Below, piece after piece: positions 1 through 35,739 of a stretch of DNA of 35,739 nt (positions are counted from its first letter, which is position 1; each line of letters begins with the position of its first letter). The position numbers and the translations under genes are program-made. This DNA is from a candidate division SR1 bacterium (GTDB lineage Bacteria; Patescibacteriota; Gracilibacteria; Absconditabacterales; Absconditicoccaceae): positions 1-35,739 of the forward strand of contig JAPLUV010000011.1 of assembly GCA_026397395.1 (NCBI GenBank), given 5' to 3'. The notes beneath the pieces are model-generated. The model searched no databases and had not been told where the DNA came from. It worked only from the letters and a program-made list of their open reading frames with translations.

Positions 1-2
1 AA

Positions 3-398
3 ATCCAAGCTAATACCCAGTGATTTCGACAGAGTAAAGTAAGTGACATTGCAACTATTGGAACTACTGTTTCTCTCGCAACAAGTAAATCAGCCAATAC
101 TTCTGTAATTCAAAAGATAAATAGTTGGAAAAAAAATCTTATTGATCAGGCCTTAGCAGACAATAATACGGTCAGTATGGGTATCTGCGATTATGTTTTG
201 GGCGAAGTAAATAAGATTTACAATAATCCTGCGTTCCTAACATCAGTAGTCTTTCTATTGTTTATCTTGTTGTATAGTTTTGTCAGAATCGTTTTCTGGG
301 TGATGGCATGATTGGCATTTATGATTTTCAAAATATTATTTTGGCTCTGACTGTATCATACAATAAAAGAAATGCAAGAGGTTGAGAGAATTGAGTAA
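3..398 (+). CDS. Membrane protein, C-terminal part (5' end outside window)
   Basis: The frame is open from the first bases to TAA at 396-398, with three TGA codons read as Gly. The visible ~131 residues have a polar, Ser/Thr/Asn-rich first half. Two hydrophobic segments follow, one built on FLTSVVFLLFILLYSFVRIV and one around AFMIFKILFWLGLY, and a short charged tail ends in EMQEVERIE. This indicates a membrane protein with at least two C-terminal transmembrane helices. I recognise no family. The start lies upstream of the window. It is followed by several tiny membrane ORFs on the same strand. Confidence 0.6.
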
Positions 399-455
399 AC
401 ATTGACTTTATTTTGGCAATATATATATTTTTTTCATAAAAAAAATTTTAAAATT

Positions 456-728
456 ATGAAAAGAAGAACGAAAAAAAGAATTAAAAAAGAAGTAAAGAAA
501 TTCTTTCTCGGGCGAGTTTTACCTGGTATCATTGCTCTCATAGCATTGTACCTAACTCTATTGATTCTTGGTGTCCTACCATTTCGAATCGACAATCTAT
601 GGTTTCTGGTAATTATTACGATCCAGACAATTGCCTCATATGCACTGAGCAGTTGGGGATTCCTCTACAGATTTTGTGGAGTGCCATCTGCCAAGTTTTG
701 GGATGGGTGATGAGTAGCATTGATATAA
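456..728 (+). CDS. Small basic membrane protein, hypothetical
   Basis: A 90-residue product starting at ATG 456 (MKRRTKKRIKKEVKK...). It has a strongly basic N-terminus and then two hydrophobic segments, around GIIALIALYLTLLILGVLPF and NLWFLVIITIQTIASYAL. A standard-code reading stops at 710; with TGA as Gly it gains two glycines and ends at TAA 726-728. An in-frame upstream start at 402 is possible but would add an unlikely N-terminus. There is no Shine-Dalgarno-like motif. The Lys/Arg cluster before the first helix suggests an inside-positive topology. No family recognised. Confidence 0.5.
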
Positions 729-802
729 AATCGGTTGTCTGTTGTGGGCAATCGTTTTTTTTATTACTCTTTTGGTGTTTCTATTGATCCATTGAAAATT
801 AA
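710..802 (+). CDS. Possible 30-aa membrane peptide
   Basis: ATG at 710 overlaps the end of the preceding ORF and runs to TAA 800-802. The predicted peptide begins MSSIDIKSVVCCGQ and has one hydrophobic stretch (SFFLLLFWCFYG). A competing frame over 718-840 also encodes a hydrophobic stretch (LLWAIVFFITLLVFLLIHG) but has no ATG. One of the two may be real. Nothing but length and hydrophobicity supports either. Confidence 0.2.
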
Positions 803-849
803 GAGGAAATACGTATTGTTTGATCTCAAACCAAAAAGCAAACTAACCT

Positions 850-1074
850 ATGAAAAATTTACTGATCGACATTGCATGTTGGGCATTCGTTGCATTTGCT
901 ATATATGCGTGTCAATGTCCAGATCCCTTTCCTATAGCTGTGCTTGCATGGATTGCTATTGCAGTCTCCATGATACCTACAAAGAAAGGAAAACCATGAA
1001 ACCGCGTTCGTTTATTTTGGACGGCCGGTTTTTCGTTTCGGATTGAATTTTTTGGGTGTTTCCTTATAGTATAG
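850..1074 (+). CDS. Small membrane protein, hypothetical
   Basis: 74 residues from ATG 850 to TAG 1072-1074, with one TGA read as Gly at about residue 50. It has a hydrophobic N-terminal segment (LLIDIACWAFVAFAIYACQC), a second around IAVLAWIAIAVSMI, and a basic loop before a hydrophobic tail. It could be a two-helix membrane protein. It ends 22 bases before the S51 peptidase start and may share its transcript. A competing long frame starting at 735 is rejected because its product is Cys-rich and lacks the hydrophobic pattern. No family recognised. Confidence 0.4.
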
Positions 1075-1096
1075 ACACCTTTATATCATAAGTTTT

Positions 1097-1696
1097 ATGA
1101 TGCATTTCTTTTTGAACTGAGGAAAAAATACTCCAGATACGGAAAAGAATAAACTGTTTTTTCAGGCTATATGTGCACAAGGAACACGTATTTTGATCCT
1201 CCCTTTTTCAGAATGAACAGAAAAGCCTATTCTTTTTGATGCTTCTGCTGAGCGCGAATTTTATGAAAAACGGAGAGATATTATTGCTAGGTACAATCTA
1301 GATAAAGAGCTGCAATTCGAATGTGCAAGAAGAGATATTCCCACACTCGTCGAGCAAATACAAAACAGTGACATTCTCTTTTTCTGCTGAGGAAAAACAT
1401 ATAAACATTTGGAAGTAACTAACGATATTCCAAATCTCAAGGATCTGCTTCAGGATAAAATTATTGTAGGATGTTCTGCAGGCGCACTTATGTGGAGCAA
1501 AGCCTATTATAGTCTAAGAGCAGAGAAACTCTACGAAGGTAATGGCTTCCTTCCCATCAAACTTATCGTCCATCGAAGATCAGATACTTATCCTGGATTG
1601 CCCGACGAAGAAAGAGAAAAGATATTAGAAAATTATGGTGAAAAGTTCCCAATCTATAAAATACCTGAACAAGAATATATTGAATTTGATCTGTAA
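1097..1696 (+). CDS. Peptidase S51 family (dipeptidase E-like)
   Basis: A 199-residue protein with the S51 fold pattern. A GG loop lies near the N-terminus (FLNGGKNTP), a Gly-rich turn precedes the core (LFFCGGKTYKHL, with TGA giving one Gly), and the nucleophile elbow is GCSAGA with Ser about residue 127. GFLPIKLIVHRRSD follows, where the catalytic His of the family normally lies. The family cleaves N-terminal Asp dipeptides (PepE) or acts on cyanophycin; which activity applies here cannot be read from sequence. In the standard code only the C-terminal half is visible. ATG 1097 and ATG 1100 are adjacent start choices. The U32 peptidase follows after 26 bases, so the two are probably co-transcribed. 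Confidence 0.8.
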
Positions 1697-1722
1697 ACAC
1701 TTTTAACTCTACACTCTACACT

Positions 1723-3060
1723 ATGAACTCTACACTTGTTAAAATAGTCGCTCCTGGATGATCGTACGAAAAGGCTGTAGTCGCCTGCGTTTATGGAGCT
1801 GATGAAGTCTATGTTGGTGTGCCATTTACGTCACTCAGAATGAGACAAAATAAAATCTCATCTTTTGATGAATTGAATAAAACCGTCGAAGCCATTCATT
1901 CGTATGGAAAAAAAGCATTACTCACGATGAATATTTTTCCAAGAAACGCTGACATCAAGATATTCGAAAAGACGGTAGAGCAAATCGCAAATGTATGAGC
2001 AGATGCCATTATTTTTTCCGATCCTGGGACGTTTAACATCATCAAAAAATATATGCCAAACACTCCCCTGCACCTGAGTACGCAGACATCGACTATGAAT
2101 TGGCAGGCAGCTAAATTTCGATATGAACTTGGGGTGAAGAGAATTGTTTTCGCGAGAGAATTAGCTTTGGAGGAAATTAAGGAAATTAGAAAACAAGTCC
2201 CATGACTTGAGATAGAAGTATTTGTCCACGGAGCAATGTGTATGAGTTATTCTGGCCGCTGTTTGCTTGGCGACTATATGAGTGGAAGACCAGGTAATAA
2301 GGGCGAATGCTCGCATGCATGCAGATTTAAATACAAAGTGCGATTGGAAGAAGAACGCAGACCGGGAAAATTATTTCAGCTAGAATGAGATGAAGATGGT
2401 AGTCATATTTTATCATCCAAAGATTTGTGTACGATAGACAAGCTAGGTGAAATCTTGCCTTATGTCGATGCGATAAAAATTGAGTGAAGAAGTAAATCAG
2501 AATTTTATGTAGGAACTATTGTGAAAGCATACAAACATATGCGTGATAGTATCTTGAAAAACAAACAACCTGACCCCAACATCGTGGATCTCGTGAACAA
2601 AATTCCGCATAGAGCATACCGGGATGGCTTCTTATTCAACGGATTAGATCAATACCCCGAATGAGAAGATAAGCAAATCCCTCCCAACCTCCCTTTAACA
2701 AGGGAGGCGCTTGGCTCGTGAGCTACCCCCTTGAGAAAGGGGGTGACGAAGTCGGGGGATTTGAAAACCTCCACTACCTTAGATTCAGCGGGCCCCCTTT
2801 TCAACCGCAATTATTTTTGAACATTTACCGATACATTTATTGAACACAACAAGAAAAAATATTTTGAAATAAATCCGAAAGAAGTAATAGAACCATGAAT
2901 GAAAATTAAATACTTATCACCTGATGACATGGGCAAATTAAAAATAATCGACATTATTAATGAACAGTGAAAGCAGATAGAAAAAGCACATTGCAATACG
3001 GGAAACGTGTATGTATTAACTGATACAAAATTACAAGGCTGGGAGCTTTTATATGAATAG
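1723..3060 (+). CDS. Peptidase U32 family protein with inserted repeat segment
   Basis: A 445-residue protein that needs ten TGA codons read as Gly. The N-terminus (MNSTLVKIVAPGGSYEKAV, then GADEVYVGV) and the Cys-rich signature EVFVHGAMCMSYSGRCLLGD followed by GECSHACRF are classical U32, as is IEGRSKS. The C-terminal 80 residues (from RNYFGTF) match the usual U32 C-terminal beta domain. U32 members include TrhP/RlhA-type enzymes that hydroxylate tRNA or rRNA, and collagenase-like proteins; the exact substrate is not inferable. Odd feature: residues of about 318-347 are encoded by a palindromic repeat element (2675-2762) that keeps the frame open only because a TGA in it is sense. The gene sits nine bases upstream of the next ORF. 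Confidence 0.9.
2675..2762. repeat. Palindromic MITE-like element inside the U32 gene
   Basis: An 88-bp segment bounded by AAATCCCTCCC on the left and GGGGGATTT on the right (terminal inverted repeats). It contains two hairpins, CCTCCCTTTAACAAGGGAGG and CCCCCTTGAGAAAGGGGG. The same family recurs at 34131-34181 and 34600-34637. Here a left-type and a right-type end lie back to back with about 15 bases between. It is translated in frame as part of the U32 protein. Exact boundaries and any target duplication cannot be fixed without an empty site. Confidence 0.75.
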
Positions 3061-3068
3061 AAAAAATT

Positions 3069-3752
3069 ATGACCAATATTAAACTTACCTATCACAAGGG
3101 TACGGATATAAGTAATCGACGAGAGGCTTGTAATCGAAAAACTCAAAGTAGTACTTGGAAAAAAGCTATGACTGATGAGATATATAATGCTATTCGTTGA
3201 AAAGAAAGAAAGGACGCATCGAGTATTATTTTGGAGCATATAGATAAAAACTATTGAACAGTTGATATGGAAAAGTATGAGATGCAGCTTTCTTTGTCAT
3301 TAGAAAAGAACAAGGATGTATATATCAAAAAGATGGAAACATTAACAAAACAGCCATTTCTTTATGATGAAATTACTTGTTACTTAACAACACTTGCTCG
3401 TTGTCCTTATAATCGAGAAAAATGATTAATACGACTTTGGTACAAAGCTCAAGATCCAGTAAGAGTTTTTCTGCATGAAATATTACACTTTCAATTTCAT
3501 CAACGATATAGAGATAATCCCAAAGTAAAATTATTGTCTAAGGAACAATTCGAAGATTTAAAAGAATCACTTACCTTTCTTTTGAATATCGAATTCAAAG
3601 AATATATAGAGTTTCCCGATTACGGCTATCCTCAGCATCAAGAGCTTAGAAAACAGCTCGAAGACTATCGACTTTCGCAACCAGAAAACGAGAGAGACTT
3701 TGAAAAATTAATTGATTATGGATGCGATTTATTATCTTCATGAGAGAAATAA
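3069..3752 (+). CDS. HExxH-motif protein, putative zinc metallopeptidase
   Basis: 227 residues from ATG 3069 to TAA 3750-3752, with four TGA codons as Gly. The notable motif is HEILH at about residues 136-140, preceded by RVFLHEILHFQFHQRY, a helix typical of gluzincin-type zinc sites. A Glu-rich third ligand region is plausible (FEDLKESLTFLLNIEF) but not certain. There is no signal peptide, so it is probably cytoplasmic. The start lies nine bases after the U32 stop, and its stop codon overlaps the ATG of the GHKL ATPase by one base (TAATG), which indicates translational coupling. I do not recognise the family; protease function is inferred from the motif alone. Confidence 0.7.
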
Positions 3753-4372
3753 TGGTTAATTCACTCAAGCATAATGAATGATTTTCGAAACTAGCAGTTT
3801 CTTCAGCCAATGGAGATCTTTTGTCTGCAATAAATACTAGCACAAAACAATTTTCTCGAGATGTAGAATTTGTAGGTCTGGACTATGAAACAAGAAGAGA
3901 AAAGGTCGAAGAGATAACTGATGTGCTAGTCGATATTTTGTCTAATGAAAAATTGTATCTATGGAATGCATTTATGAGTTTTTTGAAAGAGATTATCAAG
4001 AATAGTGCTGATCATAGCTGAAGTAATATGAAAATAGAAATTTCCATCCATAAAGACATTGAGCACGAAAAATGATATATAAAATTTCTCTTATGTGATG
4101 GATGACCATGACTTCCTGTTGAAGAAGGAGATATTGATGAAACATTCACTGATGGGAAAAGGAAAACTCTTGGTGATTGGGAAAAAAAATGAAAATTTAA
4201 TTTTTGAATTTGATTGTGAATGATTAAAGCGATCACTGAGATTATACCTATAGACCTCGTACTTCATAATAGATGAAAATTACATCGTTTAAGCGACGCT
4301 TGATTACAGGCAGATTTTTCAAGTAGAAATGATTTTGGCTATGAATGATTAGCAATGTTTGATTTTGCTTAG
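3752..4372 (+). CDS. GHKL-type ATPase domain protein (HATPase_c)
   Basis: 206 residues containing twelve TGA codons. The N box KEIIKNSADHS (Asn about 84), G1 box DGGPGLP (about 116-122) and G2 box NFGIGLGMIKAI (about 150-160) define a histidine-kinase-like ATP-binding fold. Most glycines in G1 and G2 are TGA-encoded, so the domain is invisible in the standard code. There is no membrane segment and no recognisable His-phosphorylation or receiver domain, so it is closer to soluble anti-sigma-type or orphan ATPases than to a full sensor kinase. It is translationally coupled to the HExxH protein upstream. Its 3' end overlaps the convergent MFS gene by four bases. Confidence 0.8.
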
Positions 4373-5670
4373 AAGTGATTTCTCTTAAGGAGATGAAATT
4401 TTCTCACGATACCAATTGCAGCAAATATAAAAAGCCCAACTCAGATAATGATAAATGAATTTCCCATACCAAAAGCTACGGATAGTACTCCAAAAAGCAA
4501 TGCTCCAAATACTTCGCCAAATCTAGCAATAAATTCTTCTATTCCCGTAATCTTTCCACTGGACGATTCTTCACTATAATAAGAAATCATTGATGAAATC
4601 ACGGGACGAATAAGTGCAAGTCCAAGCGATATACCAAAGGAAATAATGATGACGCTTACAAATCCATCTCTCACGCCAAGTAAGGCATAGAGGAACGACA
4701 TAAAGAGTAAAACGATCAGAATAAATTTTTTTCTATTGTAGAGATCAGCCAATTCTCATGTAAAGAAATTGAAGACATAAGGTAATCTCATAATAGCAAA
4801 GATAATAGCCACTTGAGACAGTGATAAATTGTTTTGTACTGCTATGATGGGAACAAAAAGAAATCCTATATAATTTAGCATGTTGTAGAGGAATTCAAAT
4901 CCAAAGACGGGATAGATTTTTTTGTTTGCTGTCTTTAATGAAACTAGTGCTTTACTAAATGCTCCGCAAGAAAATGCCTTGCGAAAAAATTGATGAACAA
5001 AACTTTCTTTGCCAAGATATTCTCTTAATTTCTTTTTGTTTAAATGAGGAAGCTTGAGATCTGTAATAAAAGACAACAAGGTAAATAATCCAACAAAGAG
5101 ATAAAGATGTGGCAAATCAATATATTTGATAAGGAGTGCTGCTACTAATCATCCAACTACATAAGCAAAATTTGTAGAAGAGAAATATAATCCAAAGACG
5201 GTGCTTCTGGTATTTTCTTTGGCCAGTTTACGTATCAGGCTATGATAGCTTGTAATAAGTGCGGCTCCACCTATAGCATTTAACGCTACAGCGACGACGA
5301 GTAATGGCACTGAATGTTGTGTCCCTGCAAGAAAAAATGCAATGCTTGTAAGCACGTAAATTATTTTACTTATAAACACTACAGACCTAATATCTGAATG
5401 ATCATCAAGGTCACCTATACTGATGGAGAAAAACATTTTGATGAACGGGAGTAATGCTCCGATGACGGATATTCGAAAAACATTATCGATAATAGATTTG
5501 AGATAGACGGAAAAAAATGTATCGCCACCCAATCCCCGACCAAGAATAAATATAAACATAGAAAGAGAAATATATCTAATAGATATGGGAACAGAAAAAA
5601 AATCTCTCTTGATAACTGAGAAAACTCATGTATTGCACTCTAATGATTCTTGCTGGTTATTGTCTATCAT
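4369..5670 (-). CDS. Major facilitator superfamily transporter
   Basis: 433 residues from ATG 5670 to TAA 4369-4371, visible as one protein only with four TGA codons read as Gly. The product has about twelve hydrophobic segments in two halves. A loop GELADLYNRKKF in the second half resembles MFS motif A (GxLaDrxGrkk), and GDLDDHSDIRS in the first half is a weaker counterpart. The protein sits in the cytoplasmic membrane. The substrate is not inferable; distant resemblance to drug/sugar exporters is typical of this superfamily. It is separated from the upstream protease gene by a terminator at 5804-5829 and so likely has its own promoter in 5671-5800, although I see no convincing -35/-10 pair. 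Confidence 0.85.
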
Positions 5671-5803
5671 TAATTAGTATAAGGTGTAAATTTGAGAATA
5701 AGGATTTCTCAGAAAACTAAGTTCTAAGTTCTCCCGACTAAGTTCTATTTTCTATTATACGGAGATTTTTTTTATTGTCAATTTCCGAAAAAGTTGATAA
5801 ATC

Positions 5804-5829
5804 AAAAAAAGCCCACGACTAGCGCAGGC
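5804..5829 (-). terminator. Rho-independent terminator after the trypsin-like protease
   Basis: Read on the minus strand: a 7-bp stem GCCTGCG/CGTGGGC (two G-T pairs), loop CTAGT, then seven T. It lies 25 bases past the stop of the protease gene (5854). Confidence 0.75.
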
Positions 5830-5853
5830 GATAAATTTTAATTGGAGATTATT

Positions 5854-7449
5854 TTATTCCATTCCAAAGATTTTGTAGAACATAGCTATTGCTTCTTTCT
5901 TGTTTGTAGCAGTAGACAGATTTACATCAGCCCTTATAAATACTGTAGCAGAGCCTGATTTCACTGTTCATATAGCAATCATACTTACGTTATTATTTTC
6001 GTCTGTTGTAGTAACAAAAAGTAATTTACTAGGATATTTCGATGTCTCTGTTGTATATTCTATGCCATTATCATCTAGCAATCCTTCAATATTTGTCATT
6101 ACTTTTTTGATGGTCATTCATTTACTCGCTGGATATGCAGAGAGATTTATGACAAATTTATCTGATGTAGGGAAAAGCATAATATTGAGACTACCATTAT
6201 TAAGTCATTTTACGATACCTATTTCTCGTTTAGATGATAAGGTAACTCCTGGAAGATTCAACACTTGTGGTTTTGTAGTAGACTTTTTGATAGTTACTGC
6301 TTCGACAAAACTTAAGAGATTGGAAAGATCTGCTTTTACATCACCCCTATCTACCAAGACTACGAAATCCAAATATGTTTTGTTGGTACTATGCGTTTGA
6401 ATATATTCATATATTACAATATCTTCATCCATACCTATCATGACTTGAAATGATATATTCCCTATTTTTTTGGTCATCTTCTGTGTGGTCATGCCTTTTG
6501 CCTTGGAAACTTTCATGGCATTATTGATGTATTTTTGGATGGCGGCATCGTCTGAAGCTATTAGATCTTGTAGTCGAACCTGACTCGTGTTGTCGTTTTC
6601 CAATATATATTCATAGAGATTATTATTTTTCTTTTCTGTAGAATCGATTAGAGAGATTCCATAATCACTGAAATCTGGAGTAGAAAATAATGTATTACTT
6701 ATATTTTTTACATCTACGAAACCATATTGTGATGCTAGCCATTTCGTAAAGGCGGGAGCTACCTTTTGTGTTGCTGCGCTACCAATATCTCCAGCAAGAA
6801 ATGCTTTGATGGTATCTATCGGTATCAAATAGCCAAGTGTTGTCTGACCATTTACTACAAATGTAGGTATTCAGATAAAATTACCTGCACCATCAAATCA
6901 ACCTCCTCCAGAATTTCCTCCATCAATATTTGCATCTGTTTTGTAATATCACTGTTCATATCCTGCTATGGTTCCCTGCGTCGTAGTAATACTATCTCCA
7001 CCATTTGCTGGATAGCCAATGATGCTAATAGCCGAACCAACAGACAAAGTTCCAGAACCCAATACTACAGGATCTGGCATAGTAGCACTTGGGGTAACTA
7101 TCTTGAGTAATGCAAGGTCTGCATTTTTGTCATAACTCAATAATTGTAGCGTAGAAAAACATGTTGGACTTTCTGATGAAGATAAGGTCTGACACGCTTC
7201 GTATTGTAAAGTAAAATTATTATCATCATCAGTAACGACATGGGCATTGGTAAGTAGTGTATTCTTTGCCACCAATACTGCACTTCCATATTGTTGAAGT
7301 TCATATTTTTCAGAAACACTATTGTAACTATAGGCCTGGATTTTGAAAACAGATGAAGCCGTGCTCGTGGATGCATATGTGGATACACCACAAAATAGTG
7401 CAGACAAAACAATCGCTGCAGTCAATCAGAAAAATATTTTTTTGTACAT
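5854..7449 (-). CDS. Exported trypsin-like serine protease (S1/HtrA type)
   Basis: 531 residues starting at ATG 7449 (MYKKIFFGLTAAIVLSALF...), which gives a clean signal peptide once TGA at codon 8 is read as Gly. The triad is visible: TNAHVV (His70), NADLALLKI (Asp111) and GGNSGGG (Ser180). The catalytic-serine segment lies between two standard-code fragments and is recovered only with TGA = Gly. After the protease domain (to about residue 230) follows a ~300-residue C-terminal region without an obvious PDZ domain and of unknown function. It probably acts outside the membrane in protein quality control or processing, as related HtrA-like enzymes do. It is preceded by a small basic ORF 29 bases away and ends at a terminator. 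Confidence 0.88.
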
Positions 7450-7478
7450 ACTTTTGTTGAAAGAAAATAAAACGAGGA

Positions 7479-7820
7479 TTAATGTGTGCCACTATTTTTT
7501 CTCATCTTGGTCCTCGTCCATCCTGACATAGGCGCGTCTACCATTTCTGAGCCACCGGAAGGTGTTCTAATATATCTATACCCATCTGGATCCGTTCTCA
7601 ATCTTGTCTCTCGACAAATTTTTCTTCCTCTGAGAAACCAGTTGTAGTCACGTCCTTTGGGATTGGTAGAGACACCAACGACGCCAAGTTCTTTAGCCTC
7701 TTCCATCGTTAATTTTCTCTTGGGATATTCAAACTTCTTGCTGCCTCTGAGTCTGGTAGCCTGTCTTTGTTGTTGGGACTTCTTTTTCGCGATTCCCTGT
7801 TTGTTGGTTCTTGATGCCAT
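7479..7820 (-). CDS. Small basic hypothetical protein
   Basis: 113 residues from ATG 7820 to TAA 7479-7481. A TTG at 7832 in the same frame is a less likely start. The N-terminus is very basic and Gln/Arg-rich (MASRTNKQGIAKKKSQQQRQ). A more ordered centre follows (LTMEEAKELGVVGVSTNPKG) and then repeated Arg/Gly/Tyr stretches (YNWFLRGRKICRETR, GYRYIRTPSGG). The charge suggests nucleic-acid or ribosome binding, but that is inference. No family recognised. It reads into the protease gene 29 bases downstream, so the two may form an operon. The 237-bp region 7821-8057 between it and the divergent gene must hold both promoters; I see no clear consensus. Confidence 0.6.
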   Translation of the reverse strand: MASRTNKQGIAKKKSQQQRQATRLRGSKKFEYPKRKLTMEEAKELGVVGVSTNPKGRDYNWFLRGRKICRETRLRTDPDGYRYIRTPSGGSEMVDAPMSGWTRTKMRKNSGTH

Positions 7821-8057
7821 CTTGCTTCGCAAATGAATAACTAAAACGATAAGTAATGTTGGTTTTTTTATATTGAATAGTTCAGCTATTTCAAGCGAAC
7901 TCTTTACCTATCTAAGTCTTCTATATTAGACAACATTAGACATCACTGTCTCTCTTATATCCATTTAGTATTAAAAAGTAAATCACTATATCTTGCAAAC
8001 GTGATCAAAATTCTTACCGTGATGCCGAGTTGTTTTTTTCATTTGAAACAAAAATAT

Positions 8058-10547
8058 ATGCGTCGCAAATTATTTTCTTCTCTTCGTACGTCATTTATCA
8101 ATACTCCGCAATATGGCAGAAGCATTGCTCTTTTGTGATTTATTCTTTTGTGGATCAAACAAGCTGTACTCGTCATTACCTCAAGTAGATTATTTCAAGA
8201 AACAACCTTGCGATGAACGTTATGACATTATCTTGCTTACTTAGTAAGTGATTTCCTTGTTTTTTTTGTTTTGGTTTTGTTTGTTATTATTAATAAATTT
8301 GTAAGAAAAAAGTTTTGGAGAATGCGGTTAAATATTTTTTCGCTTATCCTTCTTGTCCTCTTTTTGATCGATATCGTTGCACTCTATGTTTTCCAAAGTA
8401 GCATCTCTGTATTTGATGTTACGAGTGGTATGCTCGATCCTTCTGTTGTCAAAGTAACGCGGAGCATTGTTGGTGTAATTGTATTGGCTATCGCTATTGG
8501 CGTGTCTGTCTTCCTCTTTGCTCAGACGAAGATATTCAGAAAACATCAGAGAACATTATTAGCTTGAGTGACTTTCTGATTTGCAATACTTTGTTTACTG
8601 ACTGGTATGGTTTCTCGCCCATGATTTCGTTTCCCAGATAATATTATTTCGCAAAATATTTCTGCAATTGTATGATTTATACAAGATCGTGCTGGAAATA
8701 AAGTACATGACGATAGTGCATATCTTTCCTATTTTACCAATATAGATGCAGATGGCAAAAAACCGAATGTAATTATTGTCTTTGAAGAATCTTTTTCTAC
8801 TATTGATTCATTGAAGAATGGTGGAGTAAATAATAACATGCCTTACTTTGATGAAATGCAATCAGATGGGATGACCTTCACTAATTTTCTTGCCAATGGA
8901 TGTACTTCAGATACCGCACATGTAGGGCTTTTGCAAGGTGTAGATCCGTGGAAATTTACTCGACAAGAAGGTGATGCCTATACATGATACAAAGCTCCGA
9001 CAGAATCGTTACCTAAATTTTTTGCAGAGCAAAATTATACCCCAATATTTCTCAGTACCGCAACATTAGGATTTCTAAATGAAAGAGATTTCATCTCTAG
9101 TGTCTGATTTAGTTCTATTGAATGAGAAGAAACATTTCGTAATCAACCTAAATATGTCTTTGATGCGGCGCCCGATCAAGTGTTATTTAAGCAAGCACTA
9201 ACAACTATTGCACAACAGAAGAAGCCATATCTTCTTGCACTACAAACTATTTCATTTCACAAACCATACAATACGCCGTACGGTAAAACCGAGGCCTCCG
9301 CACTCAGATATTCAGATAAAATGTTATATTATTTTTATCAACAGTTAAAAAAATCCTGATTTTTTGATAACGGATTGCTTGTCGTCGTAGGAGATCACAG
9401 AAAAATGGAACCGCTCGAATCTTGAGAAAAAGCCGCTCTTGGACCTCTGTGGTATGGTAGAGCTGTTGCAACCGTCATAGGTGTTGGCATCAAACCAGGA
9501 TCAGTAAATGATAAAATTATTCAGCACACAGATTTTTTCTACTCTCTCAAAAAATTAATAGGAGACAAAACAGTAACCGTATCTAAATTTTTTAACGATG
9601 TCTTTTCTCCGAGAAAAGGAAGAGATTGGTGAGTAATTTTTTGTCGTTATTTTACCAATAGATATGGTGTCCTGACAGCAAATAACTCCTGAGTTGGACT
9701 GGAATATATCAGCGATGTAAAATCTACCTTTCCCAATATTTATTCTTATGTCCAAGCGTATAGCAATTACCAAACTTTTTCAAATTCAGTAACTACATGA
9801 ACGAAAATTATAAGTAATGCTACTACGTGAAATATGATTATTATTGCTCATAGATGATCTCCTGATCTGGTAACAGAAAATACTTTGGAAGGATTTTTGT
9901 TGGCAAAAAAAAATGATGCGAATGGAATAGAATTTGATGTATCGCAAACAAAAGATGGACAAAATATTGTCATGCATGGACCGTCTCTGTATTCCACAAC
10001 CTGTGGGCCAAAAGTCCTTATCTGAACTCATGATCTCGCTTGGCTCCAAAAACATTGTACCCTGAATAATGGTGAACCCATAATGACGTTGGAAGAAATG
10101 CTGAGTAAAGTAAAATGATTGTTTGACTATTATTTTGTAGAAATTAAAGCGAATACGCCGAATGTTGAACAACAAACATTAGATGCCATTGCGACGGTGA
10201 AAAAATTAAACATGCAAGATCATGTTGTCTTTACCAGTTATGATAAAACAGCTACCTATCTTTTTGGTTCTGCAAAAGGCATCCATGCAGCTCGAGACAC
10301 CTATACGAGCGGAGCCATTACCACAATTCCTTCCTTCACTCATGAATATTATCTCATAGATCAAAATCTTATGTCTCCTGACATCCCTGCAAAAATTTAT
10401 GGCATGGGTAAAAAATTAGTGGTCTATGTCGTCAATACTCGCGATGACTTGGAAAAATTATATCATGAGTGAGTAAAAATAATTATGACAGATAATGTTT
10501 TATCGATGAAGGAATATGCTGATAAATTAATTCTTGATCAAAAATAA
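8058..10547 (+). CDS. Fusion: LTA-synthase-like phosphoglycerol transferase + GDPD
   Basis: 829 residues with many TGA glycines. Residues ~20-215 hold about five hydrophobic segments. Residues ~236-520 are an alkaline-phosphatase-superfamily (LtaS-like) domain: PNVIIVFEESFS opens it, CTSDTAH carries the probable Thr nucleophile (about 283, compare TSDxE of LtaS), and VVVGDHRKM (Asp446, His447) supplies metal ligands. Residues ~595-829 are a glycerophosphodiester phosphodiesterase domain: IIIAHRGSP (His598), ENTLEGF, GIEFDVSQTKDG, a His where the second catalytic His is expected, and FVEIKA. The usual HD motif reads HG here. Both domains handle glycerophosphate polymers or lipids, so synthesis/transfer and turnover may be joined in one envelope enzyme; that is inference. 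It ends just before a weak hairpin and the tRNA-Thr gene. Confidence 0.88.
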
Positions 10548-10585
10548 AAAAACGACATTTTTATCGTTTCTTTTATTAAATCATT

Positions 10586-10658
10586 AGCCACGAACGGGAA
10601 TCGAACCCGTGACCTCACCCTTACCATGGGTGCGCTCTACCGTCTGAGCTATCGCGGC
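10586..10658 (-). tRNA. tRNA-Thr (anticodon GGT)
   Basis: A full cloverleaf on the minus strand: acceptor GCCGCGA/TCGTGGC (one G-T pair), D arm GCTC/GAGC, anticodon stem CACCC/GGGTG with loop ATGGTAA (anticodon GGT), and T arm ACGGG-TTCGATT-CCCGT. The discriminator is T. CCA is not encoded. A broken copy lies 39 bases upstream in its own orientation. Confidence 0.93.
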
Positions 10659-10697
10659 AATATTAGTTCTCACAAGTGAATACTTTTTGTTAAATAA

Positions 10698-10766
10698 GTG
10701 CGCTCGGACCGAACGAACAAAGTGAGTGAGCCCCGCATCTATTGCGGGGGTCTGAGCTATCGCGGC
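10698..10766 (-). pseudogene. Broken tRNA-Thr 5' copy invaded by a palindromic element
   Basis: On the minus strand 10766-10751 repeats exactly the first 16 bases of tRNA-Thr (GCCGCGATAGCTCAGA) and 10705-10698 repeats the next tRNA block GAGCGCAC. The five D-loop bases between them in the intact tRNA are replaced by a 45-bp insert (10706-10750). The insert has a CCCCCGC...GCGGGG hairpin and ends in TCGGTCC. The anticodon and T arms are absent. The same insert type sits in a tRNA-Lys-derived repeat at 28994-29019. Confidence 0.75.
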
Positions 10767-10826
10767 ATAAACGGACACATAACTACCAATTTCCCCAGAA
10801 AAAGCAAGTCAAAAGACTTTCATAAC

Positions 10827-10845
10827 ATATTATATCATATAATAT
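10827..10845. repeat. 19-bp perfect AT palindrome
   Basis: ATATTATAT-C-ATATAATAT, a perfect palindrome with a single central base, between the tRNA-Thr locus and the giant gene at 10989. It could be an operator for a dimeric regulator or part of a promoter. AT-rich palindromes also arise by chance in such DNA. Confidence 0.4.
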
Positions 10846-10874
10846 ACAAAACGCAACTACAACTACATATAATG

Positions 10875-10903
10875 ATGCTCAAAACTTGAGCATTTTTCTT
10901 TTT
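10875..10903 (+). terminator. Orphan rho-independent terminator
   Basis: An 8-bp perfect stem ATGCTCAA/TTGAGCAT with loop AAC, then TTTTCTTTTT. It is about 330 bases beyond the preceding plus-strand gene and 85 bases before the next, so it may end a small transcript from 10770-10870 or serve as leader attenuator of the giant gene. Confidence 0.6.
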
Positions 10904-10988
10904 GGGATAAAATTGGAGATAAGGAAGAAAGCAAACCGAATATTTAAGTAATTTCTTCTGGAAGTATTTATTCTATGAATAATACAAG

Positions 10989-13900
10989 ATGGCAATTACT
11001 GGTTGAGTAGAGATAGCTGATCTCACGCCCGTGGAATGAACATCCAAGGAGCTTGCAAAACTGAAAGAGATTATTGCAAAAGATAATGTCAAAGATTTGT
11101 CAAAAGCAAAAAAAGACAAATTTGACGCTTTTGCTAAAAAGCAAAATAAAACAAATCTTGATAATCCAGACAATAAAAATCCAGATAAAGATTTCATCAA
11201 TGACAATGCATTGGATGAACGAGTTGAACAAGAATTTGATAAATATCTTCTTAAGTTGGGAGAAAACGATGCCAAAGGAACGATTAATAAACTCTATACG
11301 GGAAATGTTACTTCACTTCAAAATGATTTCAATAAATACTTACAGGACTTCTTCGCTGAAAAGTCTCAATTTAGTCAGTACATGAAAGTACTGGAAGATG
11401 CAGAGATTAAAGAAGCATTGAAGCCTTTTTCATTTGAGTTGAATGCTCTTTCTCAAGATGTTATTGCTTCTTTGGATCCAAAGATCGTTTCTGGACAAGA
11501 AACTCCTTCTCCTACAAATCAAAATAATAATCAACCTCAAAATACCGGAGACAAAACTAGAGCTACCTATGAAGGCAATGTTGCTGATGCAAATGAATAC
11601 ATCCAAGGCCAATGAGGAAAAAGTAAAATCCAGTATACTGCAGATGCATATACCAATAAAGATTTTAAAGAAGAAGATGATTTGAGTGATACGGATAGTA
11701 AAAAAGCTCTGAAAATGTTACTCAAAGGCAAAAGTGAAGCATTGGATATCGTAGATAGGGATTACAAGCGTTCATGAGCAGATAAAGCTGCGACCAACAA
11801 ACTCACGAGAATATTACTCAGAATTTGAGGCAAAGATGTTGATGCACAAAATATTATCAATGCACTCAAGAAAGTTAGTGAAGATTATAATAATGGAACA
11901 AAATTTGATGAGAGTAAATGATGGAAAGATAGAGCAAAAGAATATGGTAGCAAGGATGAATATAAGCTCTGAATCCTCTATCAAATTGCGCAAGAAAATA
12001 CTCAGGGATATCCCTATCTCAAAAGAGTTATGTGACTCTTGGTGCAAGAATTTTTGAGAGAAGATACGACAGTCACTACTGCTGACGGAACGGAAAAAAC
12101 AAAAGACTTTGTAGATATCTACAATGAGCATAACAACATGCCAACGACTAAAACACTTGATTTGGTCACAAGAAAATGACAGGCTATTAGAGCGATAGAA
12201 GCAGGAACATTTAGTCAAAAGCAGCAAATTAGAAAATTACTTAATCTTGCTGATGATGTAGATGTAGCTTTCTTGATGTCTGGAACATGAGAGAATAAGC
12301 AGAATCTTTCTCCGTACGAAAGAATTATGACAAACGTAAATACCCTTGGACGTCCACTCACCAAAGATGAAAACAAATTACTAGATCTCTGTAAAGCAAA
12401 TCAAAATAATGAAAATTTCAATTATGTCTTACAAGGATTGATGTCTGGGATGACAATCCAGGAGCTTGCTAATGCAGGAAATATTACTGTTGAGATTGAT
12501 GGCAACGAAAAGAAACAAGAACAATTGTTTGTCAAAAGATTCGCTGATGTAAATTTTGACGGAATGGATAGCTTTGCTGACAAAGATATGGTCAAGGGAT
12601 TACAATTCCAAAATATATACAATAACGTAGTATTGGAGATGTGATACAAAAATGAAGAGCAAAACAAACCATTGATCAATATTCTTTCCTTTGGAAAAGC
12701 ACTTGCAGAAAAGACGGGGAATACAGTCTTTGCTACTAAGCTCACTGAGTTGCTCAAAGATCCAAGTTTTGGAAAAACAAATAGTGAATTTAATACCAAG
12801 ACAAATGTTCCTCTATTAAGATTCCTCCAAAAATCGTTGATGGAATCTCCTTTGCCTGTCGCAGATATTTTGAAATATGGTCCAGATGCATATCAAAATT
12901 TCTATAATAATTCACTTGAACTACCAGGCGAATGGAAAACTAAAGTAGAAAATCGTTTGAAGTCACAAATTCCAAATATCGATAATTACTTAGATCCTGT
13001 AACTAAAGAATGAGTGATTCAGGCTGTTACCTCTTTTATCACCACACAACAATCTGGTGCATGAATCGCTATGAGTTTGAATGTTGGGAATCTTGCTAAC
13101 ACAGGAAACTCTGGATTAGATTATTTCTTAAGTGGATTGAATATTAATTTCTGACTTGGCGTCACCACTAGTGATAGTCCAACAGGAATTCTCTGACTGA
13201 GTCTTTCACGAGATAAAGCACGAAAAACAGGAAAAAATAGTGCCTTCTCTGCTGGAGTAGGAACGGGAGTTAATCTTGCTGCATGATTTATTCCTATGGT
13301 AAATCTCAGTGCTGGTATCGGTGAAGAATGGCAACTCAATAGACAAAGATTAGAGAAACAGCTTAATGCAAGCCCAGCTAAAAAAATACATATTGGAGTC
13401 GATGCGATGTTGATCAATTATTCTATCCCTGCCCGATGAGTTAATCTGGGATATAGTGAAGATAGAATGCAAGGCATTGAGCAGCAATATGCCAACATCA
13501 AAGCACAGTCTACTCCGATAGGAATCAATTCTCTGAATGCAATCAAAGATGTTTTTGGAGATCAGAACAAATCTTTGGCTGCTATAGAAGCTGTTTTGAT
13601 AGCAAAATTTGGTAAATCTACGGATGAATCTATCCATAAAGCTGCCTTCAATATTTATAAGTGATTGATGGCGTTTAATTTGACTAAAGAGGATTTCAAA
13701 AATCCTGGTAAATTATATCAAGTAGCTACTATGCTTGGAGAGTTCTATGCATTGGCTTGGAAAAATTCAGAAACAACTGGATTGAAATGACGAAAATTTG
13801 ATAATGTGAATGTTTGAGTGTTATTCTTCGCAGGATTCTTTCCTACGCCAACCCTTTCCTTACAATGGGCTAAGTACAAAAATCTTTATTATGAAGATAG

Positions 13901-16034
13901 TAAGGAAAGCCAAGCACTTGCAAACAAAGCAGAAGCGACAGGTGATGGAAATGAACAATATAGTGAAACTATTGGCGAGAGAGAAATCAGTCTCATCAAT
14001 AATACGATAGAAGTTTCTTTCTTGAATCAAAAATCTGCCATCAATCAAGTAGATAAAAATAATCCTAATCAAGCGCCCGATATTCTTCTGGATGAAAAAA
14101 CCCAAACGATTAAAGTACCGTTTGAACTTTGGGAAAGAGGTATTCTCAATGTCAATCTTGATCCTTGTTTGAAGAAACATATTAGTATAGAAACAGATAA
14201 GAATGGGAAGAAATATATGGTAATATCAAAAGACATTCCTGTACGTCTTTTCACTGCTAGTACATGAACTAGCGCAGAATATGTTCTTAATCTCGGAGAT
14301 GTAAAATCTGATGGAGGCAAAAAATCTGTCGTGGATGGAAAAACTGTATTTGAAGATATTATGTTAACACCAGGAAAAGATATTCCTAGCGATTGGTTGT
14401 GAAATGCACAAACGCCTATTTTTGAAAAAATTACCAAAGTAGATGGCAAGAATGGAATCAATGATTTACTAACTAAACTTACTACATGAGCATATGCTAA
14501 CTTCCCTCTTCGCTCTGCTGCTAAGTCTACAGAGAAAGGAAAAGAACAACAGACTGTATTCACGTTAACACCACAGGTCAACGGAAAACCAGACTATCTT
14601 GTTTCGTCTCCTGACATCTTATTTAATAAAACAAATAACACATTAACTATTATTCCTGACACAGGTGAACTTACCGTTAATTTTGCAAAAGATAAAAATG
14701 CATATACCTTCTCTTATAAGAGCGAACCAAAAGATGCGTTAAAAATTTCTTATAGAATTAATGATCTTACTGCTGCAGAAGCAAGAGCAGACAATTGGTC
14801 TACGCCAACAAAGATTGAATTTAATGATAATAATAACTTATTTGATTTCCTTGATGCTCACTTATCCAAAGCAAATACACTTATTGAAAGTAACAAAACA
14901 GCAGTCATGAATGCTGAGTACAATAACTTCCCTCAGTTTAAAATTTTCATGGACAAGCTTTGGAATATTGACAATAACAGTACTTTAGATGCCTGAAAAC
15001 TTGATGCTGCGAAATGAGCACTTGTCAAAATTCTCTGAGCAAAAAATACGCTTACTACATTTATCAATGGACTTGGAAGCGATTATAAAACAGTAGCATA
15101 TGTCATGGATCGTATGAAACAAGTCTTTGCTATGGAGTGATACCAAAGCTCTCTTCAAACGATGTGGAGCAATAATAAAAGATGAGATAGATATCATAAT
15201 ATTTTATCTCCGTCTAAAGAAAAATTTCCTACATCTCTTAATAGAAGTTTAGTAAGTACTAAATGAAATATTACTGAAAAATTTGATAGCAATTGAGCTA
15301 AACTAGTAAACAATCTTGTCTGATATACAGCATTTTATAGAAAAGAATGAAGTCCTGCCTGGTCTATGACTGCTCCAGGAAGTACAACGGTATACAAAAA
15401 TTTTATTAGTGATCCCTTAAAAGATCAACAACTCACTGATGGAAAAAATCGATTTCTCAAAAATCTTGATAAGCAAACCTATGAAAAAGATCTCCTCTTG
15501 GAATCTATCAAAAGTAAAATCCCTGCAGAGTATAGAGACCAGATAAAATCTGAAGACGTAATCTCATTTTTGAATACATGAGAGAAGTATGTTACTATTG
15601 ACAATTGACAGAAGAAGTATAGAATAACTTTAAACGCTAGCTATCATTTCTATCTCTTATGAGAATGTGCAAATGAATCTCTTGGCATGAAAATCTGAGG
15701 TCTCGAGATCCAATCACTCAAACCATGAACTGGAGAGCTTGAAAACAGTAGTTGAGAAGTCAAACATAGCTATGAGAATCAACATGTATGATTATCGATC
15801 AACAATGCACAGACAAGAAATGAAGCCTTCCGAGGCAAAAAAGCTACAGCATGAATCAATCTTTCTCTAGGTGCAGCGAAGCCAAAAGCTAAAGAAGTCC
15901 CTAATGCTCCTCCACCACCAAATTCTACTTTCACAGAAACTCCTCCACCTCCAAATTCTACCTTCACAGAAAATACTCCACCACCAAATTCTACTTTCAC
16001 AAAACAGCCACCAGTACTATGACATTGACACTAA
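10989..16034 (+). CDS. Giant 1681-aa protein of unknown function
   Basis: It starts at ATG 10989, since an in-frame TAA at 10980 excludes earlier starts, and ends at TAA 16032-16034 with dozens of TGA glycines. There is no signal peptide. Residues ~30-220 are Lys/Asp/Asn-rich and probably helical. The middle (~675-800) is Gly/Ser/Leu-alternating (such as SLNVGNLANTGNSGLDYF and FSAGVGTGVNLAAGFIPMV), which resembles amphipathic beta or barrel-like sequence. The C-terminus carries three Pro-rich units, each containing PPNSTFT. I recognise no catalytic motif. Size, composition and position ahead of two exported surface proteins suggest a large structural or surface-associated protein, but the missing signal sequence argues against ordinary Sec export. 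Confidence 0.8.
15906..16004 (+). repeat. Tandem Pro-rich coding repeats
   Basis: Three units of 33-36 bp at the end of the 1681-aa gene, each encoding a proline run followed by NSTFT. The third unit has an extra codon. Such spacer-like tails are common cell-envelope tethers or protein-binding ligands. The reverse strand gives a spurious Gly-rich ORF. Confidence 0.8.
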
Positions 16035-16065
16035 TACTACTTAATTTATCTACTTCTCCTTTCTC

Positions 16066-18381
16066 ATGAAAAAGATTTTCTTCTTATCGTTATGTATAGC
16101 AACTACGCTCTGTAGTGGTGGTTTTGCTGTTGCGCAATCTATGCCAACGCTAAACACAAATATGGCTACACTAAATATTAGTCAACCATATGCACAATCA
16201 GAGTGTAAAGAACCGAATGGGTCTATTGTCTATAATGCTAAACAACTCTATTTGGGTGATAGCTATACAACAAGAGATTTTGTCCCTGTACGATGAAATG
16301 GATATGATACACTTATATTAGATAGTAGTAAAGTTTTGGTATATCACCCAACTCTTTTTAACTTTTCTTCCTCTATAACATGGAAAAGTAATGGAGTGCC
16401 TAATGGATTAAGCTCTTATGCTGTCGTATCAGCAATAGGAACCTTTCAGGCAAATGCTACTGGACACGGACAATTGATATACAATATCCATAGAACTGCA
16501 TTATATAATTGAGGAAGCAGTACCTATACCATTTCATATCTTCCCAATAGTAATGGCGCTACAACACAAACAACTACATTACATAACAAGACTTTTTATA
16601 ATCAACCAGGATGGGTAGTAGATGGATTTGAGTGTGTTGATTATACGGTGCATTATTGTGGTGATGGTATCGTAGATACACAGGCAAGTATTGCTGCACT
16701 TCCATGAGGCATAGCCAATTCTATAGCAAATGAAGAATGTGATGGCACTGCTTGAGTACCAAATGGATTTGCCTGTAACAGTTCATGTAAATTAGTACAA
16801 ACGATTGTACAACCACACTGTTCTCTCACACCCATACAACAAACCATTAGCTGTGGAGGAAATGCTATGTTAAGTTTTGTTACTACCAATACTAATTCGA
16901 TTTCGAATCTCGTAAATATTCCTAGTGGTACTGTTGCTATCAATGGATGATCTTCATTGAATGTAACACCAACACAAACAACAAGCTATAGTTTTACTGC
17001 AAATGGAATGCCAGGTTCTACACCTGCTATCTGTAGTGGAACTGTTCTCGTTAATCCTGCCGCACAACCAAACTGTTCGTTGACTCCAGCAAGCCAAACG
17101 ATCACTGCAGGTCAGAATGCTATGTTAAGTTTTGTTACTACCTTTACTAATGCTATTACTAATCTCGTAAATATTCCTAGTGGTATTGTTACTATCAATG
17201 GATCATCTTCATTGAATGTAACACCGACGACTACTACTACCTATAGCTTTACCGTTAATGGAGGTGCATGTACTCTGCCAAAGACCTGTAGCGGAACTGT
17301 CATTGTTACTGCTGCGCCACAGCCACATTTGTGGATAAATAAAACATTGATAAATAATGTTGCCTATCATTCTGGAGATCTTGTATGATGGAGAATTGAT
17401 TTCAAAAATATCTGATCTGGTGTTGCACATCATGTTATCCTCACTGATTATTTACCTGCATCATTACACTATGTAAGTAGCCAATTGTTTGGTATCGTTC
17501 CTCCTTATAATCTGTGAGTAGGAATGCTAGGAATCAATCCAGAGATTATTTATTCATGATTTGATTTGGCTCCTGGCCAGGCTGGATATATGATTATTAC
17601 CGGACAACTTATCTCATACGATCTTTGTGATAAAACGATGAATACATCATTTATAGAATCAGCTGAAGTCATTCCTGCACTTCATTCTGAAGCAATATTC
17701 TTTTGTTACTCACCAACGACTAATTTAACGATAGATAAAACAATTAATAAACAACTCTTCTATCCTGGAGAATATATTAGCTTTACGATAGCAGTAAAAA
17801 ATAATGGACCGGATGTTGCACAAAGTGTAAAGATAGGAGATGTTCGACCAAATCCTAGTTGTATTTTATCTACTGGTGGACGATCATCCAATATGCCACT
17901 TACCTTAACTAACCCAACTACTCCATATGAACGAACACTCAATACACCCTTAGCGACAGGGCAAACCGTCTATATCTATCTTACAGGACAAGTAAACAAT
18001 ACGCGAAGTTGTGCAGGTAATTATGTAAATACAGGAACATTAACGTATGTGGTAAATAATGTAACGAAACAATGACGAGATATCGTAAATTTTTCTGTAC
18101 CAATGGTTAACGTAAGTTTCACTAAATCGCTGCTCGCGCATGGTACAACCCATGGAGATGCTGTTGTCTATTCATTGGACTATGCAAATAATGGGACTGA
18201 TACCTTAACATCATATGACGTAACAGATTACTGGCCAGGAACACTGACCTTCACGTCTGCTACACCAATGCCTCAGTCACAAATTACTGTCCCTGGTGGA
18301 CAAATCTTGAAATGGCATTTCACTACACCACTTGCACCTGGAGGCACAGGAAAAATTATTCTCAATGGAACCATAAACTAA
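16066..18381 (+). CDS. Exported surface protein with DUF11-type repeats
   Basis: 771 residues, starting with a signal peptide (MKKIFFLSLCIATTLCSGGF...AQS). Then comes a beta-rich region and a Cys cluster, YCGDGIVD...NEECDG...CNSSCKL, resembling the DUF4215 Cys-rich repeat. Two tandem 85-aa repeats follow (from HCSLTP and NCSLTP). Three DUF11-like modules come next, recognisable by phrases such as LWINKTLINNVAYHSGD, LTIDKTINKQLFYPGEYISF and VSFTKSLLAHGTTHGD. DUF11 modules are typical of large bacterial cell-wall or secreted proteins. It ends at TAA 18379-18381, 30 bases before a related larger gene. There is no sorting motif or C-terminal membrane anchor. Confidence 0.85.
16813..17322 (+). repeat. 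Tandem 255-bp coding repeat
   Basis: Two units with period 255 bp (85 codons); the phrase AATGCTATGTTAAGTTTTGT occurs at 16861 and 17116. At 16948 unit 1 has TGA where unit 2 has TCA at 17203, so TGA aligns with a sense codon inside one gene. Confidence 0.85.
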
Positions 18382-18411
18382 TAGACCGTTTTATCGTTTT
18401 GACTTATGCTC

Positions 18412-21400
18412 ATGAAAAAGTTATTTATCATCGCATTGACGAGTATTGCTCTCCTTACCGGAGTCAGCTTTGCTGATTTCACAAATTTTGCGGTAAGTCC
18501 TGCTGATCAATTAGCGCTGTCTTGATCATCACTTTCTTGGTCGACGCAAATTAGTAATGCAAGTGGCGATGCATACGTTATTGTCAAAATGCCTCAGACG
18601 CCAACATATGATGTAGTATATCAAAATGCATCACAGACTCCGATTAATAATGCACTGATTCAACTTGGTGTAGATCATGATCCCGTTTTTCTTATTGGCT
18701 CATGAGCAACAGTCACTCTTACCATATCAGCAAAAATGACAACGACTAACTGGTCATTTCCTGCTACTACACTAACAGTTTATGGGTCTAATGTTGTAGA
18801 TTTTTCTACTGTCTTTACCTCTGCCGTCGCTACTATTAGTCCTATTGCCGATCTTATGATACAAAAAGTTATTACAGGAACCTTACCAACCTTTTCTGGA
18901 GACCAAATACATTATATCGTAACGGTACAAAATATCTGATCTTCTTTCGCGTCTGGAATCCAACTTTCGGATACCTTTCCTATTCCTCTTTTTGGATTAC
19001 CTTCTGCGTTATTCAATGGAAATCCTATCGCATACAATACGCCCATTAGTTATCCAAATACCTTTGTATGGAATGCATGACCTGCATATCTTATCCAACC
19101 AGGGCAATTGGTAACGATGGATATCTCTGCAGTATTGATGCAACAAGTAGCCGCTGGTACGACATTTGGAAATACTGCTACCGTAACGAGCTCCACGTCT
19201 GAATATACTACAGGAAATAATACTGCTTCTGTAACTGGAGCAACGGTTTCTCTCGCAGATTTATATATTAGTAAAACGATGCAAATCTTTACTGGCTATC
19301 AAGCTGGTAGTATCGTAATCTATACTATTACCTATGGAAATAGTGGATGAACTACAGCACAAAATGTAAGCATCCAAGATATCATTCCTGCATCATTATA
19401 TATGCCGACAGCAAATCGATATATTGGCACACTTCCTGCAGGCAGTGGAGGCACTATTGTCGTTACAGGAACCTTAATCTCTCCTATGCAAGCTGGACAA
19501 ACATTTGTAAACACAGCAAGCATTACGGGAACAACCGTAGAAAGTTCTGTCAGCAATAATATTTCTTCTGTAACAGGAACTATTTTGTCGCTACCAAATA
19601 TCACTCTAGATATCCAAGCAAACAATCTTACCAGACCACAATATGATACTACTCAATATGGCGCTAGCGGACCAAACATTATGATTCTTGCTATCAGTGG
19701 AGATCTTGTACAATTAACTATCAATTATGGAAATAATGGAAATACGACAGCAAACACTGGAATACTTTCCTTGAGTAATGTTGGTGGGTTTACTAGCTTA
19801 GGAGCATATACTACAGCGTTATGAAATATCACTATTGGGCAAACAGGAATAACTATTATCACAGGAATCGTAGGTCCACAAAATTATATCTCTTTCACAC
19901 CAACAGCAACACTAACCTACAATGCTACACAAACCGTTTCTGATAACGTTCAAATCCAAGAGCCTTTTGTATGTGGTGATGGTCTTATTACAAGAACAGA
20001 ACCTTGTGATACTAATGGACCGATAGGACTCACGATGTCAGGTCAAGTTTGTGAAAATCACGGAGGCTTTTGTGTCGCCGTTACCAAAAATATTATCAAC
20101 TCTGCATGTTTGGATTACCAATATGCGAATGGTTCAGGACACATTTGTGATAGCAAAGAATTTCCTCTTACAGAAAATGTAGCTCAGTGTCAATCACTTA
20201 CCGTCCATGGTGGAAATATTATTCTTGCTAATTCAAGTAATAATAATTATGTAGGCATCGCTGATTTTAGCTGTGCTGCACAAGCTGGTATCGCACAAAA
20301 CATTGTCATTAATTGTGGAAATGGCGAAGTACATACAGGCACAAATATTGCTAATCTAAACGCAACTTGTCATTTCGATGAAACAAGTATTCCTGCAAAT
20401 AGAACGGTAACCTGTTCTGTCGATGGAACAACACAAAATGCATGTACGCAAAATATGATTATCGATCAAGCAGAATTTGGTAGATGTGGAGATGGTGTTT
20501 TACAATGATATGAAAAGTGTGACCTTGGAAATAACAATCAAATCATCGGAGACTATCTCGATGAAAATGGACATGTAGATGCAGGAGATTATGCTAATGA
20601 TGGATATACATGTCACAACTGTGATATCCAGAAAAAAGATGTCGTCATTCCTCAGACCGCATGTTTCAGTGTAAATGGAAATAATGTTTCTATCCAAGAT
20701 AATGAAATCCTTCCTTTCCGATGGAAAGTAGATGTCATGGGAAATCATCTTAGCACAGATAGTAATGGACATTGTACTCCGGGAGAAATTAATCAAAATA
20801 GTATGCAATGTGAATTTAGATTATTTAACGGAGCGCATCAAGAATCCAACGACGATCCTATCTATACGAAGAAAGTAAAATGTAACACCGATGAACGAAC
20901 ACAAAACGGTGATTTTGGTCAGCCAGAAAATGTATTCAACTATTTCTACGATCAAAGATTCACGAATAATATCCGATCATTACAAGATCCATTTGGTAGA
21001 TATTATTTGGATTTTGCAAATCTCAAAAGTAAATTGGATGGTGTCTATGGAGAATATAATCTTGCATTGTATCAAGTCACTTATCAATACTGTGATGCTA
21101 ATGGACAACGAACAGAAGGGAATCCTATCGATAGAGTCTGTGAAACTGACTTCGCAGTAACAAAACCATATCTTGCACAAAAGAGTTCATTTGGATTAAC
21201 ACCAAAATCTACTACCGTCAAACTAGATAATTATTTAGATATCTTTGGTAATCCTCTTATTGGATGGACGGACTTGGATAAAATTATGGTATTGGATGCT
21301 TCTGATTATCAAGGAGGAACAAATGTAAGTTCACTTATGACAACATTCATCAATAAATATAGCAAGCTCGCTATCGCGGTAGATAAGAATAAAATTGCTG

Positions 21401-21990
21401 CGTTCAAAGATGCTGATGTTACGGTCAAGATTGTTCCTCAACAAAAGATATATATTCTCGAAGGCAAGGCGTGATCAGCTACTACACTGACATTAAATCC
21501 CAACTTGGTATCTGATACTCCATTTACTATTGTAACGAAAAATATTAATCTGGTTGTCGAAGGAAACTTGACTACCAACGGTATGTTCCTCGTGAAGGGT
21601 GGTACGATTACGTTCAAAGAACCTGATGCAAATAAATGTAAGGATACACAAACTGTCCAAGGAATATTTGTAACGGATCAATGATTTGCTGCTGATCCAG
21701 AAGATCTAAGTAATAATGATGTGAATAAAACTCGATGTTCTTATGGAGGTTTGTATGTCAAAGGAGTCTTGATCGGAAATAATATCAATGACCTCGTCGC
21801 ATCTAGAAGATCTCAACTCAACCATTGGTTCTACGCTGGTAGATCTACTGATGCAGCTGTCTTGGCAGAAAGAAGAAATGAAATATTTAATGGCGCAGCT
21901 GTGCTTATCGAATACAGTCCAAGTCTTCGAACTGCTCTGCCTCCAGGTGCTAATGAATTTACTACAGCGCTTGATGTATATAAGAAATAG
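18412..21990 (+). CDS. Large exported DUF11/Cys-rich surface protein
   Basis: About 1192 residues. ATG 18412 begins a good signal peptide (MKKLFIIALTSIALLTGVSFA); ATG 18406 in frame adds two residues. The N-terminal half holds three DUF11-like modules (ADLMIQKVITGTLPTFSGD, ADLYISKTMQIFTGYQAGS and a less typical third). The centre is rich in Cys with CGDGLITRTEPCD and CGDGVLQGYEKCD, matching the DUF4215-type pattern seen in the preceding gene. The last ~350 residues look like a stacked beta region (INLVVEGNLTTNGMFLVKGG). It pairs with the 771-aa gene 30 bases upstream, and they may be co-expressed as envelope or host-contact proteins. It ends at TAG and two terminators follow. Confidence 0.85.
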
Positions 21991-22047
21991 TAATTTAGAA
22001 TTTAGAATTTGGAATTTGGAATTTAGAAACTACAATATATATAAGAG

Positions 22048-22074
22048 GCTCCGTGACAATTGCGGAGCTTTTTT
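22048..22074 (+). terminator. Rho-independent terminator after the surface-protein genes
   Basis: Stem GCTCCG/CGGAGC, loop TGACAATTG, then seven T; 58 bases past the stop at 21990. The gap before it contains the short reiterated word TTTAGAATTTAGAATTTGG. Confidence 0.8.
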
Positions 22075-22080
22075 ATTTAA

Positions 22081-22112
22081 AAAAAGGTTGCATCAATTCG
22101 CACAACCTTTTT
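22081..22112. terminator. Bidirectional terminator
   Basis: AAAAAGGTTG and CAACCTTTTT flank a 12-base loop. T runs occur on both strands. On the minus strand it ends the small gene at 22131-22352. Confidence 0.65.
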
Positions 22113-22130
22113 ATCATCTCCAGAAATGAA

Positions 22131-22352
22131 CTATTCAAATTGTTCTGGAAATTTTTCTTTGATGAAGTTTAGTTTATCATCAAGAGTGCCCGTGATAGTT
22201 TCAGCAAATAGCTGAATTTCTCTTACTTTTTTCTCAAACATCTTGCCTGACAATTTACCAAGACATATGGTAACAAGTTTTGAGTAACTCTTGATATCTT
22301 CCTCTTTCCAACCGAGAATTCTTTTCATTTTTTCATCGACATTATTTTCCAT
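22131..22352 (-). CDS. 73-aa hypothetical protein
   Basis: ATG 22352 to TAG 22131-22133, no TGA codon inside. The product is charged and mostly helical (MENNVDEKMKRILGWKEEDI...), with KMFEKKVREIQLFAETITG in the middle and an acidic end FPEQFE. No membrane segment, no recognised family. It is the only minus-strand gene between the surface-protein cluster and the putatively acquired gene, and it ends in a clear terminator, so it is probably transcribed alone. Confidence 0.6.
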   Translation of the reverse strand: MENNVDEKMKRILGWKEEDIKSYSKLVTICLGKLSGKMFEKKVREIQLFAETITGTLDDKLNFIKEKFPEQFE

Positions 22353-22522
22353 AGGTTTATTTTTTTATGGCTTTGATATAGTGATATTCTATCAAAAATC
22401 AATATTTTCCATTCCTGATGAGCATAAGTTCCCGGGAGAAAAATTAAAATAATCAGCTATTTGCCTGTAATTCTAACAATTTCCACCCGTGTTAGTATGA
22501 GCTACTCTGACCCGCATTTCTA

Positions 22523-22552
22523 TTGACTTTTTTATATAGATATATATAAGAT
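22523..22552 (+). promoter_or_regulatory. Putative promoter of the 879-aa gene
   Basis: TTGACT (22523-22528), an 18-base spacer, TAAGAT (22547-22552); a TATAAG alternative lies two bases earlier. It fits a sigma70-like pattern better than the Bacteroidota TTTG/TAnnTTTG pattern, but AT-rich DNA makes chance matches easy. Confidence 0.4.
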
Positions 22553-22553
22553 A

Positions 22554-22573
22554 TATACGCGATTTTGCGTATA
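22554..22573 (+). promoter_or_regulatory. 7-bp inverted repeat in the leader
   Basis: TATACGC-GATTTT-GCGTATA just downstream of the putative -10. It could be an operator or a 5' stabilising hairpin. It is not followed by a T run, so it is not a terminator. Confidence 0.4.
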
Positions 22574-22648
22574 AAATAAAAAGAATAAAAAAAAATTCAA
22601 AGTATAAACAAAAAAAATAAATAACAATAAAAAAAAGTAAAAAAAGAC

Positions 22649-25288
22649 ATGAAAAAATTAATTACAATGTGTTTTGTTGTACTCACAATGAGTATGGCAA
22701 ATGTAGGTCAGGCAAATACCTACAACATATCAATTTGCCAAGGACAATCAACAAACATTGGTCAGGTCTGGCCAGGTGCGTATGATTATTCATGGAACAC
22801 AGTTCCGGTACAACACACAGCTACTATTACGACCAACGGTGTACAGCCCGTTTATATTGTAAGAATGTTTGACAATCTATATAATGTCATTCATTCAGAT
22901 ACATTTAATATAACGGTCAATCCTCTGCCAACCCCTGTAATTATTCCAGCTAGTGGAATAACTGGTGTTTGTCCAGGAGATTTAGCTTTCCTTGCTGGAA
23001 GTATGGGGTTAAATTATGTATGGTCAACAGGATCCACTGGTCCTATGATTTTAGTGCCAGCTGGTACCTACTCAGTAACTGCCAGCGATATTAATGGATG
23101 TACGGGCTCTGCTTCATACACATTAATGGCCTGGCCATCACCTCAGATCTATTCTATCAACACATCTACTCCCTATATTTGTCAGGGAGGCGGTGGAATA
23201 GTTCCTTTATCTGGATCGGAAGTAAATGTTAAGTACGAGCTTCTGCTTAGTGGCTCACCTACTGGCACCTCACTTATTGGTACAGGAAGTCCAATGTCAT
23301 TTACCAACATTACTACTCCTGGTAGTTACACAGTGAGAGCAACTAATCTTGCAACACTATGTCAGTCAATGATGACTGGCGTAGTAAATCTTACTATCTT
23401 AGCTCCTACAGGAAATGCTGGTCCAATATCTGGTCTTACCGACATTTGTGTCGGTACGGGTAATCAGTCGTATTCTATAGCTCCTATTCCTGGTGCTGTT
23501 GGATATGTATGGAATGTTGGTAACGGAAATACAATTTCCGGACAAGGAACTACTACTATAACGGTTAACTGGCTAGGAAATGGCAGCTTATCTGTCTATG
23601 GACAGAATTACTGCGGTGCAGGAAGTTCTACTACCATTCCTATTCAGTTTCATCTTACACCAACGGTAAATATTACACCAAATAATCCACACATTTGTGC
23701 TGGAGTGTCTGTACTATTTACTGCCACGGGAACCGCTACTACATTCAACTGGAGCGGTCCAAGCGGCTTGGGGAATGGAAATACGTACTCGACTACACAG
23801 ACTGGCATTGTGTCTGTAATTGGAACTAGCCAGTTCGGTTGCTTATCGCAACCAGCGACTACTACTGTATATGTAGAACCGAATCCAACGATTACTGGTA
23901 TTGGTCCTACTAATGCAATATGCCAAGGATCATTGTTGCAATTAACTGCAAGCGCGAATCCTACGTCCAGCTATTCTTGGACAGGACCAAGCGGATTTGC
24001 TTCATCGCTACAAAATCCCAGCATCAGCAATGCAACAACAAATAACTCTGGGAATTATTCTGTTACTACTACTACATTATATGGTTGCGTAGCAACAGCG
24101 ACTATAAATGTAACAGTTAATCCAACTCCGATTATTTCTTGCTCTGCAGTTTCACCAATTTGTACAGGAGAAACCATTCATTTGCTTGTTGCCCATAATG
24201 GCAGTTATGTACAGTGGACGGGACCTGCTGGATTTACTTCATCAGTACAGAATCCAAGCATTACTAATGCAACAACCACCATGACTGGCTGGTATAAAGT
24301 TACTGCCTATCTTGGTAACTGTTCGGCAAAAGATTCGGTTTGGATACAAGTAAATGCAGCACCAAACATGTCTGCATCGGCCAACCCAACAATTGTCTGT
24401 GCTGGACAACCTGTTACTTTAACAGCGACAGGAGCCGCTACCTACAGTTGGAGTACCGGACAAGTAGGATCACAGATCACCGTGTATCCTGCTCAGACCA
24501 CGACCTATGTAGTTACCGGATCCAATGGAAATGGTTGCACTGCTTCATATAGTGTAACAGTAACTACTAATGGAAATAATTTACAATCTATCTTTAGCTC
24601 CTACGGCATGGTATCATGTTATGGTGGAACGAATGGATGGGCAAACATTTCTGTCCAGAATGGAAATTATCCATACAGTTACAACTGGTCACCCAACCCA
24701 CAAAATGGGCAGGGCAATAATGCTGTTTCTGGTTTACATGCTGGAGTTTATAATGTACTAATCACTGATGCTAATGGTTGCCATGGAACAAATTCAGTAA
24801 CCATTACTGAACCAGCTCCGATAGTGATCACCCCTATCGTTAATGGACAAACCGTTACTGCATTGGTTACTGGCGGATCTCTTCTTCCAGGCGACAGCTA
24901 TCAGTACAACTGGATGCCTTATCCGGACTTTGGACAAGGTAATTCAACAGCAACATTTGCAGCCGGTATCAGCGTGGTAACATTAACGGTAACTGATGGT
25001 AATCTTTGCCAGCAATCGCTGGTAATTCATTTCACTACGGGCATTGAAGATATTAGTGCTGCTAATATCAACATCTATCCTAATCCTGTTTCTGATCTTT
25101 TGCATCTCGAAACTGGAGATATCAAAATAACTAAAACCGAAATATATGATGTTACGGGAAAGTTGGTTTTCACTTCAACCGGGAAGGAAAAAATTCTTTA
25201 TCTGAATGTTTTCGTGCCTGGTATGTACATGCTTATATTAACTACGGATGAAGGGCATACCTACCATTCGAAAATCATAAAACAATAA
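22649..25288 (+). CDS. T9SS-sorted Ig/PKD-like surface protein of Bacteroidota type
   Basis: 879 residues with a signal peptide (MKKLITMCFVVLTMSMANVGQA). Many beta-sandwich (PKD/Ig-like) modules follow, with repeated phrases such as YSWTGPSGF and SYSWSTG. There is an SprB-type repeat (SCYGGTNGWANISVQNG, then LITDANGCHGTNSVTITEP) and a C-terminal type IX sorting domain (NINIYPNPVSDLLHLE...GKLVF...GMYMLIL). These domains are characteristic of Bacteroidota gliding/adhesion proteins. The gene contains no in-frame TGA in 879 codons, whereas neighbours of similar length contain many, and all its glycines use GGN. This points to recent transfer from a standard-code donor, or less likely an assembly chimera. 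Without a type IX system the sorting tail would be idle. Confidence 0.88.
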   Translation: MKKLITMCFVVLTMSMANVGQANTYNISICQGQSTNIGQVWPGAYDYSWNTVPVQHTATITTNGVQPVYIVRMFDNLYNVIHSDTFNITVNPLPTPVIIPASGITGVCPGDLAFLAGSMGLNYVWSTGSTGPMILVPAGTYSVTASDINGCTGSASYTLMAWPSPQIYSINTSTPYICQGGGGIVPLSGSEVNVKYELLLSGSPTGTSLIGTGSPMSFTNITTPGSYTVRATNLATLCQSMMTGVVNLTILAPTGNAGPISGLTDICVGTGNQSYSIAPIPGAVGYVWNVGNGNTISGQGTTTITVNWLGNGSLSVYGQNYCGAGSSTTIPIQFHLTPTVNITPNNPHICAGVSVLFTATGTATTFNWSGPSGLGNGNTYSTTQTGIVSVIGTSQFGCLSQPATTTVYVEPNPTITGIGPTNAICQGSLLQLTASANPTSSYSWTGPSGFASSLQNPSISNATTNNSGNYSVTTTTLYGCVATATINVTVNPTPIISCSAVSPICTGETIHLLVAHNGSYVQWTGPAGFTSSVQNPSITNATTTMTGWYKVTAYLGNCSAKDSVWIQVNAAPNMSASANPTIVCAGQPVTLTATGAATYSWSTGQVGSQITVYPAQTTTYVVTGSNGNGCTASYSVTVTTNGNNLQSIFSSYGMVSCYGGTNGWANISVQNGNYPYSYNWSPNPQNGQGNNAVSGLHAGVYNVLITDANGCHGTNSVTITEPAPIVITPIVNGQTVTALVTGGSLLPGDSYQYNWMPYPDFGQGNSTATFAAGISVVTLTVTDGNLCQQSLVIHFTTGIEDISAANINIYPNPVSDLLHLETGDIKITKTEIYDVTGKLVFTSTGKEKILYLNVFVPGMYMLILTTDEGHTYHSKIIKQ

Positions 25289-25348
25289 TTGTCCTTTGGT
25301 TTTTTACTAAGGGGAATGTGAAAATATGTATTTTAATCTAAAGAGAAT

Positions 25349-25374
25349 CCCTATTGCTTTGCAGTAGGGTTTTT
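25349..25374 (+). terminator. Rho-independent terminator after the T9SS-type gene
   Basis: A 9-bp stem CCCTATTGC/GCAGTAGGG (one T-G pair), loop TTT, then TTTTT. It lies 60 bases beyond the stop codon. Confidence 0.8.
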
Positions 25375-25397
25375 CAGTTGCCGATTTTTTCATGAGT

Positions 25398-25462
25398 CAC
25401 CCGGGTGGTAAGTTGAATAATTGCCCTCAATCAGCCAATATTTACTCATTACCACCCGGGTG
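25398..25462. repeat. Perfect 14-bp inverted repeat
   Basis: Arms CACCCGGGTGGTAA (25398-25411) and its exact reverse complement (25449-25462) are separated by 37 bases. Each arm also contains the palindrome CACCCGGGTG. Fragments of the same vocabulary (CCCGGG, AATCAGC, CCACCCG) occur upstream of the 879-aa gene at 22431-22500, so the two may bracket the transferred segment. Confidence 0.6.
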
Positions 25463-25500
25463 CAAAAGTAGCTGACTGCCTATTAGTCAATAGTGTCAAC

Positions 25501-25601
25501 TTATACTAAGTGTCTACTTGAATATGCGAGATAATGCGTACATAGTTAACAACACTGGAATATAGGTAATAACTCGAATATCTAATGACACTTAGGATAT
25601 A
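25501..25601. repeat. Imperfect inverted repeat, about 100 bp
   Basis: TTATACTAAGTGTC at 25501-25514 faces GACACTTAGGATATA at 25587-25601, with about 72 bases between. It is a MITE-like or structured-RNA layout without coding content. Confidence 0.45.
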
Positions 25602-25813
25602 CCAAACCATATTTTCATAGACGATGAGTATATATCCATTTTCACTTGATTTCAGCGAGTAGTTTTATATAGTAGGTTCTGCAAAGATTTTTTTGTATAA
25701 GCAAAACACAAGATGATGTCCGAGAAATTCGTGATTTCAGACCAACCGTTGTTTTGTGTCCGTTTTTTTTCTTTTCGTATAGGATATACAAAATAAATCC
25801 TATAGATAGAAAT

Positions 25814-25853
25814 GACGTTAAACTTCTTTATGGAAGTTTCGGCGTCTTATTTT
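25814..25853 (+). promoter_or_regulatory. Leader hairpin upstream of rpsL (attenuator-like)
   Basis: An outer stem GACG/CGTC and inner stem AAACTTC/GAAGTTT, loop TTTATG, followed by TTATTTT, 30 bases before the rpsL start. It may be a terminator/attenuator or a ribosomal-protein autoregulatory site. Function is inferred from position. Confidence 0.5.
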
Positions 25854-25875
25854 AACTATTTTAGTACACAGCACT

Positions 25876-26292
25876 ATGCCAACTATTAATCAACTCATCA
25901 AAAAATGAAGAACGAACAAATCTTACAAGTCCAAAGCGCCTGCTCTGCAGTTCAGCGTAAATAAACTTGCTGGAAATAAAAAAAATGAGAGTCCTGCTCC
26001 TTTCAAGAGATGAGTGTGTCTCAAAGTGTCTGTCATGGGTCCTAAGAAACCTAATTCAGCTCAGAGAAAATTCGCGAAGGTAAGACTGTCCAACGGAGCT
26101 GAAGTATTAGCATATATTCCTGGTGAATCTCACACATTACAAGAACACAGTGTGGTATTGGTCAGAGGATGAAGATGTAAGGATCTTCCTGGTGTGAGAT
26201 ATCATATCATGAGAGGAAAATACGATGCTAATCCAGTAGACAAAAGAAGACAATCAAGATCATTGTATTGAGTTAAAAGACCTAAAAAATAG
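25876..26292 (+). CDS. rpsL: 30S ribosomal protein S12
   Basis: 138 residues, [20 protein letters not shown] at the start, then [20 protein letters not shown] and [20 protein letters not shown], the diagnostic S12 blocks. Four TGA codons fall at conserved or plausible glycines: KKGR, KRGVC, the second Gly of VRGGR, and LYGVKRP. This is the clearest proof of code 25 in the window, because in the standard code no S12 ORF exists. Between the N-terminal block and KRGVC there is an extra ~15-residue Lys/Asn-rich segment compared with typical S12. The protein sits at the decoding centre of the 30S subunit. It begins the ribosomal cluster; rpsG follows after 62 bases. Confidence 0.97.
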
Positions 26293-26354
26293 ATGGGAGC
26301 ACTTAGATTGTAGGACTTAGAAAAAATATCTTTAATTTATTTATTGCTAATAGA

Positions 26355-26807
26355 ATGTCACTTAAAGTAGCTATCGGTCTTTCTCAGACCAAAACAGATA
26401 AGATTATCAACTTCATCATGAAGGATGGTAAAAAATCTGTCGCCAAAAGAATCTACAATGATATGCTCAAAGAGATCAAACTCAGCGGACATATGAATCC
26501 AGATATCGTAGTGGAAACTGCTATCGACAATGCATCACCAACCTTGATGATCAAGTCAAAAAGAATGGGAGGTTCTGTCTATCAAGTACCAGTAGAGGTC
26601 AAGCAAGACAAGAAATTATTCTTCGCATTCAAATGGATATTGGCAGGAACTAAATCTAAAAAAGGGAAACCAATGTACAAGAAATTGGCTGAAGAAATAC
26701 TTGCAGCCTATGGCAATCAAGGATATGCAGTGAAGAAAAAAGAAGAAACACTCAAGATGGCTGAAGCAAATAAAGCATTTGCATACATGGCTAAATACAT
26801 GCACTAA
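26355..26807 (+). CDS. rpsG: 30S ribosomal protein S7
   Basis: 150 residues with the S7 pattern: FIMKDGKKSVAKRIYNDML, the central KRMGGSVYQVPVEV block, KWILAG, and AVKKKEETLKMAEANKAFAY near the C-terminus. S7 nucleates assembly of the 30S head. The usual start of the family is slightly longer (about 156 residues), so it is a little compact. No TGA codon occurs inside. It follows rpsL as in the str operon, but fusA and tuf do not follow; two small unknown ORFs do. An inverted repeat lies just past its stop. Confidence 0.95.
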   Translation: MSLKVAIGLSQTKTDKIINFIMKDGKKSVAKRIYNDMLKEIKLSGHMNPDIVVETAIDNASPTLMIKSKRMGGSVYQVPVEVKQDKKLFFAFKWILAGTKSKKGKPMYKKLAEEILAAYGNQGYAVKKKEETLKMAEANKAFAYMAKYMH

Positions 26808-26824
26808 CATCGGCTAAACGCTTC

Positions 26825-26846
26825 AACGTTTAAACGCTTAAACGTT
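26825..26846. repeat. Inverted repeat between rpsG and the next ORF
   Basis: AACGTTTAA-ACGC-TTAAACGTT, a perfect 9-bp stem with a 4-base loop. It has no T run and so is not a standard terminator. It lies within a stretch of reiterated words (AACGCTT, AACGTTT). Confidence 0.5.
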
Positions 26847-26897
26847 TTAACCAATTATACTATCTATTCATTCTTTACATTATTACATTAAACTAAG

Positions 26898-27149
26898 ATG
26901 GGAAATACAAGTGGTGCAAAGATCAAGCACATGTTCTACAACCCTAGCCGACACAGTTCCAAATCAGGACAAAAACCTAAGAAAGCTGTCCAATGGTATG
27001 TCGACCTGATGATGAAACAAGCTAAACAAGGAGATACAACCTGGATTCAAAAAACTATGGTAAAATGCCTAGCAAGAATCAAGAGATATGGTATTCCTCA
27101 AACATTGCTTGATGAAAAATTAGCTAGTAGAAAAGTTAATAAAAAATAG
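26898..27149 (+). CDS. 83-aa basic hypothetical protein in the ribosomal cluster
   Basis: ATG 26898 to TAG 27147-27149, no TGA codon. The product is basic (MGNTSGAKIKHMFYNPSRHS, then KKAVQWYVDLMMKQAKQGD and CLARIKRYGIPQTLLDEKL) and probably helical. I do not recognise it. Its place between rpsG and rplS, its size and its charge suggest a ribosome-associated or lineage-specific ribosomal protein, but this is inference. Confidence 0.65.
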   Translation: MGNTSGAKIKHMFYNPSRHSSKSGQKPKKAVQWYVDLMMKQAKQGDTTWIQKTMVKCLARIKRYGIPQTLLDEKLASRKVNKK

Positions 27150-27262
27150 ATTGGAGGACTTAGGTTGTAGGGTGTAGGGTTTAGACCCGCCTACCATCTA
27201 CTACCTACCATCTACCATCTCATATCTTTATGATATCTCTTTATTAATTATCACAGTAAACA

Positions 27263-27406
27263 ATGGTAAGACTCAAGACAAATGCAAAGAAAAAATTAAA
27301 TAAAGCACTTACGAGAGTAGAGAAAGTCGTCATTATGGACGTCAGAAAAAATCTCGAACAACAAAAAAAGTGGAAAGCCAAAGTAATGAATAAGAAAGCT
27401 AAATAG
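27263..27406 (+). CDS. 47-aa very basic small protein
   Basis: ATG 27263 to TAG 27404-27406. The sequence is Lys-rich (MVRLKTNAKKKLNKALTRVE, VIMDVRKNLEQQKKWKAKV) and predicted to be a single helix or two. No family recognised. It stands between the 83-aa ORF and rplS on the same strand, separated by reiterated short-word spacers. A role on the ribosome is possible but unproven; it is too short for certainty. Confidence 0.5.
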   Translation: MVRLKTNAKKKLNKALTRVEKVVIMDVRKNLEQQKKWKAKVMNKKAK

Positions 27407-27524
27407 TTTTAAAAAATAATTTATGGATTAATAAATTACGGATTTCGAATTACGAATTAAAATCCGCAATGTGCAATTCGCAATTAAGTAATCATTTAAT
27501 TTTATTCAGTAAACCGAGAAGACA

Positions 27525-27911
27525 ATGTATTTTGAAAGAGTAAAAGCACTTCATGATAAGCATGAGTATTCTATCCTTCCTGTCAAAGCAGGAATGTATT
27601 TGGAAATCCATGAAAAACTTGGAGAAGAAAATAATAGAGTTTGGAGATTCAAAGGACTTGTTATCAAGGTTAAGAATCCTCAGCATCCAGATGGAACCTT
27701 CACTATCAGAGGTATGGTAGCTGGTGTAGAAGTAGAAAAAATCTATCCGCTTTCCTTCAATAAATTTGAGAAAGTTACGCTCTTGGATGATTACAAGATT
27801 AGAAGAGCAAAATTATACTACATCAGAGAAAAGGTAGGTAAGGATGCTAGATTTAAGAGTAAAATTACTGCCGAAAAAAGAGATTCTAGCTTAATTGCTA
27901 CTAAAAAATAA
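27525..27911 (+). CDS. rplS: 50S ribosomal protein L19
   Basis: 128 residues. The L19 core is clear: VWRFKGLVIKVKN, GTFTIRGMVAGVEVEKIYPL, and the C-terminal hallmark IRRAKLYYIREKVGKDARFK. It lies at the 30S-50S interface of the ribosome. Length is slightly above the usual ~115, with a C-terminal extension. No TGA codon. rplY follows after 34 bases, so the two are probably co-transcribed. Confidence 0.93.
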   Translation: MYFERVKALHDKHEYSILPVKAGMYLEIHEKLGEENNRVWRFKGLVIKVKNPQHPDGTFTIRGMVAGVEVEKIYPLSFNKFEKVTLLDDYKIRRAKLYYIREKVGKDARFKSKITAEKRDSSLIATKK

Positions 27912-27945
27912 TTGTTATCGATTTTAATTTTTGTGTATCTATCAA

Positions 27946-28602
27946 ATGGAACTTCATGTAGATCTTCGCAAGGGAGAGAAAAACAGCGCTATCAGAAAGG
28001 AAGGAAATATTCCAGCAGTTGTCTATGGTAAACATATGGCTTCTCCATTGAGTATTATCTGTAAAAAAAATGACTTCATCAAGAAGTTTAAAGAGGCTGG
28101 GTACTCTACTCCACTTACCTTGGAAGGTGATGGTATAGATCAATTTGTCTTGATCCATGACATGCAATTGGATCCTGTTAGTGATTTTGTATTGCACGTA
28201 GATTTCCTTGCGGTCAATAGAAATGAGACAGTAACTGCTGAAGTACCTGTTATCTTAGTTGGTGAATCTCCTATCGAAAAACTTGGTTTAGGAAAAATAC
28301 AACTTCTGAAAGACTTTATCGAGGTAGAGGCATTCCCACAGGACTTGCCACATGACGTGAAGATCGATATCTCTGTTATCCAAAAAATGGGAGATACTAT
28401 CTTGATCGAAGATGTTAAATTATCAGATAAGGTTACTATCCTTGATGATCTTGAACAACCATTAATTACTGTCTTGAAACTCTCAGAAGAAGTAGAGGAA
28501 GCTCCTGTAGCTGCTACTCCAGAAGCCGGTGCAACACCTGCTGAATGAGCTGCTAAAGAAGGAGATAAAAAAGATGACACTAAGAAAGACGATAAAAAAT
28601 AA
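27946..28602 (+). CDS. rplY: 50S ribosomal protein L25 (Ctc/TL5-type)
   Basis: 218 residues. The N-terminal 5S-rRNA-binding domain (LRKGEKNSAIRKEGNIPAVV, VLHVDFLAV) is followed by the Ctc/TL5 beta domain (VTAEVPVILVGESP, DLPHDVKIDIS, LEQPLITVL). The tail is Ala/Glu then Lys/Asp-rich. A TGA read as Gly near residue 200 extends the protein by 17 residues compared with the standard code, into KEGDKKDDTKKDDKK. ATG 27946 is preferred; a TTG at 27931 would add five residues. rpmB follows after 35 bases. Confidence 0.93.
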
Positions 28603-28637
28603 CATGCGATCAATTTTACATTTTTCAATTTACAACA

Positions 28638-28826
28638 ATGGCAAGAATTTGTGATTTTACTGGAGTAGGAACGAAGTCCGGTAACAATAGATCTCACTCT
28701 ATGAGATCAAGCAAGAGAACATTCAAACCAAACCTTATATACAAGATGGTGACAATGGAAGATGGCAGCAGAATGAGATTAAAAATCAGTGCTAAGATTT
28801 ATAAAAAATTGAAGGGATTCATTTAG
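28638..28826 (+). CDS. rpmB: 50S ribosomal protein L28
   Basis: 62 residues: MARICDFTGVGTKSGNNRSH then KRTFKPNL, and a final basic helix KISAKIYKKLKGF. This matches L28 (Cys-x2-TG, SHS, KR-F-PNL). No TGA codon. It is the last ribosomal gene of the cluster, and tRNA-Lys follows 36 bases later, possibly on the same transcript. Confidence 0.93.
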   Translation: MARICDFTGVGTKSGNNRSHSMRSSKRTFKPNLIYKMVTMEDGSRMRLKISAKIYKKLKGFI

Positions 28827-28862
28827 TATTTCATTTTCAAGAAAATAAAAAAACGTCATTGG

Positions 28863-28935
28863 GGGGTAGTAGCTCAGGCGGTAGAGCAATAGCCTTTTAA
28901 GCTAGTGGTCCCGGGTTCGAGTCCCGGCTACCCTA
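28863..28935 (+). tRNA. tRNA-Lys (anticodon TTT)
   Basis: Acceptor GGGGTAG/CTACCCT with a first G-T pair, D arm GCTC/GAGC, anticodon loop CTTTTAA (anticodon TTT), T arm CCGGG-TTCGAGT-CCCGG, discriminator A. CCA is not encoded. Flanking A-rich (28847-28857) and T-rich (28940-28950) sequences can pair and enclose the tRNA. Its 3' end is the start of a 116-bp direct repeat. Confidence 0.93.
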
Positions 28936-29183
28936 AAAGATGTTTTTTTATTTTTTTGTTAGAGAAAATATTGTCCGTCATATAAAGCTCAGGCCCCCGC
29001 TAAAGCGGGGCTTCGGTCCGAGCAATAGTAGAATACTAAGTAACAAGTTGGTCCCCCGGCCAGCCGGGGCTACCCTAAAAGATGTTTTTTTATTTTTTTG
29101 TTAGAGAAAATATTGTCCGTCATATAAAGCTCAGGCCCCCGCTAAAGCGGGGCTTCGGTCCGAGCAATAGTAGAATACTAAGT
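28926..29183 (+). repeat. 116-bp direct repeat, two copies, period 142
   Basis: 28926-29041 and 29068-29183 appear identical base for base. Each begins with the last bases of tRNA-Lys (GGCTACCCTA), contains the T-rich trailer and ends with a D-arm-like segment carrying a CCCCCGC...GCGGGG hairpin. The 26-bp joint (29042-29067) includes the hairpin CCCCGGC-CA-GCCGGGG in place of a T arm. Confidence 0.85.
28986..29077 (+). pseudogene. tRNA-Lys-derived relic with palindromes in D and T arms
   Basis: It aligns with tRNA-Lys as AGCTCAGG, [26-bp insert 28994-29019], GAGCAATAG, degenerate anticodon arm, TTGGTC, [CCCCGGCCAGCCGGGG], CTACCCTA. The D-loop insert shares CCCCCGC...GCGGGGCT...TCGGTCC with the insert in the broken tRNA-Thr copy at 10706-10750. 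No 5' acceptor strand is present, so it cannot make a tRNA. Confidence 0.65.
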
Positions 29184-29383
29184 GTAAACCTTTAGGCAGG
29201 AGAAGCGGGGCTAGATGAAATACTTCAAAGAAAACAAATAGAAAAATATCAAGCAATTGATTATTTTTTTTATTTTATTTTTTTTAGACTCATTCTACCT
29301 ATGAAGTCAATTATAAACTCTCTCTATTGATATTTTATGGAAAATGGATACTATACGTCATAGTATGCTTTTAGGTTATATCT

Positions 29384-30049
29384 ATGCGCATGAGTACTGA
29401 CAGACTATTTGTCCTCTCGCCTGAATATCCCTGAGGAAGAAGAATTGAAGACCATATGGTTGCTCCAGAAAAACTTATGTTATTTGAGAGCAAGTTACCT
29501 GATTGGTTGAAACCAAGAATACAGGAATCAGGTATATTTATGCCTGAATTATCCAATACCCAAGACATTCTTTTTTATATCCTTCAACAGGATAAGATAC
29601 CTGAAGTTACTAAGGAATATGGCTATGCTGGATACCAACATCTCGGCAATCAAGGAGAAGATGTATTGAGTCTCTCTATTCCCGAGGATAAACACGCAAA
29701 ACCATATATGTATTACAATGCTTTGTTTGAGTTATGGAGTCTTCCTTTCCTTCATCAACGCAATGCTCACCAACTACCACACAAAGATAAGCAGAAGCAC
29801 CACAATAGTAATCATGAAGATGATCACAAACAGACAGGTATCGATTATAGTCAGAAACATAATAATCCAATTCTTGATATAGAGAGAAAAATCTATGATC
29901 AATCCAAGGCTAATGGTGCCGATCATAAAGGATTTCTTGAAGCAAGAATATGATTTCTCACGGGAATGATGGAAGCAAGGAACAACCCTAAGCTTAGCTA
30001 CGCTCAGCAACTTTTAGCAGCGATAGATTTCATTAAGATGAAAAAATAA
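29384..30049 (+). CDS. 221-aa hypothetical protein with His-rich linker
   Basis: It starts at ATG 29384 or 29390 (MRMSTDRLFVLSPEYPGG, with TGA as one Gly) and ends at TAA 30047-30049. The first half (WLKPRIQESGIFMPELS, then AKPYMYYNALFELWSLPF) looks folded. The middle is a His/Lys/Asp-rich linker (HKDKQKHHNSNHEDDHKQ), possibly metal-binding. The end is helical (GFLTGMMEARNNPKLSYAQQ). No signal peptide and no recognised family. It is followed by a bidirectional terminator shared with the convergent VIT1-like gene. Confidence 0.7.
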
Positions 30050-30060
30050 GATGAAACATA

Positions 30061-30094
30061 AAAAATTCTGAACTTTATCGCTCAGAATTTTTTT
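30061..30094. terminator. Bidirectional terminator between convergent genes
   Basis: A 9-bp stem AAATTCTGA/TCAGAATTT with loop ACTTTATCGC. T runs on both strands serve the plus-strand gene ending at 30049 and the minus-strand gene ending at 30111. Confidence 0.8.
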
Positions 30095-30110
30095 GATAGA
30101 AGAATATTTT

Positions 30111-30596
30111 TTATCCAATCAAACTATGAATCAACATCCCTACGAAATAGGTAACCACGATAACAAAAATCGCCATGATGACATGATCTCTAATGACTGG
30201 CCATGCTCCTCTCTTCTGAGATTTAGCGATGGTATAACTAAGATATCCTAAAGCGATAAGTCATCGAATCGCATTTACTACTACGGCTGTGAATAAGTTA
30301 TTTATAAGCAGAACTGGGATCATAAAGGTTAGTGCAAAAAGAAATTTAGCGAGAAAGGTAGCGATAGTAGATTCCCAAATTTGTCTTGGGCTAGATATAC
30401 CGCTTCATTCCTGTGATACACGAATACCGAGAGCGTCCGACAACGCGTCTGCGATCGCGATGGTGAGAATACCGCCGATGACAGCCAGTTTGGAATGTGT
30501 GCCAGAAAGCAGTCAAACCATCAGACCGAGGGTGGTGATGATGCCGGAAGTTATTCAGAAATTAATTCAGACTTTGATAGATTTGTCGAGATGCAT
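30111..30596 (-). CDS. VIT1/CCC1-like membrane protein
   Basis: 161 residues from ATG 30596 to TAA 30111-30113, with several TGA glycines. The N-terminal part (GITSGIITTLGLMVGLLSG, then AVIGGILTIAIADALSDALG) resembles the first helices of VIT1/CCC1 iron/manganese transporters, where the G-I-T-T-x-G helix and the Asp-containing second helix line the path. About five hydrophobic segments are present in all. It is short compared with typical VIT1 members (about 230 residues) and lacks the obvious cytosolic metal-binding loop. Transport of a divalent cation is a plausible inference. In the standard code it is broken, and an artefactual plus-strand ORF appears instead. Confidence 0.65.
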
Positions 30597-30774
30597 GTAA
30601 ACAAAGAAAAAAATAAATACCAAAGTGATATGAGATTGATGATTATTTGCAAGATATTCTCATTGATTTTGTCTTGTAAATGATTATTTGAGTGGCAACA
30701 AACATAAATGTATTTGTCCAAAACAAAAAAAGTGTCTGGTTTTTCGTGGTATTACACTTTAATTTTCTCGAACC

Positions 30775-31101
30775 ATGGGACGTTCTCTGCATATACAAAA
30801 TTTGGTGGCGAACTATACCAAGGATCGCATTTCTTTGGCTACCATTGCCGCGCTCAAAAAAACTATCGAATCATCACTTCGCAAGTGGGATGTTAAAGTA
30901 AATGATACGCAAGATGCGCTCAAAGAATTATTGGAAAGAAATAAAGATCTTTTTGTCCAAGACAAAAAAACGCAGGATATTATTTTGAAAGGAAGAAATA
31001 ATCTCCAAGAAGAAGTATTTTTTTATTTCAATTCTCAGCTGGATATGGACTTCAAAGAAAAGTATCTCGAGCTGATGAAGACATTGGGGAAAGTTGGATA
31101 A
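30775..31101 (+). CDS. 108-aa helical hypothetical protein
   Basis: ATG 30775 is fixed by an in-frame TAA at 30760. The product starts MGRSLHIQNLVANYTKDRIS and has charged helical stretches (ALKELLERNKDLFVQDKK, NLQEEVFFYFNSQLDMDF). No TGA codon, no membrane segment. It is not a recognised family; a coiled-coil or small scaffold role is possible. It is terminated by a strong hairpin at 31116-31144, so it is probably a single-gene unit with a promoter in 30597-30774. Confidence 0.6.
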   Translation: MGRSLHIQNLVANYTKDRISLATIAALKKTIESSLRKWDVKVNDTQDALKELLERNKDLFVQDKKTQDIILKGRNNLQEEVFFYFNSQLDMDFKEKYLELMKTLGKVG

Positions 31102-31115
31102 TAGCTCTTTTGGAT

Positions 31116-31144
31116 GAGAATAATTGGATTATTCTCTTTTTTTT
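31116..31144 (+). terminator. Rho-independent terminator
   Basis: A perfect 8-bp stem GAGAATAA/TTATTCTC, loop TTGGA, then eight T. Confidence 0.85.
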
Positions 31145-31223
31145 ATTTCATTGACTTATTGTAGGAAATATTTATTGTCATTTTAATAAAAAAATAAAAA
31201 TAATCACGTAAAAACATACCGCT

Positions 31224-31781
31224 ATGATAGAACAAAAAAAAGTAACCGCAATCGAAATCTTTAATGGCAGATATCTTAACTTTCAGAAGGTACCGCCTAT
31301 TGAACACAAAGAAGAAGAGATTATCTACCGAGACAGAATTATGACTATCTCTACTGATGGTCAGCAATTATTTATGACTTCCCCTTGGTGGGGTCATATC
31401 AAGAATTCCTTCTTCGCATTGGAAAGATGCAAGGGACAAACTGAAGAACTCCATGGACAAGCACTTCTTTCACTAATGAGTTATAATAAAGAAACTCAGC
31501 GTGAGATACCGTATGCATATTTGAATAGCCACAATAAGGCTAATACGCCGTCCCTATTACCAGGACAAACGTATATGGAATACTTGCAGAACTACTATCG
31601 CCTCATTTATAATGAGCCCATCACCTGGAAAGAGGTAAAAGCAAAGTCGCCACGCGTTATCAAAATGAAGCTTATGCTTCCTGGAGATTTAGCTGTGTAT
31701 GGGATAGCAACCAGTGAAAAGGAAGCCTTACACCTGGCAGCCGAAAAAGTAATCGGGAAACTCAAAGTCCCGCGTGCTTAA
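31224..31781 (+). CDS. 185-aa protein with possible dsRNA-binding-like C-terminus
   Basis: ATG 31224 to TAA 31779-31781, no TGA codon. The N-terminal ~110 residues are of unknown type (AIEIFNGRYLNFQKVPPIEH, MTSPWWGHIKNSFFALERCK). The last ~70 residues follow the order of a double-stranded RNA-binding domain: a helix (YMEYLQNYYRLIYNEPITW), beta strands (VIKMKLMLPGDLAVYGIA) and a final helix TSEKEALHLAAEKVIGKL. The final helix resembles the S-K-K-E-A...A-A signature of dsRBDs. RNA binding is inferred from this resemblance only; a structure prediction would be decisive. Confidence 0.55.
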   Translation: MIEQKKVTAIEIFNGRYLNFQKVPPIEHKEEEIIYRDRIMTISTDGQQLFMTSPWWGHIKNSFFALERCKGQTEELHGQALLSLMSYNKETQREIPYAYLNSHNKANTPSLLPGQTYMEYLQNYYRLIYNEPITWKEVKAKSPRVIKMKLMLPGDLAVYGIATSEKEALHLAAEKVIGKLKVPRA

Positions 31782-32141
31782 TATTAATGCATTCTATGAA
31801 GAGGTCGCTAATTTTATATTGGCGACTTCTCTCGTTATGGAATATTTTCTCCCTTGAAAACATTGACAGCTTGATTACTTCCCCACCCCCGACCGCTGTC
31901 ATTCCGGCGTCAAGTTTTGCGGCCGGAATCTTAGAAGCTTCTTACTCCAATTAAGATCCTGGTCGCATGCTCGTATACTCGCAGATAACACCGGGATGAC
32001 TTACCATTGTGGGGTGGGTATATTTTCTCCCTTGAAAACATTGCTAGGATTGATTTTTTATTTCTGACTGAGATTGATTCAATTTTTTTACTGTCCTATG
32101 AACTTACTGGATAATATTACCAGAAAAAATATTATTATATT
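31782..32141. other. Intergenic repeat-rich region, 360 bp
   Basis: No gene seen. It contains two copies of the dispersed word CTCCCTTGAAAACATTG (31845-31876 and 32023-32055). Between them is an inverted-repeat element whose ends are TGTCATTCCGG (from 31898) and CCGGGATGAC (to 32000). Around this is an outer inverted pair CCCCACCC (31882-31889) and GGGGTGGG (32011-32018). Confidence 0.6.
31898..32000. repeat. MITE-like inverted-repeat element
   Basis: TGTCATTCCGGCG at the left faces ACCGGGATGAC at the right. An internal GGCCGGAATCTTAGAAG block pairs partly with the left arm. No coding content. Confidence 0.55.
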
Positions 32142-33287
32142 TTACTCTACATTGATGGTGAAAGGATAACTTTTTTCGAATATCTTTTCATCGCTTGTCG
32201 GAAGTGATAAAGTAATCACTCATTCCAGCTTTGAAATGGATTTTTTATCGATACTTAGACCCTTTTTTAGAAACACCCCTTGACTCATCCAATAGTATTT
32301 ATTTTCTCAATTTCTTTGTGTTCCCAAACTATTAATCTCTTCATCTCTATTGCTATCAAGAATATCTTTTCCTTGTTTATTATAGAGATGATTGACAACA
32401 ACTTTCGGACGAGGACCTTCGTAGAGATTTGGAATGTTTATCGAGATATATGTTTTTAGTTCGATCTCTGGTGCATCTGGCTCATCAAAATTATTGTCGT
32501 AGGTGTCCATTTCAATGATTGCTGGACCTGCCGCAGCCATAGGAAGAACATCTGTTTTGGTATTATTATATGCTAGAATAATTTCAGATGGGGCTACATT
32601 GAGCGCTTTCTCATAATCGGCATCGGTCATTCATGGTCTGGTTATCACTCATCGTTCATCGACGGATTCTCATTGACTAGAGGTGATACTCGATGAATCA
32701 AAAGTACTAGTTATATTAGTTTGAAATCAACCAAATCCAGAGAAGAGCATGATTAGCATAGTAGCGAAATATGTGACTGCTATCGTAGCGAGAATAGATG
32801 GTCAAAATATAGTAAGAAGCACCAATCCTGTTTTTGCTGGTCTCTCTTTTTTGACAAATGTTCCTGCAATCATATCATGAAGTGCTTGTTTTTTTGATGT
32901 CCATCATGCGAGCATAAATCCAATCATAAGTGGAATAGCAGAGATAATTTTCGCAAGATTTCTTCCTAGTGCGCGCCAGAAGCTGATACGATTTCCATTG
33001 CTATCAGAAACCTTTATACCCATAAGTATCTTTCCAATTGTTCCTTGGTGAGATGAGCTTTCCATCAATAAAACATACAGCAAGAAAAGTACGGGTAAGA
33101 TGTATTGCAAGAGCGTGATTTGGTTTGGTGCTCGGAAGGCAAAAGGGAGTAAAACAATGAAACTTACGAGGTAAAAGATGGAGCTATCAACAAGATTTGC
33201 CCAAACTCTTCTCCAAAATCAGGCATATCCCTGTGTTCCTGTTGTGGTTGTACCTGATGTTACAGAAGATTGAATTCTTTCCACCAT
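32142..33287 (-). CDS. RDD-family membrane protein
   Basis: 381 residues from ATG 33287 to TAA 32142-32144, in several pieces under the standard code. The N-terminal ~200 residues are an RDD domain: GFWRRVWANLVDSSIFYLVS, then SSHQGTIGKILMGIKVSD and WRALGRNLAKIISAIPLMIG, and GWTSKKQALHDMIAGTFVKK. This is the order of helices and the Arg/Asp/Asp-type signature residues expected, with R, D and a late D visible. A further transmembrane helix follows, then a ~180-residue soluble C-terminal part. RDD proteins are integral membrane proteins, some acting in ion exchange; the specific role here is unknown. No close upstream partner on the same strand. Confidence 0.82.
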
Positions 33288-33409
33288 AATTATATGATTT
33301 ATAAATTAAAAAAATATTTTCCCATTAGAAGTAGATAAAACAGATGCTTTTGCAAGTTCTTTGTGTCTGTGGCATACATAAAGAAGAGATTAGATATTTT
33401 TTGCTATTT

Positions 33410-33485
33410 TTTTCTCCCTTGAAAACATTGACGGATGGATTGTCTTACATTTGTCCGTTTTTTTCAAATTTTTTATAAATAGAAT
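33410..33485 (+). repeat. Dispersed repeat, copy 3 (upstream of the MazF-like gene)
   Basis: It begins TTTTCTCCCTTGAAAACATTG and extends through GTCCGTTTTTTTCAAATTTTT to AATAGAATT. Copy 4 (34049-34125) matches over the same ~77 bp. Copies 1 and 2 (31845, 32023) and a diverged copy 5 (34684-34715) share only the first ~32 bases. All five lie on the plus strand within 3 kb. Confidence 0.75.
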
Positions 33486-33520
33486 TTGCTCATATCATTT
33501 TACTCGCATATTCTTTTATT

Positions 33521-33940
33521 ATGGAAAAATCTACTGACCTTTTTGACTGATGGAATCAAGCCAAGCAACATATTCATTTTCATTGAGCAACTTGAGACCG
33601 TAATCAATTTTATATCAATGCTAAGGAAGTGCGATATGTAAAATTAGGAATCAATGTATGATACGAACAAGATGGAAAATCTGAATTTAAAAGGGCAATT
33701 CTGGTCATCAAAAAACTTGGTAATCTCTTTCTTATTCTCCCCATGACTACTAAAGAGAAAGATAATTCTTATCACTACAAATTATGAACATTTAGATGAA
33801 GAATGTCCTGGATTATCTTATCTCAAATCAAAACCATAGATAGAAATAGATTTATAGAAAAAATTGGAGAAATTAGTTATAAGGAATTGAAAAATATTAA
33901 AAAAAATCTGAGCAGCTATTATTTCTCAGATTCCTTGTAG
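33521..33940 (+). CDS. MazF/PemK-like protein (putative endoribonuclease toxin)
   Basis: 139 residues, seen only with TGA as Gly (six TGA codons). No standard-code ORF of useful length exists. The core VGYEQDGKSEFKRAILVIKK, then LGNLFLILPMTTKEKDNSYH, follows the MazF/PemK pattern (G-E-Q-x-G, R-P/A-x-L-V, L-P-L-T-S/T-K-x-K). The usual Arg-Pro reads Arg-Ala here. Members usually cleave mRNA and are paired with a small antitoxin. No antitoxin-like ORF precedes it, and a dispersed repeat lies directly upstream. It may be a solitary or degenerate toxin, or a PemK-like protein recruited for another role. The hairpin AATCTGAG...CTCAGATT lies within its last codons. Confidence 0.65.
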
Positions 33941-34202
33941 CCACAGAGTCCTCCGTGGGGAATCCCAATGAAGGGACATTTGTGGTTGAATTATACACAT
34001 TTTTTTATCGTTTTCAAGGAATTTGTGGGGATTCCGTTGGGTCATTAATTTTCTCCCTTGAAAAGATTGCCGGCTTGATTGTCTTAGTTTTTTCCGTTTT
34101 TTTCAAATTTTTGAAGGGTAGAATTGACGGGTGGAGGGCAAACCCTCCCCCAGCCCCTCCCTTGTCAGGGCGGGGAGTTTAATTTATTTTATTCTTAATA
34201 GC
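33941..34202. other. Non-coding repeats between the MazF-like and DUF559 genes
   Basis: A hairpin CCACAGAG-TC-CTCCGTGG lies at 33941-33958 (one mismatch). Then come two related words, GTGGGGAATCCCAATGA (33955-33971) and GTGGGGATTCCGTTGGG (34025-34041). Copy 4 of the dispersed repeat occupies 34049-34125 and the left palindrome of the DUF559 unit 34131-34181. A GTG-started extension of the DUF559 frame into the palindrome is open but unlikely. Confidence 0.6.
34049..34125 (+). repeat. Dispersed repeat, copy 4
   Basis: It matches copy 3 (33410-33485) along ~77 bp, starting TTTTCTCCCTTGAAAA and containing CCGTTTTTTTCAAATTTTT. It abuts the left palindrome of the DUF559 unit. Confidence 0.75.
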
Positions 34203-34640
34203 ATGGAAATAGACAAACTTGGTTATAAGCCATATATTGCTGGGAATACGATTAATGCAAAAAAGATGAGAAATAAACCAACTCCTGCGGAAGACAAGAT
34301 GTGGAAAGAATTTTTAAAATTCAGACCATTAGGATACAAATTTATTAGACAGAAGCCCATCGGCCCATTTATTCTTGATTTTTATTGTTCCAAACTTTTT
34401 CTCGCTGTGGAACTTGATGGAGAAGTTCATAAACAAAGAAAAGAATATGATCAAGAAAGAACAACATATCTTGTGAACCAATGAATCTCTGTTGCGAGAT
34501 ATTGGAATCATGAGGTAATATATAATTCTAAACAAGTATATTATGACCTATTACAATTTATAACCGAGATCCAAAAAGAAAAAATAAAAGAAATTAAAAG
34601 TCCCCCTGACAAGGGGGAATGAGGGGGGTTTGAAAACTAA
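34131..34640 (+). mobile_element. DUF559 gene bounded by inverted palindromic repeats
   Basis: The left end (about 34139-34183) reads CAAACCCTCCCCCAGCCCCT then CCCTTGTCAGGG. The reverse complement of the right end (about 34598-34634) reads CAAACCCCCCTCATTCCCCC then TTGTCAGGG. The two ends are therefore inverted copies flanking one gene. The 88-bp element inside the U32 gene belongs to the same family and looks like the two ends without the gene. Whether the DUF559 product moves these repeats is a hypothesis. Confidence 0.5.
34203..34640 (+). CDS. DUF559 (Vsr-like) endonuclease-domain protein
   Basis: 145 residues from ATG 34203 to TAA 34638-34640. The DUF559 pattern is clear: MRNKPTPAEDKMWKEFLKFR, then GYKFIRQKPIGPFILDFYCS, LAVELDGEVHKQRKEYDQER, and (past a TGA Gly) ISVARYWNHEVIYNSKQVYY. 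The D-F-Y and E-L-D-G residues with the following His/Arg match the PD-(D/E)xK-like nuclease fold of this family, related to Vsr mismatch endonucleases. The last ~13 residues (SPPDKGEGGGFEN) are encoded by the right palindromic repeat, so the repeat forms the natural end of the ORF. Native substrates of DUF559 proteins are not established. Confidence 0.85.
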
Positions 34641-34683
34641 AACAAAATAAAAACCTCTTTTTACTCTCCAAGACTAGGTATTT

Positions 34684-34715
34684 TTTTGGTATTGAAAACA
34701 TTGACAGCTTGATTA
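34684..34715 (+). repeat. Dispersed repeat, diverged copy 5
   Basis: GGTATTGAAAACATTGACAG then CTTGATT matches the end of copy 1 (31854-31876) exactly from TTGAAAAC, but the preceding CTCCC is replaced by GGTA. It runs straight into the hairpin at 34714. Confidence 0.6.
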
Positions 34716-34767
34716 TAGTCAACCAAGCAGTTCCCATTTATTCGGAATTGCTTTGTCGTTGACTATA
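34714..34767. repeat. Long hairpin-forming inverted repeat
   Basis: TATAGTCAAC and GTTGACTATA are perfect 10-bp arms. Inside, CAAGCAGTTCC can pair with GGAATTGCTTTG with few mismatches, loop CATTTATTC. There is no T run after it. It could be a folded repeat unit or an RNA element of 54 bases. No gene lies between 34641 and 34881. Confidence 0.7.
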
Positions 34768-34881
34768 CATTCTTCAATCAAAAACATTGAAACATATTTT
34801 TGAAGGAGAATGTACAATGACCTCGAATTTGTAGTTTTTTTTGTATTAAAATAAATCTTCTTTTATCCTTTTACCTAGTGT

Positions 34882-35151
34882 ATGATGGAAGGAACTGGTT
34901 TAAATGGTTGATCTGCTACAGGTCATTTACCAAAATCATTGGTAATGCAGAGAAAAATAGAATTTAAACAAATAATGTATGATATAAATAATCAGCCAGG
35001 AATTAATAAAATACAAGATAATACTCAACCTATCTTACTTGGCTATCTCAAGGATAATTTTGAAACAGGGAAAGAAGAATTTAGAAAGCCTACTGCTGAA
35101 GAACAAAAACAATTTAATGAAGAACACAATATACCTGAAACACAGGCATAA
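34882..35151 (+). CDS. 89-aa hypothetical protein
   Basis: It starts at ATG 34882 (or 34885) and ends at TAA 35149-35151. The N-terminus (MMEGTGLNGGSATGHLPKSL) uses one TGA as Gly. The remainder is polar (KIEFKQIMYDINNQPGINKI, EEFRKPTAEEQKQFNEEHN). It has no membrane segment or recognised motif and is probably cytoplasmic. It stands 37 bases ahead of topA on the same strand and may share its transcript. A standard-code reading shows only the last 70 residues. Confidence 0.55.
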
Positions 35152-35188
35152 AACATAACTCTGAATTTTATCACGTATAATATTCTTA

Positions 35189-35739
35189 ATGGCGAATAAT
35201 CTTGTAATTGTGGAATCACCCGCAAAATCAGCCACGATCAAAAAGTTCCTCGGTGAATGATTTGAAGTGAAGGCGAGCTTTGGACATGTCGTAGATCTGC
35301 CACAGAAATCTATGGGAATAGATATCAAAAACGGCTTCGTGCCAGAATATGTCGTCTCACCGGATAAAACAAAGGTCGTGAACGAATTGAAATCTTTAGC
35401 GAAAAAGGCCGATAAGGTCTGGATTGCAACGGATGAGGACCGCGAAGGAGAAGCCATTGGACGACATGTTGCGAACCAATTGGGCTTGGATATCAAGAAG
35501 ACCGCGAGAATTGTCTTTCATGAGATTACCAAAGAAGCAATCGACCACGCAGTGAAAAATGCAAGGACCATAGATATGAATTTAGTCGATGCGCAGCAAG
35601 CCAGAAGAGTCCTAGATAGATTAGTAGGATTTGAACTTTCACCAGTTCTCTGGCAAAAAGTACAAAGAGGATTGAGTGCTGGAAGAGTACAATCTGTTGC
35701 TGTTAAATTGATCGTAGAGAGAGAAAGAGAGATCCAGAA
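35189..35739 (+). CDS. topA: DNA topoisomerase I, N-terminal part (3' end outside window)
   Basis: It starts MANNLVIVESPAKSATIKKF with LGEGFEVKASFGHVVDLP next (TGA as one Gly). The TOPRIM acidic motif TDEDREGEAIG follows, then VFHEITKEAI, QQARRVLDRLVGFELSPVLW and GLSAGRVQSVAVKLI, all diagnostic of type IA topoisomerase I. It relaxes negative supercoils through a transient 5'-phosphotyrosine link; the catalytic Tyr lies beyond the window. ATG 35189 has no Shine-Dalgarno motif upstream (TATTCTTA), like most starts here. 551 bases are visible, about 183 residues. Confidence 0.95.

Follow-up and report, generated by a model that had tools for sequence, protein, structure and literature searches.

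SegB of phages T4 and T6 is a free-standing GIY-YIG homing endonuclease of the phage tRNA region (PMC13096335; Brok-Volchanskaya 2008, cited there). The enzyme of phage T6 makes its cuts inside tRNA genes and causes tRNA and segB to be amplified in tandem (PMC13096335). The motif given there for SegB, RAWTSGAAC, appears from its letters to have a complement that resembles the tRNA T-loop. In fungal mitochondrial DNA, mobile ORF elements (mORFs) duplicate the 3' end of their host gene, as described for atp6 of Allomyces macrogynus and for atp6, atp9, cox2, and nad3 of Glomus (PMC3630166). Integrative elements at tRNA genes likewise leave an intact tRNA and a partial copy around foreign DNA; these elements are kilobase islands with an integrase, without hairpin substitution or a GIY-YIG gene (PMC9897764).

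The 35,739-nucleotide stretch analyzed here (the window) corresponds to contig 25 in the 1.25-Mb genome (39 contigs, 92% complete) of a candidate division SR1 bacterium, in which long reading frames were found only under genetic code 25 (TGA = Gly). Two of its tRNA genes are accompanied by broken tRNA copies (relics) with hairpin-forming inserts, which are probably the nuclease-less remnants of small, homing-type mobile elements sited at tRNA genes. The GIY-YIG nucleases found at such relics in related genomes resemble SegB in that they adjoin tRNA genes, and SegB provides the closest tested chemistry for the proposed cutting and duplication of tRNA genes (PMC13096335). They differ from SegB in that they measure 73-100 aa, consist of the catalytic domain only, and are encoded at bacterial chromosomal tRNA genes; SegB-like length and a DNA-binding region beyond the catalytic domain were not found, and the one member compared with phage records matched a single phage. 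Moreover, relics scarred by hairpins occurred here, whereas none are reported for SegB in the accessible text (PMC13096335).

Like the units described below, the fungal mORFs place an endonuclease gene at a host gene; they supply a replacement 3' end, and the displaced native end stays downstream as a relic (PMC3630166). A comparable order of intact gene, element, and putative displaced end was seen at downstream-type loci (e.g., L181 and L245). In contrast to the present units, mORFs reside in mitochondrial protein genes, encode LAGLIDADG or GIY-YIG enzymes, and are without anticodon-arm hairpins (PMC3630166). The present units are sited at bacterial tRNA genes and come in a 5' as well as a 3' form.

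Rickettsia palindromic elements and REP/RAYT are GC-rich hairpins that spread in noncoding DNA. Palindromes of Volvox mitochondrial DNA are likewise reported to be GC-rich hairpins that spread through noncoding DNA (PMC2670323). The CCTGCC palindrome of the present genome behaves like such mobile palindromes. Anticodon-arm hairpins of the relics, in contrast, were variable in sequence, fixed in their position within the relic, and not found in control sequence. A search of open-licence papers found no account of GIY-YIG units that sit at chromosomal tRNA genes together with tRNA relics or with hairpins in the anticodon arm. The unit is apparently undescribed, and apparently of the free-standing homing-type GIY-YIG kind with host-gene duplication.

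Broken tRNA copies in the window

The preliminary description of the window had placed a broken tRNA-Thr copy, with its D-loop bases replaced by a palindromic insert, 39 nt upstream of the intact gene. Alignment confirmed the broken copy, the insert in its D-loop, and the distance (Table 1). On the minus strand, the relic reads GCCGCGATAGCTCAGA, 45 nt, and GAGCGCAC, with 16 and 8 bases exactly matching the tRNA-Thr(GGT) gene. It keeps the acceptor 5' strand, the D-stem, and the first bases of the anticodon stem, and is without the anticodon arm and the 3' half. Its alignment score was 35.2, against a top control score of 23.4 for reversed tRNAs on the same flanks. The palindromic character of the insert applied to its first 19-20 nt, which form a perfect hairpin, but not to its tail, CTCACTCACTTTGTTCGTTCGGTCC, which is by itself no palindrome. 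Replacement of the D-loop bases is also only one of two fits: although 45 nt lie in the D-loop, an insertion of ~40 bp fits equally well, since the insert end, CGGTCC, may retain the CGGT of the original D-loop CGGTA. Hairpins of the window inserts (CCCCGC..GCGGGG) belong to the YCCCG..CGGGR class, yet are located in the D-loop.

Table 1. Features at the tRNA-Thr(GGT) and tRNA-Lys(TTT) loci of the window.
Feature	Position	Strand	Basis
tRNA-Thr(GGT), intact gene	10586..10658	-	ARAGORN; Rfam RF00005, 66.2 bits
Spacer of 39 bp, relic to intact tRNA-Thr(GGT); probable remnant without endonuclease gene	10659..10697	-	
tRNA-Thr(GGT) 5' relic, tRNA nt 1-29	10698..10766	-	alignment to tRNA gene
D-loop insert of tRNA-Thr(GGT) relic, 45 bp	10706..10750	-	pattern match; alignment
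Perfect hairpin in insert, 7-bp stem, 5-nt loop, YCCCG..CGGGR class	10731..10749	-	
tRNA-Lys(TTT), intact gene	28863..28935	+	ARAGORN; Rfam 68.8 bits
tRNA-Lys 3' relic 1, tRNA nt 9-73	28986..29077	+	alignment
D-loop insert CCCCCGCTAAAGCGGGGCTTCGGTCC of tRNA-Lys relic 1, 26 bp	28994..29019	+	pattern match
Hairpin CCCCGGCCAGCCGGGG substituting T-arm of tRNA-Lys relic 1	29054..29069	+	
tRNA-Lys relic 2, tandem copy, truncated past anticodon-arm region	29128..29193	+	
D-loop insert of tRNA-Lys relic 2, second copy, 26 bp	29136..29161	+	pattern match

The insert family, which had also been reported from the D-loop of a tRNA-Lys relic, was indeed present there, in two tandem copies rather than one. 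Relic 1 of tRNA-Lys combines the D-loop insert with a rebuilt anticodon arm, a hairpin in place of the T-arm, and a retained 3' acceptor strand. Both tRNA-Lys relics are held by a tandem repeat with a period of 142 bp (28926-29041 and 29068-29183). Over the 1.25-Mb genome, the pattern CCCCCGC..GCGGGGCT..TCGGTCC gave three matches, all inside the tRNA-Thr and tRNA-Lys relics. A looser pattern, GGGGCT N{0,30} CGGTCCGAG, gave four matches, the additional one falling in a relic that precedes tRNA-Thr(CGT) (contig 34), and a control with the reversed pattern gave 0 matches over the genome. All genomic copies (4/4) lay in tRNA D-arms rather than mostly outside tRNA-like flanks. For the window insert, an account based only on a palindrome with many dispersed copies was rejected, because every copy lies in a tRNA relic.

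Within the window, Rfam matched only the two intact tRNAs, which ruled out a T-box or another known RNA family, and tblastn under code 25 showed no nuclease trace. An ancestral conserved relic at tRNA-Thr(GGT) was also rejected: among the congeners read, a relic at this gene was present only in genome G001, on the opposite side of the gene and with different hairpins, in the anticodon arm and T-loop. At tRNA-Thr(CGT) (L009:2440-2690), a 5' relic (GCCAGGG..) lies on one side and a 3' relic (..CTCTGGC) on the other. Their acceptor strands match each other better than the intact gene, and by sequence the intact tRNA looks as if nested in a split one.

Relics and GIY-YIG genes at tRNA genes of the genus

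Flanks of all 41 tRNA genes of the genome were extracted and every tRNA was aligned to its own flanks, with a score of at least 24 defining a relic. This analysis yielded 22 relics at 16 tRNA genes, all on the strand of the gene, while opposite-strand and reversed-tRNA controls yielded none at this score. When five congeners were included, 64 same-strand relics were found at 52 of 198 tRNA genes, as compared to 0 opposite-strand relics and 4 in the reversed-tRNA control. With few exceptions, upstream relics were 5' fragments that started at nt 1 and downstream relics were 3' fragments that reached the 3' end, as expected for a tandem duplication with one breakpoint within the tRNA.

Spacers of orthologous tRNA genes differed in length. 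In a tRNA operon common to six genomes, the Leu-Asn spacer was either compact (73-74 bp) or filled with a relic (151-169 bp). The Gln-Leu spacer measured 10 bp in G001, G004, and G007 and 348 bp, with a relic and a nuclease, in G003. A GIY-YIG protein was encoded in this 348-bp spacer and in the 452-bp spacer of the present genome. Hairpins at one spacer differed among the relics of G003, G004, and G008, those of G003 and G004 being perfect and that of G008 including a G-T pair. In the present genome, contigs 10 and 30 terminate (L012:1-198, L015:1-150) inside tRNA-Val(TAC) 3' relic units of ~104 bp, the T-loop of which carries CCTGCCTGCCGGTAGGCAGG; these ends are probably a single tandem tRNA-Val relic array that broke the assembly.

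The preliminary description was right about a broken tRNA-Thr copy with a hairpin-bearing insert in its D-loop, and about the recurrence of the insert family in other D-arm relics. The D-loop is, however, not what defines the position of the hairpins, which in the genus and in other phyla occupied mostly the anticodon arm and also T- and D-loops. The window insert is most plausibly a portion of the scar left by a tRNA-sited element, rather than a free-standing palindrome that hits D-loops by chance.

A PF01541 profile search of nine congeneric genomes revealed GIY-YIG ORFs of 73-85 aa beside tRNA genes, always on the strand of the tRNA and nearly always between the tRNA and a relic. In the present genome, same-strand nucleases were sandwiched in this way at the Leu(TAG), Leu(TAA), Val(GAC), and Tyr loci. 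Loci in congeners included Lys, Leu(GAG), Phe, Trp, Met, and others, with a broken gene at Trp. UvrC- and YhbQ-type GIY-YIG genes in the same nine genomes had no tRNA at their loci. The nuclease proteins matched the Pfam GIY-YIG family with E values of 1e-11 to 1e-17. As in a free-standing GIY-YIG homing element, the catalytic residues Tyr, Tyr, Arg, and Glu were invariant (17 nuclease proteins) and a self-splicing intron was absent (ten loci). A group I intron as carrier of the nuclease was thereby ruled out, Rfam 15 matching only tRNA at these ten loci.

Nuclease frames often extended into the relic (L163, L215, L220-L222, L225, L227, L229), so that the C-terminal residues predicted for the protein (e.g., ..LAQLVRVP..) represent translated tRNA. 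Several larger GIY-YIG genes, of 217-250 aa, were located near several tRNA genes in one stretch of G008 (C55:69933-96159), which is possibly phage and SegB-like.

Allelic states could be compared at the tRNA-Lys(TTT) locus, where the upstream gene was the same in most genomes compared. No element was present there in the sequence of G002, G007, and G008, of which the G008 contig stops 11 bp past the tRNA and covers the upstream side only. G001 and G004 showed the order tRNA-terminator-nuclease-3' relic-terminator, and in G001 the terminator was duplicated along with the relic as an exact repeat. The G004 relic, which had diverged beyond the alignment cut-off, was identified by eye. In G003 and G005, the order was 5' relic-nuclease-tRNA, while the window showed tRNA-terminator-relic-terminator-relic without a nuclease. 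Empty, filled, and remnant alleles, with the empty alleles intact, were thus found at orthologous sites in one genus. It is on these alleles of congeners that the window relics are read as nuclease-less remnants; their link to the element comes from the congeners because the window itself holds no nuclease trace.

Distribution among bacteria and alteration of the anticodon arm

A scan of 84,980 species genomes was performed with five tRNA-associated nucleases as query, the 17-protein alignment being without a conserved stretch. The scan yielded 80 loci, of which 78 remained after removal of two that repeated genomes already used. A tRNA was located within 600 bp at 57/78 loci, and this proportion (73%) holds for the subfamily rather than for GIY-YIG at large, since the query was built from tRNA-associated nucleases. 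At all of these loci (57/57), tRNA and nuclease were on the same strand; 50 had a relic derived from this tRNA, at 45 the nuclease was sandwiched between the two, and a detectable relic on the nuclease side was absent at 12/57. Most of the 21 loci without a tRNA represented one separate Bacteroidota subfamily on the nuclease tree. On this tree, which was based on few columns and has many weak forks, tRNA isotype changed 34 times, as compared to at least 46 times in 500 shuffles, indicating that nuclease lineages tend to retain their tRNA.

Hosts included many CPR lineages, Bacteroidota, Omnitrophota, Elusimicrobia, Margulis/Saganbacteria, and Kiritimatiellales, as well as Verrucomicrobia, Chlorobiota, Balneola, Chloroflexi, and one Thioalkalivibrio MAG. 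The element was present in the isolate genomes of Draconibacterium mangrovi, Maribellus sediminis, and Pedobacter cryotolerans, and cultured isolates also included Indibacter and Crocinitomix, which makes it directly testable. In D. mangrovi, tRNA-Ala is followed by a terminator, the nuclease, a 3' relic, and the terminator once more; the frame of the nuclease enters the relic. A phage origin was rejected, as tblastn of one nuclease member against 50,697 phage records matched one phage only, in two record versions.

In relics at nuclease loci, it was almost always the anticodon arm that was destroyed. The arm was intact in 3/92 relics, while the acceptor 5' strand was intact in 50/54 5' relics and the variable region in 30/38 3' relics. 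A hairpin of at least 5 pairs with a CCG...CGG core was found in 47/83 distinct altered anticodon segments, as compared to 9/169 native arms and 0.54/83 shuffled segments. Hairpins replacing the anticodon arm were usually 16-18 nt long, and their outer pairs varied with complementarity kept (TC/GA, GT/AC, CC/GG, AG/CT, CT/AG). In the present genome, GC-rich hairpins occurred at 10 per kb in relics and at 0.055 per kb in a 200-kb control sample of the same genome (0.3 outside long ORFs), and the TCCCG..CGGGA hairpin was not found in the control sequence. One relic with a hairpin anticodon arm (L157:1725-1793) exceeds the Rfam gathering score for tRNA, at 35.3 bits, and poses an annotation hazard.

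Proposed mechanism and alternative explanations

Given the observed architecture, common strand, fragment and anticodon-arm rules, presence and absence at orthologous sites, and isotype clustering of nuclease lineages, we infer from sequence comparison that the unit is probably mobile and that the hairpin may have a function. A complete element consists of an intact tRNA, an adjoining same-strand gene for a single-domain GIY-YIG protein of 73-100 aa, and a partial tRNA copy beyond the nuclease, the latter a 5' fragment when upstream and a 3' fragment when downstream. The partial copy has nearly always lost its anticodon arm, mostly to a hairpin of 16-18 nt built around CCG...CGG, and D- and T-loops may bear similar hairpins. 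The nuclease would cut tRNA genes without an element, after which repair of the break would either copy the unit in or yield a segmental tandem duplication of the tRNA. One copy would remain intact, presumably because the tRNA is needed by the cell, while the other would become a relic. Later loss of the nuclease gene would leave hairpin-scarred relics such as those in the window.

The altered anticodon arm probably blocks re-cutting of the relic and/or interrupts the direct repeat, so that no remaining piece is long enough to be deleted by looping out. Candidate roles of the hairpin include target loss, a block to loop-out recombination between direct repeats, and a nuclease site. In the intact tRNA, the anticodon arm was identical in filled and empty alleles, for example at Leu(TAG), and simple destruction of the target in the relic therefore cannot explain the escape of the intact copy. 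The recurring CCG-CGG core of the hairpin exceeds what target loss alone explains. A broader proposal can be put forward only tentatively: the units may constitute a pan-bacterial, minimal family of tRNA parasites, in which a catalytic-domain-only GIY-YIG nuclease acts jointly with a dedicated hairpin (CCG...CGG). This hairpin, standing where the partial copy would otherwise have its anticodon arm, would be a functional part of the element, as a nuclease binding or cutting site, an immunity mark, or a recombination block. If true, these would be the first chromosomal elements that parasitize tRNA genes via a recurring hairpin module.

The nuclease family is located at essential, conserved tRNA genes in many phyla, where one intact copy was always left, and would represent a compact example of a selfish element that tolerates an essential target. 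Its relics are a possible source of the tRNA fragments that clutter annotations. In addition, the elements may drive tandem duplication of tRNA genes and changes of their copy number in bacterial chromosomes, an effect so far shown for phage SegB.

An unlikely alternative, which nevertheless retains some weight, is that tRNA genes were simply duplicated in tandem and then decayed, that unrelated mobile palindromes (REP-like and possibly moved by Y1/RAYT transposases) entered the loops of the decaying copies, and that the nucleases are passengers. Three Y1_Tnp (IS200/RAYT-type) genes of the genome, C9:75612, C37:13711, and C29:9690 (L047, L048, and L049), are candidate palindrome movers. Dispersed copies of the palindrome CCTGCCTGCCGGTAGGCAGG numbered 62, as against four for the window insert, all in tRNA relics. 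Some CCTGCCTGCCGGTAGGCAGG copies occurred in the D- or T-loop of a Val, Leu(TAA), or Gly relic, while several lay within loops of further palindromic repeats (L034, L042, L035). However, this account leaves unexplained why in many phyla the nuclease is flanked by tRNA and relic and invariably shares their strand, and why the anticodon arm is selectively lost. It is further at odds with the densities of GC-rich hairpins in relics and control sequence given above, and with the absence of TCCCG..CGGGA from the latter. Three of the CCTGCCTGCCGGTAGGCAGG copies share one common context (L040, L041, L044), and this palindrome looks like an independent mobile one.

Selection on the relics as functional tRNA-like RNAs (leaders, decoys, or processing signals), with the hairpin as part of the fold, would fit stems that change in sequence while their pairing is maintained, and the different hairpins at the same spacer in G003, G004, and G008. 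It is nonetheless improbable, as close congeners were without a relic at the same locus, relics varied in side and extent, many were without half the tRNA, and the nuclease frame often passed through them. An origin of the relics as attR/attL tRNA fragments from past integrations by tyrosine recombinases appeals to a well-known process, since the tRNA fragments described in the literature stem mainly from partial duplication of tRNA upon integration (PMC9897764), and is still highly improbable here. Published islands measure ~9-23 kb between intact and partial copy, whereas the spacers at the fully read loci measured tens to a few hundred bp and held a GIY-YIG gene or nothing; in addition, both 5' and 3' relics occurred and a hairpin substituted the anticodon arm. 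Contigs 10 and 30 do break inside tandem tRNA-Val relic units, but an assembly artefact or chimeric contigs can be dismissed, as units were present in several congeneric assemblies and in isolates such as D. mangrovi, M. sediminis, and P. cryotolerans.

Repeats of other kinds were also observed in the window. A large ORF contained direct repeats of 210 bp that were 79% identical (16861-17325), and three repeats of 33 bp likewise lay within a large ORF (15910-16013). Between 31839 and 34715, a TTTTCTCCCTTGAAAACATTG-like repeat occurred five times amid small ORFs and may represent a promoter or regulatory site common to them.

Follow-up and report, generated by a model that had tools for sequence, protein, structure and literature searches.

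The window analysed here, a 35,739-nucleotide stretch of DNA from a candidate division SR1 bacterium, carries near its right-hand edge a small nuclease gene lying between palindromic sequences, and the locus raises the question of whether gene and palindromes belong together as a mobile unit. The gene encodes a DUF559 (PF04480) Vsr-like nuclease of 145 aa with intact E/D/ExD/H residues, and occupies positions 34203-34640 of the + strand when read in code 25 (TGA=Gly), which is in use in the window and in its genome (1.25 Mb, 39 contigs). The left end, at 34139-34178 (+), reads CAAACCCTCCCCCAGCCCCTCCCTTGTCAGGGCGGGGAG and comprises the outer arm CAAACCC and the hairpin CCCCTCCCTTGTCAGGGCGGGG at 34154-34175, while the right end, at 34600-34633 on the - strand, reads GTCCCCCTGACAAGGGGGAATGAGGGGGGTTTG (reverse complement CAAACCCCCCTCATTCCCCCTTGTCAGGGGGAC) and comprises the hairpin CCCCCTTGTCAGGGGG and an outer arm. 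A first-pass annotation had described these ends as inverted copies of one CAAACCC-type palindrome, and this is confirmed by alignment, in which both read CAAACCC..CCTTGTCAGGG, and by the scoring of arm pairs across the whole window (60 nt, 450 nt apart), where only 2 of 5,006 pairs match the score of the element. These two probably represent the element itself in overlapping frames, because only three values exceed 25; the inverted repeat of the DUF559 unit is thus well above chance within the window.

The right end was also said to encode the end of the open reading frame, which holds under code 25: the last 13 residues of the protein, SPPDKGEGGGFEN*, with SPPDKGEGGGF(EN) as the C-terminal residues, are encoded by this end and the stop codon lies in the flank. 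The start formerly assigned to the frame, 34131, is unlikely; the conserved DUF559 protein begins at the ATG at 34203, and the left end therefore lies upstream of the gene. The left end matches the end at a second DUF559 gene of the same genome, on contig C39, with 97% identity over 39 nt, as well as the ends of gene-less copies, and the C39 gene possesses the same two ends as the window unit; the right end is 97% identical to the end of a gene-less copy at C1:7010. Directly upstream of the element, at 33521-33940, a MazF-like toxin gene is found with no obvious antitoxin partner (weak NCBIfam match). The window further contains five copies, between 31839 and 34715, of a 39-nt repeat, TTTTCTCCCTTGAAAACATTGAC.., of which one long pair (33410, 34049) extends into TTTGTCCGTTTTTTTC..TAGAATT and has the appearance of a promoter region common to both.

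The identification of the protein as a Vsr-like nuclease stands. Pfam DUF559 matches it with an E value of 9.7e-29 and 99.9 bits against a curated cut-off of 20.6, the active site is of the Vsr-like type (E, D, ExD, H), and the AlphaFold model (mean pLDDT 87) adopts the Vsr/EDxHD fold, being closest to 3HRL (Z 14.7), followed by the homing endonuclease I-Bth0305I (3R3P; Z 13.1, rmsd 2.0 over 94 residues) and Vsr (Z 10.5). Sequence profiles likewise returned 3HRL (3e-35) and I-Bth0305I (2e-4). Among 98 DUF559 domains, five of six catalytic-type positions are invariant and the sixth is changed once, from D to G, which argues for selection for an active nuclease, even in those copies that reside inside host proteins. 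The E. coli member, YcjD, has earlier been grouped with Vsr (PMC1189080). Rfam identified no intron in the window and no family at the elements, and the window copy is intergenic. As regards other roles, the window yields only weak PADLOC matches, so that a defence system was discarded, and carriage by phages was likewise set aside, a relative of the query occurring in just 3 of 50,697 phage records.

The association of gene and ends extends far beyond this locus. DUF559 is present in 102 of 192 genomes of the class, with 1-15 copies each, and strict pyrimidine-arm hairpins were observed on both sides of 29 of 64 DUF559 loci of the class, compared to 1 of 384 control pairs drawn from the same 64 loci (p 1e-26); a strict hairpin on at least one side was found at 52 of the 64. 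Among 80 loci from named genomes, which span Patescibacteria, Pseudomonadota, Planctomycetota, Chloroflexota, Nitrospirota, Nitrospinota and Melainabacteria, 57 exhibit pyrimidine-arm hairpins on both sides, compared to none of 640 control pairs. At several loci (e.g., L376) the upstream hairpin is the reverse complement of the downstream one, and as the asymmetric letters match too, the flanking hairpins are true inverted repeats. Furthermore, the ends flanking a given gene resemble each other more closely than they resemble ends from other genomes (p 7e-15 across the 64 class loci). Against a joint history of ends and nuclease, end similarity tracks protein similarity only weakly over all pairs (rho 0.14, with 1 of 1,000 permutations as high). 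Within the family (49 genomes), 16 of the 28 genomes that possess DUF559 show the end pattern, as do 2 of the 21 that lack it (Fisher p=8e-4, an optimistic value since shared ancestry of the genomes is ignored), while a reversed control pattern gave almost no matches. Of the two DUF559-less genomes, one is only 65% complete and the other has a single weak match.

The palindrome pair thus co-occurs with DUF559, and copies of the ends track the nuclease, as the first-pass annotation anticipated. The opposite observation, orthologues devoid of such flanks, was also made in part: strict hairpins are missing from both sides at 12 of the 64 class loci, about a fifth, and only a downstream remnant of the hairpin flank persists at E. 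coli ycjD, whereas end copies in the absence of DUF559 are rare (the same 2 of 21).

These data bear on the suggestion that DUF559 is a mismatch-repair nuclease of the Vsr type, or a restriction nuclease, and that the hairpins are transcription terminators or neutral repeats. The Vsr fold of the model is in keeping with this, as is the work on Caulobacter, where the DUF559 protein VsrA has been proposed as a mismatch-repair enzyme (PMC12907096). Terminators, however, leave unexplained why hairpins occur on both sides and match as inverted repeats down to their asymmetric letters, and also why gene-less copies sit in frame inside genes, as inserts missing from relatives (see below). A terminator-only reading was discarded on these grounds, and the suggestion as a whole is considered highly improbable.

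Gene and ends behave as a unit that has gene-less derivatives, in keeping with the layout of an autonomous element suggested earlier. The genome contains five DUF559 genes and, in the 914 kb searched for them, a dozen gene-less two-ended copies, which were sorted into three families. Family A, with ends like those of the window unit, is represented by C1:7010-7106, C1:32467-32560, C3:3736-3819 and C30:33257-33365 of this genome (G000); family B (88-90 nt) by copies on C7, C18, C19, C20 and C30 and by an element within the window at 2674-2763; and family C (112-117 nt) by copies on C20 and C27, the latter adjoining a DUF559 gene. The family-A copy on C30 carries CCTTCACAGG in both ends where the other members carry CCTTGTCAGG, and the two ends of one element therefore change together. 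The flanks of the four family-A copies recur, with CGGGACGCG or CGGGGAACG on one side and often AAAACTAAAATAAA on the other, which could reflect a target preference.

The window element of family B (90 bp, + strand, terminal CAAATCC/GGATTTG) lies in frame within a gene at 1723-3060 (+) that encodes, in code 25 translation, a U32 family, TrhP-like tRNA U34 hydroxylase (NCBIfam NF011996, E 5e-93, below the curated cut-off), and has at least nine further matches in the genome. It had been regarded as the two ends of the nuclease unit with the gene removed; it is indeed a two-ended gene-less element, but it belongs to a sister family, the closer relatives of the unit being those of family A. The element is absent from the orthologue in all eight congeners, among which three have different inserts in the same loop, and is accordingly a palindromic element in frame in a protein gene and missing from orthologues, as in the case of Rickettsia palindromic elements (RPEs). 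In a further congener (G185), the U32 loop harbours a CATTGCGAGG..GAAGCAATC..GCGATGACA type repeat of the same kind as that in its LeuRS loop, which is likely to represent another in-frame repeat family. Moreover, a single-end remnant is located in frame in Tgt on C16, at the same site as a complete DUF559 insertion in the Tgt of another genome (G134).

Complete units inside genes constitute the unexpected part of these findings, lying outside the reading given in the first-pass annotation. At least 46 DUF559 domains of the class are situated in frame inside other genes, recognized as long open frames whose two halves form one housekeeping protein, a set chosen in part by open-frame length. 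The 19 host genes, named from sequence motifs rather than profile scans, include those for LeuRS (three genomes), IleRS, ValRS, LepA, Fmt, MnmA, MiaB, RimO, Tgt, UvrC, Elp3, AroA, RecG, MurD, another Mur ligase, Sua5 and RibE; in Devosia, a unit was read from the translation within CobN. The linkers flanking these domains are translated palindromes, mostly of about 20-60 aa as judged by eye. All six frames are open in 58.6% of strict hairpins, compared to 30.7% of length-matched random stretches, and the scarcity of stops in pyrimidine-only arms fits their survival in reading frames. The LeuRS gene of the genome under study (C2:7389-11459) contains a different nuclease-like domain, read as GxxExxY / PD-(D/E)XK type, in frame where a congener has DUF559, with Nudix- and ASCH-like inserts further on, while its LepA gene (C3:22520-23813) is disrupted by a stop-containing stretch of about 600 nt in which a PemK/MazF-like reading frame runs antisense.

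Riboflavin synthase, RibE, was surveyed regardless of the presence of an insert: it is present in 66 of 74 genomes of one family, about 17 of the 66 being filled at the same inter-barrel linker, and filled and empty alleles occur together within seven genera (g35, g114, g104, g86, g152, g65 and g117). Such a pattern would be expected of strict homing, in which each nuclease cuts the empty allele of its own host gene, be it at the RibE linker, in LepA or elsewhere, with the ends serving merely as linkers that make the insert tolerable. In a tree of the 98 DUF559 domains, whose few columns place deep branching beyond its resolution, the RibE nucleases form nearly a single lineage across many genera (4 label changes compared to at least 12 in shuffles), and the closest fold after 3HRL is that of I-Bth0305I. 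The same tree, however, requires at least 22 switches among the 19 hosts: the inserts of LepA and Fmt, drawn from two species, cluster together with 100% SH-aLRT support and have ends that are nearly identical (end score 50-52, where the median is 10), those of LeuRS and MiaB, from two genera, make up a second clade (95%), and related nucleases are likewise shared by RimO and a Mur ligase. Free-standing copies between genes and the dispersal of gene-less copies also speak against strict homing, and the RibE linker may simply be permissive; this explanation is judged unlikely. As to the choice of target, RibE argues for some specificity, for which survivorship in permissive loops would be the alternative.

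Comparison with relatives provides evidence of gain or loss. Sites without the insert, which the first-pass annotation had proposed to seek, were found for U32, LepA and LeuRS, the latter two inserts being missing from other genomes of the same genus, and between Sinorhizobium sp. K101 and Shinella PSBB067, where a block of 767 bp (two gene-less units plus DUF559) in the former corresponds to 9 nt in the latter. In addition, of two close genomes whose DUF559 proteins are 99% identical, one possesses an additional gene-less unit beside the gene. At the window site, neither a DUF559 gene nor such hairpin words were detected upstream of topA in eight congeners, in which the gene order differs there; the region upstream of topA in the congeners (L414-L419) has a conserved motif, GGTTGAAATACGG..AATACAGTA..AAGAGTATTG, probably a promoter or regulatory site. 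A search for target-site duplications in U32, LepA, LeuRS, RibE, Sinorhizobium/Shinella and G177/G205 yielded none that was clean, and exact junctions were not definable either, loops and spacers being too diverged. E. coli ycjD was dismissed as a strain-level empty site, as the eef operon occupies this position in strains that lack ycjD, and the published interpretation is a loss of eef (PMC12817139). Taken over evolutionary time, the mobility of the palindrome-ended elements is well supported.

What moves them is a separate matter, and DUF559 might be a passenger, captured between copies of a repeat whose movement depends on a different enzyme, such as a Y1 transposase or some other nuclease. 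The Sinorhizobium gene does lie between two complete gene-less units in a composite layout, other nuclease domains occupy the same sites, such as the GxxExxY-like domain in the LeuRS described above, and many repeat copies are far from DUF559. Against a passenger role, the association extends across many phyla with active sites retained in essentially every copy, and the in-gene nucleases fall into few lineages (7 changes on the tree compared to at least 26 in 200 shuffles) that switch host gene together with their ends. The passenger explanation is therefore regarded as distinctly improbable.

The explanation that we favour, and hold to be probable, is that of a palindrome-ended mobile element in which a Vsr/EDxHD-type nuclease gene lies between inverted ends, which is spread in a homing-like manner by its own nuclease and which gives rise to gene-less, RPE-like derivatives; the earlier interpretation is thereby partly supported. 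We infer the nuclease to be the driver of movement, and likewise its cut site and the copying route. Each end consists of an outer arm and a hairpin with a mostly pyrimidine 5' arm, with ends and gene moving jointly; loss of the gene would leave short two-hairpin elements that may still be dispersed in trans. Most likely the nuclease introduces a nick or a break at, or close to, either the ends of the element or the empty site, after which the element may be copied into place through homing-like repair of the break or in the form of a hairpin-ended single strand. Units would then land in frame, as C/T-only and A/G-only arms are poor in stops, and persist in permissive loops, where they would be translated and left unspliced.

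Several known systems resemble parts of this arrangement. With REP/REPIN sequences and their RAYTs, to which a parallel had been drawn, the unit shares palindromic end pairs around one gene and dispersed gene-less pairs elsewhere, but membership of that system is not supported: Pfam gives only DUF559 and weaker matches, the enzyme being a PD-(D/E)XK-fold nuclease of the Vsr/EDxHD type and not a Y1 (HUH) transposase, and copies occur in frame within genes. Rpn-type PD-(D/E)XK nuclease-family transposases represent a family different from DUF559; their nuclease has been suggested to act as the mobiliser, much as in the present reading, while to our knowledge no palindromic end pairs are associated with them. 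EDxHD/Vsr-like homing endonucleases such as I-Bth0305I are similar in fold, in sequence and in repeatedly occupying a single site within one gene, but here the inserts are read through in frame, with no intron matched in the window and no intein apparent by eye in the linkers, and hairpin ends and gene-less derivatives are additional. The Sinorhizobium units flanking DUF559 (L380, L381; about 120 bp, with two large palindromes) may resemble RIME1, identity with which is no more than a lead; the query region has matches, chiefly through the repeat, in more than 60 plasmid records of Sinorhizobium. The Rhizobium-specific intergenic mosaic elements (RIME) are named in PMC2573895. RPEs are described, in the excerpted text of PMC10969869, as short, palindromic and in frame in unrelated protein genes, and that excerpt names no mobilising enzyme for them; the likeness, which is one of description and not of RPE sequences, lies in the in-frame palindromic inserts, and the difference lies in the existence here of a nuclease-coding version with the same kind of ends and of whole nuclease domains in housekeeping genes.

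More tentatively, and with somewhat more doubt than confidence, the elements may constitute a phylum-spanning mobile class with neither transposase, intron nor intein, in which a Vsr-like nuclease, bounded by hairpin ends with few stops, homes into the reading frame of essential genes and persists there as a translated, unspliced domain, and whose gene-less kin include RPE-like and RIME-like repeats. Among open-access PMC articles that name DUF559, PF04480 or YcjD, neither titles nor search matches hinted at palindromic ends, which is weak evidence of novelty given that most subscription journals fall outside that collection. In several groups, the palindromic repeats present within and between bacterial genes have for years had no known mobiliser, and a specific candidate enzyme with matching ends, together with the filled and empty RibE alleles and the conservation of the active site, renders the question approachable. 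If the reading is correct, RPE-like and RIME-like repeats would gain a mobiliser, and an explanation would be available for many 'DUF559 domain-containing' annotations as well as for unusual protein linkers (of the PLPPEEG- and SPSP-GEG-type). It would also mean that a nuclease can propagate within essential enzymes, aminoacyl-tRNA synthetases among them, as an additional domain that is not spliced out, a way of life of which we know of no description.
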